The notes beneath the pieces are model-generated. The model did no database searches. It was not told the origin of the DNA and was given only the letters and a program-made list of their open reading frames with translations. This document shows positions 1 through 64,000 of a stretch of 64,000 bases of DNA, piece by piece. The position numbers were made by a program, and so were the translations under genes. Each line of letters opens with the position of its first letter. Position 1 is the stretch's first letter. This stretch comes from Rhizobiaceae bacterium (GTDB taxonomy: Bacteria > Pseudomonadota > Alphaproteobacteria > Rhizobiales > Rhizobiaceae), in contig JAHBYU010000015.1 of assembly GCA_019635775.1 (NCBI GenBank), positions 57,168 to 121,167 on the forward strand, in the 5' to 3' direction.

Positions 1-30
1 CAAGATGAGGATGGTGCGCAGGAACGTCAT
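1..30 (-). CDS. Possible start of an upstream gene, cut by the window edge
   Basis: On the minus strand an ATG at 30 opens a frame reading MTFLRTILIL to the window edge. The hydrophobic, arginine-containing start resembles the first residues of ABC transporter permeases, but ten codons are too few to name a family. It lies downstream of, and in the same direction as, the M20 amidohydrolase gene, so it could be the next gene of that operon. Confidence 0.3.
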   Translation of the reverse strand, partial: MTFLRTILIL

Positions 31-92
31 TTTGCGTTTTCTTTCGACAGGCAGATTGAGTGGGGGAGTTTGTTCGAGGCGATCATGTCAGG

Positions 93-1655
93 TTACTTGT
101 TTTCGACGAAATCCACGCCAAGCTCCTGACTGCCGTCCCTCAGCAGAAGATGCTGCGGGATACCGGAGGGACGGACCTGGCCATCGGGCAGGGGAGATAC
201 ATAGGCGCGTCCGCCCTTGCGCCGATCGAAATCCGCCCGTGCCGCTGCGCGCAGATCGGGATCGGTCATCAGGTCATAGCCAACGCCCGCCATGACGATC
301 GCTGAATAGATCGAGCCCTTGTCGCCGATGCTCATGCCGCCGCAGGCCGTGACCGGCCATGTGTGCAGGCCGACGCCGATGGGCATTGTGGACAGCGCGA
401 AGAGCGCGGTGGGCGTGTTGAAGCTCACGTCGCCCACATCGGTGCCGCCGCCCGTCGTGATCTCTGGAAGCATTGGCATGATCTGCGACATGAGGCCGGC
501 TTCGGGAAGGCTCATCTCGCGCTGGCAGGCCTTTGCGAATTCCTGCTCTTCGTCCGTCCATTCCATTGAAAGCGCCGACATATGCGCGTGCATGCTGGCG
601 GCGAGCGTCTCGTTGGGCAGCAGGTCGTGCATGCCGAAGAAGTGGTCTATCTCGACGGTGGTCTGCGTCGAGGTCGCAGCTCCATTGGCCACGTCCCTGA
701 CCCACTCCGTCACCTCATTGACCTCGGCGCGATCCTGATCGCGGATCATGATGAGCACTTCGGCTGTATCCGGGACGACATTGGGCGCTCCGCCGCCATC
801 GGTGTAGGCGTAGTGGAGGCGCGTAGTCGGCTTGAGGTGCTCGCGCATGAACTGGATGCCGGTCCCGAACAGCTCGGCCCCCTTGAGTGCGCTGCGGCCT
901 TCCCATGGATCGACGCCTGCATGGGCGGTTCGGCCCGTATAATGTATGCGAAGCATGTTGACGGCTGCAGTGCGCAGCAGGCCGGTCGCGTTCATCGGCC
1001 CGGGATGCCACGCAAGGCACGCGTCCAGATCATCGAACAGGCCATCGCGAGCCATGTACACCTTCGCGCCCTCGGTTTCTTCCGCCGCGCAGCCATAGAC
1101 GCGGATGGTGCCGGGAATGTTCCTGTCGATCATCACCTTTTTTAGCGCAAACGCCGCGCCGGTGCAGCCGGCGCCGAGCATGTTGTGTCCGCAGCCATGG
1201 CCGACCTCGACGCCCGTAGGGCCGGGCGTCTGGCGCGGTTCAGCGGCATTTCCGAGCGCGGGCAGCGCATCATATTCCGGCAGGAAGCCGATCTTCGGCC
1301 CGCCTTCGCCCTGCGACCATTCGGCGAGGAAAGCGGTCGGGATGCCGGAGGTTCCGGTGCTGACGATGGTGAAACCTGCCTCCCGCAGTTCGCGCAGGTG
1401 AATCTCGGAGGAGACCTCCTCATGCAGCGATAGCTCCGGATTTTCCCAAACCTCCCGCGAGATGCGCAGGATTGCCTCGCGAACCGCCTCGACCGCCTCG
1501 GCGGCAGCCTTGGCGGATTCAGGCGCTTCGGCCTGCTGATCCTGCGCCCAGCCAAGCGAAGGCGACAGGGACAGCAATGCCGCCCCGGCGAATGCACCAC
1601 TCATCAGTGTGCGACGCGTCGTGTCCAGGATGAGGCTTCCGGAATCGTTCCGCAT
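93..1655 (-). CDS. M20 family amidohydrolase (AbgB-like), Tat-exported
   Basis: A 520-residue metallo-amidohydrolase of the M20/AbgB type; known members hydrolyse p-aminobenzoyl-glutamate or other N-acyl amino acids. The N-terminus has a twin-arginine signal (TRRTLM, then a hydrophobic stretch ending near GWAQ), so the enzyme is probably folded before export to the periplasm. Metal-binding motifs are visible: GHGCGHNMLGAG, the acidic pair in AAEETEG, and AWHPG. I chose the ATG at 1655 because a GGAG lies upstream; a TTG at 1682 would add nine residues. The substrate is unknown. The next gene downstream begins near position 30 in the same direction. Confidence 0.85.
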   Translation of the reverse strand: MRNDSGSLILDTTRRTLMSGAFAGAALLSLSPSLGWAQDQQAEAPESAKAAAEAVEAVREAILRISREVWENPELSLHEEVSSEIHLRELREAGFTIVSTGTSGIPTAFLAEWSQGEGGPKIGFLPEYDALPALGNAAEPRQTPGPTGVEVGHGCGHNMLGAGCTGAAFALKKVMIDRNIPGTIRVYGCAAEETEGAKVYMARDGLFDDLDACLAWHPGPMNATGLLRTAAVNMLRIHYTGRTAHAGVDPWEGRSALKGAELFGTGIQFMREHLKPTTRLHYAYTDGGGAPNVVPDTAEVLIMIRDQDRAEVNEVTEWVRDVANGAATSTQTTVEIDHFFGMHDLLPNETLAASMHAHMSALSMEWTDEEQEFAKACQREMSLPEAGLMSQIMPMLPEITTGGGTDVGDVSFNTPTALFALSTMPIGVGLHTWPVTACGGMSIGDKGSIYSAIVMAGVGYDLMTDPDLRAAARADFDRRKGGRAYVSPLPDGQVRPSGIPQHLLLRDGSQELGVDFVENK

Positions 1656-1763
1656 GACATGCTCCAATCTTGCCGGCCCCAACTCGCTATCCCGATACTA
1701 CAAAAGCATGGATCAGGCGACCGGTTTGGTCCCGCAAGGTGCCGATTGACAATTGGGCCAGGC

Positions 1764-3587
1764 TCAGGCGAAGCCGAAAACGCTTGCGCCCTGGTCGGCG
1801 CGACCGGCCAGTTCGCGAAAGCCTGCAAACAGTTCGCGGCCAAATCCGTTTTCATTGGCCGACAGGTCCGGCGTGGCAATAGGACGCTTTGCCAGTTCCT
1901 CGTCGGAAACCAGCACTTCCAGCGTTCCGCTGTCGGCGTCGAGCCGCACGATGTCGCCGTCATGCAGGCGACCGAGCGGCCCGCCTTCGAGCGCTTCCGG
2001 CGTCACGTGTATGGCAGCCGGCACCTTGCCCGAGGCACCGGACATCCGGCCGTCCGTCACAAGCGCGACCCTGTGGCCGCGATCCTGGAGCACGCCAAGG
2101 ACGGTCGTCAGCCGATGCAGTTCTGGCATGCCGTTGGCCTTGGGGCCCTGAAAGCGGATGACCGCCACGAAGTCGCGATCCAGTTCGCCGGCCTTGAAGG
2201 CGGCGGTGAGTGCTTCCTGGCTGTCCAGCACGATTGCCGGTGCCTCGATTACCCGTCGCTCCGGCTTGACCGCGGATGTCTTGATGATGGCATGGCCCAT
2301 ATTGCCCGAGAGAACCTTCAGTCCACCGGTCGGCTGGAACGCCTTCGCGGCAGGAGCAAGCACCTTCTCGTCGCCGCTCAGCTTCGGCGCGGGCTCGCGC
2401 ACGACGCTCCCATCAGCGCCGAGCTTCGCCTCGATGGCGTAAGGACGAAGGCCTTCTCCCCAGACGGTCTGCACGTCCTCGTGCAAAAGACCTGCGTCGA
2501 GCAGTTCGCGGATCAGGAAGCCCATGCCGCCCGCCGCCTGGAAATGGTTCACGTCGGCAAGCCCGTTCGGATAGACGCGCGCAAGCAGCGGCACCGCTTC
2601 CGACAGGTCCGAGATGTCCTGCCATGTGATCGAGATGCCGGCCGCGTGCGCAATCGCGATCAGGTGGATCGTGTGGTTGGTCGAGCCGCCCGTCGCATGA
2701 AGGCCGACGATGCCGTTCACGATGGAGCGTTCGTCGATCATCCTGCCGACCGGCGTATAGGCGTTGCCGAGCTGCGTGATGGCAAGCGCACGCCTCGTCG
2801 CCTCCTTCGTCAGCGCGTCGCGCAGCGGCGTGCCGGGATTGATGAAGGATGCGCCCGGCGTATGCAGGCCCATGATCTCCATCAGCATCTGGTTTGAGTT
2901 CGCGGTGCCGTAGAATGTGCAGGTGCCCGGTCCGTGATAGGACTTCGATTCCGCCTCAAGAAGCTCGGCGCGGCCGATCTTGCCTTCGGCGTAGAGCTGG
3001 CGGACCTTCGCCTTCTGGTCGTTGGGGATGCCCGAGGTCATCGGTCCCGCCGGTATGAACACGGCCGGCAGATGGCCGAACGTGAATGCGGCGATGGCAA
3101 GTCCGGGCACGATCTTGTCGCAGACGCCGAGATAGACCGCCGCGTCGAACATGTTGTGCGAGAGACCGACGGCGGTCGCCATCGCGATGACGTCGCGCGA
3201 GAAAAGCGACAGTTCCATGCCGGGCTGGCCCTGCGTGACGCCGTCGCACATGGCCGGCACGCCGCCCGCCACCTGCGCGATGCCACCCGCCTCCCGGGCG
3301 GCCTGCTTGATCAGGGCCGGATAGGTTTCGAAGGGCTGATGCGCCGAAAGCATGTCGTTGTACGAGGTTATGATGCCCAGATTGGGCACCCGGTCACCGC
3401 TGAGTTCTGCCTTCTCCGAAGGGCTGCACACGGCAAAGCCGTGCGCGAGGTTGCCGCATGAGAGAGTGGCGCGGTTGGCCGTCTTGCTGGCCGCCCTGTC
3501 GACGCGGTCGAGATAGAGTTCGCGCGCGGGCCGCGAGCGTTCCCGGATTCGTTGTGTGATTGCCTGTATGTCGCTTCTTGCCGTCAT
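1764..3587 (-). CDS. edd: 6-phosphogluconate dehydratase
   Basis: This 607-residue protein is the first committed enzyme of the Entner-Doudoroff pathway and converts 6-phosphogluconate to 2-keto-3-deoxy-6-phosphogluconate. It belongs to the IlvD/Edd family of Fe-S dehydratases and has the usual Edd length. Family blocks are clear: [44 protein letters not shown], and [21 protein letters not shown] near the C-terminus. The ATG at 3587 has an AAGGAC site upstream. It is the last gene of zwf-pgl-edd, 93 bases after pgl. No eda aldolase gene is present in the window, so the pathway must be completed elsewhere. Confidence 0.97.
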
Positions 3588-3680
3588 CGGTCGTCCTTCC
3601 GGCGTGCCGCTGGAAAGTGATTGGCTTTTTCAGCCGACACGCGAATGGGGGCCCTTGGGAGGAAGCCCCTTCAAACGGGC

Positions 3681-4376
3681 CTATTCGGCCCAGAAAATCT
3701 GAACCGGACGCGGCGAGGCCTCGATCGCTGCGCCGACCGGCAGGTTTTCGCCTGCCAGCACGCGATCCAGAACCTCTTTCTTGTCCGGTCCTTCGATATG
3801 CAGCGCGAGGAACCCGGCCTCGACAATCCTGCCAAGCGTCAGAGTAAGCCGATGTTCATGCGCGGTCGCCGATTCCACTGGCAGGACGAGCAGATCCGCG
3901 TCCGCGGCAAGCAGTTCGGCAACATTGGACGCGTCGGGGAAGAAGGACGCAGTGTGGCCGTCCGGCCCCATGCCGAGGATCGCGACGTCGAGCGGCCAGG
4001 GCAGTCCGGCCAGTTCGGCGCGTGCGCGCCTTGCCGCTTCCTCGCCATCGTCGGTTCCGTGATAGAGCGGAATGAAGGTCGCCGCCGACGCCGGCCCCTG
4101 CAACAGCTTGTCGGCGACAAGCCTTGCATTGGAACGCGGCTGGTCTGGCGGTACCAGCCGCTCGTCGATCAGCGTGACGATCACTTTCGTCCACTCGATC
4201 CGCGCCTTCGAGAGCTCCGCAAAGAGCAGCGCCGGCGTGGAGCCGCCTGACACGGCGATGAAGCCTGTGCCTCGTTTGGCTATCGCGTCCGACAGGCGTC
4301 CGGCGATTGTTGCGGCGAGCGTCGTGGCCAGTTCGGCGCGGCTTGGCAGGACGTGCATTTCGCAGGAAAGCGCCAT
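3681..4376 (-). CDS. pgl: 6-phosphogluconolactonase
   Basis: Hydrolyses 6-phosphogluconolactone to 6-phosphogluconate, the step between Zwf and Edd. Family motifs include FIAVSGGSTPALLF, the block LIDERLVPPDQPRSNARLV, and ILGMGPDGHTASFFPD. I chose the ATG at 4376, five bases after the zwf stop, giving 231 residues, typical for the family. Starts at 4394 or 4409 would overlap the end of zwf. None of the three has a strong ribosome-binding site, so translation is probably coupled to zwf. Second gene of the zwf-pgl-edd operon. Confidence 0.95.
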   Translation of the reverse strand: MALSCEMHVLPSRAELATTLAATIAGRLSDAIAKRGTGFIAVSGGSTPALLFAELSKARIEWTKVIVTLIDERLVPPDQPRSNARLVADKLLQGPASAATFIPLYHGTDDGEEAARRARAELAGLPWPLDVAILGMGPDGHTASFFPDASNVAELLAADADLLVLPVESATAHEHRLTLTLGRIVEAGFLALHIEGPDKKEVLDRVLAGENLPVGAAIEASPRPVQIFWAE

Positions 4377-4380
4377 GTCG

Positions 4381-5856
4381 TCAGGCGCTTTCATGCCAGG
4401 TGCGGCCATCGCGCTCGATCAACGCGATCGATGCCGATGGTCCCCATGTGCCGGCGGTGTAGCCCTGCACCTCCTGCCGCGTGTCGGCCCAGGCGTCGAG
4501 GATCGGACCGACCCACTTCCACGCGGCCTCCACCTCGTCGCGGCGCATGAACAGCGTCTGGTTGCCACGGATCACGTCCATCAGGAGCCGTTCATAGGCG
4601 TCCGGAGAACGGCCGCCGAACGTGTCGGAAAAGATCATGTCCAGCGGCAACTGGCGCAGCCGCATGCCGCCGGGCCCCGGATCCTTGATCATGATGTAGA
4701 TCTTGACGCTCTCGTCCGGTTGCAGGCGGATGACGAGCTGGTTTGGCGCCATGTTGCCGGCGCCATCGCCGAAGATGTTGTAGGGCACCGGCTTGAACTC
4801 GATGACGATTTCCGAGACGCGGGTCGTCAGCCTTTTGCCCGTGCGGATGTAGAAAGGCACGCCGGCCCACCGCCAGTTGTCGATCTCGGCCTTGATGGCC
4901 ACGAATGTCTCCGTCGTGCTGTCGGGCTTGCCGAGCTCCTCCAGATAGCCCTTTACCGGGCCGCCGGCCGAAGCGCCCGCGCGGTACTGGCCGCGCACTG
5001 TTGTCTTGGGCGCTTCCTGTCCGTTGATGCGCTTGAGCGAGCGCAGCACCTTCAGCTTCTCGTCGCGGACCGCGTTGGCTTCAACCGCCGATGAAGGGGG
5101 CTCCATGGCGACGAGGCAGAGCAGCTGAAGGATATGGTTCTGCACCATGTCGCGCAACGCGCCGGCCGTGTCGTAATAGGTTACGCGATCTTCCAGGCCG
5201 ACGGTCTCCGCGACCGTGATCTGGACATGGTCGACATGCGCCGAGTTCCACAATGGCTCGAAAAGTGCGTTGGCGAAACGCACAGCCATAAGGTTCTGCA
5301 CTGTCTCCTTGCCGAGATAGTGGTCGATGCGGAAGATCTGGTGTTCGCCGAACACGCTGCCGATCTGGTCGTTGAGCTGCTGGGCCGAAGCGAGGTCACG
5401 CCCGATAGGCTTTTCCACGACGATGCGGGAGTTCTCGGTGATCACGTCATGCTTCTTGAGCTGGGCCGCGATGCTTCCGAAAAGAGCCGGCGTCACCGCG
5501 AGATAGAAGGCGCGGATCGACTTGCTGTCGCCGATCGCCTTCCTCAGGTCGTCGAAGCCTGCGCCGCTCGTCGCGTCCGCCGGCACATAGCTCAGGCGCT
5601 TGACGAATTTATCCACCTCGGCCTTGTCGAGATAGTCCTTGGCGACATGCTCGGTCAGCGCCTTTCGGGCGAATTCCTGGAATTCCTTGTTGGTCAGCTT
5701 GGAACGCGACGTGCCGATGATGCGCGTCGGCTCGGAAAACTGGTGGTCGAGCTGCCGATGATAGAGTGCGGGCAGCAGCTTGCGCTCGGAAAGGTCGCCC
5801 GTGCCCCCGAAGATGATGAGATCGAACGGATCGACGGGAATGATCTGGCTGGTCAT
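4381..5856 (-). CDS. zwf: Glucose-6-phosphate 1-dehydrogenase
   Basis: Oxidises glucose-6-phosphate to 6-phosphogluconolactone with NAD(P)+, feeding the pentose phosphate and Entner-Doudoroff routes. The protein has 491 residues, the normal length. Residues 17-26 form the nucleotide-binding GGTGDLSERK, and residues 176-184 are the active-site signature RIDHYLGKE. It is the first gene of zwf-pgl-edd. About 40 bases upstream of the ATG is an AT-rich near-palindrome that may be an operator. The ATG at 5856 has a GGAG roughly 11 bases upstream. Confidence 0.97.
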   Translation of the reverse strand: MTSQIIPVDPFDLIIFGGTGDLSERKLLPALYHRQLDHQFSEPTRIIGTSRSKLTNKEFQEFARKALTEHVAKDYLDKAEVDKFVKRLSYVPADATSGAGFDDLRKAIGDSKSIRAFYLAVTPALFGSIAAQLKKHDVITENSRIVVEKPIGRDLASAQQLNDQIGSVFGEHQIFRIDHYLGKETVQNLMAVRFANALFEPLWNSAHVDHVQITVAETVGLEDRVTYYDTAGALRDMVQNHILQLLCLVAMEPPSSAVEANAVRDEKLKVLRSLKRINGQEAPKTTVRGQYRAGASAGGPVKGYLEELGKPDSTTETFVAIKAEIDNWRWAGVPFYIRTGKRLTTRVSEIVIEFKPVPYNIFGDGAGNMAPNQLVIRLQPDESVKIYIMIKDPGPGGMRLRQLPLDMIFSDTFGGRSPDAYERLLMDVIRGNQTLFMRRDEVEAAWKWVGPILDAWADTRQEVQGYTAGTWGPSASIALIERDGRTWHESA

Positions 5857-5894
5857 TTAAAGGTCCACTCCGTACCGCAGTGCAGCACAATAAT

Positions 5895-5907
5895 CTAATC
5901 GATTTAG
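5895..5907. promoter_or_regulatory. Near-palindrome upstream of zwf, possible operator
   Basis: CTAATCGATTTAG is an almost perfect palindrome centred on ATCGAT, in the AT-rich patch 38-51 bases upstream of the zwf ATG. The position suits a repressor or promoter element for zwf-pgl-edd. I cannot assign the regulator; no RpiR/HexR or LacI gene is nearby. Confidence 0.3.
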
Positions 5908-6142
5908 TTTTGCTAGTGCCTGTCCTGTGCCAGGGTGCCGCAGGTGCGCGACCGTGGGCTGGTATGGATCACTTTGCAGCCGCAACATAAAGCCTCCCTG
6001 TGACAGATTTCAAAGAAAGATTTCGCCTCACCCGTCGCGCCTGGTCGCGGGGATCGGCAAAGTGTCAGGATTGCCACCGCACTTGCCTTGCCCGCGCGGC
6101 CTGCCGTACGGATCGGGGTTAAAGGCTGAAACGGGAGGAAAG

Positions 6143-6889
6143 ATGCGACTGAAGGACAAGGTTGCCGTTGTCACCGGCGCGGCGTCAGGTTTTGGCGAAG
6201 GCATGGTCAGGCGATTCGCCGAGGAGGGCGCGCGGGTCGTCGTCGCGGACATCAACGAGAAGGAGGCCGAGCGCGTCGCGTCGGAAATCGGCAAGGCCGC
6301 GATCTGGGTCCAGACCGACGTCGCGATCCGATCCGAAATGGACGAGCTTGTCTATGCCGCCAAGAGCGCCTTCGGCCGCATCGACATCATGGTCAACAAT
6401 GCCGGCTACACCCATCGCAACGGCGACATGCTCAAGGTGGACGAGCATGTGTTCGACCTGATCTACGCGGTGAACATGAAGGCGATCTACCACGCCGCGC
6501 TCGCGGTCGTGCCGATCATGGAGCGGCAGGGTGGCGGATCCATCCTGACCACCGCCTCGACGGCCGGCCTGCGTCCGCGTCCGGGCCTGACATGGTACAA
6601 CGCCTCGAAAGGATGGGCGATAACCGCCACCAAATCGATGGCCGTTGAGCTTGCGCCGAAGAACATCCGCGTCAACTGCCTCTGCCCCGTGGCGGGCCAG
6701 ACGGGCATGCTGGCCCAGTTCATGGGCGAGGACACGCCAGAGATGCGCGAGAAGTTCCGTGCGTCGATCCCGCTCGGCCGCCTGTCGACGCCGCTCGACA
6801 TCGCCAACGCTGCACTTTGGCTGGTGTCCGACGAGGCCGCTCTGGTCACGGGAGTCGCGCTCGAGGTGGATGGCGGACGATGCATATGA
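6143..6889 (+). CDS. SDR family oxidoreductase
   Basis: A 248-residue classical short-chain dehydrogenase using NAD(P)(H). The cofactor motif TGAASGFG is near residue 13, NNAG follows, the catalytic pair is in YNASKGWA, and the C-terminus GVALEVDGGRCI is typical of the glucose-dehydrogenase/FabG-like group. The ATG at 6143 has a strong GGGAGGA site; longer upstream readings lack one. The substrate cannot be told from sequence. It is divergent from zwf and stands alone, with the next gene converging on it. Confidence 0.88.
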   Translation: MRLKDKVAVVTGAASGFGEGMVRRFAEEGARVVVADINEKEAERVASEIGKAAIWVQTDVAIRSEMDELVYAAKSAFGRIDIMVNNAGYTHRNGDMLKVDEHVFDLIYAVNMKAIYHAALAVVPIMERQGGGSILTTASTAGLRPRPGLTWYNASKGWAITATKSMAVELAPKNIRVNCLCPVAGQTGMLAQFMGEDTPEMREKFRASIPLGRLSTPLDIANAALWLVSDEAALVTGVALEVDGGRCI

Positions 6890-6904
6890 AGGGAGTTGAC
6901 TTGT

Positions 6905-7903
6905 CTAGTCGCCCACCGCCGCGATGATGTCGCCCAGCAGCGCGTGCAGGTCGTCCCTATGGCCGCTGCGGGCCGAAGGGTCGTCGGGGATGGAGGTCAT
7001 CGCCACGGTGAGGTCGAGCGCCGGCACGATATAGAGCATCTGGCCGCCGAAGCCCCAGGCATACACGACCTGCTGTCCCGCGATCTCGCGCATGAACCAG
7101 CAATAGCCGTAGCCGTCGCCCGAATAGATGGAGTGGGTGCGCACCTTCCAGGATTCCGCGATCCAGCTTGCCGGCACGACCTGCGTCCCGGCGTGGTTGC
7201 GCCCTTCATTGCGGTAGAGCTCTCCAAACGCCAGAAGCGAGCGCGTCGACATCGCCATCTGGTTGCCGCCGATGTAGATGCCCTGCGGATCGCGATCCCA
7301 CGCCCCGATGGCAAAGCCCTCGACCGGCTCCAGCCAGTCGCGCGCCAGTTCGCGGGTCGGCTTCCCGCCCGTGCGCGTCAGTATGGCCGAGAGCAGGTGC
7401 GTCGATCCGGTCGAATAGAGGATGGGCCCTCCCGGATCGCCCTCGAAGGGTTCGGCGAGCGCCGTCCGCACCCAGTTGCGGCTCGATACCCAGCGGCCAT
7501 AATTCGGCCCGGACATGCGGCCGAGGCCGGCCTGCATGGAAAGCAGGTTGCCGATGGTGATCTCCTTCAGGCGCGGGTCGGGATCGTCCGGCAGTTCGCC
7601 TGAAAGCAGCGGTGCGATCTTCTGGTCGACGCCTTCGAGAATCCCCTTGTCGATGGCGATGCCGACCAGCGCCGAGATGACGGACTTCGACGCCGACTTG
7701 ATATTCGTGGTCGCGTCGGGCGAGCCGCCATGATAGCCGCGCGCGGCGATCTCGCGCCCATCAAGCGAAACCGCCACGTTGCGCAGAGGCCCGAGGGCAT
7801 TCGCCCGGTCGAGAACGAGCGGCAAAGTTCCTGCCGACTGCGGCTGTGCCAGCCGCGTCGAGGCGAGGAGGAGGGGAAGTGCGAGGACAGCGCGTCGGTT
7901 CAT
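6905..7903 (-). CDS. Serine hydrolase, class C beta-lactamase fold
   Basis: A 332-residue predicted secreted hydrolase of the penicillin-binding-protein/beta-lactamase superfamily (EstB or 6-aminohexanoate-dimer-hydrolase type). The catalytic SxxK tetrad is SASK, and a YST follows in the block starting ILYSTGSTHLLSAIL. The N-terminus MNRRAVLALPLLLASTRLAQPQ is a signal peptide, possibly Tat-like. I chose the ATG at 7903 because it starts that signal directly; the frame stays open to 8041. Substrate unknown. It converges on the SDR gene with only 15 bases between the stops. Confidence 0.8.
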   Translation of the reverse strand: MNRRAVLALPLLLASTRLAQPQSAGTLPLVLDRANALGPLRNVAVSLDGREIAARGYHGGSPDATTNIKSASKSVISALVGIAIDKGILEGVDQKIAPLLSGELPDDPDPRLKEITIGNLLSMQAGLGRMSGPNYGRWVSSRNWVRTALAEPFEGDPGGPILYSTGSTHLLSAILTRTGGKPTRELARDWLEPVEGFAIGAWDRDPQGIYIGGNQMAMSTRSLLAFGELYRNEGRNHAGTQVVPASWIAESWKVRTHSIYSGDGYGYCWFMREIAGQQVVYAWGFGGQMLYIVPALDLTVAMTSIPDDPSARSGHRDDLHALLGDIIAAVGD

Positions 7904-8061
7904 AAGCCGGTAGATAGCCCCGCCTTTGTGACAGTACAGGGGATATGGCATAGTCTCACGCGCTTGTGAGCCCATGCAACGGGATCGCCCGAAGCGTGTT
8001 ACATTGTACGGGCCCACGGTTGTCGAGCCGATCAGGGTCATCCAGCACGAAAGGAAATCAA

Positions 8062-8577
8062 ATGGCCGTCAGCAGGAAGCATGAGGAACGCGCGCTGGAC
8101 AAAGGCGAACTTGAGATGGTCGCGAAGTCCCGTCACCCTGAACTGCAGCAACTCGACGACAAGGAGCTGGCGTCTGTCCTGAAGCTTCTGCGCGAACGCC
8201 GCGACAAGGCCCAATCGGAAACCAAGCGCCGCAAGCGCGAGATGCGCGGCAAGGCCGAACCCAAGGGCGCCGCGGCTTCCAGATCGGCAGAAGGCAACAA
8301 GGTCAAGCTGGAGGTGCTGAGCACTGCAGTGCGCAGGGTGAACGCGGAGCGTTCACGCCGCGAGCGTATGGCCTCGCAGGTCGAACTGTCGCGCGCCGCG
8401 CTGAAGCTCAAGCAGGATGCGAGCAATAGCGGCGAGGCGCCTGCCAACACGCGCCATGCGCATCAAGGCATGCGCAAGATCGTGTCGCAGCGTCGCGAGA
8501 AGCTCGTGCGCCCGATGGAGCTCGGCCGCCTTCGCAAGGCCTCCGCCGTTGCCCAGGCCAAGCGGGACAATTCCTGA
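8062..8577 (+). CDS. Conserved hypothetical basic protein
   Basis: A 171-residue protein very rich in Lys, Arg and Glu (for example RRDKAQSETKRRKREMRGKAE), predicted largely helical and soluble, with no signal peptide or membrane segment. The charge pattern would suit nucleic-acid binding, but no known domain is recognised. The ATG at 8062 follows an AAGGAAA site. It is divergent from the serine hydrolase gene, and a GC-rich hairpin follows the stop. Confidence 0.75.
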   Translation: MAVSRKHEERALDKGELEMVAKSRHPELQQLDDKELASVLKLLRERRDKAQSETKRRKREMRGKAEPKGAAASRSAEGNKVKLEVLSTAVRRVNAERSRRERMASQVELSRAALKLKQDASNSGEAPANTRHAHQGMRKIVSQRREKLVRPMELGRLRKASAVAQAKRDNS

Positions 8578-8582
8578 CTGTC

Positions 8583-8606
8583 GCCGGCGGCCTCAGGCCC
8601 GCCGGC
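8583..8606. terminator. GC-rich hairpin after the basic protein gene
   Basis: GCCGGCGG (8583-8590) pairs perfectly with CCGCCGGC (8599-8606) across an 8-base loop, four bases after the preceding stop codon. There is no T-tract, only an A-rich stretch downstream, so this may be a 3'-end stabiliser or a weak terminator. Confidence 0.45.
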
Positions 8607-8778
8607 TCAGCAAAAAGGCTCGACGCCAAGGGTCACCCCGTCGCGAACGGAACCTGACGGGTTCCAAGAGTTTCCCTTGCTATATATTAAAAATGATTGA
8701 GTTGGTTTTGGGAGCGGCATAGTATCGTCCAGTCAAGTGAAGATATAATAGTCAATAGAAAAGAACAGGAGGGAATGC

Positions 8779-9165
8779 ATGGCTTCGAATGGCAGCATTG
8801 ATCATCCTTCCAATTGGGACCCGGCGCTGGATGCCGTCGCCGCTGCCCCGGCCAACCACAAGGTCCTCTTCGAGAACGACAGGCTTCGCGTCCTGGAGGT
8901 TACGCTGGAGCCGGACGAGGAGGAGCCGGTTCACCATCACCGTTGGCCGTCAGTCTTCGTCTTCGACCAGGTGCAGGGTCCGATCCATGACTTTTCGCCG
9001 GACGGCGCCATGTTGCCGCCGAACCGCGATGTGATGCAGGCGATCCAGAAGTGGGATGGCGAGGGATGTCTCGTCGTGCACATGGCACCGCAGCCGGCGG
9101 GTTGGGTTCTCAACGCGTCAGGCAAGACGGTCCACGGCGTCAGGATCGAGATGAAGAATTGGTAG
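8779..9165 (+). CDS. Cupin-like small protein
   Basis: A 128-residue soluble protein with a single cupin-like core: EPVHHHRWPSVFVFDQ supplies clustered histidines as in cupin motif 1, and VHGVRIEMKNW ends the barrel. Such proteins may bind a metal and a small ligand; the function is unknown. A strong AGGAGGG site precedes the ATG. It is preceded by a roughly 200-base AT-rich gap after a hairpin, so it probably has its own promoter. It converges on the puuB-like gene. Confidence 0.75.
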   Translation: MASNGSIDHPSNWDPALDAVAAAPANHKVLFENDRLRVLEVTLEPDEEEPVHHHRWPSVFVFDQVQGPIHDFSPDGAMLPPNRDVMQAIQKWDGEGCLVVHMAPQPAGWVLNASGKTVHGVRIEMKNW

Positions 9166-9180
9166 CAGGCGGGTTCGTTC

Positions 9181-10473
9181 CTAGAAGCGGTCCCGGAGCG
9201 CATACCAGTTGAGTGCGAGGAAGAGCAGCGGCGCGCGGAATGTGCGCCCGCCGGGGAAGGGCGGGATCTTGAGTTCCTCGAACAGCTTGAGCCTGTCGCG
9301 GTTGCCCGCGACGGTCTCGGCGTAGAGCTTGCCCATGAAATTGGACAGCATGACGCCGTGGCCGGAATAGCCGCCCGCGGAGATCACGCCGGGCATGACT
9401 TCGCGCACGAAGGGCTTGCGCGGCATGGTGATGCCGACATAGCCGCCCCAGGCGTGCGTGATCTCGACATCCTTCAGTTTGGGGTAGATCTCGACGATCT
9501 GCTTGCGGATGTGGATGTGGATATCCTGTGGATTTCCCGGCGCGTATATCTCCCTGCCGCCGAACAGGAGTTCGCCCGTTTTCGCGCGGCGGAAATAGCG
9601 AACCACGAAGCGCGAATCCGATACGGACTCCCCGCCCGGCAACACCGGGCTGTCGTCGCCGAGGGGAACCGTCGAGCCGATGAAAGAGCCGATCGGCATG
9701 ACGTGTGATGCGGTCTGCGGTTCGATGTCCCCGCCATAGGAGTTGACGGCGATGAGGCACTTTTTGGCCGTTATCGTGCCGGTTGGCGTCGTTACCACCA
9801 CCTTGCCGCCATTTGTTTTTATGCTGGTCGCCTTGGTGTTCTCGTGCAGCCTGGCGCCGCTTTCCGCCGCCACGCGCGCGGTTCCGAGCACCAGCTTCAG
9901 CGGATGGATATGTCCCGTTCCCATGTCGCGGACGCCGCCGCAATAATGGTCCGAACCCATGCGCTCATGGGTTTCGGCAGCGTCCATGTAGGCGATGTCG
10001 GGATAGTTGAAGCGCGTGTTCATCGCTTCGGCGTGCTCGACATATTCCGGGAGCAGGCGCTCCTTGTGACAGACATTGAGGTGTCCGCGACGGAAATCGA
10101 TCTCTATTTTGTTGGTCTCGGCGAATTCGAGCAGATGCGCCTTCGCTTCCTCGGCCACATCGAACAGGGCCTTGGCACGGGTGAAGCCGAGTTCCTTTTC
10201 GATTTCCTCCGCGCCAGCGCGCTGTCCGGTGCCGAGTTGGCCCCCGTTGCGCCCCGATGCGCCGTCGCCGATGCGGTGCGCCTCGATCAGCACGACATTC
10301 GTGCCGGCCTTTGCAAGGTGGGTCGCCGCCGAAAGCCCCGTGAATCCGCCGCCGACCACGACGACATCGGTCTGCACGTCTCCATCAAGCGGCGCATAGT
10401 GGGGTCGAGGCCCGGCAGTTTCTTCATACCACGAATAGCCGGGGGAGATCGGAGACTGGTATTTCATGCTCAC
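9181..10473 (-). CDS. puuB: FAD-dependent oxidoreductase, gamma-glutamylputrescine oxidase-like
   Basis: A 430-residue DAO-family flavoenzyme. VVVVGGGFTGLSAATHLA near residue 38 is the FAD dinucleotide-binding motif, and GASGRNGGQLGTGQR is characteristic of the PuuB/OrdL group, which oxidises gamma-glutamylputrescine. The GTG at 10473 overlaps the stop of the puuA-like gene by three bases (GTGA); an ATG lies two codons later. Tight coupling to a PuuA-type synthetase supports a role in putrescine or related amine breakdown, though other amines are possible. Confidence 0.82.
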   Translation of the reverse strand: MSMKYQSPISPGYSWYEETAGPRPHYAPLDGDVQTDVVVVGGGFTGLSAATHLAKAGTNVVLIEAHRIGDGASGRNGGQLGTGQRAGAEEIEKELGFTRAKALFDVAEEAKAHLLEFAETNKIEIDFRRGHLNVCHKERLLPEYVEHAEAMNTRFNYPDIAYMDAAETHERMGSDHYCGGVRDMGTGHIHPLKLVLGTARVAAESGARLHENTKATSIKTNGGKVVVTTPTGTITAKKCLIAVNSYGGDIEPQTASHVMPIGSFIGSTVPLGDDSPVLPGGESVSDSRFVVRYFRRAKTGELLFGGREIYAPGNPQDIHIHIRKQIVEIYPKLKDVEITHAWGGYVGITMPRKPFVREVMPGVISAGGYSGHGVMLSNFMGKLYAETVAGNRDRLKLFEELKIPPFPGGRTFRAPLLFLALNWYALRDRF

Positions 10474-11903
10474 ACGTTCAAAAGGAGAAATTCACGTTCC
10501 CACGGCGAGATCACTTCCATGAAGGTCTCGAATTCGGCACGCTTGATGGCCGCATAGGTCGCTACGAAAGAGTCGCCAAGTACCGCACGCAAATCCTCGT
10601 CCGCCTCGAACAGATCGACGGCTTCGAGCAGCCCGCGAGGCAGGTCGATCTCGTCCTCGTTTGCGGTGGTGAGGATAGGCGCGTCCGGCTTGATCTTCTT
10701 GTTGAGGCCGATCAGCCCACAGGCGAGCGAGGCGGCGAGCGCGAGATAGGGGTTGGCATCGGAAGAGGGGATGCGGTTTTCCACGCGCCGAGCAGCCGGA
10801 TCGGAGCGCGGAACGCGGAACGCCGTTGTCCGGTTGTCGTAGCCCCATTTGTTGTTGACCGGCGCGGACGCGGCCTGCGTCAGCCGGCGATAGGAGTTCA
10901 CATAGGGCGCGAACATCACGAGCGCGTTCGGCACGTGCTTTTGCATGCCGCCGATGAAGTGCAGGAACTCGGCAGACTCGCTTCCATCCTCATTGGTGAA
11001 GAGATTGCGGCCGCTCTTCACGTGGATCAGCGACTGGTGGATGTGCATGGCCGAACCCGGCTGGCCCTGCATCGGCTTGGCCATGAAGGTGGCATAGGTC
11101 TCGTGCTTGAGCGCTGCCTCGCGGATGGTGCGCTTGAACATGAACACCTGGTCGGCGAGTTCCACCGGATGGCCGTGGCGAAGGTTGATCTCGAGCTGGC
11201 CGGCGCCTTCCTCGTGGATCAGCGTGTCGATCTCCAGCCCTTGCGCCTCGGAGAAATGGTAGATGTCGTCGATCAGCTCGTCGAATTCGTTGACGCCTGC
11301 GATGGAGTAACCGGCACCACCGCCGATGGGTCGCCCGGAGCGGCCGACCGGAGGTGTCAGCGGATAGTCCGGATCGGGATTCTTGCGCACAAGATAGAAC
11401 TCGATCTCGGGCGCGACGACAGGCTTCAGGCCCTTGTCCGCATAGGCTCTCAGAACCTTTTTCAGGAGATTTCGGGGCGTGAACTCTACGTCCCTGCCGT
11501 CCTGGTGCACGAGATCGCATATCACCTGCGCGGTGGGATCGGTTTCCCAAGGAACTTCAGACAGTGTGCCTAGGTCGGGCAGGAGCTTCAGGTCGCCATC
11601 GTCCTCCGGGTAGGAGAACCCGTTGCCGTCTTCGGGGTAGCCGCCGGAAATCGTCGTCATGAAGACGGCAGAAGGCAGCGCCAGGGAGGTGTTAGACGTG
11701 AACTTCTTGGACGGCATCATCTTGCCGCGTGCAATGCCGGCCTGGTCGGGCGTGATGCACTCGATGTCCTCGATCGAACGCCAGTCCAGCCATGCGCCCG
11801 CTTCCTTCCAGTTCTTCACGCCCCGGAGGTTTTTCACGAAAGCAGGCGTACGCGCACGCCCCCCGCGGCTCGACGGACGGGCTTCCTTCTTGTCGGACGG
11901 CAT
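10470..11903 (-). CDS. puuA: Glutamine synthetase family, gamma-glutamylputrescine synthetase-like
   Basis: A 477-residue GS-family ligase; PuuA-type members attach glutamate to putrescine using ATP as the first step of its catabolism. GS signatures are visible: VAPEIEFYLV, EEGAGQLEINL, ATFMAKPMQGQPGSAMHIHQS, and the adenylate-site block NSYRRLTQAASAP followed by NRTTAFRVP and RVENRIPSSDANPYLALAA. The ATG at 11903 is preferred over a TTG one codon upstream. First gene of the two-gene puuA-puuB unit. A separate putrescine-type importer lies at 18.3-22.4 kb. Confidence 0.85.
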   Translation of the reverse strand: MPSDKKEARPSSRGGRARTPAFVKNLRGVKNWKEAGAWLDWRSIEDIECITPDQAGIARGKMMPSKKFTSNTSLALPSAVFMTTISGGYPEDGNGFSYPEDDGDLKLLPDLGTLSEVPWETDPTAQVICDLVHQDGRDVEFTPRNLLKKVLRAYADKGLKPVVAPEIEFYLVRKNPDPDYPLTPPVGRSGRPIGGGAGYSIAGVNEFDELIDDIYHFSEAQGLEIDTLIHEEGAGQLEINLRHGHPVELADQVFMFKRTIREAALKHETYATFMAKPMQGQPGSAMHIHQSLIHVKSGRNLFTNEDGSESAEFLHFIGGMQKHVPNALVMFAPYVNSYRRLTQAASAPVNNKWGYDNRTTAFRVPRSDPAARRVENRIPSSDANPYLALAASLACGLIGLNKKIKPDAPILTTANEDEIDLPRGLLEAVDLFEADEDLRAVLGDSFVATYAAIKRAEFETFMEVISPWEREFLLLNV

Positions 11904-12010
11904 CAATCACCGATTGGATGTTGCAGATTTCCCACTATAGCCGGGCCATGAGGCGGAAGGAAAGGGGGGCAATGGTTCGATCCGGCCAGCGACACGTAAG
12001 TCAGATAGCG

Positions 12011-12475
12011 TCAGCTCGATGGTGGCCACCTGATCAGCCGGTCGACCACCGGCTGCAACTGTTCCGTGGTGAAAGGCTTCGTCACGACGGCATCGGTGGT
12101 GCCGGCAAGCAACGAATTGGGCGGAGGCCGGGTCTGGTTGGATAGCAGGATGACCGACGGCCTGTTGTTCCCCGAAACGCGTCTGAGCGCGAGGACGCCC
12201 GCCACCACGCTGTCGCAGTCGCGATTTTCCGGGCCCGCGTCCAGGATGACCAGAGCGGGGAAGATGAGCGGCAGAACCCTCAATGCGCCCGGCGGGGCTT
12301 CACATATAGGCTTGAGACCGCATCGCTCGACGATCTTTGACACCACGATGCGGTTGATCTGCGAGTTTCCGACGATCAGGACGCGCGACAGGTCGGGCTT
12401 CAAGCCATTGGCCGCGTCGGGATCGGTCTTGTGCCTGTCGTGGCCGAAGTCTGGCTCGACCCTAGAAGCCGTCAT
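12011..12475 (-). CDS. Stand-alone receiver-like protein, degenerate acidic pocket
   Basis: A 154-residue protein consisting of a CheY-like receiver fold with no output domain. The phospho-acceptor position is kept (VILDAGPENRD), as is the lysine in VVTKPFTTEQL. The acidic pair normally found after beta-1 (VDD) is replaced by VGN in RVLIVGNSQINR, which should weaken Mg2+ binding and phosphorylation. The ATG at 12475 starts just before the domain; an in-frame ATG at 12550 would add 25 residues. No histidine kinase gene is adjacent. Confidence 0.72.
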   Translation of the reverse strand: MTASRVEPDFGHDRHKTDPDAANGLKPDLSRVLIVGNSQINRIVVSKIVERCGLKPICEAPPGALRVLPLIFPALVILDAGPENRDCDSVVAGVLALRRVSGNNRPSVILLSNQTRPPPNSLLAGTTDAVVTKPFTTEQLQPVVDRLIRWPPSS

Positions 12476-12615
12476 GATTCCGAAATCCTGGCACGCAAAG
12501 TCTTTCAGCCAGAAAACTATGCCTAACGGACCGATATTGCCAGCGCTCATTAGACAGCCTGATCGGCCTTCGGCTGCTGCGCGAAACCGGTTGACTTTCC
12601 ACCACTACATGATAA

Positions 12616-12633
12616 TTACCGAACGATTGGTAA
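12616..12633. promoter_or_regulatory. Putative TetR operator (18-bp imperfect palindrome)
   Basis: TTACCGAACGATTGGTAA has outer arms TTACC/GGTAA that pair perfectly, and 14 of its 18 positions are symmetric. It lies 14 bases before the ATG of the TetR gene, a typical place for an autoregulatory operator. Confidence 0.5.
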
Positions 12634-12647
12634 ATAACGGAAACTCG

Positions 12648-13208
12648 ATGGCCAGACCCGAAACGATTTCCAGGAGTGATCTGCTTGCGAGGCTTACCGG
12701 CGTTTTCCGTTCGGTCGGCTACGAAGGCGCATCGCTTGCACTGCTCGCGCGGGAGACGGGGCTGGCGAAGGCGGCGCTCTACCATCGATTCCCGGGTGGC
12801 AAGGAAGAGATGGCGCACGCGGTGCTGAACGACGTTGGTCGCGATATGGCCGTGACCGTGCTTCGGCGCCTTGATGGTGCAGGATCGCCTCGGCAGAAAC
12901 TGTCGGCGATGCGGGACGGCGTCGTGGAATTCTACGACGGAGGAAAGCTGTCGTGCCTTGCGGATCTCTTTTCGGTCGAAGGCGTTCCCGACGCGATCCG
13001 CTCGCCGCTGGCGGGCGGGATCCATGCGTGGATGGCTGCGATTGCGCGCGTCGTCGAACAGGCTGGCGTTGGCCCTGACGAGGCTGTGCGCCGGGCGGAG
13101 GATGCTGTCGTTCGCGTCGAAGGCGCGCTTGTCGTTTCGCGTGCACTTGGCAGCGCCATGCCGTTCCACCGGACGATGGAACGTCTGGTGGACGACCTGC
13201 TCGCGTGA
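12648..13208 (+). CDS. TetR/AcrR family transcriptional regulator
   Basis: A 186-residue regulator. The N-terminal HTH covers roughly residues 8-50 (LLARLTGVFRSVGYEGASLA, then LAKAALYHRFPGGKEEM), followed by a helical ligand-binding domain resembling the LmrA/YxaF group. The ATG at 12648 begins MARPETISRS, a normal TetR start; the long open frame upstream is antisense to the receiver gene. A palindrome just upstream suggests autoregulation. It is followed after about 50 bases by an isochorismatase-type hydrolase, probably its target. Confidence 0.85.
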   Translation: MARPETISRSDLLARLTGVFRSVGYEGASLALLARETGLAKAALYHRFPGGKEEMAHAVLNDVGRDMAVTVLRRLDGAGSPRQKLSAMRDGVVEFYDGGKLSCLADLFSVEGVPDAIRSPLAGGIHAWMAAIARVVEQAGVGPDEAVRRAEDAVVRVEGALVVSRALGSAMPFHRTMERLVDDLLA

Positions 13209-13262
13209 GTGCCTTCTCTCACGCGCCACTGCTTCAGAAATCCCTCAAAACAGGAGAACCCG

Positions 13263-13865
13263 ATGCATTCCCCCACGACCTTTCTCGAAATCGTCGGAGA
13301 GCCTCGCCATCCCGCTCCACTGGACCGGGCGGCGCTGGTGCTCATCGATATCCAGCGTGAATATCTCGACGGCGTCGTGCCTCTGGAAAATGTTCAGGCG
13401 GCTGCGAACGAGGCGGGGCGGCTGCTTGAGCTTGCGCGCGAACATGGTGTGCCGGTCTTCCATGTCGCGCATGGTTCCGGCCCCGGCGCCCCCGTTTTCG
13501 CAACCGATGGCCCGTATATCGAGCACCTCGATCCGGTGAAGCCTGGCCCCGGCGAGGAATTGGTCTGGAAGACCCACGCCGATGCATTTCTAGGAACCGG
13601 GCTTGTGGAAAAGATTCGGGCGACAGGGCGCGATGAACTCATCATCGCCGGCGACATGACGCATGTCTGCGTCTCGACCTCCACCCGGTCGGCGGTGGAA
13701 CAGCATGGGTTCAGGGTGACTGTCGTCGGGGATGCAACCGCCGCCCGCGATCTTCCGGACCCTTTGGGAGGCGTGGTGCCAGCCGAAACGGTGCGACGTA
13801 CCGCGCTTGCGGAACTGGCTGACGCCTTCGCGGTGGTGGTCAAGGATCACACCGCCTGGCTGTAG
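13263..13865 (+). CDS. Isochorismatase-like cysteine hydrolase
   Basis: A 200-residue hydrolase of the isochorismatase/nicotinamidase superfamily, which cleaves amide or ether bonds. The catalytic triad is visible: Asp29 (LVLIDIQREYLDG), Lys103 (VWKTHADAF) and Cys136 (DMTHVCVSTSTRSA). The ATG at 13263 has a CAGGAGAA site. It lies directly behind the TetR gene on the same strand. Substrate unknown. A 12-bp hairpin follows the stop. Confidence 0.85.
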   Translation: MHSPTTFLEIVGEPRHPAPLDRAALVLIDIQREYLDGVVPLENVQAAANEAGRLLELAREHGVPVFHVAHGSGPGAPVFATDGPYIEHLDPVKPGPGEELVWKTHADAFLGTGLVEKIRATGRDELIIAGDMTHVCVSTSTRSAVEQHGFRVTVVGDATAARDLPDPLGGVVPAETVRRTALAELADAFAVVVKDHTAWL

Positions 13866-13873
13866 CCAAAAGG

Positions 13874-13901
13874 GGCAGGGGTCGCCGCCGCGATCCCTGC
13901 C
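13874..13901. terminator. Hairpin between convergent genes
   Basis: GGCAGGGGTCGC (13874-13885) pairs with GCGATCCCTGCC (13890-13901), a 12-bp stem with one G-U pair and a four-base loop. It lies between the stop of the cysteine hydrolase gene and that of the convergent small gene. Without a T-tract it is probably a bidirectional end stabiliser or weak terminator. Confidence 0.5.
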
Positions 13902-13924
13902 TGCATGACCTTCCGGTTGCCCGG

Positions 13925-14161
13925 TCAGCCCTGCTGCGTCACGACCACCGGGATCAGGAGGTCGCCCCAGTTGCCATTGCCGCTGTGATGGCGCGCCGAG
14001 CGCACGAGTTCGACCGAGACGCCGGCGTCCACAGCCTGCATCACCGCCTGGTTCAGCCGGTGCAGGTCGTTGGCCAGGATGCGGATCGCCGCCTGCTGGT
14101 CCGTGCTCATCGCTGAAGCCTGTTCTTCCGCGCGCTGCTTGACTTGGGGCCTGACGTTCAT
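13925..14161 (-). CDS. Small hypothetical protein downstream of aceA
   Basis: A 78-residue soluble protein, mostly helical in its first half (QQAAIRILANDLHRLNQAVMQA) and ending in a short beta-like stretch (DLLIPVVVTQQG). No known domain is recognised. A good GGGAGAA site precedes the ATG at 14161, and the gene starts 25 bases after the aceA stop, so it is very probably cotranscribed with isocitrate lyase. Confidence 0.75.
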   Translation of the reverse strand: MNVRPQVKQRAEEQASAMSTDQQAAIRILANDLHRLNQAVMQAVDAGVSVELVRSARHHSGNGNWGDLLIPVVVTQQG

Positions 14162-14186
14162 GGTCGTTCTCCCTTTCTGAAGATTG

Positions 14187-15476
<1,290 letters not shown>

Positions 15477-15544
15477 TCTCGGCTCCTGATATGCAAGCGG
15501 TAAGCTTGCGAGGGCTGCTGCCCGCGCTGGACTGATGTGACTTC

Positions 15545-15650
15545 ATTTACAAAATGGCGGCGGATGTGCCAGCGCGGACTTGTGAAATGCGGGAAAATAA
15601 AGGAAAATCGGTCTGGGCTTTGACAAAGGCCAATTGTAAAAATGTAAATC
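15545..15650. promoter_or_regulatory. Candidate ScfR-type binding motifs between aceA and its regulator
   Basis: The intergenic region holds AT-rich direct or inverted elements: ATTTACAAAAT at 15545-15555, and TTGTAAA followed by ATGTAAAT within 15634-15650. RamB/ScfR-type regulators of glyoxylate-shunt genes are known to bind TTTGCAAA-like motifs, which these resemble. They lie between the divergent aceA and regulator genes, so one site set could serve both. Confidence 0.4.
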
Positions 15651-15674
15651 TTGTCAATACGGGAAGCGGCATCG

Positions 15675-17090
15675 ATGGCCGAGCAGAAGATTTTCGCTGG
15701 TCCGCGCATCCGACGCCTGCGCATGGAGCGCTCGCTGACCCAGACGGCGATGGCCGAGGGACTTGGCATCTCGCCGTCCTATCTTAACCTGATCGAGCGC
15801 AACCAGCGGCCGATCACCGTGCAGCTCATCCTGAAACTTGCTTCGGTCTACGGCATAGATCCGCATGAACTGCAGGCCGAGACGCGTGGCTCCGTCGCGG
15901 CCCTGAAGGAGGTGTTCTCCGATCCGCTTCTGGCCGGCGAACTGCCGGGTGACCAGGAATTGGTCGATCTGGCGGAAACCGCCCCGAATGCTGCGGCCGC
16001 CATGCAGAAACTGTTCCGCGCCTATCGCGAGCAGGCCGAGCGCCTGTCGGATCTCAACGTCTTGCTGGCGGGCGAGGGCAGGGCGACGTCGCTTTCGGCT
16101 GCGCGTCTGCCTGTCGACGAGGTGCGCGACACGTTCGAGCGCCGACCGTGGTGCTTCGAGAAGCTCGAGGAGGCTGCGGAACTGCTGCGCGCGGAACTGG
16201 AAGACGGTGACGATCTTTTCGTCTCGCTCAAGGCGTGGCTTCGCAAGGAGCACGGCATCTCGGTGCGTCTCCTGCCCGTGGCGACCATGCCCAACTGGCG
16301 CCGGCGATACGACCGCCATTCGCAACGCCTGTTCCTGTCCGAGCGGCTGTCGCGCGCCGACCAGTTGCGCGAGGTGGCGATGGAATGCTGCCTCATTCGC
16401 ATGCGTGATGCGCTGGCCCTGGAAATGAATGCGCTGAAGCTGTCTTCCGACGAGGCGCGACGGCTGGCCCGCTTCGAACTTGCGCGCTATGCGGCGCTGG
16501 CGCTGATGCTGCCCTATGCCGCCTTTCAGCAGGCGGCTGTGCGCGCCCGCTACGATATCGCCGCCATCGCAGCGCGTTTCGGCGTGTCATTCGAGCAGGC
16601 CGCGACGCGGCTGGTCGCATTGCAGCGACCGGGCGCTGCCGGCATCCCGTTCTTCCTGATGGAGGTGGACAGCGCCGGCAACCGGGTGCGTCGCATAGGC
16701 GCCGCCGGTTTTCCGCACGGCGCCTTCGGGGGTGCCTGTCCGAGGCTCGTCATGCACGACGCATTCTTCGAGACGGGCAGGGTTCTCGCCGAAGCCGTGG
16801 AAATGCCTGACGGAACGTCATTTCTCACGATTGCGCGCACCGTCGACGGTCCGCAGGGCGGCTTCGGCGAGCGCCCCCGCCGCACCGTGCTGCTGCTCGG
16901 TTGCGATCTGAGTTTGCGCGACCAGGTCGTCTATGGGACGCTTTTGCCGGTGGCGGCGGCCACCCCTATCGGCCCCGCATGCCGGCTGTGCGAGCGCGCC
17001 GGATGCATTTCGCGTGCGGAGCCACCGGTCACGAGGCCGCTCGGACTCGATGACATGGTGACCGGCCTGAGCGTCTTCGACTTCCAGTAG
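15675..17090 (+). CDS. XRE/ScfR-type regulator of short-chain fatty acid metabolism
   Basis: A 471-residue regulator with an N-terminal Cro/C1-type HTH (RIRRLRMERSLTQTAMAEGL, then ISPSYLNLIERNQRPITVQL) and a long C-terminal domain of the RamB/PrpC-regulator group ending in a cysteine-containing block (PACRLCERAGCISRAE). Family members control isocitrate lyase or methylcitrate genes by sensing acyl-CoA status. I chose the ATG at 15675, which starts just before the HTH; a TTG at 15651 is less likely. Divergence from aceA strongly suggests aceA is its target. Confidence 0.87.
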   Translation: MAEQKIFAGPRIRRLRMERSLTQTAMAEGLGISPSYLNLIERNQRPITVQLILKLASVYGIDPHELQAETRGSVAALKEVFSDPLLAGELPGDQELVDLAETAPNAAAAMQKLFRAYREQAERLSDLNVLLAGEGRATSLSAARLPVDEVRDTFERRPWCFEKLEEAAELLRAELEDGDDLFVSLKAWLRKEHGISVRLLPVATMPNWRRRYDRHSQRLFLSERLSRADQLREVAMECCLIRMRDALALEMNALKLSSDEARRLARFELARYAALALMLPYAAFQQAAVRARYDIAAIAARFGVSFEQAATRLVALQRPGAAGIPFFLMEVDSAGNRVRRIGAAGFPHGAFGGACPRLVMHDAFFETGRVLAEAVEMPDGTSFLTIARTVDGPQGGFGERPRRTVLLLGCDLSLRDQVVYGTLLPVAAATPIGPACRLCERAGCISRAEPPVTRPLGLDDMVTGLSVFDFQ

Positions 17091-17243
17091 CCGGCAAGAT
17101 TCCGGACGAGCCGGGCGGGCCTGTGACACAACCGCACCGTCTTGCTGGATCATGCCGGGGTCCAGCCTTTGGCGTACGCGTGATCGGAAGCGGATGCCGC
17201 TTTTTGCGCATCGCCAGCAGGCAAAACGGTCCATTCTTGCGCC

Positions 17244-18188
17244 ATGGTAGACGCTGTCACATCTCCCGCAGCCAGTCCCTCGCGAAACGAGGAGCGCATC
17301 GGCTTCCTGCTCGTGTTCCTGTCCGCTCTCTGCTGGAGCTTCGGGGGCGCAATGGTGCGTTTCATGGAGACGCAGGACAGCTGGGCGATCATTTTCTGGC
17401 GTTCGGTCTGGGCGACTCTCTTCCTGATCGGTTTCATGCTCTTTCGCGACGGCGCGCGCGGTACGCTCAGGCTCTTCCGCGACATGGGCCTGCCCGGCGT
17501 GGCGGTTGGTATATGCTTCGCCACCGCGTCGTCATGTTTCGTGATCGCCATATCCTACACGACAGTCGCGAATGTCGCGCTGATGCAGGGCGGGGTTCCG
17601 CTTCTGGCGGCATTGCTCGCCTTCCTGTTCTTCGGCGAGAGGGTGGCGCCCGCGACCTGGGGTGCGATCGCCGCGGTCATATGCGGCGTAGCGATCATGG
17701 TCTCGGAATCGTTCGATGGAACGGTGTCTCCCATCGGCGACAGCCTGGCATTGCTTATTGCGCTCGCCTTCTCCACCGCGACCGTGATTACGAGACGATA
17801 CTCCCACGTGCGGATGACGCCGGCCAACTGCCTTGGCACCATGATCGCCGCGACATTTGCCGCCACCCAGGTCGGCGGGTTTGCGGTGTCTTCCTACGAC
17901 ATGGCATGGCTGTTCGCGTTCGGAGCCCTGAATCTCGGTCTGGGCCTTGCATTCTTCGCGACAGGGGCGCGCCTCATTCCGGCTGCCTTCGCCGCGCTGC
18001 TAGGAACTTTCGAGACACTGCTCAGCCCGTTCTGGGTCTGGCTTGTTCATAGCGAGGTTCCGTCAACACGCACGCTTCTCGGTGGCGGCGTGATTTTCAT
18101 CGCACTGCTGGTCCATCTTGGGCTGGAGTTCCGCCGCATGGCCGCGCCCGTGCGGCCTGGCGTTACGGGCATACCGACGCCCAACTGA
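17244..18188 (+). CDS. EamA/DMT superfamily transporter
   Basis: A 314-residue inner-membrane protein with about ten predicted membrane segments in two EamA repeats (LLVFLSALCWSFGGAMVRF opens the first; LALLIALAFSTATVITRRYS opens the second). Such proteins usually export metabolites or amino acids. No convincing ribosome-binding site precedes the ATG at 17244. It lies between the ScfR-type regulator and a putrescine-type ABC operon, with no clear link to either. Confidence 0.85.
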   Translation: MVDAVTSPAASPSRNEERIGFLLVFLSALCWSFGGAMVRFMETQDSWAIIFWRSVWATLFLIGFMLFRDGARGTLRLFRDMGLPGVAVGICFATASSCFVIAISYTTVANVALMQGGVPLLAALLAFLFFGERVAPATWGAIAAVICGVAIMVSESFDGTVSPIGDSLALLIALAFSTATVITRRYSHVRMTPANCLGTMIAATFAATQVGGFAVSSYDMAWLFAFGALNLGLGLAFFATGARLIPAAFAALLGTFETLLSPFWVWLVHSEVPSTRTLLGGGVIFIALLVHLGLEFRRMAAPVRPGVTGIPTPN

Positions 18189-18317
18189 CGCGACGTTTGC
18201 GGCCGCGGCGATTCAAAACCTTGTCGTCGTCCAAAAACCCCAATAGGCTCGCCTCACGCGATGCCGGGGGCGTCCCATGAGAACGTCGCCGGCTGAAGCC
18301 ACAAGGGGATTTTGTGA

Positions 18318-19415
18318 ATGATAAAAAAACTTTCTGTTTTGTCCGTCGCCACCGCTGTCGCAGCGATCGTTGCAGGAACATCCTGGGCCCAGGAACGTAC
18401 CGTCAACGTGTACAACTGGTCCGACTATATCGATGAATCTGTCATCGCGGACTTCACGAAGGAAACCGGCATCAAGGTCGTCTACGACGTCTTTGATTCC
18501 AATGAGTTGCTCGAAACAAAGCTTCTCGCTGGCGGCAGCGGCTACGATGTCGTCGTGCCGACCGGCAACTTCCTCGCGCGCCAGATCCAGGCAGGCGTCT
18601 TCCAGAAGCTGGACAAGTCGAAACTGCCGAACCTTTCCAATATGTGGGACGTCGTATCCGAGCGTACGGCCAAGTACGATCCCGGCAACGAGTATTCCAT
18701 CAACTACATGTGGGGCACTGTCGGCATCGGCTACAATCAGAAGAAGGTCCAGGAAGCGCTCGGCATCGAGGCAATCGACAGTTGGGACGTGGTGTTCAAT
18801 CCCGAGAAGCTTTCGAAGCTCGCCGATTGCGGCGTCTACATTCTCGATTCGCCGACGGACATCATCCCGACCACGTTCAAGTATCTGGGCATAGATACGG
18901 AATCGACCTCACCGGAAGATATCGCCAAGGCCGAAGAGGCCCTGCTGAAGATCAGGCCGTATGTGCGCAAGTTCCATTCCTCGGAATACATCAACGCGCT
19001 CGCCAATGGCGACATCTGCCTGGCCATCGGCTGGTCGGGCGACGTCTTCCAGGCCCGTGACCGCGCAGCCGAGGCCGACCAGGGCGTCGTCGTGGAATAC
19101 GCCATCCCGACCGAGGGCGCCGAGATGTGGTTCGATCAGTTCGCCATCCCGGCCGACGCTCCGCATGTCGCAGAGGCGCATGAATTCCTCAACTACATGA
19201 TGAAGCCGGAAGTGATCGCGAAGGCGACGAACTACGTTTACTTCCCCAATGGCAACAAGGCCTCGCAGGAATTCATCGACAAGGAGATCATGGAAGATCC
19301 GGCGATCTATCCTGACGAAGCCACGATGGCCAAGCTGTTCACTGTCTCGCCATACGATCCGAAGACACAGCGCCTCATCACGCGCAGCTGGACCAAGGTC
19401 GTCACCGGACAATAA
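18318..19415 (+). CDS. potF: Putrescine-type ABC transporter substrate-binding protein
   Basis: A 365-residue periplasmic binding protein of the PotD/PotF polyamine family. The signal peptide MIKKLSVLSVATAVAAIVAG is cleaved near WAQE. The mature start RTVNVYNWSDYIDESVIADF is diagnostic of the family, with KVVYDVFDSNELLETKLLAG, GYDVVVPTGNFLARQI and MWGTVGIGYN following. An AAGGGGA site precedes the ATG. First gene of potFGHI; a strong hairpin with a T-tract separates it from potG, which would favour higher expression of the binding protein. Confidence 0.92.
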   Translation: MIKKLSVLSVATAVAAIVAGTSWAQERTVNVYNWSDYIDESVIADFTKETGIKVVYDVFDSNELLETKLLAGGSGYDVVVPTGNFLARQIQAGVFQKLDKSKLPNLSNMWDVVSERTAKYDPGNEYSINYMWGTVGIGYNQKKVQEALGIEAIDSWDVVFNPEKLSKLADCGVYILDSPTDIIPTTFKYLGIDTESTSPEDIAKAEEALLKIRPYVRKFHSSEYINALANGDICLAIGWSGDVFQARDRAAEADQGVVVEYAIPTEGAEMWFDQFAIPADAPHVAEAHEFLNYMMKPEVIAKATNYVYFPNGNKASQEFIDKEIMEDPAIYPDEATMAKLFTVSPYDPKTQRLITRSWTKVVTGQ

Positions 19416-19424
19416 GTCAGATAA

Positions 19425-19453
19425 CCCCGGCGCAAGACGCCGGGGTTTTTCTT
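19425..19453 (+). terminator. Intrinsic terminator/attenuator between potF and potG
   Basis: CCCCGGCG (19425-19432) pairs perfectly with CGCCGGGG (19438-19445) over a five-base loop and is followed by TTTTT. It lies 10 bases after the potF stop and 28 bases before potG. It probably ends most transcripts after potF, with read-through into potGHI. Confidence 0.82.
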
Positions 19454-19481
19454 TGCAGTCGAAGTTTCGGGGGTAACATCG

Positions 19482-20621
19482 ATGAAGTCGCTCGGCAGCA
19501 TCAGGCGCTCCTTTGCGCCGTGGAACGATCCGTCGGCCAGGCCGTACATTTCCTTCGAGAACGTCACCAAGGTATTCGGCGACTTTACCGCTGTCGACAA
19601 GCTCTCCCTCGACATCTACGAGCGCGAGTTCTTCGCCCTGCTTGGCGGTTCCGGCTCCGGCAAGTCCACCCTTCTGCGCATGCTGGCTGGCTTCGACGAG
19701 CCGACCAGCGGTCGCATCCTGCTCGACGGGCAGGACCTGCGGGGCATTCCGCCCTACAAGCGCCCCCTCAACATGATGTTCCAGTCCTACGCGCTTTTCC
19801 CGCACATGACGGTGGAGGCCAATATCGGCTTCGGCCTGAAGCAGGAAGGCATGCCGAAAGCGGACATCGACGCGCGGGTTACCGAAATGCTGAAGCTGGT
19901 GAAGCTGGAGCAGTTCGGCAAGCGCAAGCCGCATCAGCTTTCCGGCGGTCAGCGTCAGCGTGTCGCGCTTGCCCGCGCCGTGGCGAAACGGCCGAAGGTC
20001 CTGCTCCTCGACGAGCCGCTTGGCGCGCTCGACAAGAAATTGCGCGAAGAGACGCAGTTCGAGCTTATGGACTTGCAGCAATCGCTCGGCCTGACCTTCA
20101 TTATCGTCACGCACGACCAGGAAGAAGCCATGACTATGGCCGACCGAATCGCAATCCTCGACAAGGGACATTTGATGCAGGTCGCGACCCCGGCCGAGAT
20201 CTACGAGGCGCCTGCCTCGCGGTTTGTCGCCAATTTCGTCGGCAACGTGAACATGTTCGAGGGAACTGTGGCTGCTCGCGAGGAGGCGAGCGTTCGCATC
20301 ACCGGCGCAAGCGGCGCGCAGATACTGGTCGAGAATGCCGGCGATTCCGCTCCGGGCAATACCGTAGCCTTCGCGGTGCGGCCAGAGAAGATCAAGGTGT
20401 CCTCGAAGCGTCCTGACGGCGTGGTCAACGCCATGGAAGGCGAGATCTACGATCTGGCCTATCTGGGCGACATGACCGTCTATCACGTGCGGCTTGACGA
20501 CGGGCAGGTGGTCAAGGCGAGTTCGCTCAACAGTTCGCGCGTCGCCGACGATCAGCTGACCTGGAACGATCGCGCCTGGATTTCCTTCCAGCCGGACGCC
20601 GGCGTGGTCCTGACACAATAG
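19482..20621 (+). CDS. potG: Putrescine-type ABC transporter ATP-binding protein
   Basis: A 379-residue ATPase. Walker A is GGSGSGKST (residues 55-63), the signature is LSGGQ (153-157), Walker B is LLLDEP (174-179), and the switch histidine is in VTHDQEEA. The C-terminal third is a TOBE-type regulatory domain (FAVRPEKIKVSS). It energises uptake through PotH and PotI. The ATG at 19482 follows a GGGGGTAA site. Eight bases separate its stop from potH. Confidence 0.93.
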   Translation: MKSLGSIRRSFAPWNDPSARPYISFENVTKVFGDFTAVDKLSLDIYEREFFALLGGSGSGKSTLLRMLAGFDEPTSGRILLDGQDLRGIPPYKRPLNMMFQSYALFPHMTVEANIGFGLKQEGMPKADIDARVTEMLKLVKLEQFGKRKPHQLSGGQRQRVALARAVAKRPKVLLLDEPLGALDKKLREETQFELMDLQQSLGLTFIIVTHDQEEAMTMADRIAILDKGHLMQVATPAEIYEAPASRFVANFVGNVNMFEGTVAAREEASVRITGASGAQILVENAGDSAPGNTVAFAVRPEKIKVSSKRPDGVVNAMEGEIYDLAYLGDMTVYHVRLDDGQVVKASSLNSSRVADDQLTWNDRAWISFQPDAGVVLTQ

Positions 20622-20629
20622 GTGACGTC

Positions 20630-21595
20630 ATGACCGAGGCAGCCGTTTCCCCCTACAGCGCGCGGCAAGGCGCGCCATCCTTCGCCGCGCGGGCCCTGCA
20701 GGCGGTGACTAGCCGTCTCGTCGTCATCGTCCCTTACCTCTGGCTTCTCGTCTTCTTCCTCGTACCCTTCCTCATCGTCTTCAAGATTTCGCTGTCGCAG
20801 ACGGCAATCGCGATGCCGCCCTACACGCCCGTCCTGAGCTTTGAGGACGGGATTTCGGGATTTATCTCGCAGCTCAGCGAACTGAATTTCGACAACTATC
20901 TCTGGCTCGCCGACGATCCGCTTTACTTCAACGCCTATGTATCGAGCGTCTGGATTGCCGGCGTTTCCACCTTCTTCGCGTTGCTGGTCGGCTATCCGGT
21001 GGCCTATGGCATGGCGCGCGCTCCGGCCTCGCTGCGGCCGACGCTCCTGATGCTGGTCATCCTGCCGTTCTGGACGTCCTTTCTCATCCGCGTCTACGCC
21101 TGGATGGGCATCCTGAAGCCCGAGGGCCTGCTCAACCAGCTGTTGCTCAATCTCGGCATTATCGACACGCCGCTCCTGATCATGAACACCCATACGGCGA
21201 TCTTCATCGGCATCGTCTATTCCTACCTGCCGTTCATGATCCTGCCGCTCTACTCGGCGCTCGAGAAGATGGACTACTCGCTGATCGAGGCCGCGCAGGA
21301 CCTTGGCTGTCCGCCGATCAGCGCTTTCTGGAAGATCACCTTCCCGCTGTCGCTGCCCGGCGTCATCGCTGGCTGCATGCTGGTGTTCATTCCGGCGGTC
21401 GGCGAATTCGTGATCCCCGATCTGCTCGGCGGTTCGCAGACCCTGATGATCGGCAAGACGCTGTGGAACGAGTTCTTCGCCAATCGCGACTGGCCCGTTT
21501 CCTCGGCGGTAGCGGTCATCCTGCTGCTGCTTCTCATCGTGCCGATCATGATCTTCCAGTTCTCGCAGGCGCGTGCGCAAGAGCAGGGGAGGTGA
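20630..21595 (+). CDS. potH: Putrescine-type ABC transporter permease
   Basis: A 321-residue inner-membrane permease with about six membrane segments (LVVIVPYLWLLVFFLVPFLI is the first). The EAA loop that contacts the ATPase reads IEAAQDLGCPPISAFWKITF. It carries the extended N-terminus usual for PotH/PotB proteins. It forms a heterodimer with PotI. Its stop is four bases before the potI start, so translation is coupled. Confidence 0.92.
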   Translation: MTEAAVSPYSARQGAPSFAARALQAVTSRLVVIVPYLWLLVFFLVPFLIVFKISLSQTAIAMPPYTPVLSFEDGISGFISQLSELNFDNYLWLADDPLYFNAYVSSVWIAGVSTFFALLVGYPVAYGMARAPASLRPTLLMLVILPFWTSFLIRVYAWMGILKPEGLLNQLLLNLGIIDTPLLIMNTHTAIFIGIVYSYLPFMILPLYSALEKMDYSLIEAAQDLGCPPISAFWKITFPLSLPGVIAGCMLVFIPAVGEFVIPDLLGGSQTLMIGKTLWNEFFANRDWPVSSAVAVILLLLLIVPIMIFQFSQARAQEQGR

Positions 21596-21599
21596 GGCC

Positions 21600-22415
21600 A
21601 TGACCAACTGGACGCGCTTCAACATCACCTCGATCGTGCTGGGCTTCGCCTTCCTGTATTTGCCGATCGTCCTGCTGGTCATCTACTCGTTCAATGAATC
21701 GAAACTGGTCACCGTGTGGGGCGGTTTCTCGACCAAGTGGTACGGCGAACTGTTCCGTAACCAGGGTCTGATGGACGCCGCGTGGGTCACCCTGCGCGTG
21801 GGTCTCTTGTCGGCAACGGTCGCGACCGTGCTTGGCACGCTCGCCGCGCTTGCGCTGACGCGCTACACGCGGTTCCGGGGCAGGGTCCTGTTTTCGGGCA
21901 TGGTGTTTGCCCCGCTGGTCATGCCGGAAGTGATCACGGGCCTGTCCCTGCTGCTGCTGTTCGTGGCGATCGGCCTCGACCGAGGCTTCTTCACTGTCAC
22001 GCTGGCGCATATCACCTTCACGATGTGCTTCGTTGCCGTGGTGGTGCAGGCACGGTTGATGACCTTCGACCGGTCGCTGGAAGAGGCTGCCATGGATCTC
22101 GGGGCGCCGCCGGTCAAGACATTCTTCCAGGTGACGCTGCCCGTCATCGCACCCGCAATCGTCTCTGGCTGGATGCTGGCCTTCACGCTGTCGCTTGACG
22201 ATCTGGTGATCGCCAGCTTTGCCTCCGGTCCCGGCGCGACAACCCTGCCCATGAAGATCTATTCGCAGGTGCGTCTGGGCGTGACGCCCGAGATCAACGC
22301 CGCCTGCACGCTGATGATCGGCGTGGTCGCTGTCGGCGTTCTGGCGGCATCCGTCGTCAACAAGCGGCGCGAGGTCCAGCGCCAGCGCGACGAGCAGGCT
22401 GCATTTCGCGCCTAG
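21600..22415 (+). CDS. potI: Putrescine-type ABC transporter permease
   Basis: A 271-residue permease, partner of PotH, with about six membrane segments. The EAA loop is EEAAMDLGAPPVKTFFQVTL, and the C-terminal stretch MLAFTLSLDDLVIASF is characteristic of PotI/PotC. The ATG at 21600 follows GGGGAGGTGAGG, in which the potH stop is embedded; an in-frame start at 21573 would overlap potH by 23 bases. It is the last gene of the operon and converges on the AsmA-family gene. Confidence 0.92.
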   Translation: MTNWTRFNITSIVLGFAFLYLPIVLLVIYSFNESKLVTVWGGFSTKWYGELFRNQGLMDAAWVTLRVGLLSATVATVLGTLAALALTRYTRFRGRVLFSGMVFAPLVMPEVITGLSLLLLFVAIGLDRGFFTVTLAHITFTMCFVAVVVQARLMTFDRSLEEAAMDLGAPPVKTFFQVTLPVIAPAIVSGWMLAFTLSLDDLVIASFASGPGATTLPMKIYSQVRLGVTPEINAACTLMIGVVAVGVLAASVVNKRREVQRQRDEQAAFRA

Positions 22416-22427
22416 CGCGAGTGGGGC

Positions 22428-24326
22428 TTATTCAGCACTCAGCCCGGTCGTTGGCGTGACAGTCGCGGAGACCAGGGGGCCGCCGATCAGGAAGGTAGCA
22501 GTGGCGGGCTCGGTCGGCGCTTCGCCGTTCGCCTTCTGTAGCGGATCCACGCGGCCCGAAAGGCTCAGGCTGCCTCCATTCAACGGCGCCGTCCCGACGA
22601 AGCCAATCCGTTGGCCGGCGGAGCGGATTTCGGCCTTTTCGATACGCGCCGTGCCTTCGGCGATCACGGCCTTCAGGTCCAGTCCCTCGATCTGCGAACT
22701 GCCGGCGGCGACTTGCGAAAGCGGAAACGGGGTGTCGCCCTTTGTAGCGGCCAGAAGTGCCGTCAGGTCTATGCCCCGCAGCGCACCTCCTCCGAAATTC
22801 GCCGAAAAGGACCCGCTGGCCCCGGTCAGCAGGGATTTCCAGCTTTCGCCGGTCCCCTTCAGGATGAGCGAGATCGCACCTTTGCCTGTCGGCGCCATGT
22901 CACCGAGGTTCGCGGCGCTGCCCAGCGCTTCGCCGCTGACATTGGAAGCCAGCAGGCGCATCTCGACCTGCGCACCCTCGGTCTTGTGGTCGAAACGAAG
23001 GCCAGCCTGGATGTCGCCACCGAAGACCGTCGCATCCGAGATGTCGAAGGCTGCGAGGTCGTCCTCGACGCGTGCGGTCGCTGCAAGGTCGGTCAGCGCG
23101 ACGTTGCCCAGAACGGCCTGTGCCGCGGAAAGCCGCAGGTCCAGATTGAGCTGGCTGGCGAAGTCGGTGTCGATGCGTCCGGGCCCATCGCCGGCGAGCG
23201 GATCGAAGGGCGTAAAGCCTGCCAGAAACGCCCCGAGGTCCAGCGTGTCGAACGCCATCGTTCCGGATACTTTTGGCGTCGTGCCATTCAACAGCAGGTC
23301 CAGAACGCCCCTTGCCGGCTTGTTGTCCAGCGTGATCGACGCTTCCTCGAAGCGTATGCGCGCCGGGTCCGCCATGATCCGGCTTTCGACGGAAAACGCT
23401 TCGATGGCGCTTCCCACTGGGATGCTCGCGCCCGACCATGCGAGCAGCTTGCGTACGGACGGCGTGGAGAAGCTTGCCTGCCCTGTCGCATAGGGATTGT
23501 TGCCGAGGCTGGCCGTGCCGTCGAATGACAGTTTGACTGGTTCGGACTTCAGGGCGAGCGTGGCGGCAGAGGGGGCTCCGCCGAGCAGCGACAGGGGACT
23601 TGCGGACGAGAGTTCGATCGTGAACTCCTCGCCCTTGAATGCGCCTTTTGCCGTGGCGCTCAGGCGCCCGTCAAGCGTCGCCCAGTTCATCCGTCCATTA
23701 AGCGCCGTGACAATCGGTACGTCCAGACTGCTGAGCGGGCGCACCACCCGGCCGTCGATGAATTCCACCGTTCCGAAATTGTCGTTGGGCAGCAGTCCGG
23801 CGTCGGGCATCTTGCCTTCAGCGACCATGTCTTTCGCGGCCGCAACGGCGCGCGCTATCCGCCCGGTCTTTGGCAGTGAAGGCAGCAAGCCGTCAGTGTC
23901 CAGCCGCACGGTGGGGCTGAAGAAGACGGCCTTGCTGAAGTCGATCCTGCCGCGCAGCGCAGCCAGCGCGGAAAGGTCGACCTCCACGCGGTCTGCGGTG
24001 GCGACCGTCTCGCCGCCGGGCAGCGAGAAGGTCACGTCGGTCAGCGTCGCCTTCAGGTCAGGCCAGATGCTTATCTCGGGTGCGGCGTCAATCGAGACGT
24101 CCATGCCGCTCCACGCTGCCATTTCATCGGCGATGCGGTCGCCCACGACATGGGTCGATGCGACGTAGGGCAGCGCCAGGGCAACAACCACCATCGCGCC
24201 GGTCGCGAGACCGACGGCCCAGGCTGTGCGCTTGATGGAGCGTGCCGGCATCTTCCGTATCAGCTCCGGCCCGTTTCGATTTCCTGCGCTCTCCCATTCA
24301 GGCTTCGGCGCCCGAACAGGCAGCAT
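22428..24326 (-). CDS. AsmA family protein
   Basis: A 632-residue envelope protein with one N-terminal membrane anchor (TAWAVGLATGAMVVVALALP) and a long periplasmic, beta-rich AsmA-like domain. AsmA relatives are implicated in outer-membrane assembly and lipid transport between membranes. The start is uncertain: ATG at 24326, or ATG at 24251, which would begin MPARSIKRT directly before the membrane segment and has a GGAG 12 bases upstream. It is divergent from the acetoacetyl-CoA synthetase gene and converges on potI. Confidence 0.85.
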   Translation of the reverse strand: MLPVRAPKPEWESAGNRNGPELIRKMPARSIKRTAWAVGLATGAMVVVALALPYVASTHVVGDRIADEMAAWSGMDVSIDAAPEISIWPDLKATLTDVTFSLPGGETVATADRVEVDLSALAALRGRIDFSKAVFFSPTVRLDTDGLLPSLPKTGRIARAVAAAKDMVAEGKMPDAGLLPNDNFGTVEFIDGRVVRPLSSLDVPIVTALNGRMNWATLDGRLSATAKGAFKGEEFTIELSSASPLSLLGGAPSAATLALKSEPVKLSFDGTASLGNNPYATGQASFSTPSVRKLLAWSGASIPVGSAIEAFSVESRIMADPARIRFEEASITLDNKPARGVLDLLLNGTTPKVSGTMAFDTLDLGAFLAGFTPFDPLAGDGPGRIDTDFASQLNLDLRLSAAQAVLGNVALTDLAATARVEDDLAAFDISDATVFGGDIQAGLRFDHKTEGAQVEMRLLASNVSGEALGSAANLGDMAPTGKGAISLILKGTGESWKSLLTGASGSFSANFGGGALRGIDLTALLAATKGDTPFPLSQVAAGSSQIEGLDLKAVIAEGTARIEKAEIRSAGQRIGFVGTAPLNGGSLSLSGRVDPLQKANGEAPTEPATATFLIGGPLVSATVTPTTGLSAE

Positions 24327-24496
24327 GGTACGGCTGCTCGTTTCATTGTCTGATCGCCCGCTTACAAACCCGCAACAGCCATTTCAACCCATTGTGGCTC
24401 CGCGATGGCGGAAGCCCGCGACTCTCGTTGCGTAAAACTCATCTTGCCCCGGCTGGAACCTATATGCAAAAAGGGCGCGCCGCTGGAGATCGATAA

Positions 24497-26455
<1,959 letters not shown>

Positions 26456-26589
26456 GGCAGAGGGAAGCCGGTGTCGATTGGTTAATCAACCGTAACCGGC
26501 AAATTTACCTAGACTTCAGACATGATACACATTCGTAAATTTTTTCCCGCGCCGGTAAGGTTCTGTTAAGCGCCGTGCGTGGATAGTCG

Positions 26590-26706
26590 GTATCAACTTG
26601 AGGGAGAAATCCCGCTCCTCTTGATCCCCCGAGGAGGCGACATTCGCTCAAGCCCCGTTGTCACAGCAAATTCCAACTTCAAGGCGTCTTCGGGCGCCTT
26701 TTCTTT
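26590..26706 (+). ncRNA. Candidate structured RNA ending in a UUCG-loop terminator
   Basis: The 256-base gap after the acetoacetyl-CoA synthetase gene holds a compact set of complementary segments. CTTGA(G) at 26597-26602 pairs with CTCAAG at 26647-26652. Inside that are GGGA-GAAA-TCCC (26602-26613, a GNRA tetraloop) and CTCCTC/GAGGAG (26615-26620 with 26631-26636). A terminator with a TTCG loop follows at 26681-26700. No convincing protein is encoded. It could be a trans-acting sRNA or a long structured 3' UTR of the ligase mRNA; I do not recognise the family, and the 5' end is a guess. Confidence 0.42.
26681..26706 (+). terminator. Intrinsic terminator with TTCG tetraloop
   Basis: AAGGCGTC, the loop TTCG, then GGCGCCTT form an eight-pair stem (one G-U), followed by TTCTTT. 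The T-tract is on the plus strand, so it ends transcription coming from the acetoacetyl-CoA synthetase side or from the candidate RNA, just before the convergent iron permease gene stop. Confidence 0.75.
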
Positions 26707-26711
26707 GTCTG

Positions 26712-28433
26712 CTAAAGCGTCGCTTCTCGGTCGCGGGCAAGCGCCTTCGACAGCGCCACCACCGGCACAAGTGCGGTCAGTATGATGACGATCGCGGCGG
26801 CGGCGCCATCCTGCGGGGCGGCGCGCGAAGCGTTCTCGTAGACATGCGTTGCAAGCGTCGAGAACCCGAAGGGCCGAAGCAGGATCGTGGCGGAAAGTTC
26901 CTTGGCTGTATCGACGAAAACCAGAACGGCCGCTGTGAAAATCGCTGGTTTGAGCAGCGGCAGCAGGACGGAAACGGCGCTTTGCGTCGGTGTGCGTCCC
27001 AGGCTGCGCGCGGCTTCGTCGAGCCGCCCCGGCAGCTTTTCCAGCCCGGACCGGATGGCGCCCTCCGCCAGCGCCACGAAGCGGATCGTGCAGGCGATGA
27101 TGATGCCTGCGGCCGACCCTGTGAGCAACAGTCCGGTCGAATGGTCGAAGTGGTCGCGCATGAACGTGTCGAGCGAGTTGTCGAAACGCGCCAGGACGAA
27201 GAGCAGCCCGAGACCGAGTATGCCACCCGGCAGCGCATAGCCTATGGAGGCAAGGCGAACGGTCACGGTCACGTCTCGGGCCCGCACCAGGCGAACCGCA
27301 TTGAGCAGGAAAAGCGCCAGCGTCACGGTAAGCAGTGCGGTGATGCTCGCCGTCATCACAGTGTTCAGGAAGGCATCGGCGAGGGCGGGCGAGGCGAACT
27401 GGTCAAGCCTGCGCGACGCATACTGGCCGAAGACGAAGACCGGAATGCCGAAACCCAGAAGAACGGGAAGCGTGGCAAGCAGCGTCGCCGCCCATCCCCG
27501 CATGCCTTTCAGCACCACGCGCGGCGGATGCGCCTTCATATGGGTCGCCCTGCCAGAGTGGAAACGGCGGCTGGAACGCGCCCATTGCTCCGCGCCCAGG
27601 ATAGCGAAGACGAGCAGCAGCATGATCAGCGCGATCTGTGCTCCGCCCTCCAGGCTGCCGCGCGCGAGCCATGTCTGGTAGACGGCGACGGTGAGCGTGC
27701 GCACGCCCAGATATTCGGCCGCCCCGATGTCGTTGATCGTTTCCATGAGAACCAGCGCCACGCCGGCGACGATGGCGGGGCGGGCAACCGGCAGCAGGAC
27801 GCGCCAGAATACCCTCGAAGGGCGTGCTCCGAGCGTGCGGGCCGCGTCGGCGATGTTGCGGCCCTGCATCAGGAAAACGATGCGCGTGGTCAGGTAGACA
27901 TAGGGATAGAGAACGGACGACAGCACGAGCGCGCAGCCGGCCGTGGTCCGGATATCGGGGAACCAGTAGTCGCGCGCCGACTGGAAACCGAACAGGCCAC
28001 GATAGAATGTCTGCACCGGCCCGGAGAAAAGGAAGAACTCCGCGAACGCGTAGGCGGCGAGATAGGACGGAACGGCCAGCGGCAGCACCAGTGCCCATGA
28101 CAGCGTGCGCCTGAGCGGAAACTCATAGGCCACCACCATCCATGCGGTGGCTACGCCGACAAAACCTGTGCCCGCGGCGACCAGCGTCAGCAGGTAGAAC
28201 GTGGTGATGCTCGCGCCAGGCAGGACGTTGCGCACGAGGTGAGGCCAGTCCTCGCCGGTGCCGGACAGGGCGACATAGGCAAGCGAGAATACGGGCAGCA
28301 GCACGATCAGGCAGACGATGAGCGCAATCAGTCGTAGCCAGAGGTGGCGAGGATGTTTCGCGGCGAACGAACGGGCATGCAGGGGCGGAACACCCCCCGG
28401 CAAAGCTTCGATCGTCCTGTGAATGCCCCTCAA
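26712..28433 (-). CDS. Ferric iron ABC transporter permease, fused two-domain
   Basis: A 573-residue inner-membrane protein of the FbpB/SfuB type with two permease domains and about twelve membrane segments. Each half carries an EAA loop: ADAARTLGARPSRVFWRVLL in the first and LDEAARSLGRTPTQSAVSVL in the second. It would carry Fe3+ delivered by the binding protein encoded just upstream. No ATG suits the start; I use the TTG at 28433 (CAGG upstream). No ATPase gene follows within the window, so the partner must be encoded elsewhere. Confidence 0.87.
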   Translation of the reverse strand: MRGIHRTIEALPGGVPPLHARSFAAKHPRHLWLRLIALIVCLIVLLPVFSLAYVALSGTGEDWPHLVRNVLPGASITTFYLLTLVAAGTGFVGVATAWMVVAYEFPLRRTLSWALVLPLAVPSYLAAYAFAEFFLFSGPVQTFYRGLFGFQSARDYWFPDIRTTAGCALVLSSVLYPYVYLTTRIVFLMQGRNIADAARTLGARPSRVFWRVLLPVARPAIVAGVALVLMETINDIGAAEYLGVRTLTVAVYQTWLARGSLEGGAQIALIMLLLVFAILGAEQWARSSRRFHSGRATHMKAHPPRVVLKGMRGWAATLLATLPVLLGFGIPVFVFGQYASRRLDQFASPALADAFLNTVMTASITALLTVTLALFLLNAVRLVRARDVTVTVRLASIGYALPGGILGLGLLFVLARFDNSLDTFMRDHFDHSTGLLLTGSAAGIIIACTIRFVALAEGAIRSGLEKLPGRLDEAARSLGRTPTQSAVSVLLPLLKPAIFTAAVLVFVDTAKELSATILLRPFGFSTLATHVYENASRAAPQDGAAAAIVIILTALVPVVALSKALARDREATL

Positions 28434-28535
28434 CGAATACCTGCCAGTTCAGATAGTTCCCATTGCAAAACCGGGCCGCGAGCGGCCCGGTTGGTCAAGC
28501 GATGCGGTCGGCAGTCAGCGGACTGCCGGATTGTC

Positions 28536-29576
28536 TCAGCTCGACGGGCCGTCGTCGAGCCCGACGCGGTCGACCATCTCGGATGCCTCCTTGCGATGGC
28601 TGGCAACCTCGGACAGCGACAGCGTGTCGGCATTGAGTTCGCCGAACGACTTCACCTCGGCCGAAGGCTCAAGGCCCGGCTCGACCGGATATTCGTAGTT
28701 CTTCTCGGCATAGATCTGCTGCGCCTTGTCGCTCGCCAGGAACTGGATGAGCTTCACCGCATTGTCGCGGTTCGGCGCGTTCTTCGCCAGCGCCGCGCCG
28801 GATATGTTCACGTGCGTCTTGCCGTTCTCGAAGGTCGGGAAGATCACGTTGATGGCGTTGCCCCACTCCTTCTCCTGCGGCTCTTTCTCGTTGGTGCGCA
28901 TCAGTCCGACATAATAGGTGTTGCCGAGCGCGATGTCGCACTCGCCGGCGAAGATCGCGCCGGCCTGCGGGCGGTCACCGCCATCCGGCTTCTTGGCGAG
29001 GTTGGCCTTCAGGCCCTTCATCCACTCCTCTGTCTTCTCCGCGCCCCAATGCTCGATCGCTGCCGAGAAGAGGGCAAGGTTGTAGTCGTGCTGGCCGGAG
29101 CGGATGCAGATCTTGCCCTTCCACTTGGGGTCCGCCAGGTCGGCGTAGGTGATCGCCGTGTCGCTCACCCGATCCTTGGAGGCATAGACGACACGTGCGC
29201 GCTTGGTCAGGCCGAACCAGTGGCCTTCCGGGTCGCGATATTCGGCGGGTATCTCCGCGTTGACGACATCGTCGTTCAGCGCCTGTGTGATGCCGGCTTC
29301 CTTGGCCTTCGTGAGTCGCGATATGTCGACCGTCATGATGACGTCGGCGGGTGAGTTCGTGCCTTCGGACTGCACGCGTTCTTCAAGCCCCTTGTCGAGG
29401 AACAGCACCTCGGTCTTGATACCGGTCTCGGCCGTGAAGGCGTCGAGCACGGGCTGGATCAGGGTGGGCTGGCGATAGGTGTAGATGTTGACGACGCCCT
29501 CCGCATAGGCAGCGGTTCCGCTTGCCAGCGTTGCCAGCGCAATGCCCGCAGCAGCGAAATTCCCGATGGTCTTCAT
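28536..29576 (-). CDS. Ferric iron ABC transporter substrate-binding protein
   Basis: A 346-residue periplasmic iron-binding protein of the FbpA/FutA/AfuA family. The signal peptide MKTIGNFAAAGIALATLASG ends near AYAE, and the mature start GVVNIYTYRQPTLIQPVLDAF is typical. Tyrosines in the block GNTYYVGLM and the later AEKNYEYPVEP fit the family's iron ligands. The ATG at 29576 has an AGGAG site; an upstream in-frame start at 29711 lacks a signal peptide. A TGA-N9-TCA element lies upstream, and the permease gene follows. Confidence 0.88.
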   Translation of the reverse strand: MKTIGNFAAAGIALATLASGTAAYAEGVVNIYTYRQPTLIQPVLDAFTAETGIKTEVLFLDKGLEERVQSEGTNSPADVIMTVDISRLTKAKEAGITQALNDDVVNAEIPAEYRDPEGHWFGLTKRARVVYASKDRVSDTAITYADLADPKWKGKICIRSGQHDYNLALFSAAIEHWGAEKTEEWMKGLKANLAKKPDGGDRPQAGAIFAGECDIALGNTYYVGLMRTNEKEPQEKEWGNAINVIFPTFENGKTHVNISGAALAKNAPNRDNAVKLIQFLASDKAQQIYAEKNYEYPVEPGLEPSAEVKSFGELNADTLSLSEVASHRKEASEMVDRVGLDDGPSS

Positions 29577-29662
29577 GTGTCTTCTCCTGGCCTCGTTTGG
29601 GTCAAGGGTTGGCACTGGCTCTTCCCTGGTCCCGTGTCGGAACCGGCCCTCTATCTTAAATC

Positions 29663-29677
29663 TGACTAATGGCGTCA
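29663..29677. promoter_or_regulatory. Putative RirA iron-responsive operator
   Basis: TGA-N9-TCA matches the published rhizobial iron-responsive operator bound by RirA, the Fe-S regulator that replaces Fur in this group. It is set in a larger imperfect palindrome (ATCTGAC ... GTCAAGAT) and lies about 90 bases upstream of the iron-binding-protein ATG, inside the likely promoter. Confidence 0.62.
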
Positions 29678-29843
29678 AGATAAGCCGCTGAGAAGTTCTC
29701 CGAGAAATCAATAGGTTGGAATGATTCTAAACTGGACGATTGTTCACCACTTTCAAGCGGATGCCCTTTGCGCCGGCGGGCGCAGACGATCGTCCGACGT
29801 CGCGATCACGAATTTGTGTTCAGCCCCCTTCGGCAGCAACCGT

Positions 29844-30806
29844 CTATGTGCGGTGCCCGCCACGCAATGTCTGCTGGGGCGTCTCGCCGAACAGGTATCG
29901 GTAGTGCTGGGCGAAGCGGCCAAGATGGGTAACGCCGACCCCGAGGGCGATCTCGGTGACGCTGCTTTGCGCCGCGCGCCCCATCTTCAAGAGTCGCCTG
30001 CTTTCATTGAGGCGCAGCACGCGCAGATACTCCGCGGGCCCTACGCCGAAAGTGGTTTGAAACGCATATTCGAGCTGTCTGCGGCTGATGCGGGTCTCCC
30101 GGCAGATGTCGGTGATCGACAGCTGCTCGTGCAGCCTTGCGCGGATCAGTTCCTCCGCCAGCCATGCCTGTCTCTGCCGTTGGCGTACTGAACGGCTGAG
30201 ATGCCGGTCGATCTGATCCGGGCCTGCGATGATCGCGGCGACCGTGCCGAGATAGTCGAGATATGGGCCGGGCATGACGCTTTCCAGAACGGGCTGGCGA
30301 TCCAGCCAATCGATCGCGTATGCAAGCGACCCGGACGTACGCGCCAGGTCTTCGGGCTTCTGCCGCAGCGCGTGCCCGCGATCGACACCTTCGGTTTCCT
30401 CCCCGGTCGCGATCCCGACGATTGCCCTCCATGTATCCACGGGCAGAACCGAAGCGGAATACAACACCTCGCTGCGAATGCTTGCGGTAATCTCGGCGCC
30501 ATCAGGGAGCATGAGCATCGTGCCGTCCTGCAGCGGGACTCCGTTTATCGCCGCATCCCCGCCCTTCATGACAGTGAGCACCACGACGTGGCCTTCCTGG
30601 AATGCGCCGCGCGCGCGCACATGGGCATCGAGCGCCGCCGTGTCGAACGCCCATCCCCCCGGCGATCCGGTTTTTCGGATCCTGGACAATCCGCCCCTTG
30701 CGGACAGTACATCGACCTCGAGCGGCGTCATCGAGGCCGCGTCTCCGAGTTCGTCGGGCAGCAGTTCGATCGTCTGCGAAAACGGAGAGTGCAGAAGGCG
30801 GTTCAA
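29844..30806 (-). CDS. AraC family transcriptional regulator
   Basis: A 320-residue regulator with an N-terminal sensing domain and a C-terminal AraC double HTH (roughly residues 220-315): LSITDICRETRISRRQLEYAF and SSVTEIALGVGVTHLGRFAQH. The N-terminal part resembles the cupin-type AraC-binding-like domain. The start is uncertain: a TTG at 30806 gives the full domain, while the first ATG (30731) would remove 25 residues. It is divergent from the sulfatase gene with about 110 bases between, so the sulfatase is its likely target. Confidence 0.82.
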   Translation of the reverse strand: MNRLLHSPFSQTIELLPDELGDAASMTPLEVDVLSARGGLSRIRKTGSPGGWAFDTAALDAHVRARGAFQEGHVVVLTVMKGGDAAINGVPLQDGTMLMLPDGAEITASIRSEVLYSASVLPVDTWRAIVGIATGEETEGVDRGHALRQKPEDLARTSGSLAYAIDWLDRQPVLESVMPGPYLDYLGTVAAIIAGPDQIDRHLSRSVRQRQRQAWLAEELIRARLHEQLSITDICRETRISRRQLEYAFQTTFGVGPAEYLRVLRLNESRRLLKMGRAAQSSVTEIALGVGVTHLGRFAQHYRYLFGETPQQTLRGGHRT

Positions 30807-30916
30807 GGCGGGGTGCCATTTTTGCGCAAAACGGATAGCAGAATAAACTGGACCTTATAAATCTTCCAGCCGTCGCACGAGGTGCGTCCAGCACCCCTGT
30901 TTGCGCGGAGGATGAG

Positions 30917-32407
30917 ATGACGAGCAAGACGATTGATGCCCCGCAAGCGGCTTCCGGGCCGTCGCGCAGGGATGTTCTGCTGGCAGGCGCAGCGACGACG
31001 GTGCTGCAGTTGGCCGCGGGGCCTGCGTTCCTGACCGGCATATCCGCAACACAAGCCGTCGCCGCAGACCAGCCCAGGCCCAACATCATCTATGTCGTGG
31101 CCGACGACATGGGCTGGGCGGATGCAGGCTTCCGCGGTTCCGATATCCAGACCCCGAACCTTGACCGGCTTGCCGGCGAAGGCGCGGTGCTTGAGCAGTT
31201 CTACACGCAACCCATGTGCACGCCGACGCGCGCGGCCCTCATGACCGGTCGCTATCCGATGCGATACGGCTTGCAGGTCGGCGTGATTCCAGGAGCGGGT
31301 ACGTATGGCCTTGCGACCGACGAGTATCTTCTGCCGCAGGCGCTGGGCGACGCCGGCTACCATACCGCGCTGGTCGGCAAATGGCATCTCGGCCACGCCA
31401 AGCCGGAGTATTGGCCTCGCCAGCGCGGGTTCGACTATTTCTACGGCGCGCTGGTTGGCGAGATCGATCATTTCAGCCATTCATCGCACGGAGTGCCCGA
31501 CTGGTATCGCGACAACACGCCGATAGAGGAGGAAGGTTTCGACAACACCCTCTTCGGCAATGAGGCGGCCCGCGTGGTCCGCGACCACGACGACTCGAAG
31601 CCGCTTTTCCTCTATCTCGCGTTCACCGCCCCTCACACGCCCTTCCAGGCGCCACAGGAATATCTGGACAGGTATTCCAATATCGCTGACGAAAACCGGC
31701 GCGCCTATGCGGCCATGATCTCCGTGATGGACGATGGCATCGGCAAGGTCATCGCCGCGCTTGAGGAGCGCGGCATGCGTGACAACACCCTGATCGTCTT
31801 CCATTCGGACAATGGCGGCGTGACGAACTCTCTGTTTGCCGGTGACACGAAAGTTTCGGGCGGCTTGCCCGCCAGCAACGGTCCCTTCCGCGATGGGAAG
31901 GGTACGCTTTACGAGGGTGGCACGCGCGTCGTCGCGCTCGCCAACTGGCCAGGCAGGATCAAGCCCGGCGCGGTCGACGGCATGATGCATGTGGCCGACA
32001 TGTATCCGACGTTGACTGCGCTTGCGGGAGCCGACACCGCCAAGGCCAAGCCACTCGACGGCGTCGACGTCTGGCCAACCCTTGGAGAGGGCAAGCCATC
32101 GCCGCGCAGCGAGATCGTCTACAACGTCGATCCCATGGCCGGCGCGGTGCGTCAGGGCGACTGGAAGCTGGTCTGGAAGGCGGCGCTGCCCCAGAAGATG
32201 GAGCTTTTCAACATTGCCGAAGACCCTTCCGAAAAGACGAACCTGATCGACAAGGAGCCCGAAACGGTCGGCGCGTTGCGCGACCGGATCGAAACCCTCG
32301 CCGGCGAGATGGCGCCGCCATTGTTGCTGCTGGAGGCGATCCGGCTCACCTTCTACGCGCCGCCGGTGACCGGCGACCCGTCCGTGCTGTTCAACGCAGG
32401 CGACTAA
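30917..32407 (+). CDS. Sulfatase, Tat-exported
   Basis: A 496-residue type I sulfatase hydrolysing a sulfate ester. The catalytic motif CTPTRAALMTGR contains the cysteine that is converted to formylglycine. Metal-site blocks are NIIYVVADDMGWAD near residue 56 and FHSDNGG around residue 297, and GKWHLG is also present. The N-terminus has a Tat signal (SRRDVLLAGAATTVLQLAAG). A GGAGG site precedes the ATG. No formylglycine-generating enzyme or anaerobic maturase gene is in the window. Substrate unknown; the overall layout is arylsulfatase B-like. Confidence 0.88.
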   Translation: MTSKTIDAPQAASGPSRRDVLLAGAATTVLQLAAGPAFLTGISATQAVAADQPRPNIIYVVADDMGWADAGFRGSDIQTPNLDRLAGEGAVLEQFYTQPMCTPTRAALMTGRYPMRYGLQVGVIPGAGTYGLATDEYLLPQALGDAGYHTALVGKWHLGHAKPEYWPRQRGFDYFYGALVGEIDHFSHSSHGVPDWYRDNTPIEEEGFDNTLFGNEAARVVRDHDDSKPLFLYLAFTAPHTPFQAPQEYLDRYSNIADENRRAYAAMISVMDDGIGKVIAALEERGMRDNTLIVFHSDNGGVTNSLFAGDTKVSGGLPASNGPFRDGKGTLYEGGTRVVALANWPGRIKPGAVDGMMHVADMYPTLTALAGADTAKAKPLDGVDVWPTLGEGKPSPRSEIVYNVDPMAGAVRQGDWKLVWKAALPQKMELFNIAEDPSEKTNLIDKEPETVGALRDRIETLAGEMAPPLLLLEAIRLTFYAPPVTGDPSVLFNAGD

Positions 32408-32429
32408 CACACGTGAAGGAGCAGCGCCG

Positions 32430-32966
32430 CTATGGCGGTGCGGCTCCGACAAGGTCCTTTGCGAGTTCGATCTTCTCCAGCGTCGTTTCCAGCACGGGAT
32501 CGAAGGCTGTCCGGCGCGCCGTTTCGCGATAGCCGAGATGGTCGTAAAGGCCGCGCGCGCGGTCGTTGGCAGCGGCGACATGAATGCGGGCCGAAGCGAA
32601 ACCTCGCGCCACGATTTCTCCCTCGAGTGCCCTGATCAGGGCCGATGCGACGCCGCGCCCCTCGAACGCGGGAGCGACCCAGACATCGCTGATATAATCA
32701 TCGGAATGCTCGCAGGCCGCGATGCCTGCCAACCGGTCGCCGACAACCGCAACCAGAACGCGCGATCCCATCTTTTCAAGAAATGGAACGAAAGGGTTCG
32801 CTTTTTCGGTTCTTTCGACCGTATCGCGAGGGACGAGCGGCATGATGCCCTTGCGCCATGCGGCCAACCCAAGTTTGGCCAGATCACCGATTTCCCCAGG
32901 CATCGCGTTTCTGATCTCGATCACAGGCATGCCCGCAAGAGTAGTTGGCTCCTTGAAGACCGTCAT
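32430..32966 (-). CDS. GNAT family N-acetyltransferase
   Basis: A 178-residue acetyltransferase with the GNAT acetyl-CoA loop VAPAFEGRGVASALIRALE and the C-terminal block RIHVAAANDRARGLYDHLGY, typical of enzymes acetylating small amines or protein N-termini. The start could be the ATG at 32966 used here or one at 32930 (MPVIEIRNAM), where the fold begins. It lies downstream of the CbrA-like kinase gene on the same strand, 43 bases after its stop. Substrate unknown. Confidence 0.82.
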   Translation of the reverse strand: MTVFKEPTTLAGMPVIEIRNAMPGEIGDLAKLGLAAWRKGIMPLVPRDTVERTEKANPFVPFLEKMGSRVLVAVVGDRLAGIAACEHSDDYISDVWVAPAFEGRGVASALIRALEGEIVARGFASARIHVAAANDRARGLYDHLGYRETARRTAFDPVLETTLEKIELAKDLVGAAPP

Positions 32967-33009
32967 GACTGTCAAATCCGGCTAACTCGCGCTGGACGAT
33001 ATGCGTTCC

Positions 33010-36000
33010 TTATTCCGCCAGGACGCGCGTGGATGGAAACGCGATTTCGACCATCGTCCCTTCGCCGGGCGTTGAATGGATCGAGAATTTCGCGCGGTTC
33101 GCCTCCACCATCGCCTTGGTCAGGGGCAGGCCGAGGCCGGTCCCGTCGCCGCGCCGGCGTTGCAGCGAGTTGATCTGCTTGAAGGGCTTCAGTGCCTGCT
33201 CGATCTCGCCGGGCGTCATGCCGATGCCGGTGTCGCGCACGCGCATCACCACCTCGCCGTGTGACTCGTAGGCCGTGGATACGATCACCTGTCCGCCGGC
33301 CTGCGTATAGCGCACGGCGTTGGAAAGGATGTTGAGCGCGATCTGCCGGACGCTGCGCAGATCGGCGACCACGTCGGGCAGCTTGGAGGCGAAGCTGGAA
33401 CGAATGATGACACGTTCCCGGTTGGCCTGCGGCTGCATCAGCGCGACCGTCTCGGCAAGCGCCTCGTTCAGCGACACCGCCTCATAGCTCATGTCCTGCT
33501 GGCCAGCCTCGATCTTGGAGATGTCGAGCAGGTCGTTGACGAGGTCGAGCACATGATTGCCCGAACGGTTGATGTCGCGCAGATAGTCCCTGTAGCGGTC
33601 GTTCGCGACCGGCCCGAATTTTTCGTCCAGCATCAGTTCCGAGAAGCCGATGATGGCGTTGAGGGGCGTGCGGATCTCATGGCTGACGCGCGCGAGGAAT
33701 TCGCTCTTGTGCGACGAAGCGCGCTCTGCCGTCGAGCGGGCCTGCGTGAGTTCCTCCTCGGCGCGCTTCCACTGCGTGATATCGCGCACCACGGCGCAGA
33801 ACCCGCTGTCTCCGGGCAGCTTGCCAAGCGTCATGAAGAGCGGGATGAAACGCCCCTCTGCCTCGCGCCCGATCACCTCGCGCCCGTCATTGAGCACGCT
33901 GGCTACACCATGCTCGGTCAGGCCCGCAAGATAGTCGCGCGCTGCCTTCTGGCTTTCGATCGCGAACAGCGAACTGAATGGCTTGCCGGCAACTTCGTCG
34001 CTGTCAGCTCCAAACAGCGCTTCTGCGGGACGGCTGATCGAACGGATGTTGCCTTCGCTGGAAATGAGCACGACGCCATCGGTCGCCGTGTCGATGATCG
34101 TGCGCATCTCGGCCACGCGGGCCTCCAGTTCCGCGATCAGCGGCGACTGGCCAGCGCCCGCTCCGTCGCGTATGCGCGACAACACCAGCACGAGAGCCTT
34201 GCCGTTTTCCCAAGGGATGGATTGGAGGAACGCCTCCACCGGAAATTCCTGGCCGGCCTTGGTCGTCAGCCGCATGTGGCGATCGCTCTTGCCGCGTGCG
34301 TCCTGATCCTGCTCGTCTTCGTAGGAGTCGACAAAAAGCGCCCCGATGCCTCCGGCCTCGGCCAGTTCGTCGGTCGAGGCATAGCCCGTCAGGGCGAAGA
34401 ACTCGTCATTGGCGTAGTGGAGCGTATCGCCCGAGTGCACGAGGACAGGCACCGGCAATTTTTCAAGGATGGAAAGGCCGGCATCGGCCTTCGCTCTCGC
34501 GACGTCCTGGGCGGCGCCTTTCTCTGATGCTTCGAGGGCTTTCTCGGTCGCAGGCTCGATCGGCTCGAAGTCGGTTTCGGCGAAAACGGTGCCATCGTCC
34601 TCAAGACTTGTCTCCATGAGGACGGCATCGGGATCGCTCGGCGTTTCGCCCGCCGGTTGGGCGTCTTCACCCGCCACGACGCCAGCCTCGACCAGCGGTT
34701 CCTCGGCACCACCCTCGGCTGACGGCGCCTCTGCTTCGTGCGCCTCGCTGCTGATTGGCTGGTCAGGCTCGGATTCGCCGGCCGGTGCCGCGGGCTCCTC
34801 GGTCTTCTCCTTGGTGAAGTCGAGCAATGACATGCCCGGCCGCGAACGCACTTGCTTGGTCTCGACCGGAACGGCGGCCTCGGGGCTGGCGGGAGCGGGG
34901 GCCGCGTCCTCGGTCGAACCTGTCGTGGCATCGACCCTGTCGTCACTGTCGGCCCCGTCGAGCGCGCGCAGTTCGGCGACGTTTTCGTTGTCGTGCTCCG
35001 CAGGTTCCGGCTCTGGAAGACCGTTCGCTTCAGGCATCGCCTCGGCGATCGCAGGCATGTCGTCCTGGCCGGTGAGCGGAGTGTCAGTTGCCGAACCGGC
35101 TTCCGCTTTTGGGGCGGCTTCCTCGTCCGTCGGGGACGCGGTTACGTTTGCCGTGCCGTCCGGTTTGCCCTTGCGGCTTTCGCGCCTCAGCCTTTCACCG
35201 ATCTGCTGGAACGCGATACGTTCGCCGGCCGACAATCCCTTTTCATTTGAAGGGTCAGCTTCGCGCGCCGGTGCGGGCGAGCGGTGTTCTGCAAGCCGTA
35301 TGATCTTGTCCGACTGGCGCCGGTCGGGGACTGGCGTCACCGAAAGCGCCGGCGTCTCGCCCCGGAACTGGTCTTCTTCCTCCGCCCTTTCCCCCGTGGC
35401 CGAGCTGGTGGCGTCTGCAACCGGGACATCCGGCTGAGCAGGTGCTTCCTGCAAGTTGCCTGCGGTCGCCTGTTCGGCGGCTGGGCTCGTCTCCGTCAAT
35501 GGAATGAGGGGCAGGGCGAGCCCGGTGCCGGCGGGATCGATGGCTGCGTCGGCGATCCTCGCCACGCCAAAACCGCGAAATCCCTGAAAGTCCCTGTTGC
35601 GGTCATAGACCGGCAGTGCCGCAAGGTCGACCGGAGCCCTCAGGTCGGTTTCGGCGATGGGCCATGACACGGTACGTCCAGACCACGTATCGCGTTGCTC
35701 CAGCAGGCCTGCGACCTCGCCGGTGGGATCGAGCCCGAAAGCCTTTGCCACGTCCTGGAAACTGCGCCCGATGATGTCCGCGGCGGGCTTGCCTACGGCC
35801 TCGACGAATTCGGTCGAGAGCTGGCTGAAGCGCCCCTGGGCGTCAGTCCGCCAGACGAACCGGACTGGACCGGTCGGCCTTGCGGTGGGTGGAGCCGGTT
35901 CGTCGGCAACGTTGGGCTCGTCGGCAGCGAGTGTCTCCGCAGGCACGAGCGCGGCATCCGGTGCAGGCTCGTCTTCGTCCTCCTCGTCAACCTCGTCCTG

Positions 36001-36867
36001 GTGTTCTGCGGCTACCTCCTCCGCTTCGACCTCTTCGATGCTGGCCGGGACTTCCTCGACCTTGGCGACGGAGGGTTCAACGGCTGCCAGATCACCTTCG
36101 GCGTCGTCATCGTCCTCGTCGGCGGGTGCGAACGCCTCGCTGCCCAGATGCCAGACCTCGCGCTGCGGCTCCACCAGCATGTCGGGCGTTTCGTCCAGGC
36201 TTTCGTCCTGCTCGTTTGCCCAGTTCTCGACAACGACGACGACGAGGTTCCTGCTTTCCGTCAGCCTCCCCAACCCCGCCGGCAGCGGGCCGCGGGGGGA
36301 GGGGATCATGCGCTTCACGACGCGGACGTCGTCGTTCCCGTCAGCGGCGAGCGCCGCCAGCGCCTCGTCTGTCAGCCGCAGCCGCGCAAAGCCCGGTGAG
36401 GCCGCCTCGACCTTGCCCGCGCCGTCGACCAGCGCAAGGAAATGTCCCGGTTGCGAAAAGCCGCCGATGGCGGCGGCGAGCGCTTCGGCCTGTCGTTCCG
36501 CGACGGCTGGCTGCGCCAGCAGGATCGCCGCCTCGCCGTCGGGCAGGGTCACTGCGCTGGCAAGGAACCGCAGCGCATCGCTCGACATGCCGAGCGTGAT
36601 TCGTACGAGAAGCGGTCTGTCGCGCCCGATCGCCGGAAAACCGCGAAGCGCCGAGATCTGGCGCCTTGCGGCCGGCCCGAGCGGCGCCTGAGCGCCGAGG
36701 ATCGTCTCCACATCGTCATGGCCGAACAGCGCAGCGCCAGGTCCATTAGCCCAGATGACATCGGCCAGGTCGGTGGAAAGGATGACGAGTGCATCGCCGG
36801 AGGCGAAACGCGTCCGCACGTCTTCCAGCGCTGCGACATCGAGGAATGAATAGGACGACTGCGCCAT
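33010..36867 (-). CDS. cbrA: Multi-PAS sensor histidine kinase, CbrA/PdhS-like
   Basis: A 1285-residue cytoplasmic kinase without membrane segments. PAS-like domains lie near residues 335-430, 795-900 and 920-1030. The HisKA domain contains His1063 (HEIRTPLNAIIGFSE), followed by the ATPase N box (NILSNAVRYT), G1 (DTGIGM) and G2 (GTGLGL). Roughly residues 215-330 and 440-790 are acidic, Ala/Glu/Pro-rich linkers. In Sinorhizobium CbrA sits beside a phasin gene as here and acts upstream of DivK/CtrA in cell-cycle control. The ATG at 36867 has a GGGAG site. It could also be named PdhS. Confidence 0.83.
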   Translation of the reverse strand: MAQSSYSFLDVAALEDVRTRFASGDALVILSTDLADVIWANGPGAALFGHDDVETILGAQAPLGPAARRQISALRGFPAIGRDRPLLVRITLGMSSDALRFLASAVTLPDGEAAILLAQPAVAERQAEALAAAIGGFSQPGHFLALVDGAGKVEAASPGFARLRLTDEALAALAADGNDDVRVVKRMIPSPRGPLPAGLGRLTESRNLVVVVVENWANEQDESLDETPDMLVEPQREVWHLGSEAFAPADEDDDDAEGDLAAVEPSVAKVEEVPASIEEVEAEEVAAEHQDEVDEEDEDEPAPDAALVPAETLAADEPNVADEPAPPTARPTGPVRFVWRTDAQGRFSQLSTEFVEAVGKPAADIIGRSFQDVAKAFGLDPTGEVAGLLEQRDTWSGRTVSWPIAETDLRAPVDLAALPVYDRNRDFQGFRGFGVARIADAAIDPAGTGLALPLIPLTETSPAAEQATAGNLQEAPAQPDVPVADATSSATGERAEEEDQFRGETPALSVTPVPDRRQSDKIIRLAEHRSPAPAREADPSNEKGLSAGERIAFQQIGERLRRESRKGKPDGTANVTASPTDEEAAPKAEAGSATDTPLTGQDDMPAIAEAMPEANGLPEPEPAEHDNENVAELRALDGADSDDRVDATTGSTEDAAPAPASPEAAVPVETKQVRSRPGMSLLDFTKEKTEEPAAPAGESEPDQPISSEAHEAEAPSAEGGAEEPLVEAGVVAGEDAQPAGETPSDPDAVLMETSLEDDGTVFAETDFEPIEPATEKALEASEKGAAQDVARAKADAGLSILEKLPVPVLVHSGDTLHYANDEFFALTGYASTDELAEAGGIGALFVDSYEDEQDQDARGKSDRHMRLTTKAGQEFPVEAFLQSIPWENGKALVLVLSRIRDGAGAGQSPLIAELEARVAEMRTIIDTATDGVVLISSEGNIRSISRPAEALFGADSDEVAGKPFSSLFAIESQKAARDYLAGLTEHGVASVLNDGREVIGREAEGRFIPLFMTLGKLPGDSGFCAVVRDITQWKRAEEELTQARSTAERASSHKSEFLARVSHEIRTPLNAIIGFSELMLDEKFGPVANDRYRDYLRDINRSGNHVLDLVNDLLDISKIEAGQQDMSYEAVSLNEALAETVALMQPQANRERVIIRSSFASKLPDVVADLRSVRQIALNILSNAVRYTQAGGQVIVSTAYESHGEVVMRVRDTGIGMTPGEIEQALKPFKQINSLQRRRGDGTGLGLPLTKAMVEANRAKFSIHSTPGEGTMVEIAFPSTRVLAE

Positions 36868-36985
36868 AGGCTCCCAAACGGTCGGTCAAAAAAACTGTGC
36901 GTCGAGACGCCCGTCCAAGGCCCCCTCGGCTTTTAACACTTTATTAATAAAGCCGTCCGGCAGTTTGCGTCCACACAGGTGGCCG

Positions 36986-37066
36986 TTGCAATGCGGCAAT
37001 TTCACGGTTTGGTTAATGTTTACAGGGATTTATGGTGCATCGCACAAAAAATGTTGCACTGCACAA
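36986..37066. promoter_or_regulatory. TGC/GCA-rich repeats upstream of the phasin gene, PhaR-type sites
   Basis: Three related elements precede the phasin gene: TTGCAATGCGGCAA (36986-36999), TGCATCGCACAA (37036-37047) and TGCACTGCACAA (37055-37066). The last two match at 10 of 12 positions. PhaR, the polyhydroxybutyrate-responsive repressor, binds TGC-rich sites in front of phasin genes in other alphaproteobacteria, so autoregulated phasin expression is likely. No phaR gene is in the window. Confidence 0.5.
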
Positions 37067-37148
37067 GGAAATCGCCTATATCAGCACCATCGTGAACGAG
37101 ACGGCCACCGCCACCGGCAGGCAGGCCGCAATAGCAAAGGACAGGAAA

Positions 37149-37616
37149 ATGGCCAAGACGGCAGAGAAAACAGCAGCAGAATTCATGGAAAACATCGAGT
37201 TTCCGAGCTTCGACGCCACCAAGGCGACCGACCAGTTCCGTGCCTTCGCCGAGAAGGGCGTCGAGCAGTCGAAGGAAGCCTACGCCAAGATGAAGAGCGG
37301 CGCAGAAGAGACCCAGAAGGCGCTCGAATCCACCTTCGAGAACGCCAAGGCCGTTTCGGGCGACCTGTCGCTCAAGACCATCTCCGCCTTCCGCGACAAC
37401 GCCGAGGCCGGTTTCGCCCATCTCGAGGCCCTGCTTGGCGCCAAGACGCTGGCCGAGGTTGTCGAGCTGCAGACCTCCTTCCTGCGCAAGCGCGTCGAAG
37501 CCGGCGTCGAGCAGGCGAAGGACTTCCAGGCCGCCGCCAGCAAGGCCGCCGAGAAGGTTTCCACGCCGATGAAGAGCGTCTTCGAGAAGGCCGTGAAGGA
37601 ACTGAAGGTCGCCTGA
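37149..37616 (+). CDS. phaP: Phasin (PHB granule-associated protein)
   Basis: A 155-residue helical protein of the phasin family that coats polyhydroxybutyrate granules. The sequence is amphipathic and Lys/Glu/Ala-rich, with FRAFAEKGVEQSKEAYAKMK and LQTSFLRKRVEAGVEQAKDF typical of alphaproteobacterial phasins. The ATG at 37149 follows an ACAGGAAA site; an in-frame start at 37032 would overlap the putative PhaR sites. It is divergent from the CbrA-like kinase gene. The 3' end runs into a triple-hairpin element with anti-Shine-Dalgarno loops. Confidence 0.92.
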   Translation: MAKTAEKTAAEFMENIEFPSFDATKATDQFRAFAEKGVEQSKEAYAKMKSGAEETQKALESTFENAKAVSGDLSLKTISAFRDNAEAGFAHLEALLGAKTLAEVVELQTSFLRKRVEAGVEQAKDFQAAASKAAEKVSTPMKSVFEKAVKELKVA

Positions 37617-37624
37617 TCTTCAAG

Positions 37625-37737
37625 CGAATACCGGAAGGCGGCACCTCCTCCCGCTTCCTTCCGGAGTAAGCCGGCACCTCCTCCCGCCGGCGTGTAAAAG
37701 GAAAAGGCCGGGATCTCCTCCCCCCGGCCTTTTTCTT
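37625..37737 (+). ncRNA. Triple-hairpin RNA with CCUCCUCCC loops (cuckoo/CcsR-like) in the phasin 3' region
   Basis: Three consecutive hairpins follow the phasin stop. Stem 1: CCGGAAGG (37631-37638) with CCTTCCGG (37657-37664). Stem 2: GCCGGC (37670-37675) with GCCGGC (37686-37691). Stem 3: AAAAGGCCGGG (37702-37712) with CCCGGCCTTTT (37723-37733), followed by a T-tract. Loops 1 and 2 contain CCTCCTCCC (37644-37652 and 37677-37685); loop 3 has TCTCCTCCC. Repeated CCUCCUCCC loops define the alphaproteobacterial cuckoo/CcsR sRNAs, which are often processed from 3' ends of mRNAs. Release from the phasin mRNA is inferred. Confidence 0.72.
37702..37737 (+). terminator. Intrinsic terminator of the phasin transcript
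   Basis: An 11-bp stem (AAAAGGCCGGG with CCCGGCCTTTT) with a ten-base loop is followed by a run reading TTTTCTTT overlapping the stem end. It ends the phasin message and is the third hairpin of the putative sRNA. Confidence 0.85.
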
Positions 37738-37959
37738 TGCCTGTTTCATCCGCCTGCCTTCCGCCAGTTCGCGTTCCGAACGGCTGCGTCGGGCCGGACC
37801 TGCCCGCGTGAGCGCCCTTCGCGGGCGAGGGTGCGCAAACACGCCGCACCGGCCTGTGGCCTGGAAACTGCCGGTTGGATCGCGGACGGGCTTGAATTAA
37901 AATGCGTTAGCCCGTATGCACCGCTCGCTGACAGGCGAGCCGCCTTGCGGGCGGCCGAT

Positions 37960-38036
37960 GCCGTTGTAGCTCAGTTGGTTAGAGCGCCGGATTGTGGATC
38001 CGGAGGTCGCTGGTTCGAGCCCAGCCAACGGTACCA
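37960..38036 (+). tRNA. tRNA-His (GTG)
   Basis: A complete 77-base tRNA with encoded CCA. The anticodon stem CCGGA/TCCGG flanks a loop with GTG, and the T-arm contains GGTTCGAGC. The acceptor stem GCCGTTG pairs with CAACGGT, so position 1 is G opposite U72, and the discriminator is A73. The base before the gene is T, so no G-1 is encoded. Loss of G-1 with U72/A73 is a known alphaproteobacterial feature of tRNA-His. Confidence 0.97.
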
Positions 38037-38182
38037 TCAAAATCAATCAGTTAGCCCTCTTGCTGCCGAATTCATGTCGCGTGCATGTTGCGATCAGTTT
38101 CCGTTGCCTTCCAACTGTTTCCACAGACACGCGCCTACTCGACGCAACATGTCGTGACATCGCCTGCCAAGCGCGCTGCATG

Positions 38183-39406
38183 CTATGGAGCGATAGTATG
38201 CCGCAGTTCAAACCCCACTGATATCCCGAATACGATCAGGCCCGCCAAGCCGAGTGCGGCTCCGACCCAGCCGGTCGACGCGTAGCCGTAGCCGGCGGTG
38301 ATCGCCAGGCCGCCCAGCCATGCACCCGCGGCGTTTGCGATATTGAAGGCGGAGTGCATGGACGCTGCGGCAAGCGTCTGCGCGTCACCCGCAACGTCCA
38401 TCAGCCGCGTCTGCACGGCGGGGGCCAAGGCTACGCCAAAGCCTATGAAAAGCACGCAGATGCACAGCATCACCGGGTACTGCGCAGTTAGCCAGAACAC
38501 GATGAGAACGACGATGTTGAAGCTCAGCACGCCGCCGATCGTGCCGACAAGCGACTGGTCGGCGAGCCACGCACCGAGGATGTTGCCGATGATCATGCCA
38601 GCTCCGAAGATGGCCAAAACGACCGGCACGAAGTCCGTAGGCAGGCCCGAGACGAGCGTTGCCGTCGCGGCGATGTAGCTGAACACTGCGAACATGCCAC
38701 CGAAGCCCACTGAGGCGAAGGCGAAGGTAAGCCATATCTGCGGTTTCATAAGGGCTCCGAGTTCGCGCCAGGCACTTGCCTCGGGGTGAACTTCGTCTTG
38801 CGGCAGTGTCAGCCAAAGCAGGAACACGGTCAGGATACCGATGCTGCCGACAAGCAGGAACAGCGAGCGCCAGCCGAACTGCAGGCCGAGCCAGGCCGTG
38901 ACTGGCGTACCGATCAACGTCGCAATGGTCAGGCCGAGCATCACCCGACCAATGGATTGTGCACGGCGGCCGGGGTCGGCGATCGAAGCCGCGACCAGCG
39001 CGGCAACACCGAAATATGCGCCATGCGGCAGGCCCGAAAGGAACCGCGACAGCGTGAGCAAAAGCATATTGGGCGCAAGAGCGCCGAGCAGGTTGCCGAG
39101 ACTGAAGCCGAACATGAGGACAAGCAGCAGGTTACGGCGGCTGATTTTGGCAGCGATGAGGGCAATGGCGGGCGCGCCAATAACCACGCCCAGCGCGTAG
39201 GCGCTTATCAGATGTCCTGCCGTCGGGACCGATACGTCGAGGCCAAAGGCGATATCGGGCAGCAAGCCCATGATCGCAAACTCACCGGTTCCGATCCCAA
39301 AGCTGCCGGCTGCAAGAGCGAGAATCACGAGCGCCGCCGCGCGGCGAGTCAGAGGCGCGCTTTCAGCCGGATTGCCGCCGGCATCAGCCAAGACAGTTTC
39401 ATTCAT
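38183..39406 (-). CDS. MFS transporter, AraJ-like efflux family
   Basis: A 407-residue inner-membrane protein with about twelve membrane segments, of the DHA1 drug/sugar efflux group. Family features include FGIGTGEFAIMGLLPDIA in helix 1, GAPAIALIAAKISRRNLLL, and RFLSGLPHGAYFGVAALVAA in helix 4. Members export arabinose-type sugars, nucleosides or drugs; the substrate here is unknown. The ATG at 39406 is the first in frame. It lies between tRNA-His and the 3' end of the otn operon, with 195 bases of apparently non-coding DNA after otnI. Confidence 0.88.
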   Translation of the reverse strand: MNETVLADAGGNPAESAPLTRRAAALVILALAAGSFGIGTGEFAIMGLLPDIAFGLDVSVPTAGHLISAYALGVVIGAPAIALIAAKISRRNLLLVLMFGFSLGNLLGALAPNMLLLTLSRFLSGLPHGAYFGVAALVAASIADPGRRAQSIGRVMLGLTIATLIGTPVTAWLGLQFGWRSLFLLVGSIGILTVFLLWLTLPQDEVHPEASAWRELGALMKPQIWLTFAFASVGFGGMFAVFSYIAATATLVSGLPTDFVPVVLAIFGAGMIIGNILGAWLADQSLVGTIGGVLSFNIVVLIVFWLTAQYPVMLCICVLFIGFGVALAPAVQTRLMDVAGDAQTLAAASMHSAFNIANAAGAWLGGLAITAGYGYASTGWVGAALGLAGLIVFGISVGFELRHTIAP

Positions 39407-39601
39407 ATCGAAGTCAGGTCCTGCAATTGGCCGTCCTGGACAGCACGGACGACAAGAAGGCGCGTAATAGATGGTCTTCGTTCGATCGCAAGGTCAAAGT
39501 CGCCGCCAGCAATCTGAACCACACATTTGCTTCTCGAACTGGACGTGTCCCTCCCGGCAGGCGCAGCGATATCTGCATACCAGGAGCCTAATTGAGGTCA
39601 G

Positions 39602-40378
39602 CTATTGACCCAGCCTCCGCATCCAAGCCAACCCGGCGTCCGTATCGCCGCGCGGCTTGTATTCGCAGCCGGTCCACCCGGCCCAGCCGATCCGGTCGAG
39701 CGTGGCGAATATCGACGCATAGGCAATTTCGCCTTCATCAGGCTCGGCGCGGCTCGGTACGGCGGCGATCTGCACGTGCCCGATGTCGGCGAGGTGTTTT
39801 TCGAGCCGCTTGGTCACGTCGCCCTCGCTGACGCCGACATGATAGACGTCGAACATGATCTTGAGGTTCGGCGCGCCGACGTCAGCGATGATGTCGGCCG
39901 ACTCGCCGATGGTCGAGTAGAAGTAGCCCGGCTTGTCGCGCTGGTTGATCGGTTCGAGCAGCAAAGTGAGGCCAGCAGCGTTGGCGGTGGCAAATCGCAG
40001 GTTCTCGACGAAGACCTTGCGTGCTTCCTCCTTGCGGTCGGCAGCCACGACGCCGGCCATCACATGCACCGCCGAGGCGCCTGCTTCTCGGGCATAGGCG
40101 ACCGTCTGCAGAAAAGTCTTGCGGAATTCCGGTTCACGGCCTGCCTGCGCGCCGAGGCCGAAATCGCCCTTGTCGCCATTACCGATCGGCGTGTTGATGC
40201 CGAGCAGGGTGAGGTCGTGCTTCTCGCAGCGCGCCTTTACGTCAGCAGCCGGCGTTGCGTAGGGCCAATGCAGTTCAATCGCCCTGAATCCGGCGGCAGC
40301 GGCAGCGTCGACCCGTTCGAGCAACGGGCGGTCCGCCCAGAGGAAACCCAGATTCGCGGAAAATCTTGGCATGATCAC
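39602..40378 (-). CDS. otnI: 2-oxo-tetronate isomerase
   Basis: A 258-residue TIM-barrel isomerase of the hydroxypyruvate isomerase family. In the tetronate pathway OtnI interconverts 2-oxo- and 3-oxo-tetronate. Metal-ligand glutamates fit LLLEPINQRDKPGYF and the C-terminal GWTGCEYKPRGDTDAGL, and MFDVYHVGVSEGD is also present. The ATG at 40378 overlaps the otnC stop by four bases (ATGA). It is the last gene of glcG-otnK-otnC-otnI. Together with denD and otnKC it indicates D-erythronate rather than general hydroxypyruvate metabolism. Confidence 0.9.
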   Translation of the reverse strand: MIMPRFSANLGFLWADRPLLERVDAAAAAGFRAIELHWPYATPAADVKARCEKHDLTLLGINTPIGNGDKGDFGLGAQAGREPEFRKTFLQTVAYAREAGASAVHVMAGVVAADRKEEARKVFVENLRFATANAAGLTLLLEPINQRDKPGYFYSTIGESADIIADVGAPNLKIMFDVYHVGVSEGDVTKRLEKHLADIGHVQIAAVPSRAEPDEGEIAYASIFATLDRIGWAGWTGCEYKPRGDTDAGLAWMRRLGQ

Positions 40379-41010
40379 TTCAACTTGAAGGTCTTGTTGA
40401 GGTCGGCGATGGCATCGGCGGAGAGATGTCGCACGTTCATGCCGCGCAGGATGATGGCGAGCTTGGCCGCCTCCTCCAGTTCCTCGATCGCGAAGACGGC
40501 AGCTTCCAGCGAAGCGCCGGCGACAACCGGGCCGTGATTCTCCAACAGAACTGCGGGGTGATCGGCCGCAAGCGCATCGATCAACGGCTTCACCTCGGCG
40601 GAGCCCGGTCGGGTGTAAGGCACGATCGGCACCTGTCCGACACGCATCACCACGTAGGGGGTGATCGGCGGGATGGCGTCCTTCGGGTCAATGTCTGCGA
40701 GACAGGAGAGCGCTGTCGCATAGGTAGAATGAAGATGCACCACCGCCCGCGAGGCGGGCCGTTGATCATAGAAGCCGAAATGCAGCGGCAGTTCCTTGGT
40801 CGGCGGATCGCCGGCGACGTGCTTGCCCGACAGGTCGAGCTTGGAGATGCGGTCGGCCTCGAGGAAGCCGAGGCAGCAGTTGGTCGGCGTGAAGAGAAAG
40901 CCGTCGTCCAGCCGGACCGACATGTTGCCCGAAGAGCCGGCGGTCAGACAGCGCTCGAACAGCGACTTGCCCCATTTGACGAGGCCGTTGCGGAGATCCT
41001 GTTCGTTCAT
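40375..41010 (-). CDS. otnC: 3-oxo-tetronate 4-phosphate decarboxylase
   Basis: A 211-residue class II aldolase-fold enzyme; OtnC decarboxylates 3-oxo-tetronate 4-phosphate to dihydroxyacetone phosphate. Visible blocks are TAGSSGNMSVRLDDGFLFTP at the phosphate-binding start, the metal-binding HLHSTYATALSCL, and LLENHGPVVAG. The ATG at 41010 overlaps the otnK stop (ATGA); readings that start further upstream lie inside otnK in another frame and were discarded. Its stop overlaps the otnI start in the same way. Confidence 0.92.
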   Translation of the reverse strand: MNEQDLRNGLVKWGKSLFERCLTAGSSGNMSVRLDDGFLFTPTNCCLGFLEADRISKLDLSGKHVAGDPPTKELPLHFGFYDQRPASRAVVHLHSTYATALSCLADIDPKDAIPPITPYVVMRVGQVPIVPYTRPGSAEVKPLIDALAADHPAVLLENHGPVVAGASLEAAVFAIEELEEAAKLAIILRGMNVRHLSADAIADLNKTFKLK

Positions 41011-42266
41011 GGCGTGCCTATCTGTCTCACTGCCTTTTCGAAGAAGTCGTCGGAGCCGAAATTGCCGCTCTTGAGCGCCAATCCCAGCGGTCCGCCGCGA
41101 TCGGCGACCAGCGCCGGGACACCCGGATCGATTTCCGCGCCGATACCGAGACTGGTGACGCCAAGCGCCTCGACCACGGCGCCGGACGTTTCGCCACCAC
41201 CGACCACGATGCGCCGCACGCCGTCGTTTGCAAGACGCCGCGCGAGGCCCGCGAAAAAATGCTCGACCTTGCCGGCGATTTCGGCGCGGCCGAACTTCTG
41301 CTGCGCATCGGTCACAGTCGACGGGTCGGCGGTCGAATAGACGATCGGCGCCGCGCCATCCCGCGCCGCGATCCACGCAGCGGCGATGTCGACTGTCAGT
41401 GAGCCGTCCATGAGTTTGTCGGGATCGACCGCGAGGCCGGGATGCCCCTCAAGGTACGCCGCGACCTGCCGCTGCGAGGCGGTAGAGCAGGAACCGGAGA
41501 GAACCACGGCGGGGCCTCTTGCGACCGCTTTCGCCGTTGCCTGCGTGGCGAGTTTGCCGGCGCGGAGGAAATTCCGCGGCAGGCCGAGCGCAATCCCTGA
41601 GCCGCCGGTGACCAGCCTGTGGCCCGCCAGCGCTTCGCCGAGCGTCATAAGGTCACTGTCGGCCACCGCGTCGGTGACGACAAGGCGCACTCCCTTGGCG
41701 CGTTCGGCACTGAAGGCAATGGCAAGCGCATCCGGCCCTGCGCGCACCGTGTCGAGCTCGACGAGGCCGACCTCGTTGCTCGTCTGCAGGCGCAGCCAGC
41801 GACGGATGTTCGGATCGGTCATGGGCGTCAGCGGATGTCGCTCCATGCCCGATTCCGAGAGCAGCTTGTCGCCGACGAAGAGATGGCCCATGAAGAGACG
41901 CCGACCGGTTGCCGGGAACGCCGGGCAGACCACGGCGAGATCCGCGCCGAGACGGTCTAGCAGCGCCTCCGCCACCGGGCCGATGTTTCCCTCGGGCGTC
42001 GAATCGAAGGTCGAGCAGTATTTGAACAGGAACTGCTCGCAACCCTGCGCGATCAGCCAGTCGGCCGCCTCCAGCGATTGCCTCACCGCATCGGCCGCAT
42101 TGATGGACCGCGTCTTCAACGCCACGACGGCTGCCTCACAGCCGGCAGGCGCTGCGCCTTTCGGTACGCCGACGAATTGCGTCGTCGCCATGCCACCCTT
42201 CGCAAGCGTGTTGGCGAGATCGCTCGCACCCGTAAAGTCGTCCGCGATGCAACCGAGGAGAGTCAT
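41007..42266 (-). CDS. otnK: 3-oxo-tetronate kinase (DUF1537 family)
   Basis: A 419-residue four-carbon acid-sugar kinase that phosphorylates 3-oxo-tetronate before OtnC. The N-terminus MTLLGCIADDFTGASDLANT is diagnostic of the DUF1537 kinases, and the C-terminal nucleotide-binding part contains VVGGGETSGAVVEALG. I use the ATG at 42266; a GTG at 42284 would add six residues. It follows the glcG-like gene by 92 bases and overlaps otnC. OtnK with a DenD-type dehydrogenase points to D-erythronate as the substrate. Confidence 0.93.
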   Translation of the reverse strand: MTLLGCIADDFTGASDLANTLAKGGMATTQFVGVPKGAAPAGCEAAVVALKTRSINAADAVRQSLEAADWLIAQGCEQFLFKYCSTFDSTPEGNIGPVAEALLDRLGADLAVVCPAFPATGRRLFMGHLFVGDKLLSESGMERHPLTPMTDPNIRRWLRLQTSNEVGLVELDTVRAGPDALAIAFSAERAKGVRLVVTDAVADSDLMTLGEALAGHRLVTGGSGIALGLPRNFLRAGKLATQATAKAVARGPAVVLSGSCSTASQRQVAAYLEGHPGLAVDPDKLMDGSLTVDIAAAWIAARDGAAPIVYSTADPSTVTDAQQKFGRAEIAGKVEHFFAGLARRLANDGVRRIVVGGGETSGAVVEALGVTSLGIGAEIDPGVPALVADRGGPLGLALKSGNFGSDDFFEKAVRQIGTP

Positions 42267-42358
42267 GCCAGGAGCCTTCCACACGGCTTCGATCAGCCTA
42301 GACGGTCCACAATCCCTCCGCGGATTGTGAACAGTTCAGAAACTTGCGGCGCAGAAGC

Positions 42359-42781
42359 TCAACCCAAAATTGCGGCTCCGATCCGCCCTATATCGCCGTC
42401 CAGCTCGTCGGATGCGCCACTCACGCCGATCGCGCCAATGATAACGTCGCCTGATTTCAGCAACACGCCGCCGTCCAGGGGAACGCCATTGGGGATGCAC
42501 AGGAGCGCAAGACGACCCTGTCCCTCGACGACGTCCTGGAAGTCCTTGGTCTGTCGACGAAAAAGAACGGCGGTGCGCGCCTTTAGCGTCGCGATCTCGA
42601 CACTGCCTACCTGCGCGTCGTCGTCGCGATGGAGCAGCATCAAGTGTCCTCCTTCATCGACGATTGCGATCACGAGCCTGAGCTTCTGCGCGACAGCGGC
42701 GGCTTCCGCGGCGGCGGCAACGGCCTTCGCCGCTGCAATCGTCAGGCGGGGACGGTGAACGAGCAGGTCGTGTGCGGTCAT
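42359..42781 (-). CDS. GlcG/HbpS-like protein (DUF336)
   Basis: A 140-residue protein of the GlcG/HbpS family, small soluble proteins of unclear role found in glycolate, diol and acid-sugar operons; one relative binds haem. Family blocks are VIAIVDEGGHLMLLHRDDDA, then ATLKARTAVLF, and GDVIIGAIGVSGA near the C-terminus. It is the first gene of the otn operon. Its ATG lies 20 bases from the inverted repeat proposed as the GntR operator, so it should be regulated with erythronate catabolism. Confidence 0.85.
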   Translation of the reverse strand: MTAHDLLVHRPRLTIAAAKAVAAAAEAAAVAQKLRLVIAIVDEGGHLMLLHRDDDAQVGSVEIATLKARTAVLFRRQTKDFQDVVEGQGRLALLCIPNGVPLDGGVLLKSGDVIIGAIGVSGASDELDGDIGRIGAAILG

Positions 42782-42800
42782 CGAAAATCATCTCGCGTGA

Positions 42801-42825
42801 AACTGGTCCGCTGTTAGTACCAGTT
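42801..42825. promoter_or_regulatory. Predicted GntR operator 1, glcG-otn / LVIVD divergent promoter
   Basis: AACTGG (42801-42806), a 13-base spacer, then CCAGTT (42820-42825): a perfect 6-bp inverted repeat. The same repeat with identical spacing occurs at 50029 and 51862. Back-to-back TTGAC boxes abut it, and a TACTAA -10 candidate for the glcG-otn unit falls inside the spacer, so binding here should block the otn promoter and touch the -35 of the divergent one. Confidence 0.72.
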
Positions 42826-42851
42826 GACAAGTTCAAGTCAACCACTACGGT
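42823..42851. promoter_or_regulatory. Back-to-back promoters sharing a GTTGAC/GTCAAC palindrome
   Basis: GTTGAC (42823-42828), eight bases, GTCAAC (42837-42842). On the plus strand TTGACA (42824-42829) is followed after 16 bases by TACGGT (42846-42851), facing the LVIVD gene. On the minus strand TTGACT (42841-42836) is followed after 16 bases by TACTAA (42819-42814), facing glcG-otn. Confidence 0.5.
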
Positions 42852-43021
42852 GTTTTCCATCATCGCCCGATCGAGAGACAAGGAGTGGAATCGACCAGGG
42901 AGCGCCGACTTTTGATCAAAGCCCAAACCGTCGCAACAGTACGCACGGTAGCGCCTGATCAACATGGGCCCGGTACTCCAGATGAATCGATGTCCGTCCA
43001 CCATGCCGGAGCCGCAGAACC

Positions 43022-44272
43022 GTGACTGATACTCTTCCATCCCCGGAATACTCCCGCAACATGCGCCTCATCGGCCACTCGGATCAGGGGGGGCGCCGCG
43101 ACGGCATCCAGGTCATGGTTCAGAACGGTTATGCCTACGTCGGTCATCTATTCAGCCGCGGTTTCACAGTCCTCGACGTCAGGGACCCGAAGAACATCCG
43201 CTTCTGTGACTACATCCAGGCGCCGCCCAATACTTGGAATGTCCATCTTCAAGCCCACGACAACCTGCTGCTGGTCATTCACGGCAAGGACGTCTTCGCC
43301 GACGCCGCGTTCGCTGACGAGGCAAGCTATTACAAGGCTTCCGCCGGTGCCGCTCTAGGCACGGCCGCCCCCAAGAAGCCGCGCGACTGGGACGCGGGAC
43401 TTGCCGTCTACGACATTTCCAGGGGTGACAGCCCGCGCCGCATCGGCTTCATGCCGGTTTCAGGTGGAATTCACCGGATCTGGTACACCGGTGGGCGCTG
43501 GGCCTATGTCTCGGCGCTCCTCGATGGGTTTAGCGACTTCATTTTCATGACGGTCGACATGTCCGATCCCACGAATCCGCGCGAAGCCGGTCGCTACTGG
43601 CTGCCGGGAATGAACTTGGCGGCTGGCGAGACTCCAACGTGGCCGGCCAGCAGCAAGTTCGGCCTCCACCACGCGCTGGTCGATGGCGACATCGCCTATG
43701 GCGCATGGCGAGACGCGGGGCTCGTCGTGATGGACGTCGCCGATCGATCCAGCCCGAAGCTTATCAAGCATCACAACTGGTCGCCCCCTTTCCAGGGTGG
43801 CACCCACAACTGCCTGCCGCTGCCGGACCGCGATCTGTTGGTCGTTCTGGATGAGGCGGTGCTCGACGACTACGAAGACGGGCGAAAGAACATCTGGATC
43901 TTCGACGTCCGCGTTCCGGCAAATCCGATCTCGATCTCCACGCTGCCGGCGCCCGCCGAGGCCGACTATCGCTATCGCGGAGCGCACTACGGTCCTCATA
44001 ACATCCATGAGAACCGGCCTGGCACGTTCATCAGTTCCAGTATCATCTTCTCGACGTGGCAGAACGCCGGGGTGCGAGTTCACGACATCTCCGACGAATA
44101 CGCGCCGAAGGAAGTCGGAGCGTTGGTCCCGCCCGCGCCGACGGACCTGATGGACGCCAGACCCGGAAAGAAGAAGATCATCCAGAGTTGCGACATCTTC
44201 GTCGAGAAAAGCGGACTCATCTATGTGACCGACTACAACGCCGGTCTCTATGTCATGGAGTTCGGCGGCTGA
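43022..44272 (+). CDS. LVIVD repeat-containing protein, probable beta-propeller
   Basis: A 416-residue protein with repeated segments of the LVIVD type, each a beta-rich unit with a V-D/I-S-DP pattern: FTVLDVRDPKNIRF, LAVYDISRGDSPRRIGF, FMTVDMSDPTNPREAGRY, LVVMDVADRSSPKLIKHH and VRVHDISDEYAPKEVGAL. They probably form a beta-propeller with conserved histidines (NVHLQAHDN, GLHHALVDG, HYGPHNIHENRPG). No signal peptide is seen. The start is a GTG at 43022 with GGAG about 13 bases upstream. Function unknown. It is followed by a FAD oxidoreductase gene and shares the divergent regulatory region with glcG-otn. Confidence 0.82.
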   Translation: MTDTLPSPEYSRNMRLIGHSDQGGRRDGIQVMVQNGYAYVGHLFSRGFTVLDVRDPKNIRFCDYIQAPPNTWNVHLQAHDNLLLVIHGKDVFADAAFADEASYYKASAGAALGTAAPKKPRDWDAGLAVYDISRGDSPRRIGFMPVSGGIHRIWYTGGRWAYVSALLDGFSDFIFMTVDMSDPTNPREAGRYWLPGMNLAAGETPTWPASSKFGLHHALVDGDIAYGAWRDAGLVVMDVADRSSPKLIKHHNWSPPFQGGTHNCLPLPDRDLLVVLDEAVLDDYEDGRKNIWIFDVRVPANPISISTLPAPAEADYRYRGAHYGPHNIHENRPGTFISSSIIFSTWQNAGVRVHDISDEYAPKEVGALVPPAPTDLMDARPGKKKIIQSCDIFVEKSGLIYVTDYNAGLYVMEFGG

Positions 44273-44320
44273 CCGCTGGCCCATGAAAATCGCGAATCAC
44301 CGGATCGTCAGAGGAAGATA

Positions 44321-45694
44321 ATGAATCTATTTGGATCGTATGATGTCGTCGTTGTCGGCGCTGGATCATCGGGCATTGTCGCTGCCATTCGTGCGGCGCG
44401 AGAGGGCGCCCGGACTTTGCTGCTCGAGGGGTCGGGCTTTCTCGGTGGCCTTATCACCGGCGGACGGCTGACCAAGCCGACCGGGCTGATCAATGGCGGC
44501 ATCTTTCAGGAAATGATCGACCGCTGCGTTGCGTACAAGGGTGCGGACGGCCGCATTCGCGAGTCTTACTGGGGCAAGTACACCGGCACATTCGACGCCG
44601 AAGTCATGCAGCGGGTCATCATTGAGATGGTTGAGGAGTCCGGTGTCGAAGTCCTGTTGCGGGCAATGGTGACGGGCGTCGTCATGGATGGGGAAAGGCT
44701 CGAGGGCCTGACGATCCAAACGAAATCCGGCACGAGTCTGGTGTTAGCCAAGACCTTCATTGACGCGTCCGGCGATGGCGACGTGGCCGCGCTTGCCGGC
44801 GCCGAGTTCATGCTCGGCCGCAAGGAGGACGGCCTGACCCAGCCGATCACGTCCTACTTCCGCCTACTCAACGTCGATGTGCCCGCTCTGGTGGCCGATT
44901 GCCGGAAGCACAGTGACGACATGTGGGAGTTGGTTCACCCCAAGGAGGCGGGCGATCGCAACGAGGACTATGTGATGGCCGTCCTGTTGACGGGCTTCAC
45001 ACGGCGGATCGAGGAAGCACGCAAGGAAGGGTTCAACTGGATCATTCCGAAAGACCATATCACCATTAAGACAGGGCTCATCCCCGGCGAGATCAGCGTC
45101 AACGTCACGCGTTTTCAGGGCAACGGCCTCGACGACCGGGATCTCAGTCGCGCCGAGATCGAAATTCGCAAGCAGGCCTACTGCGCTTTCGACTTCCTGC
45201 AACGCTACGTCGACGGCTTCGACAAGGCGATTTTCCTTGAAGTGGCACCCAAGCTTGGCGTGCGCGAGACACGCCGCATCCTCGGCCAGTATGTCCTTAC
45301 GGAAGCGGACGTACGCGGCCAGGCGCGCTTTGACGACGCGATCGGTCTCTGCAACTCGCCGGTCGACGTCCATGAGCCCGGAGGCAGCCGCGCTATCATG
45401 GACCACGTCGGTGCCGGGTACGGGATTCCTTTCCGATGCATGTTGCCGGTACGCACGGGCAACATTGTCATGGCCGGCCGATGCATCTCGGTTGACGAGA
45501 TCGCCTATGGTTCGACGCGCAACGTTCCCGCCTGCACGATGACCGGAGAGGCTGCGGCCTATGCGGCCACGATCGCGGCGCGGGACGGCATCGAGGTCGC
45601 CAATGTTCCGGTTGCCGATATCCAGTCGAAGCTCAGGGCGCGCGGCGCAGTCCTCGGTACGCCCGACGAAGCGCCGGCGGCAGTTCCGGCCTAG
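44321..45694 (+). CDS. FAD-dependent oxidoreductase of unknown substrate
   Basis: A 457-residue flavoprotein, probably of the FAD_oxidored (PF12831-like) group. The Rossmann motif VVVVGAGSSGIVAAIRAA is at residues 9-26, with LLLEGSGFLGG following; FIDASGDGDVAALAGAEFMLG is the second FAD contact, and NIVMAGRCISVDE lies near the C-terminus. The ATG at 44321 follows a GAGGAAG site, 48 bases after the LVIVD gene, so the two are cotranscribed. Its place in a predicted erythronate regulon suggests oxidation of a precursor sugar or acid, but this is inference. Confidence 0.82.
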   Translation: MNLFGSYDVVVVGAGSSGIVAAIRAAREGARTLLLEGSGFLGGLITGGRLTKPTGLINGGIFQEMIDRCVAYKGADGRIRESYWGKYTGTFDAEVMQRVIIEMVEESGVEVLLRAMVTGVVMDGERLEGLTIQTKSGTSLVLAKTFIDASGDGDVAALAGAEFMLGRKEDGLTQPITSYFRLLNVDVPALVADCRKHSDDMWELVHPKEAGDRNEDYVMAVLLTGFTRRIEEARKEGFNWIIPKDHITIKTGLIPGEISVNVTRFQGNGLDDRDLSRAEIEIRKQAYCAFDFLQRYVDGFDKAIFLEVAPKLGVRETRRILGQYVLTEADVRGQARFDDAIGLCNSPVDVHEPGGSRAIMDHVGAGYGIPFRCMLPVRTGNIVMAGRCISVDEIAYGSTRNVPACTMTGEAAAYAATIAARDGIEVANVPVADIQSKLRARGAVLGTPDEAPAAVPA

Positions 45695-45710
45695 GGCGGC
45701 ACGCCGCCCT
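45693..45710 (+). terminator. GC hairpin at the end of the FAD oxidoreductase gene
   Basis: AGGGCGGC (45693-45700) and GCCGCCCT (45703-45710) form an eight-pair stem with a minimal loop, overlapping the TAG stop of the oxidoreductase gene. There is no T-tract; it is probably a 3'-end structure. Confidence 0.4.
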
Positions 45711-46015
45711 CAATCTCTCAACCTGAGTCCGCCCCGCACGGAGGACGCCCGGCGCGCCTCCATATCGGTTCAGCCGGCCACCTTCGCGCGTGGCAGGCAG
45801 CGAGTCGGCCCGCGATATGCTGTATGCCGCGGCGGCCGGTGACATGCCAGTTGAAGGGATCGACGTCCATACCCTGGATCTCGAGAAGATTGGCCCGAGG
45901 CGGAGTGCGGCTGGCTCGCCGTCTTGCGACTCTCTAAACCCGCACGGATATCACGCTCAATGGACGAGCACAGCCGGCGGTGTGTCTCGCCGCCGCTCCA
46001 TGCCTGACCTCGCCT
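45711..46015. other. Intergenic gap, possible gene remnant
   Basis: About 305 bases separate the FAD oxidoreductase gene from the convergent permease gene. A GTG-started plus-strand frame from 45790 reads coding-like for about 30 codons (DMLYAAAAGDMPVEGIDVHT) and then loses that character before running into the permease gene. I see no promoter, RNA or repeat in it. It may be the decayed end of a gene. Confidence 0.3.
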
Positions 46016-46996
46016 CTAGCCCTTCGGACCCTTCCTCAGGAAGCGGAACCCCCGCGTACCGAGTGCAGTCGCCAGGATGACGATGGCGCCACGGACCATC
46101 ATCTGCTGGCTGACGGTCAGACCTCCGAGAATGAGACCGTTGTTGATGATCCCGATCAGCAAAGACCCGACCACGGAGCCGAAGACGTTGGCGGTTCCGC
46201 CGAAAAGGCTGGTCCCGCCGAGGATTACCGCCGCAATCACCGTCAGTTCATCGCCTTCGCCGAACGTGAAGCGCCCCGCTTGCATGCGTCCCGAATAGAG
46301 GATGCCCGCGAACGCCGCCGTGAATCCGGACATGGTCATCGCGATGATCTTGATGGCCGTGACGTTCACGCCGCTGTAGCGCGCGGCGACTTCATTGCCG
46401 CCGACGGCAAGTGCCTTTTTGCCGAACGTCGTATAGTTCATCACGAACAGTCCGACCGCGAGCGCAACGAGTGTCCACACGAAGAGAATGGGAATGCCGA
46501 ACACCGTCCCGAGTCCGAAGATCGTATTGTAGCCGTTGTTCCTGATGGGGATCGCACTCGTGGCTGTAATCCACATCGCGAGCCCTTTGATGATGCCCAT
46601 CATTCCCAGCGTAACGAGGAACGAGGGAACGCCGAGCGCGGTGATTAGAACGCCGTTCAGCGCACCGGTCAGGATGCCGAAACCGAGGCCGACGCCAACG
46701 GAGAGCAGGATGCTGTCCGTAGCCTCCAGCATCAGCGCGACGATCAGCGATGCCAGCGCCGCGACGGAGCCGATCGAAAGATCGATCTGGCCGGTTGCAA
46801 TCACAAACGTCATCGAGACGGCCATGATGGATATCATTGCAGTCTGTCGCGTGATGTTGAGGATGTTCGTCGTCGACAGGAACTTGTCGCCGATGACCAG
46901 ATAGAAAAAGATGATCGCCACGACAAACGCGATGTAGACGATGTTCTTGGTAAGATCGAAGCGGCTGAGGATGCTGTGCATGAGACCGGGGCTCAT
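46016..46996 (-). CDS. Sugar ABC transporter permease (RbsC type)
   Basis: A 326-residue inner-membrane permease of the ribose/xylose CUT2 family with about ten membrane segments. Family blocks are ATGQIDLSIGSVAALASLIV, GVPSFLVTLGMMGIIKGLA, TTFGKKALAVGGNEVAARYS and AVILGGTSLFGGTANVFGSV. The ATG overlaps the stop of the ATPase gene by four bases. It is the last gene of the binding protein-ATPase-permease operon and would import the acid sugar, or its precursor, degraded by the otn/denD enzymes. Confidence 0.92.
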   Translation of the reverse strand: MSPGLMHSILSRFDLTKNIVYIAFVVAIIFFYLVIGDKFLSTTNILNITRQTAMISIMAVSMTFVIATGQIDLSIGSVAALASLIVALMLEATDSILLSVGVGLGFGILTGALNGVLITALGVPSFLVTLGMMGIIKGLAMWITATSAIPIRNNGYNTIFGLGTVFGIPILFVWTLVALAVGLFVMNYTTFGKKALAVGGNEVAARYSGVNVTAIKIIAMTMSGFTAAFAGILYSGRMQAGRFTFGEGDELTVIAAVILGGTSLFGGTANVFGSVVGSLLIGIINNGLILGGLTVSQQMMVRGAIVILATALGTRGFRFLRKGPKG

Positions 46997-48504
46997 TTCT
47001 GTATGGCGAGTTGAACTTCTTCTTCGGATTTGATCGCTTCCCGCATCAGTTCGCGGGTTATACGTCCTTCGGCCAGCACCAGGATCCGATCCGACACTGC
47101 CAGCAGTTCGGTGATCTCAGACGATACCAGGATCACGCTCTTGCCCGAAGAAACGAAGGTGCGGATGAAGTCGATGATCTCACCCTTCGAGCTGATGTCG
47201 ACGCCGGCGGTCGGCTCATCGAGGAGCAGAATGTCCGGCGAAGTATTCAACCATTTAGCCAAAACCACCTTCTGCTGGTTGCCGCCGGAAAGCAGCGAGA
47301 CGAGGCGGTCTGCAGAGTCCGTCTTGATGCGAAGATCCTTGATGTTCGCGCCAACGATCCCGGCAATACGAGTCCCGTCCAGAACGCCGAACTTGCTCCA
47401 CCGCGACAAAGTCGGGAGTGTGGCATTGTCTCGAACGCTGTGGATGGCGATGAGGCCGCTTCTTCTTCGGTCTTCTGGGACCAGTGCGATCTTGTTTGCA
47501 AGCGCGTCGGAGATGCCCGAGATCTTCGTGTCCTTGCCGTGGATGCGAATCGAGCCTGCCGACATGCTCCTGAGGCCGAAAAGCGCCTCCAGAAGCTCTG
47601 TCCGACCGCTTCCCATCAGCCCCGCTATACCGAGCACCTCGCCCTTCTTGAGGTCGAAGCTGACGTCACGCACGATGTCGTCCTGAGTGAGCCCCCGGAC
47701 TTCGAGGATGGGCTCATCGGAAATCTGGGTTGCCCGATCCTTCCATTCGAACGCTTTCTCGACTGCCTTGCCGATCATGCTGTCGATGACGCGTTCGAGA
47801 TCCAGATCCTCCTTCTTCTCGGTCAGGGCCCACCGCCCATCTTTCAGAACGGTGATCCGGTCGGCGATCTCGAAAATCTCTTTCATCCGGTGCGAGATGT
47901 AGATGACGGAAACACCCTTCGCCTTGAGCAGCCTGATGATATTGAACAGGAGTTCCGTTTCGGAGGCGGTGAGCGAAGCGGTGGGCTCGTCCATGATAAG
48001 GATCGAAGCCCGCACGGACAGGGCCTTTGCGATCTCGACCAGTTGGCAATAGCCGACGCTGAGGCTGCTGACCTTCTGGTCCGGGTCGAGGTCGATACCA
48101 AGATCCGCCAATAGCTCTTCCGTCCTCTCCAGCATCGCCTTCTTGTTTAGGACAAAGCCCCATTTCACATCCTCGTGGTTGAGGAAGATGTTCTCCATCA
48201 CCGTCAGCGTCGGGATGAGGCTGAGTTCCTGGAACACCATGCGTATGCCATTTTCCATGGCATCGTTCGGCGTCTGGATCGTCTTGACGTCGCCGCTGAT
48301 CCTGATCGTCCCGGAATCTCGCTGATAGACACCGCTGATGATCTTCATGAGGGTCGACTTGCCGGCCCCGTTGCCTCCGACCAGTGCGTGGACTTCGCCC
48401 GGCCGCAGGTCGAAGTGCATGTCGTGCAGGGCCTTGACGCCGCCAAAGGATTTGGAGACGGCCTCAAGCTGAAGAACGGGCTGTATGTCTGTGGGGTGGC
48501 CCAT
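46993..48504 (-). CDS. Sugar ABC transporter ATP-binding protein (RbsA type)
   Basis: A 503-residue protein with two fused ABC domains, as in RbsA/MglA of the CUT2 family. The first has Walker A GGNGAGKST near residue 38 and Walker B ILIMDEPTA. The second has the degenerate P-loop GLMGSGRTE typical of this family, the signature LSGGNQQKV and LLLDEPTAGVDI. The ATG at 48504 lies 209 bases after the frameshifted binding-protein gene; a 13-bp hairpin fills part of that gap. It overlaps the permease start. Confidence 0.93.
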   Translation of the reverse strand: MGHPTDIQPVLQLEAVSKSFGGVKALHDMHFDLRPGEVHALVGGNGAGKSTLMKIISGVYQRDSGTIRISGDVKTIQTPNDAMENGIRMVFQELSLIPTLTVMENIFLNHEDVKWGFVLNKKAMLERTEELLADLGIDLDPDQKVSSLSVGYCQLVEIAKALSVRASILIMDEPTASLTASETELLFNIIRLLKAKGVSVIYISHRMKEIFEIADRITVLKDGRWALTEKKEDLDLERVIDSMIGKAVEKAFEWKDRATQISDEPILEVRGLTQDDIVRDVSFDLKKGEVLGIAGLMGSGRTELLEALFGLRSMSAGSIRIHGKDTKISGISDALANKIALVPEDRRRSGLIAIHSVRDNATLPTLSRWSKFGVLDGTRIAGIVGANIKDLRIKTDSADRLVSLLSGGNQQKVVLAKWLNTSPDILLLDEPTAGVDISSKGEIIDFIRTFVSSGKSVILVSSEITELLAVSDRILVLAEGRITRELMREAIKSEEEVQLAIQK

Positions 48505-48656
48505 TCGTAAGGCTCCAGGTCAGGCGGACAATCGATTGTGCCATGGTTTCGGCGAGGCAGCGACACCCGGCTTGTGCAATCTGCGTTGTCCCTTGAGGCG
48601 CTATGGCCGATTAGCCGCGCGGCGATCGCGCATGCCTTCTCAGGGCTCTGTTGCGC

Positions 48657-48690
48657 TTGCCGGGCGGCGATCATATACGCCGCCCGGCAA
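48657..48690 (-). repeat. 13-bp perfect hairpin between binding-protein and ATPase genes
   Basis: TTGCCGGGCGGCG (48657-48669) pairs perfectly with CGCCGCCCGGCAA (48678-48690) around an eight-base AT-rich loop. It lies 24 bases after the binding-protein stop, inside the operon. No T-tract follows, so it more likely protects the upstream message from 3' decay, favouring the binding protein, than terminates transcription. Confidence 0.6.
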
Positions 48691-48713
48691 GAGTTCTTGG
48701 TGCCGTTTTGCCA

Positions 48714-49819
48714 CTACTTCGCCAGGAGGTCGGTCAGTTCCTTGGGAGCGTCGACATGATAGGCCTCTTTCCAGGCTTCCGCGAGGTTAGCGCGCACCAC
48801 AGGAAGTGCGGGAACCGCGATAAAGGCGGGGGCAGGCTTGTCTAGCAGTCCGTATGCAGTCGCCATGGCGATCGCGACGCCCTGATCGTATGGACGCTGG
48901 GCACCGAGGCCCTTTATCATGCCGTTTTCGGCGATGATGCGCGCCACGTTGGCGCCGAGATCAATCGTCGTGATGACGAGGTCGTCTCTTCCGGCTGACT
49001 TGGCAGAGGCCATCACGCCTTCGGCCGGAACATCCCACACGGCAAAGACACCGTCGATTTCGGGATTGTTCGCGAGCATGCCGTCGGCGATCTCGCTCAC
49101 GCGGTTCTGGTCGGTGAAACCGGCCTCGGCGACGATCTTGATATCCGGATAGGCCTCGGTGATCCGGTACTTGAAGCCGTCCGAGCGCTGCGAGGTCACG
49201 TAGAAGTTGGCGTCGAAGAAGATGACGCCGACTCACCCTTACCGCCGATCGCCTCTGCCATGATGTCCGCCGCGGCCATGCCATTGCCGAAATTGTCGGC
49301 TGCGATGGAGCTGACATAATCCTTGCCCGCTTCCATGTTGGCGGCAATGTTCTCAATGAAAACGATCTTCGCGCCGGCCTCGATAGCCGCCCGGTAACTG
49401 GCCTCCGTGGACACCGGATCGATGGGCACGCTGAGGATGGCGTCAGGATCGAGGGCGGTCAGGCTCTCGATGTTGGCGACCTGCGTTTCGACTTTCATCT
49501 GTGCGTCGGTGACACCGACCACTTCGACGCCGAGATCGGCGAAGGTGTCCTTCAGCGCCATCAGAACGGTCTGGTTCATCTCGTTGGAGAGCATGTGGAA
49601 GGCCATGCCCACCTTGAACTTGCCATCCTTCAGCTTCTGCTTTTCCTCGTCCGTCAGCGTCAGCTGTGTCGCCGAGACGGCCGCCTCGCCGAGCGGTCCG
49701 GTGCTCTTGATCTCATCCGCCGAGAATGCGGGAACGGAGAGTTCCCCGGCCATTCCCGCCGGTGACAACGCCACCGTGCCGAGCAGTGCCAATACCAATA
49801 TCGAAAGACGCGATTTCAT
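48714..49819 (-). pseudogene. Sugar ABC transporter substrate-binding protein, interrupted by a frameshift
   Basis: A CUT2-type periplasmic binding protein that should be 368 residues. The signal peptide MKSRLSILVLALLGTVALSP begins at an ATG at 49819 with a GGGAGGA site. The frame reads normally to EAIGGKGE, then a single missing base near 49232 shifts it. In the other frame it resumes at once with VGVIFFDANFYVTSQRSDG and runs intact to the stop at 48714 (KELTDLLAK). Both halves keep family features (SVPIDPVS; FTDQNRVSEIADGMLANNP), so the break is recent, or a sequencing error. If real, the transporter lacks its binding protein. Confidence 0.85.
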
Positions 49820-50028
49820 TCCACATTCCTCCCGAGTGTAAACACAGCCGCCAGCAGCGGCATTTCCAACTCCGTCCGCTCGCATCGGCGGGATCCCCGT
49901 TGGGGAACCGCCACAAGCCACGCTCGTCTCCCCGACAAGCGCTGTTCGAAACTCTTGCTCGCGGCTCGCATTTTCCGGTCGCGACCAATGGCATTTTTCC
50001 CAAACTGAATGGTTGCCTCAAACTTGTC

Positions 50029-50053
50029 AACTGGTACTGACAGCAGGCCAGTG
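50029..50053. promoter_or_regulatory. Predicted GntR operator 2, ABC transporter promoter
   Basis: AACTGG (50029-50034), 13 bases, CCAGTG (50048-50053): the operator repeat with one mismatch in the last base. Read on the minus strand, about 35 bases around it match the operator 1 region nearly base for base, including CAGTTGACAAGTT with its TTGACA. It lies about 210 bases upstream of the binding-protein ATG and downstream of the denD stop. Confidence 0.7.
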
Positions 50054-50087
50054 GATTTAAAGCAGTCTCTTCGCATTGCGCCTGCGC

Positions 50088-51074
50088 TCAGTGGGAAGTC
50101 ACATGCGCAAGTTCATCCTCCAAATGTACCCGGATGATCTCGTCGAAGTTGGCCTCCGCCTTGAAGCCGAGTTGTTCGGCCCGCGCCGCGCGAAAGCGCC
50201 GGGGCCAGCCCGCGATGATGTTGGCGATCACCGGGTCGTACTCGCGGCGTATGAGCTTCGTGGCGTTCTCGCCCGCTGCGCGGCGAAGCGCGTCGACCTG
50301 GTCGCCGACGGTGGCGCAAACGCCTGGCATAGTCAGCGTACGGCGGGCCTCCAGCGCCCGCGTGTCGAGAGTAGCGGCATGAAGCATGAAGCCAACCGCT
50401 GCCCGGGGACTCGCGAACCAGTGCCGCACATCGTCCGAAACCGGCAGGATGGCAGGTTCGCCAATCAGCGGTTCCCTCAGAATGCTGGAAAAGAAGCCGG
50501 ACGCCGCTCGATTCGGCTTTCCCGGCCGAATGGAAATTGTCGGCAACCGGATTCCGATGCCATCGAAAAATCCGCGTCGGGAATAGTCGGCCAGCAGGAT
50601 TTCGCCGATGGCCTTCTGGGCCCCATAGGACGTGAGCGGCGCGACGACATAGTCGTCGTCAATACATTCGGGCAGGGGCTCCCCGTAGACAACGATTGAC
50701 GACGTGAAAACCACCTTGGGGGTGTAGGAATCCATCTCGGCGGTCTTGCGGATTGCCTCGAACAGCGATCGTGTCCCGTCGAGATTGACGTGATAGCCCT
50801 TCTCGAAATTGGCCTCCGCTTCTCCGGATACGATTGCCGCCAGATGGAAAATCAGATCCGGCCGGCGCGCCACCAGCGCCTCGGCTTTGCCGGGCTCGGA
50901 AAGATCCGTTTCCAGAAGTTCGACCTCGCCTGAGAACTTGACGGTGTTGGGTTTGACGACATCGGCAAGGATCAGGCTGTCGATTTTGCGTCCGCCCAGC
51001 GAACCGTCATCAGCAAGTGAAGCCGCAAGCTTGCGACCCAGCATTCCCGCAGCACCGATGATCATGACGCGCAT
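50088..51074 (-). CDS. denD: D-erythronate dehydrogenase
   Basis: A 328-residue extended SDR enzyme that oxidises D-erythronate at C2 to 2-oxo-tetronate, the entry step of the pathway continued by OtnI, OtnK and OtnC. The NAD motif GAAGMLGRKLA is at residues 7-17, and the catalytic Tyr-Lys pair is in SYGAQKAIGE, with FTSSIVVYGE before it. DenD is the SDR alternative to the L-threonate dehydrogenase LtnD, so it specifies the erythronate branch. It lies 21 bases after gntR on the same strand. Confidence 0.9.
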   Translation of the reverse strand: MRVMIIGAAGMLGRKLAASLADDGSLGGRKIDSLILADVVKPNTVKFSGEVELLETDLSEPGKAEALVARRPDLIFHLAAIVSGEAEANFEKGYHVNLDGTRSLFEAIRKTAEMDSYTPKVVFTSSIVVYGEPLPECIDDDYVVAPLTSYGAQKAIGEILLADYSRRGFFDGIGIRLPTISIRPGKPNRAASGFFSSILREPLIGEPAILPVSDDVRHWFASPRAAVGFMLHAATLDTRALEARRTLTMPGVCATVGDQVDALRRAAGENATKLIRREYDPVIANIIAGWPRRFRAARAEQLGFKAEANFDEIIRVHLEDELAHVTSH

Positions 51075-51095
51075 TACTTGACCTCGTGCCTTGCT

Positions 51096-51851
51096 TCACT
51101 TGCGGTTTTTGGAGAGTTTTTTCTTCGGCTTGCTCGGGCCAAGCGCGACGGTGGTCTCGTAGATTCGCAGAATGTGCTGGCGGAACGCATCCGCGACGCG
51201 GCCCGGATCCCGGCTGCTGAGAGCCGCGACGATCGCCTCGTGATCCCGAAGGCTCTGCGCGATGGCGCCGGGCTTGCCCATCGCGGCGCGCCGGTGATCG
51301 AGCATGTATGTGTACAGGTCGACGACAAAGTCGGCCAACAGCCTGTTGCCCGAGGCATAGTAGATGGTCAGGTGAAACTCCCTGTCGCAGATCAGGAAAC
51401 GGACCGGATCGTTCTTGGACGCACGCTGAACCTCAAGGGAGGCCTTGAGACGATCAATGTCTTCGTCACTGATCCGCAACGTGGCGTCATGAACCGTCGC
51501 CGCCTCGACCAGAAGGCGCGCGCCGTGGACAGCCTGGAGATCGTATCCGTTTATGGCTGAAGGGTTGGCTATGCCGATCTGGCGGGCGGCTATGGTCACG
51601 TCAACCTTGGCCACACGTGTGCGCGCGCCCTGGGAGACCTGTACGATTCCCTCCCCAACCAATCTTTGAATCGCACCCCTGACAGTCTCTCGGCTGACCG
51701 ACAGCATGCTCGCCAGTTCCCGTTCGCTCGGTATCTCGTCGTCCATCTGCAGGATGCCCGAGGCAATGAGCGCGACAAGCTTGTCACGGATCAATTCCTT
51801 GGCTGTCTGCTTCCTGATTGACTCGTGAAGAGGAGATAGAGGCACCATCAT
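51096..51851 (-). CDS. GntR family regulator (FadR/FCD subgroup)
   Basis: A 251-residue regulator with an N-terminal winged HTH (IPSERELASMLSVSRETVRG, then AIQRLVGEGIVQVS) and a C-terminal all-helical FCD ligand-binding domain (LICDREFHLTIYYASGN; LRDHEAIVAALSSRDPGRVA). I place the start at the ATG at 51851; a GTG at 51872 lies inside the predicted operator. It heads gntR-denD. The inverted repeat just upstream recurs before the two other regulatory regions of the block, so it probably represses all of them and is relieved by a pathway intermediate. Confidence 0.88.
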   Translation of the reverse strand: MMVPLSPLHESIRKQTAKELIRDKLVALIASGILQMDDEIPSERELASMLSVSRETVRGAIQRLVGEGIVQVSQGARTRVAKVDVTIAARQIGIANPSAINGYDLQAVHGARLLVEAATVHDATLRISDEDIDRLKASLEVQRASKNDPVRFLICDREFHLTIYYASGNRLLADFVVDLYTYMLDHRRAAMGKPGAIAQSLRDHEAIVAALSSRDPGRVADAFRQHILRIYETTVALGPSKPKKKLSKNRK

Positions 51852-51861
51852 AGCACCGGAC

Positions 51862-51886
51862 AACTGGACCACTGACCCATCCAGTT
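51862..51886. promoter_or_regulatory. Predicted GntR operator 3, autoregulatory
   Basis: AACTGG (51862-51867), 13 bases, CCAGTT (51881-51886): a perfect copy of the repeat found at 42801 and 50029. It ends 11 bases before the gntR ATG at 51851, so binding would repress gntR-denD directly. Confidence 0.7.
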
Positions 51887-52145
51887 ACGTTACATTGGCC
51901 GTTTTGTCACGCGTAGAGTGCGTTGGAACACAGATTTCTCGGTCACGGGCCTCATGTGGCAGCCGTAGTGGATGACAGAGGTTGACCTGCCGTGCAGTGG
52001 CAGCTCGACAGCGGAACCAGCCGATCAGGCTGCGCACCATAGGTTGGATGGATCCCCTGCGCGCCGGTGGCGATTGGGCACGCCGAGGCCAACGTCCCCT
52101 CTTATGAGCGGATATGATTGACCCCGACGACCCAAATGGGAGCGC
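51887..52145. other. Intergenic region, nothing recognised
   Basis: Between the gntR operator and the next possible gene I see no convincing coding frame, RNA, repeat or terminator. Short frames on both strands lack ribosome-binding sites and recognisable content. Confidence 0.5.
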
Positions 52146-52403
52146 ATGGCTGTCACGGGCGAAAGGGCTGGGCTAAACGGCGCTGAGCAGTTTCTGGACA
52201 ATCTCCACGCAAACATGATCACGGTCACAAAGGTGTTCATGTCTCTGCCCGTGGAATGGAGCAATCAGGTCGGGACCGGAAACGAAAATGAGGGGCGCAT
52301 TCGCAAGTTGCTGGGCGACCTGGACGATACCATCAAAAATCTGGCATCCCCGCGAAGGTCCCCGCCTTCCCGTAGCGTTCGTGTCGAAACCGGCGCTGCT
52401 TGA
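52146..52403 (+). CDS. Possible small hypothetical protein
   Basis: An 85-codon frame with a GGGAG site three bases before its ATG. The protein is predicted soluble and partly helical (QFLDNLHANMITVTKVFMSL; EGRIRKLLGDLDDTIKNLAS), with a basic, proline-containing tail. No family is recognised. The heptad-like spacing in the middle supports a real protein, but an intergenic accident cannot be excluded. Confidence 0.4.
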   Translation: MAVTGERAGLNGAEQFLDNLHANMITVTKVFMSLPVEWSNQVGTGNENEGRIRKLLGDLDDTIKNLASPRRSPPSRSVRVETGAA

Positions 52404-52479
52404 TTTCCCGCGGTTTTCGTCGACACTCGGCGAACGGGACAACGGAAGCCTGTAGGCTGACACACAGGGAGGACTTGAG

Positions 52480-52662
52480 ATGAGGCTATGGGGCAACATC
52501 GGGGCCATCGTGCTGCTGGTGATCGGCGCCGTCTGGACGTTGCAGGGCGCCAATGTCATCGGCGGCAGCTTCATGACCGGACAGTCGCAATGGCTTTACA
52601 TCGGCCTTGTCTGCATCCTTGTCGCGCTCTTCGCCCTGTGGCGTCTCAACAGCCGAAGCTGA
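52480..52662 (+). CDS. Small two-helix membrane protein
   Basis: A 60-residue protein with two predicted membrane helices: IGAIVLLVIGAVWTLQGANV at the N-terminus and WLYIGLVCILVALFALWRL at the C-terminus, joined by a short loop (GGSFMTGQSQ). A strong GGGAGGA site precedes the ATG. Similar short unnamed proteins are common in Rhizobiales; the function is unknown. It stands alone between the acid-sugar block and the glycan island. Confidence 0.8.
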   Translation: MRLWGNIGAIVLLVIGAVWTLQGANVIGGSFMTGQSQWLYIGLVCILVALFALWRLNSRS

Positions 52663-52854
52663 CCATCAGCCCGCTAGGCTTTAGTAAGCAGCTTCAGGGC
52701 CGGGCATAGGCTTCTTGGCAGCGCATATACTCCCTTACGAGGAATATGCACCTGAGAACCCGCTGTGGCGTCACTGGGAGTGCCGCCTTGACAGACGAGC
52801 AATTGCAACCAATGAGGGTAGAAAAACGGTCAATGCACTTATAGATTGGTTAGT

Positions 52855-54060
52855 ATGAATAACATCGCCCAACAGTATGCAAACCTGCATCATCGACAAA
52901 GCGAATACGGAGTCACCGACTGGAAACTCATTCGGTATGCAGAAGTGTTGGGATCGTCCCTATGCGGCCAACGTCTCATTGATTATGGGTGCGGGAAGGG
53001 GGCTTTGGGACAAGCCATCACCGCCCGGACCGATATGGAGGTTGTCTCTTTCGACCCGTACGTACCGAAGTTTTCGGTTCGGCCAACCGGGCGATTTGAC
53101 ATTCTCGTCAATACCGATGTGTTGGAACACATTCCGGAAGATCAGCTAGATGCCGCTCTGGGGGATATGCGGTCGTTTTCTGATCGCTGCTTCTTTGTAA
53201 TCTCTACGCGATACGCAGACACCTTGCTGGACGATGGCATGAACGCTCATTGTACAGTCAGGCCGGAAGAATGGTGGCGTGAGAAAATCGCCGGGCATTT
53301 CTCTTATGTCGAGCGAGTGGTATTGACAGCCCCGGATACCTGCGCGTTTGTAACTTGGCGAATTTCCAGAGCGGCTCGGCGTAAGCTCAGGAAAATCGAT
53401 GGCGGGTCGTTGCGTACCCGGAAAATCAGAAAATTGAAGGCAGCCTTGTGGCCCATGACCGCAGTAGCGGTCAGTACTATAAAGAACTGCTTTGGATGGT
53501 ACGCGCAGGAAAGCGACTTGATGCGTGATCTTGCTGGCAAGACTGTCGCCGTCGTCGGCAACGCGAGGTCTCTGAGCAGAGCGACCTATGGGCAAGAAAT
53601 TGACGCTCATGACGTTGTGATACGCTTCAATCGTGCGCCGATCGCGAGTCTGAGGAGTCACGGTAGCAAGACGGACTGGATCGCTGGAGGAGTGCCTTTA
53701 GATGAAGAGTTTTTAAAGCGTCGAGGTGTGAGGCGAACTCTCTGGGTGGCTCCATACAGACAATATCTGTCACGCCGGATGTTGAGCGACAAGTCGCTTT
53801 TTTTAGATAGTATCAAAAACAATCAACGCCTTGTCAAAATACTTAATCGGCAACCATCTAGCGGACTTGTTGTAATAGATATGGTCCATCGATCAAATAG
53901 TAAAAAGATCGATTTATATGGTTTCGATTTCTTTGAAAGTCTTTCGTTGTCGGGTTTCGCAACCCAAGATACGAACACTCATAATTTCGATTCGGAGCGG
54001 CTTTTCGTTGCCGCCCTGTGTAAGGAAGATTCGCGTTTTCACCTTCATTTGAGCGAATAG
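52855..54060 (+). CDS. Fusion: SAM methyltransferase plus sialyltransferase-like (GT29) domain
   Basis: A 401-residue two-domain protein. Residues 1-165 are a class I SAM methyltransferase: motif I DYGCGKGALG (43-52) and the post-I block VNTDVLEHIPED (85-96). Residues 228-400 resemble GT29 sialyltransferases: AVVGNARSLSRATYGQEIDA then DVVIRFNRAP as a sialylmotif-L-like stretch, SSGLVVIDMVH as an S-like stretch, and DLYGFDFFES. A basic linker (residues 172-200) joins them. The ATG at 52855 is preferred over a TTG at 52846. Codon use is more AT-rich than in neighbours, suggesting transfer. Probable role: cell-surface glycan modification. Confidence 0.75.
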   Translation: MNNIAQQYANLHHRQSEYGVTDWKLIRYAEVLGSSLCGQRLIDYGCGKGALGQAITARTDMEVVSFDPYVPKFSVRPTGRFDILVNTDVLEHIPEDQLDAALGDMRSFSDRCFFVISTRYADTLLDDGMNAHCTVRPEEWWREKIAGHFSYVERVVLTAPDTCAFVTWRISRAARRKLRKIDGGSLRTRKIRKLKAALWPMTAVAVSTIKNCFGWYAQESDLMRDLAGKTVAVVGNARSLSRATYGQEIDAHDVVIRFNRAPIASLRSHGSKTDWIAGGVPLDEEFLKRRGVRRTLWVAPYRQYLSRRMLSDKSLFLDSIKNNQRLVKILNRQPSSGLVVIDMVHRSNSKKIDLYGFDFFESLSLSGFATQDTNTHNFDSERLFVAALCKEDSRFHLHLSE

Positions 54061-54093
54061 CTTCAGTCCCGGGTCTTCCGATGAGCGATTGAG

Positions 54094-54900
54094 CTACCCT
54101 CCAAGCCTAGCGTGTAAGTCGTACCAGCTTTTGTCATGCTTTCGAAACAAGCGTGTCAGCTTCAGAAGGGCAAGCGGTGTGCCCGATGTCTTGCTAAACA
54201 AACGATAGTCGGAGGCTAGGCGAAATCCGCTCCGTCTAGCCTGCACTTCGTTCAACCAGACCCCTGGGGCCTCTTCTCCAAACGGGCCGCTGGCATGTTC
54301 TTCGTGTCGGTATTTGATAGCGATCCCATGGTGAGTTAGCGTAGTCTCATCAAGCTCGGTGAGCTTCGTCTGGTTCACAAACTTGAAATTTGTATAACCC
54401 AGTGATGAAAGCGTGCTAATTTCTTCTTTCCAACTACCTGATGGGCTTGTGACGGCTGATTCTATCGATATATACTTTGGAATTTTTTGAGACACACGTA
54501 AATCGCGTAAGCAATATATATCAGAACCTTCAATATCAATCTTAATATAATAGGCAGTTGGAAAATTATTAAGCAATTGACTGAAAGTAATACTTTCAAT
54601 CTGAATCGGATTGGCGGGTTTGCCGAGGTGTCTGTTCCTCCTCTCGAAACCTTCGTCTATCGTACCCCAATCGGATTTTTGGGGATTCACATAGAAGGTG
54701 ACCGTGCCCGGAGCCGAACCTATTGCCTTGTCGATCAGTATTAGTTGCCCAGATGCAAGTTCGCTGCGAAAGCGAGCCCTAAGTTGTAATACCAAAGCCG
54801 GATTGGCCTCTACGGCCACCACACTATATCCCCGCGAGAGATAAAATGCGGTATCCTCACCTTGATGTGCCCCCACATCAAAAATCAATTCGTTTGCCAT
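54094..54900 (-). CDS. FkbM family methyltransferase
   Basis: A 268-residue SAM-dependent methyltransferase of the FkbM group, which O-methylates sugars or polyketides. Motif I is LIFDVGAHQGEDTAFYLSRG (residues 4-23), followed by VVAVEANPALVLQL and the conserved YYIKIDIEGSDIYCLRDL. The ATG at 54900 is one base after the stop of the upstream GT25 gene; an in-frame start at 54975 would overlap that gene. AT-rich stretches mark it as part of the atypical segment. It is last in the minus-strand run GT25-GT25-GT25-fkbM, so it probably methylates the glycan those enzymes build. Confidence 0.85.
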   Translation of the reverse strand: MANELIFDVGAHQGEDTAFYLSRGYSVVAVEANPALVLQLRARFRSELASGQLILIDKAIGSAPGTVTFYVNPQKSDWGTIDEGFERRNRHLGKPANPIQIESITFSQLLNNFPTAYYIKIDIEGSDIYCLRDLRVSQKIPKYISIESAVTSPSGSWKEEISTLSSLGYTNFKFVNQTKLTELDETTLTHHGIAIKYRHEEHASGPFGEEAPGVWLNEVQARRSGFRLASDYRLFSKTSGTPLALLKLTRLFRKHDKSWYDLHARLGG

Positions 54901-54901
54901 G

Positions 54902-55636
54902 TTACCTGAACTCCACTCGGGTGGCTCGTGTCTTTGTCGGACGCAAAGTCCAGAGTCGTTTTGCAATTCGACCAATTTCTCTCGCGAGTTTTTGCCTATA
55001 ATCCAAATTCATCCTGATGGCAGACGCCTCCGGTGTCCGTTCGATCATCAACTGGAAAAACGGTTCAGAAGTCAGCTTGTCCTGAATACTGAGTGCCGGA
55101 AGAAGCTTGTAGATGGTCAGATCGGGCTGAGGTTGGTTAAACAGTATCTGATCGAACTCAGTGTCTATTGTTGTCAACGTTTCGACCAATCGCTGGGCGC
55201 ACTGACGTGAGATGACGTAGCAACCGGTTCCTGTTCCGCCTCCGATAGTCTTGATCAGCTTCCGACCCAGCACACGGCGCGATCGTCCGGTCACCATGAC
55301 GTACTTCTGTGTTCGTTCAGCGTGAACGATATCGGCGTCTTCCGGGATCCAGGACCTGTCAGAGAGAAACAGGCGCAGGTCCGGGCTGAGGTGAGCGTCA
55401 TCTTCGAGGACAAGGACGTATGGGTCGTTTCCCTGTGCAATATCCGACCAAAGCGCCCTGTGACTGAGGAAACAGCCCGCCGCACCGATGGGTACGTTTG
55501 GAAAAGGATTTGACGCGAGCGTCGAACCGTCCACGGCGGGGAATCGCTCAAGCGAAATACCGAGATTGCTTGCCTGCGCTTCCATCCAGTCGCGCCGGTC
55601 GGGTGAGCGGTCCAGATTGATGTAGACGGCCCGCAT
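54902..55636 (-). CDS. Glycosyltransferase family 25, copy 3
   Basis: A 244-residue GT25 (LOS biosynthesis-type) glycosyltransferase. MRAVYINLDRSPDRRDWMEA opens the fold, CFLSHRALWSDIA follows, and VLVLEDDAHLSPDLRLFL carries the acidic nucleotide-sugar motif. GTGCYVISRQCAQRLVE is the acceptor-side block. The ATG at 55636 overlaps the preceding stop as TGATG. It is similar in layout to the next two upstream genes, which suggests tandem duplication with divergence. Confidence 0.88.
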   Translation of the reverse strand: MRAVYINLDRSPDRRDWMEAQASNLGISLERFPAVDGSTLASNPFPNVPIGAAGCFLSHRALWSDIAQGNDPYVLVLEDDAHLSPDLRLFLSDRSWIPEDADIVHAERTQKYVMVTGRSRRVLGRKLIKTIGGGTGTGCYVISRQCAQRLVETLTTIDTEFDQILFNQPQPDLTIYKLLPALSIQDKLTSEPFFQLMIERTPEASAIRMNLDYRQKLAREIGRIAKRLWTLRPTKTRATRVEFR

Positions 55637-56367
55637 CACCGAAATCCAACCCTTATGCGGACGGGCGCATTGAGGCCGAGGATCGCGCTGATGCCTCGCC
55701 TGAACTTGCCGAGCTGACGCGAGATTTCACGACGCAGCTTGCCCTCGCGCTGCTTTGCTCGCTGCCTCCTGCCGATCCCGCTCGGGAATTTGGGTCTTTC
55801 GAGGAACTCGTCCTGAATGCACAGCGCCGGCACGAGCTTGTAGATGATCAGGCCAAGGAGATTGCGGTCGAGCAGATCGAGATCGAATTCCCGGCCGACA
55901 TCCGTGAACTCCGCGACGAGACGCCGCGCGCAAGCCCGTGAGACCAGATATGCCCCTGTGCCGGAATTTTCCGAGACCGTCCGGTAGAGAGCGCGGTCGA
56001 CAGCCTTGAGGCGGCGGTTCATCACGATGCAGTGCTCACGCACACGCTCGATGTGAACGATGTCGGCGTCGTCGGGAATCCATGACGCATCACCGAGGAA
56101 GCCCGGCAGGTCGGGACTCATGTGAATGTCGTCCTCGAAGATCGCGACGTGGCGGTCTTCGCCGTTCGCGACCATCTCCCAGGCCTTGCGGTGGCTCTGG
56201 AAGCAGGCGAGGGCCCCGGCCGGAAGACCGGGTGGGGGAGCTTCGGTCAGCGAGGTGCCGTCAATGGCGGCAATCCGCTCCAGCGTGAGGCCGAGCGATG
56301 CCGCCTGCTCCTCCATCCAGCGGCGTCTGTCGGGCGACCTGTCGAGGTTGATGTAGAGCGCCCGCAT
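55636..56367 (-). CDS. Glycosyltransferase family 25, copy 2
   Basis: A 243-residue GT25 enzyme. The N-terminal MRALYINLDRSPDRRRWMEE is almost identical to that of copy 3, with CFQSHRKAWEMVA, the acidic motif VAIFEDDIHMSPDLPGFL, and GTGAYLVSRACARRLVAEF. The ATG at 56367 is one base after the stop of copy 1; a start at 56397 would overlap that gene. It lies in the middle of the GT25 run and is more GC-rich than the fkbM gene, closer to the genome average. Confidence 0.88.
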   Translation of the reverse strand: MRALYINLDRSPDRRRWMEEQAASLGLTLERIAAIDGTSLTEAPPPGLPAGALACFQSHRKAWEMVANGEDRHVAIFEDDIHMSPDLPGFLGDASWIPDDADIVHIERVREHCIVMNRRLKAVDRALYRTVSENSGTGAYLVSRACARRLVAEFTDVGREFDLDLLDRNLLGLIIYKLVPALCIQDEFLERPKFPSGIGRRQRAKQREGKLRREISRQLGKFRRGISAILGLNAPVRIRVGFR

Positions 56368-56368
56368 G

Positions 56369-57094
56369 TCACACGTCGTGAGGTGCATGGGGCACATGCA
56401 AGCGATGACGCTGCTTCTTGACGAACTGCAGCGCCTCTCCCCACAGCGACCGAAGGGGAGCCCTGCGCTTGGTAGACACCCTGTCGGCTTCCAGGCTTGA
56501 TTCCAGCAAGCGCTCGGAAACCGGATTGGGCCACACCGACCAGATCTGGACGTTGAATTCCCAGGCGTGGGAGAAGTCCTCGTCCACCGCCCTGAAGACA
56601 GTCTTTCGCCTGAGCATCTTACAGGCCGCCTCGCGCGAGATCAGGTAGCAGCCGGTTCCAGACGCGATCATCTTGTGGACCACGATCTGGGTGTCGCCGA
56701 TCCGCCGACGCACGAAGACCGGCTTTGGCTTGATGTCCCACAGCTTCACGATATCGAAGGGCGCGGCGGTGACATCCCGCACCGCGCGATCGAAGGCCTC
56801 GCGGTCGGTGATCGCGGCGTCGTCCTCGAAGACGATGGCGCAAGCGTCCGGCCCCGCCGCGATCTTCTGCCAGATCATCCGGTGCCCGGCATAGCAGGCG
56901 ATCTCGCCGGCGCTGAGCGAGCGCTTGCTCAGGAGCAGGTTCCTGGCGGGCGAATAGAGCGCATCGAGCGCGGCGTCGCCCTTGCGCAAGCCCTCCACGA
57001 ACTCCCATTCGAACGGCATGTCGGCCAGTTCGCGCGCGATGCTTTCGCGCCGGGTTCCCCCGGTGGGATCGATGGTCAGGACATAGCCGCGCAT
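56369..57094 (-). CDS. Glycosyltransferase family 25, copy 1
   Basis: A 241-residue GT25 enzyme, the first of the tandem run. It is more divergent than the other two: the start is MRGYVLTIDPTGGTRRESIA, then ACYAGHRMIWQKIA, the acidic motif IVFEDDAAITDREAF, and GTGCYLISREAACKMLRRK. The C-terminus is basic (VKKQRHRLHVPHAPHDV), which might hold it at the inner membrane surface. The likely promoter is in the AT-rich gap around 57160-57210. Confidence 0.87.
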   Translation of the reverse strand: MRGYVLTIDPTGGTRRESIARELADMPFEWEFVEGLRKGDAALDALYSPARNLLLSKRSLSAGEIACYAGHRMIWQKIAAGPDACAIVFEDDAAITDREAFDRAVRDVTAAPFDIVKLWDIKPKPVFVRRRIGDTQIVVHKMIASGTGCYLISREAACKMLRRKTVFRAVDEDFSHAWEFNVQIWSVWPNPVSERLLESSLEADRVSTKRRAPLRSLWGEALQFVKKQRHRLHVPHAPHDV

Positions 57095-57309
57095 GGCAGG
57101 GGTTCAACCGACTGGGCCGCATGGTTGTGCACACACGCTTGGGTAGCAGAACGCCGGACGGAATTACAACCATAAATATAAATCACTAATTGCGGCAATC
57201 ACAGGTTGCTTAAGCGCTTGCGCCGTCCTGCGGCACCCCTGCTTGTATTGGCGTTGCCGCCGGCAGCAGGCTAGGATCGCCCGGTCAGGCTTTACCGGGA
57301 GGAGAATTG

Positions 57310-58341
57310 GTGAAAGCGGTCGTCATCCACGCGCCCCACGACCTGCGGGTCGACGAGATCGAGCCGCAGCCGCTTGGCGCGTCGGGCGTGCGCGTTCGCA
57401 TCGGGGCCGGCGGCATCTGCGGCTCGGACCTGCACTATTATCACAATGGCGGCTTCGGGACCGTCCGGCTGAAGCAGCCGATGATCCTCGGTCACGAAAT
57501 CGCCGGCACGGTGGTCGAGGTCGGCGCGGACGTGCGCAAGGTGCAGGTCGGGCAGACGGTGGCCGTCAATCCGAGCCGGCCCTGCGAGGCCTGCGACTAT
57601 TGCCGGCGCGGAATGCAGAACCATTGCCTGGACATGCGCTTCTACGGCAGCGCGATGCGTTTCCCGCATGTCGATGGCGGTTTTCGCGAGCAGCTTGTCT
57701 GCACGGAGGAGCAGGCCGTTCCGGTGGCCGGCAACGTCTCGGTCAGCGAAGCCGCCTTTGCCGAGCCGCTTTCGGTAGCGCTACATGCTGCAGGCAGGGC
57801 CGGCCCGCTGCTGGGCGCGAAGGTGCTGATCGCCGGTTCGGGGCCGATCGGCGTGTTGATCGCGGCGGTCGCGCGCCGCGCCGGGGCCGCAACGATCGTC
57901 GTGACGGACGTTCTGGAGGCGCCGCTCGAATTCGCGCGCAGCGTTGGTGCGGATGAGACCGTCAATGTCGCTCTGCGGCCCGGCGACCTCGACCGGCACC
58001 AGGGCGTGAAGGGCACCTTCGACGTGGTTTTCGAGGCATCCGGCAACGGGGCGGTGATGGCCGACGCGATGCGTCTGTTGCGCCCGCGCGGCGTTCTCGT
58101 CTGCGTCGGGCAGGGCGGGGAGGCGGCGCTCGCCATCTCCACCATCGTCACAAAGGAGATCGAACTGCGCGGTGCGTTCCGTTTCCACGAGGAGTTCCGC
58201 ACTGCCGTTTCCTTCCTCGGCGACAGGCTGATCGATGTCGGGCCACTGCTGACGGCCGTGGTCGACGCCGACGATGCCCGCGAAGCCTTCGAGCTTGCGT
58301 CCGACAAGGCCCGCTCGATGAAGGTGCAACTCCGCTTCTAA
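57310..58341 (+). CDS. Zinc-binding alcohol dehydrogenase, L-idonate 5-dehydrogenase-like
   Basis: A 343-residue medium-chain dehydrogenase. Zinc-site blocks are GGICGSDLHYYHNGGFG and GHEIAGTVVEVG; the structural-zinc cysteines are in PCEACDYCRRGMQNHCLDM, and the NAD motif is IAGSGPIGVLIAA. The RFYGSAMRFPHVDGGFREQL region is typical of L-idonate 5-dehydrogenases. A GGGAGGAG site precedes the GTG at 57310 (a TTG lies one codon earlier). It would oxidise a sugar acid or polyol and converges on a sugar kinase gene. Confidence 0.85.
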   Translation: MKAVVIHAPHDLRVDEIEPQPLGASGVRVRIGAGGICGSDLHYYHNGGFGTVRLKQPMILGHEIAGTVVEVGADVRKVQVGQTVAVNPSRPCEACDYCRRGMQNHCLDMRFYGSAMRFPHVDGGFREQLVCTEEQAVPVAGNVSVSEAAFAEPLSVALHAAGRAGPLLGAKVLIAGSGPIGVLIAAVARRAGAATIVVTDVLEAPLEFARSVGADETVNVALRPGDLDRHQGVKGTFDVVFEASGNGAVMADAMRLLRPRGVLVCVGQGGEAALAISTIVTKEIELRGAFRFHEEFRTAVSFLGDRLIDVGPLLTAVVDADDAREAFELASDKARSMKVQLRF

Positions 58342-58353
58342 CTGGCGGCGGGG

Positions 58354-59298
58354 TCAGCCCTTGACCGTCAGCGTCCGCATCGTTTCCAGCGTGTGCTCGA
58401 AAGAGCGGATGCCGGCGTCCGAGCCGAGGCCGCCGGCCACGAGCGCCGCGCTTGCCTGCGCGAAACGCAGCGACGTCTCCAGGTCCATGCTGTGGTGCAG
58501 GGCCGTGATGAAGCCGGCGTCGAATGCATCGCCGCAGCCGGTCGTATCCACCACGTCGATCGCGTAGGCCGGCGATTTCATCCGCGTGCCGTCGCGATGC
58601 GCGTAATAGGCGCCGTCGCCGCCGAGCGTGAAGACGCAGGCCGTGGCGCCCTTTTCGAGGTAGAACTCCGCGCAGGCTTCCGGACCCTGTTTGCCCGAAA
58701 TGTCCTGCGCCTCCTCGATGGAGGGCATGAAATAGTCGACATGCGGCAGGAGCGGCAGCACCAGATGCGCCGTGGAGGCATTTGCCCCCAGCAGGTCGAA
58801 CGTCGTGGTGCGGCCGCGCCGCCTTGCTTCGGCGAGCAGCTTGACGCTCCGCTCGCCGTCCAGCTCGCGCAGGAGGCCGGTGCCGCCAAGATGCACGATC
58901 GGTGCGTCGAGCACGCGGTCGTAGTCGGCTTCCGTCACGTCGAAATGGTCGGACGCGCCGCGCACATGCAGCGCCGGGCGGTCCCCGTTCGGCCTGACAT
59001 TGAGGATTGTCGCGGAGGTCGGCACACCGGCTATGCGCTGCATGGCCGAAATATCGACGCCGAACTTGCCGAGCGTCATCAGCACCCAGTCGGCCTTTTC
59101 GTCGTCGCCCACCGCGCCGACGGCGAGACTGTTGAGTCCGAGCTTGGCCGTGTCGACCACCGTGCCGCCAGCGGTGCCCGCAACCGTCAGGCGTATTTCA
59201 TCGATGAATTCGACGTTGCCCCGATCCGGTATGCGTTCGACCGGCCGCCCGAGTATGTCGAGAATGTAGAGTCCGATCACTGAAACATCGTGGCGCAT
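58354..59298 (-). CDS. PfkB family sugar kinase
   Basis: A 314-residue ribokinase-like kinase. The C-terminal PfkB signature DTTGCGDAFDAGFITALHH contains the catalytic aspartate and anion hole, and GGTVVDTAKLGL near residue 44 marks the N-terminal signature region. FDLLGANASTAHLVLPLLPHVDYFMPSIEEA fits ADP-glucose/2-keto-gluconate-type kinases, but the substrate is unknown. Its ATG at 59298 has only a distant GGGAG; a 14-codon mini-ORF with an excellent ribosome-binding site ends four bases upstream, suggesting coupling. Confidence 0.87.
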   Translation of the reverse strand: MRHDVSVIGLYILDILGRPVERIPDRGNVEFIDEIRLTVAGTAGGTVVDTAKLGLNSLAVGAVGDDEKADWVLMTLGKFGVDISAMQRIAGVPTSATILNVRPNGDRPALHVRGASDHFDVTEADYDRVLDAPIVHLGGTGLLRELDGERSVKLLAEARRRGRTTTFDLLGANASTAHLVLPLLPHVDYFMPSIEEAQDISGKQGPEACAEFYLEKGATACVFTLGGDGAYYAHRDGTRMKSPAYAIDVVDTTGCGDAFDAGFITALHHSMDLETSLRFAQASAALVAGGLGSDAGIRSFEHTLETMRTLTVKG

Positions 59299-59302
59299 GG
59301 GA

Positions 59303-59347
59303 TCAGCGGGGCTCCCGGCCGGCTTCGTGATGCTTTTTGCGATTCAT
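59303..59347 (-). CDS. 14-codon mini-ORF coupled to the sugar kinase gene
   Basis: ATG at 59347 after a strong GGGGAGGAAACC reads MNRKKHHEAGREPR and stops four bases before the kinase ATG. The peptide is basic, with two adjacent histidines. It is out of frame with the kinase, so it is not a missed N-terminus. It may be a leader that delivers ribosomes to the kinase start, or the remnant of an upstream gene. Confidence 0.4.
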   Translation of the reverse strand: MNRKKHHEAGREPR

Positions 59348-59558
59348 GGTTTCCTCCCCTGCGCCATTCGTGAGGCGTCGATAGCATCGGCGTGCGCGCA
59401 GGTGAAGAGCCGGACGGCTGGACCAGCCGAGAGGCGGACGCATCGTTTTGATAAGGAGCAATTCCCGTTCGATTTTTCGCGCTACAGGGTTTAATCATCA
59501 CCATGATCGAGGGTAGGAAGTCGACAACATGGCTGCATTGCCCATTGGAGTACCGAGC

Positions 59559-59822
59559 ATGAGAAGAGCTTCACTGTGGTTCCTTGCATTTGTCGCCTAT
59601 GGCTTTCAGGCGGCGGCCCAGACGGGCGGGGACGATGCTGCGGCCAGCGCGCTGGTTGCCGACCAGATACGCTCGCAGGGCTATGCCTGCGCCGAACCGG
59701 CAAGCGCCAAACGCGATCCTTCGGTCGATGACGACGCGGTCTGGTTGCTGACCTGCGCGGATGCTTCCTATCGCGTTCGGCTCGTTCCCGATCAGGCAGC
59801 GCAGGTCGAAAAGCTGGATTGA
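59559..59822 (+). CDS. Small predicted periplasmic protein
   Basis: An 87-residue protein with a signal peptide (MRRASLWFLAFVAYGFQAAA, cleaved near QTGG). The mature part has two cysteines (GYACAEP and LLTCADA), which may form a disulfide, and ends YRVRLVPDQAAQVEKLD. No family is recognised. The ATG at 59559 has a GGAG site; an upstream ATG at 59529 would disrupt the signal peptide. It is convergent with the haemoglobin gene. Confidence 0.68.
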   Translation: MRRASLWFLAFVAYGFQAAAQTGGDDAAASALVADQIRSQGYACAEPASAKRDPSVDDDAVWLLTCADASYRVRLVPDQAAQVEKLD

Positions 59823-59874
59823 CGGCGCCGCCCGGTCGCTCTGGTCGCGATCGGAACGCGTGCAGAACGAATCC

Positions 59875-60279
59875 TCAGTCCATGTTGCGGGACGTCTCGG
59901 CTGCCGCCTTGAAGTGCCGGGAAAGCAGCGAGACCAGTTCGCTGTCCAGTCCGACCCTGTCCATCGCCTCGCGCATGCATCGCAGCCAAAGGTCCCGCAT
60001 CTCGGGACCGATTGGCACATGCTCGTGGATTTCCTTCAGCCGCGCATGCCCGTGCTTCATCACATAGCGCTGCGGCCCGCCGAGAAAGCCGCTCAGATAG
60101 TTGAACTGCTCGTCGCGGGAATGTGCGATGCCGAAGCCGCGACGGTGCAGGAGGTGCAGGTCGGCCGCATAGTCTTCCTGCTCGATGATGTCATAGAACG
60201 CCTCGACCAGCGCCCGCACGCCATCGTCACCGCCGAGCCGCTCATAGGCGGATGGTTGTCTGCGCGTCGCCTCGCTCAC
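59875..60279 (-). CDS. Group II truncated haemoglobin
   Basis: A 134-residue 2-on-2 globin. The N-terminal YERLGGDDGVRALVEAFYDI is typical; the proximal histidine fits HARLKEIHEHVPIG, and the tryptophan of RDLWLRCMREA is the G8 residue characteristic of group II. Such proteins bind O2 or NO and support redox or nitrosative stress tolerance. I chose the GTG at 60279 because a GGAGGAGG site lies just upstream; an ATG at 60312 has none. Confidence 0.88.
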   Translation of the reverse strand: MSEATRRQPSAYERLGGDDGVRALVEAFYDIIEQEDYAADLHLLHRRGFGIAHSRDEQFNYLSGFLGGPQRYVMKHGHARLKEIHEHVPIGPEMRDLWLRCMREAMDRVGLDSELVSLLSRHFKAAAETSRNMD

Positions 60280-60340
60280 GACCAAGCCTCCTCCGATTTG
60301 CCACCCTGACATATAGGCCGGCCTGCGTTGTTGATGCAGA

Positions 60341-61459
60341 TCAAGCGCGCGGGAGGCGTTTTTCTAGCCAGTCATGAGGCAATGCGGGGACGAAGTTGCC
60401 ATCACGCCCCGTCATGTCCTCATTGGCGACCAAAGCGTTGAGGATCGCTTCCTCTGTCGCCTGAACGACCGCGTCGAAGAAGGGATTGATGTCTGTGTCG
60501 GGAATGTATTCAGCCTGCGACAGCATCCCTGGCGTCCCGCGCGCAGCTTCGCCATTGGCAGTCGTGAAGGCGAGGAAGATATCGCCCGACGTCGTGTAGC
60601 CGTAGCCGCCGGTAAGCGCGACGCCGAGCGGAACGCGCTTTGCCAGCCGCTTCATCTGATGCGGCATGAACGGGGCGTCGGTGGCGACGATGCCGATGAT
60701 CGAGCTTTTTTCGGCCCGTGCCTTGCCCTCCCGGATGGCCGGTTCGGCAAGTTCAGGGCCGGCGCGCACGCCGCGTATGGTCAGGTTGTTGCGGGTGCCG
60801 AAATTCGACTGCACGAACACGCCGACGGTATACCGGCTGCCGCCCCATTCGACCATGCGCGAAGCCGTACCCGAGCCTGCCTTGAAGCCGAAGGTGATCA
60901 TGCCGGTGCCGCCGCCGACACTGCCCTCTTCGATGGCGCCCCTGCCGGCTGCATCCAGCGCAGCGAACACATGCTCGTTGGCCACGTGGTGACCGTTGAT
61001 GTCGTTCAGGAAGCCGTCATAGGTCTCGCCTGCGACCGGCAGCGCCCAGCCGTCATCCAGCGAGTCCGGGTGATGCTTCTGCATCCAGCGCAGCGTCGCA
61101 TCCCGCGTCACGCCGCAGGAATGCGTGTTGGTGATGGTGATCGGGAAGTTGAATGCACCGAACTCGTCAATCAGGTGCGATCCGGTCAGCTCGCCGTCGC
61201 CGTTCTGGCTGAACATGCCCGCGTGGACAGGCAGCACAAGGTCTTCGAGCGGCCGTGGGAGGATCGCCGTCACGCCTGTCCTCACCGGGCCCTGACCGAC
61301 GACGAGCGGCCCGTCGCCGGAAATCAGCGTGGTGTATCCGACGCTCACGCCCGGTACGTCCGTGATTGCATTGTTGGCGCCCGGAGTGCCGTCGAAAGGA
61401 ATGGCGAAGCTGCGGGCGCGCGGCCTGCCGGAAGGTGTGGCAAGATGCGGATTTCTCAT
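60341..61459 (-). CDS. P1 family peptidase (DmpA-type aminopeptidase)
   Basis: A 372-residue Ntn-type self-processing peptidase; relatives are D-aminopeptidase DmpA and beta-aminopeptidases. Family blocks: GANNAITDVPGVSVGYTTL, GSVGGGTGMITFGFKAG (residues 179-195) and KSSIIGIVATDAPFMPHQ (251-268). The nucleophile should be Ser253; in DmpA it follows glycine, whereas here the preceding residue is Ser252, which might affect autocleavage. The ATG at 61459 is the natural start. Its stop is 62 bases from the haemoglobin gene on the same strand. Confidence 0.87.
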   Translation of the reverse strand: MRNPHLATPSGRPRARSFAIPFDGTPGANNAITDVPGVSVGYTTLISGDGPLVVGQGPVRTGVTAILPRPLEDLVLPVHAGMFSQNGDGELTGSHLIDEFGAFNFPITITNTHSCGVTRDATLRWMQKHHPDSLDDGWALPVAGETYDGFLNDINGHHVANEHVFAALDAAGRGAIEEGSVGGGTGMITFGFKAGSGTASRMVEWGGSRYTVGVFVQSNFGTRNNLTIRGVRAGPELAEPAIREGKARAEKSSIIGIVATDAPFMPHQMKRLAKRVPLGVALTGGYGYTTSGDIFLAFTTANGEAARGTPGMLSQAEYIPDTDINPFFDAVVQATEEAILNALVANEDMTGRDGNFVPALPHDWLEKRLPRA

Positions 61460-61469
61460 GGGCGGCCTT

Positions 61470-63179
61470 CTAGAAAAGCGAGGTCTGTTCGCCGGGGTCG
61501 CGGGTTTTCGGTGAGGGGCGAGCGGCCTTCTGTCGCTGCGCTCCGCCGGTCACCTGCGCGGTCCCGTCGGCAAATTTCAGGGTAAGCTCCGCGCCCTGTG
61601 TGACCTCCACCGCGCGACGGATCGGCTTGCCGTCCGCGTCTATGACAAGCGCGTAGCCGCGCTCGAGGATCGACTGGTCGGAAAGACGCAGGGTCGCCAG
61701 CAGCCGGTCGGCGTGCGCCAGGCGTGTGGCGCTGCGTTCAAGCTGGAGCGCGATCGTCTGGTCGCTTCGCCGTGCGAGGTCGGCAAGACGCTCAGCATGG
61801 ACCTGATGCCGACGCGACAGGGGTTCCGGTCCGAACCTCAGCCTTGCTCGGTCGAATTTGCCACGCCGCTCGCGCACGATTGCGATGAATGCCGCCTGCA
61901 CACGATGCAGGTCGCGCGTGGTTGCGCGTCTCGCGTCGGAAAGCCGCTGCTCCAGCCGAGCAGGCGTCAGCCTCGCTCCCGCCTTCTCCACGTGCTGGGC
62001 GTGCCGCCTCAGGCTTGCCGCAGCGCATTTCGGAAGCTGCTGGCCCGCGCGGACCAGATGTCGCTTTGCCTCGACAAGACGGCGCTGCAGCGTCGCGGGC
62101 GTCAGCCTCGCGGTCGTCAGTCTCGCGCGCTTGCGTTCGGTCGAGAGTTCCAGCGCGCGTCCCAGCCGGCTCGTTGCTTCATCGAAACGCCGGCGTGGCT
62201 CGGCAAGGATCTGATCGCCGGAGGGGAGGGCGCGCGCGGTTGCGCGAAGACCCTGCCGCTTGCGTTCGAAGCCGCGCGACATGCAGGCCCTGAGCCGCGC
62301 CGAAAGGCTGGCGAGCGTCGCCTCCAGTTCGGCCTTCACCGGCACGGCGAATTCCGCCGCTCCCGTGGGTGTGGGCGCGCGGATGTCGGCCACATAGTCG
62401 ATAAGGGTCCAGTCCGTCTCGTGGCCGACCGCAGAGATCACCGGTATGCCGGATGCCGCGACCGTGCGCGCCAGCGCCTCGTCGTTGAATCCCCAAAGGT
62501 CTTCGAGACTACCGCCGCCACGCGCGACGATCAGCACGTCGGGCCTTGGTATTGCACCCTCTTGCGCGAGCATGTTGAAGCCGGCAACCGCCGCCGCTGC
62601 CTCCTGCCCGGAGGTCTCGCCCTGGACCCGCACCGGCCAGACGATGACGTGAAGCGGGAAGCGATCCTTGATGCGGTGGATGATGTCGCGGATGACCGAG
62701 CCGGTCGGCGATGTCACCACGCCGATGACGGCAGGCATGTAGGGCAGGGGACGCTTGCGCTCGCGATCGAACAGGCCCTCCGCCGCGAGCCGCTTCTTGC
62801 GCTCCTCCAGAAGCGCCATCAGCGCGCCGGCTCCCGCCGGCTCAAGATTGTCGATGACGATCTGGTAGCTCGACTTGCCGGGATAAGTGGTCAGTCGTCC
62901 GGTGGCGACGACCTCCATCCCTTCCTCGGGCTTGAACTTCAGCCGCTGCATGGTGGTGCGCCAGCACACGGCATCGATCTTGGCCTTGTCGTCCTTCAGG
63001 CTGAAATAGGCATGGCCGGAACTGTGCGGCCCGCGATAGCCCGAAATCTCCCCGCGCACGCGCACATGGCCGAACGTGTCCTCGACCGTTCGCTTCAGCG
63101 CGCCGGAGATTTCGCTGACGGTGTATTCCGTAGCGTTGGTCCGGCCGGAGGCCGACGATTCGTAAGACAGGTCGCTCAT
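61470..63179 (-). CDS. xseA: Exodeoxyribonuclease VII large subunit
   Basis: A 569-residue subunit of exonuclease VII, which degrades single-stranded DNA from both ends with the small subunit XseB. The N-terminal OB-fold contains [25 protein letters not shown], and the catalytic domain has [35 protein letters not shown] and [26 protein letters not shown] long coiled-coil, Arg/Ala-rich region (about 290-490) follows. It exceeds the E. coli protein through its coiled coil and basic tail. xseB is not in the window. Confidence 0.95.
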
Positions 63180-63267
63180 GCCCGATTGGTGGGCCGTCGC
63201 GACGGAGCGGTCAAGCCCGGATGCCTTCGCCTCAGCCCGGCTTCATGTTCCGATCTTCCCAACAGAG

Positions 63268-63297
63268 AAGAGCCCGCGCCGGAAAGCGCGGGCTCTT
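63268..63297. terminator. 12-bp hairpin between the outer-membrane protein gene and xseA
   Basis: AAGAGCCCGCGC (63268-63279) pairs perfectly with GCGCGGGCTCTT (63286-63297) around a six-base loop. It lies 32 bases after the outer-membrane protein stop and before xseA. On the minus strand the stem ends in TCTT and is followed by CTCTGTT, so it probably ends the outer-membrane protein transcript. Confidence 0.7.
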
Positions 63298-63329
63298 GGC
63301 TTGCCTATGGGTCAGGCGGGCCTGCCTGA

Positions 63330-64000
63330 TCAGAAGCGGTAGTTCACGCCGACGCGCAGCGTATGAATTTGCAGGTCGACGTTCGTGCCATCGGCGAAGC
63401 CGAGGGAATAGTCCTCGTCGCCGGCGTCGAAGTAACGGTACTCACCCTTGAGCGACCAGTTGTCGTCGATGGCGTATTCCGCACCGACGCCGGCCGTCCA
63501 GCCGTCGTGCCACCGTTCATCGTTGGTTGGCGTGGGCAGCGTATCCGGGTTGTATGCTGAGCGCTCTACATGCGCCCAGCCCCAGCCGAGCGTGGCGAAA
63601 GGCAGCCAGCGGCCCATCGCGTAGCCCAAACGCGCCTGGATCGTCGCCATCTGGTCGATTTTCATATCGACGTGCGTGTAGCTCGGATCGCCAAACCAGG
63701 TGAAGGCACCCAGACCGTCATCTGTCATGCTCGCCCAGGAATAGTCGCCCTCGATGCCAAGCATCACCCCGTTGTCGAAGACGTAATTGTAGCCGGCCTG
63801 CACGCCCCCGAAGGCCCCGTCCGGATCGAGATCGACCGCACAGCCGTAGCTGATGAAACCTCCAGGACCACAGGGCCCGGTCGGTGGGTCGTTATAGTTC
63901 GAGTCTCCGCTCGAAAAGCCATAGCCGCCGTGGAGACCGATATAGGCGCCCGACCAGTTCCATTGCGGGGCAGCGACGACATCGACGACTTCAACCACCG
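63330..64000 (-). CDS. Outer membrane beta-barrel protein (Omp25/31-like), N-terminus cut by the window
   Basis: The C-terminal 222 or so residues of a porin-like outer membrane protein of the rhizobial/Brucella Omp25 group. NWSGAYIGLHGGYGFSSG is the typical first strand after the signal peptide; alternating beta-strands follow (FGGVQAGYNYVFDNGVMLGI; TAGVGAEYAIDDNWSLKGEY), and it ends VGVNYRF with the C-terminal phenylalanine needed for BAM recognition. The signal peptide and start lie beyond the window. It is probably a structural surface protein. Confidence 0.88.
   Translation of the reverse strand, partial: VVEVVDVVAAPQWNWSGAYIGLHGGYGFSSGDSNYNDPPTGPCGPGGFISYGCAVDLDPDGAFGGVQAGYNYVFDNGVMLGIEGDYSWASMTDDGLGAFTWFGDPSYTHVDMKIDQMATIQARLGYAMGRWLPFATLGWGWAHVERSAYNPDTLPTPTNDERWHDGWTAGVGAEYAIDDNWSLKGEYRYFDAGDEDYSLGFADGTNVDLQIHTLRVGVNYRF

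Follow-up and report, generated by a model that had tools for sequence, protein, structure and literature searches.

The three hairpins that directly follow the phasin gene phaP in this Rhizobiaceae genome raise the question of whether they form a small RNA, to which family such an RNA would belong, and what sets its level. We consider it likely that they constitute an anti-Shine-Dalgarno sRNA of the ar14 family, which derives from the 3'UTR of phaP1 and stands under the control of PhaR. Positions refer to the window, i.e., the whole 64,000-nucleotide stretch of DNA that was analysed, and PMC articles are cited here from excerpts. The features of the locus are the following.

37030..37050, plus strand: distal PhaR (AniA) operator-like site TTATGGTGCATCGCACAAAAA (weight matrix, 26.7 bits)
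37049..37069, plus strand: proximal PhaR operator-like site AAATGTTGCACTGCACAAGGA, overlapping the putative -35 element (weight matrix, 21.2 bits)
37053..37081, plus strand: putative phaP promoter, -35 at 37053-37059 and -10 CTATAT at 37076-37081 (9/12 to CTTGAC-N16/17-CTATAT)
37149..37616, plus strand: phaP (phaP1-type phasin), 155 aa, ribosome site AAAGGACAGG (PF09361, TIGR01985, alignment)
37626..37738, plus strand: ar14/cuckoo-family RNA in the phaP 3'UTR (RF02344, 68 bits, full length)
37626..37632, plus strand: GAATACC leader adjoining stem 1, possible cleavage site
37631..37664, plus strand: hairpin 1, loop CCTCCTCCC at 37644-37652 (fold; double changes in 7/9 pairs of helix 1)
37670..37691, plus strand: hairpin 2, loop CCTCCTCCC at 37677-37685 (fold; double changes in 4/7 pairs)
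37697..37738, plus strand: hairpin 3, loop TCTCCTCCC at 37714-37722, likely intrinsic terminator (fold; double changes in 3/14 pairs)

The initial annotation had described three stems with anti-Shine-Dalgarno loops behind phaP and assigned them to the cuckoo/CcsR type, and the fold, the unpaired loops and the covariance model bear out both statements. The Rfam model RF02344 (ar14) matches over its entire length (model positions 1-123 of 123) with 68 bits against a cut-off of 58.8 (E 3.8e-10), which delimits an RNA of 113 bases with the phaP stop codon nine bases upstream; ar14 and tRNA are the only Rfam families that reach the cut-off in the window. The segment 37600-37760 has a minimum free energy of -68.2 kcal/mol, compared with -48.65 +/- 3.56 for shuffled sequences (z -5.5), and the mean unpaired probability of the loop bases is 0.99-1.00 in all three hairpins, so the third loop, which has UCUCCUCCC where the other two have the exact CCUCCUCCC, is unpaired as well. 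The word CCTCCTCCC occurs twice in the 64 kb (0.58 expected), and two occurrences are reached in 10 of 100 shuffles; the word count alone is therefore unconvincing, and it is the fold z-score, the ar14 model score and the comparative data that are convincing. Hairpin 3 and the T run after it look like the terminator of the phaP transcript, so that the last stem likely has the terminator role first proposed for it. A simple terminator scan reported none at hairpin 3, probably because its loop of 10 lies beyond the 3-8 bases that the scan permits.

Conservation of the loops behind phaP among relatives had been suggested as a test, and it proved strong. We searched the genome itself and 60 relatives for ar14 and for phasins, and paired the two match tables. 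In 12 of these 61 genomes ar14 lies 46-69 nt behind a phasin domain, always on the same strand, with 10 of the 12 matches exceeding the Rfam cut-off and two falling below it; the 24 genomes outside the family contain no such pair. A tree was built from 69 phasin loci of 37 genomes of the family, and the 220 bases 3' of each stop were inspected. The 12 linked phasins, together with two that have degenerate loops (L124 and L135), form one clade (support 100/99), referred to here as the nest clade, and the fork that unites it with its sister clade has a support of only 92/77. At least two CCTCC words are present in the phaP1 tail in 14/14 members of the nest clade and 0/10 of the sister clade, and at least one CTCCTCCC in 12/14 and 0/10 respectively; two sister-clade loci (L078 and L089) have one CCTCC each. 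Among the remaining 45 phasin loci, two CCTCC words occur in one (L090) and CTCCTCCC in one (L087). The 14 nest-clade genomes span 11 genera, and in five of the 14 copies (L098, L107, L115, L124 and L135) the loops are reduced in number or altered. L087 (G013) is a long-branch phasin outside the nest clade, followed by one CTCCTCCC hairpin and then a plain terminator, and is possibly an independent start of a nest.

Besides this broad set, we collected named loci, the best 80 of 185 relatives, which are mostly Mesorhizobium (including M. ciceri WSM1271, M. loti, and M. huakuii) and lean to close kin. Three TCCTCCC loops lie within 200 bases of the stop in 79 of these 80 loci, and three exact CCTCCTCCC in 77; the exception is L177, in which the contig ends 56 bases past the stop. 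The phaP1 tails of M. ciceri and M. huakuii match ar14 with 74.5 and 72.6 bits respectively, and, when four named nest loci were compared with Rfam, L159 and L181 passed the ar14 cut-off and L210 and L226 had no match at the cut-off. A tRNA-His gene (37960-38036) comes after the phaP1-ar14 unit in the window, as it does in 7/7 named loci scanned. We also considered MH_s15 of M. huakuii 7653R (204 nt, abundant, located between two minus-strand genes; PMC5596092, in excerpt) as the same RNA, and rejected it: phaP1 of WSM1271 lies across the RNase P and tmRNA genes from the place of MH_s15 in 7653R, so that the two are probably different, an exclusion that is not final, the gene order at phaP1, RNase P and tmRNA being different in the other two complete genomes.

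What, then, sets the level of the RNA? The phaP product scores 49.8 bits with Phasin_2 (PF09361) and 129.4 bits with NCBIfam TIGR01985, and translation most likely begins at 37149, which gives 155 aa, and less likely at 37032. Divergent to it, on the minus strand (33010-36867), runs a frame of 1285 aa that by eye resembles a PAS-domain sensor histidine kinase. In S. meliloti, PhaR binds boxes in the phaP1 promoter and PHB lifts the repression (PMC12542648). With a weight matrix made from eight published S. meliloti sites (PMC12542648), exactly two sites of at least 12 bits were found in the 64-kb window, at 37030 and 37049, both of them in the phaP promoter, an arrangement like that of phaP1 and phaP2 in the PhaR/AniA regulon of S. 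meliloti (PMC12542648). The genome also contains a PhaR gene (PF07879, 102.7 bits), and the link to PHB that the initial annotation had drawn gains support from this gene and the two operator-like sites. At least one PhaR-like site is present in 24/24 phaP1 promoters of the nest and sister clades and at least two in 23/24, and at least two are present in 79/79 named loci counted (L222, in which the start is misplaced, is left out of the promoter and ribosome-site counts). As the PhaR-like sites are common to both clades, PhaR control of phaP1 probably predates the tail RNA. From these sequences we infer that PhaR may control ar14 as well.

This reading assumes that the RNA is transcribed with phaP1. 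Between the phaP 3' end and the RNA, the best promoter-like match in the window is 7/12, a score that occurs 1345 times on the plus strand of the window, compared with 9/12 for the phaP promoter; with no good promoter in between, the RNA should track phaP1 transcription. We regard it as unlikely that the RNA is made mainly from a promoter of its own, in or just behind phaP1, such that phaP1 transcription would not set its level. The case for such a promoter comes from Mesorhizobium. The spacer from stop to RNA is about 80 nt in 72 of 79 named loci, compared with 15-36 nt otherwise, and in 71 of the 72 long-spacer loci a TGC-N11-GCA block lies 58-62 nt before the RNA. This word is rare (one occurrence in 36.7 kb of phaP1 coding sequence) and is built like the NtrC site of PnfeR1 (PMC10746234), so the block could mark a second promoter in Mesorhizobium. 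However, it is missing in 7/7 short-spacer loci, and in the window, in which the RNA begins nine bases past the stop, the 7/12 match is the best on offer. The segment 37301-37640 contains neither a TGC-N11-GCA nor a TGCA-N6-GCA word, and thus lacks the LsrB box TGCA-N6-GCAT of the NfeR1 promoter. As an observation in its own right, the block in the 72 long-spacer loci (within L151-L225) may be an NtrC-like operator, part of a promoter, or an RNA hairpin.

The pattern of change within the RNA bears on how it may act. We aligned 23 three-loop phaP-linked copies picked for diversity, and counted pairs without the partial copies. The RNAalifold structure has 30 pairs, 14 of which show changes on both sides, and 97.1% of the cells pair, compared with 37-67% when the partners are shifted by 1-3 columns. 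The covariation score, the percentage paired and the double-change counts were matched by 0/500 shuffles, and the number of pair types by 16/500. The loop columns are mostly invariant across the 23 copies. Covarying stems with near-constant loops are the pattern of an RNA that acts through its loops. It is accordingly distinctly improbable that the hairpins serve in cis only, ending the phaP1 mRNA and stabilising it at the 3' side, while their loops have no function in trans. Hairpin 3 is indeed a good terminator, and many sister-clade phaP1 genes have, by eye, a plain GC hairpin and T run at this place, but a stabiliser requires stems and no fixed loop word, whereas here the stems vary and the loops barely do, and the same loops occur in family members that have a different host gene or lack one. 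That the loops bind protein instead of mRNAs, the 3'UTR serving a DUF1127 protein of the CcaF1 type as sponge or processing platform, is very improbable even though a DUF1127-like frame precedes 35 of the 104 family loci classified and CcaF1 has a part in CcsR maturation (PMC10253847), for the host gene here is a phasin, and NfeR1 mutated in its three loops no longer lowers an ntrB reporter (PMC10746234), so that pairing accounts for the loop word.

For the trans-acting, PhaR-controlled RNA that we favour, we propose the following course. PhaR would repress the phaP1 promoter until PHB granules draw it off, upon which the phaP1-ar14 transcript would rise. Transcription would end at hairpin 3, and an endonuclease, probably RNase E as judged from CcsR, would cut near GAATACC ahead of stem 1 and release an RNA of about 110 nt. 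The cut site is a guess, as GAATACC is not a clean RNWUU site, RNWUU being the cleavage consensus. Of the 79 named loci that could be read here, 78 have an NNATAC word in the 30 nt ahead of the first loop core, and in 56 this word is GAATAC. The exposed CCUCCUCCC loops may then pair with the GGAGG-type ribosome sites of other mRNAs, in analogy to NfeR1, the anti-Shine-Dalgarno loops of which silence ntrB and transporter mRNAs (PMC10746234, PMC7143759). The effect would be that uptake and nitrogen functions are lowered while carbon is stored, and the phaP1 mRNA itself would be spared.

The sequence of its ribosome site, AAGGA without GGAG, suggests that phaP1 is a poor target of its own RNA. 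GGAG lies no more than 20 nt from the phaP1 start in 2/14 nest-clade genomes and 0/79 named loci, compared with 9/10 in the sister clade, and the mean duplex energies differ modestly (nest -6.2, sister -7.7). Based on a single tree split, with no genome-wide baseline, it is suggestive that an mRNA with an anti-GGAGG tail RNA would gain by dropping GGAG. As to other mRNAs, the genome contains 16 instances of GGAGGAGG-N4-9-ATG, compared with six of a reversed control word, and 15 of the 16 words open into a frame of at least 50 aa. Several of them seem to be gene-internal, and the set is too mixed for targets to be named.

The RNA itself is not new, since the ar14 family, with three and four CCUCCUCCC hairpins, was described in 2011 (PMC3927594). 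The phaP-tail RNA is like the members of ar14/RF02344, including NfeR1 (SmelC397), SmelA075 and SmelA099, in its CCUCCUCCC loop hairpins and variable stems. Unlike NfeR1, which has its own promoter controlled by LsrB and NtrC (PMC10746234), it is part of the phaP1 transcript, with PhaR-like sites. It resembles CcsR1-4 (CIN1) of Rhodobacter sphaeroides in that the family loops lie inside the 3'UTR of a protein gene, in that case ccaF1, from which CcsR1-4 are cut with RNase E (PMC8625941, PMC10253847); the cutting of family RNAs from mRNA 3' ends, to which the initial annotation appealed, thus has a precedent. The hosts differ, in that CcsR1-4 belong to a DUF1127 gene under RpoHI/HII and the phaP-tail RNA to a phasin gene. 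The CcsR RNAs are presumably those listed elsewhere as RS0680a. RS0680a has two hairpins (PMC3927594), and the phaP-tail RNA three. A further likeness is to MmgR (ar8) of S. meliloti, a PHB-tied sRNA that is repressed by PhaR and lowers phasin protein (PMC8401924, PMC12542648). However, MmgR has its own promoter and belongs to another RNA family, and ar8 is not among the Rfam matches of the window at the cut-off.

The literature matches listed include no description of such an RNA at phaP, in agreement with the initial annotation, and no paper that places ar14 at phaP or under PhaR, although Reinkensmeier and Giegerich (2015) may list phasin-adjacent members. NfeR1 is not mentioned in the main text of PMC12542648, nor phasin in that of PMC3927594. 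Known, then, are the ar14 family and its 3'UTR-derived members, and new among the literature matches listed are the phasin nest and the PhaR link.

A PhaR link may extend beyond phaP1. The search gave 146 ar14 matches, of which 11 are other phaP1-linked copies, 31 were left out (below 40 bits, or less than 600 nt from one taken), and 104 were classified by their upstream context. Of these 104 loci, 35 lie behind a DUF1127-like frame, as CcsR does at CIN1, 18 are later tandem copies, one is the phaP1 copy of the window, and 50 are free-standing, the classes being set by a DUF1127 pattern such that L283, filed as free-standing, looks DUF1127-linked. A PhaR-like site of at least 18 bits is present within 220 bases of 16/50 free-standing copies, in 12/28 genomes (L240, L032, L231, L258, L008, L138, L233, L252, L009, L246, L011, L253, L013, L010, L229 and L256), compared with a mean of 0.035 and a maximum of one such site in shuffles of the free-standing upstream sequences. 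The sites are concentrated close to the RNA, with 16 starting in the -220 to 0 bin and seven everywhere else in these loci; as background, 133 kb of sequence flanking the 80 named loci contain three PhaR-like sites. In L246, L252, L253 and L256, the site starts at about -40, across the likely core promoter.

For the DUF1127-linked copies, a site is present within 500 bases in 15/35, in 14/27 genomes (L001, L012, L015, L016, L018, L019, L020, L022, L025, L031, L251, L273, L274, L280 and L139), compared with at most one in shuffles, and mostly at about -240 to -320, i.e., 5' of the DUF1127 gene. Within 220 nt upstream, a stretch that is mostly DUF1127 coding region, none was found in the 35 DUF1127-linked or the 18 tandem copies. 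Eleven of the 18 tandem copies have a site within 750 bases, counts that are not independent because of shared promoters. As a control, we examined the DUF1127 genes of five genomes, and called those with at least two CCTCC within 330 bases downstream tailed. A site of at least 18 bits in the 400 bases upstream is present in 6/8 tailed and 0/11 untailed genes (best 15.1 bits), which suggests that the site accompanies the ar14 tail and is not a feature of DUF1127 genes in general, although the tailed genes are at the same time the short, closely related ones.

Taken by genome, 27 of the 40 genomes with classified copies have a phaP1 nest or an ar14 unit preceded by a PhaR-like site. In the genome of the window, PhaR-like sites lie at the phaP1 copy and at the DUF1127-linked tandem pair L001 and L002, and no site at 18 bits was found at the free-standing L003 or the weak L005. 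On pSymA of S. meliloti, no strong site was found within 220 nt of SmelA075 (ar14, 89.9 bits; site score 11.5 bits) or SmelA099 (ar14, 90 bits; site score 5.7 bits). The absence of a PhaR-like site from 34/50 free-standing and 20/35 DUF1127-linked copies speaks against a universal PhaR link, and the sites that are present could be those of a different regulator that recognises the same palindrome. Just short of an even chance, in our judgement, is the wider reading that in Rhizobiaceae the PHB sensor PhaR governs an anti-Shine-Dalgarno brake by way of phaP1-nested, DUF1127-linked and free-standing ar14, from which the GGAG-less phaP1 escapes. Here the phaP1-3'UTR arrangement would be that of the Mesorhizobium-side clade.

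If true, a single transcript would give both a granule coat protein and a tail RNA with a damping effect on other mRNAs. Nutrient uptake and nitrogen control would thereby be reset directly by carbon storage, and several gene arrangements would connect the PHB sensor with an sRNA family that is already known. A large and hitherto unlinked set of sRNAs could then be tested with one regulator mutant, and Mesorhizobium would gain a testable regulator. Should phaP1 of S. meliloti belong to the sister clade, this would also explain why work on S. meliloti did not encounter the nest.

Two further observations concern the family at large. L136, in a reduced 1.1-Mb genome of the same family (G009), has an ar14 match of 61.7 bits, a lead only; for Liberibacter, the excerpted text of PMC3927594 lists no member of its wider families. 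Groups of four or five adjacent ar14-like matches are present in G026 (contig C12), G023 (contig C23) and G030 (contig C45), and the group in G023 starts behind a DUF1127-like frame (L273).
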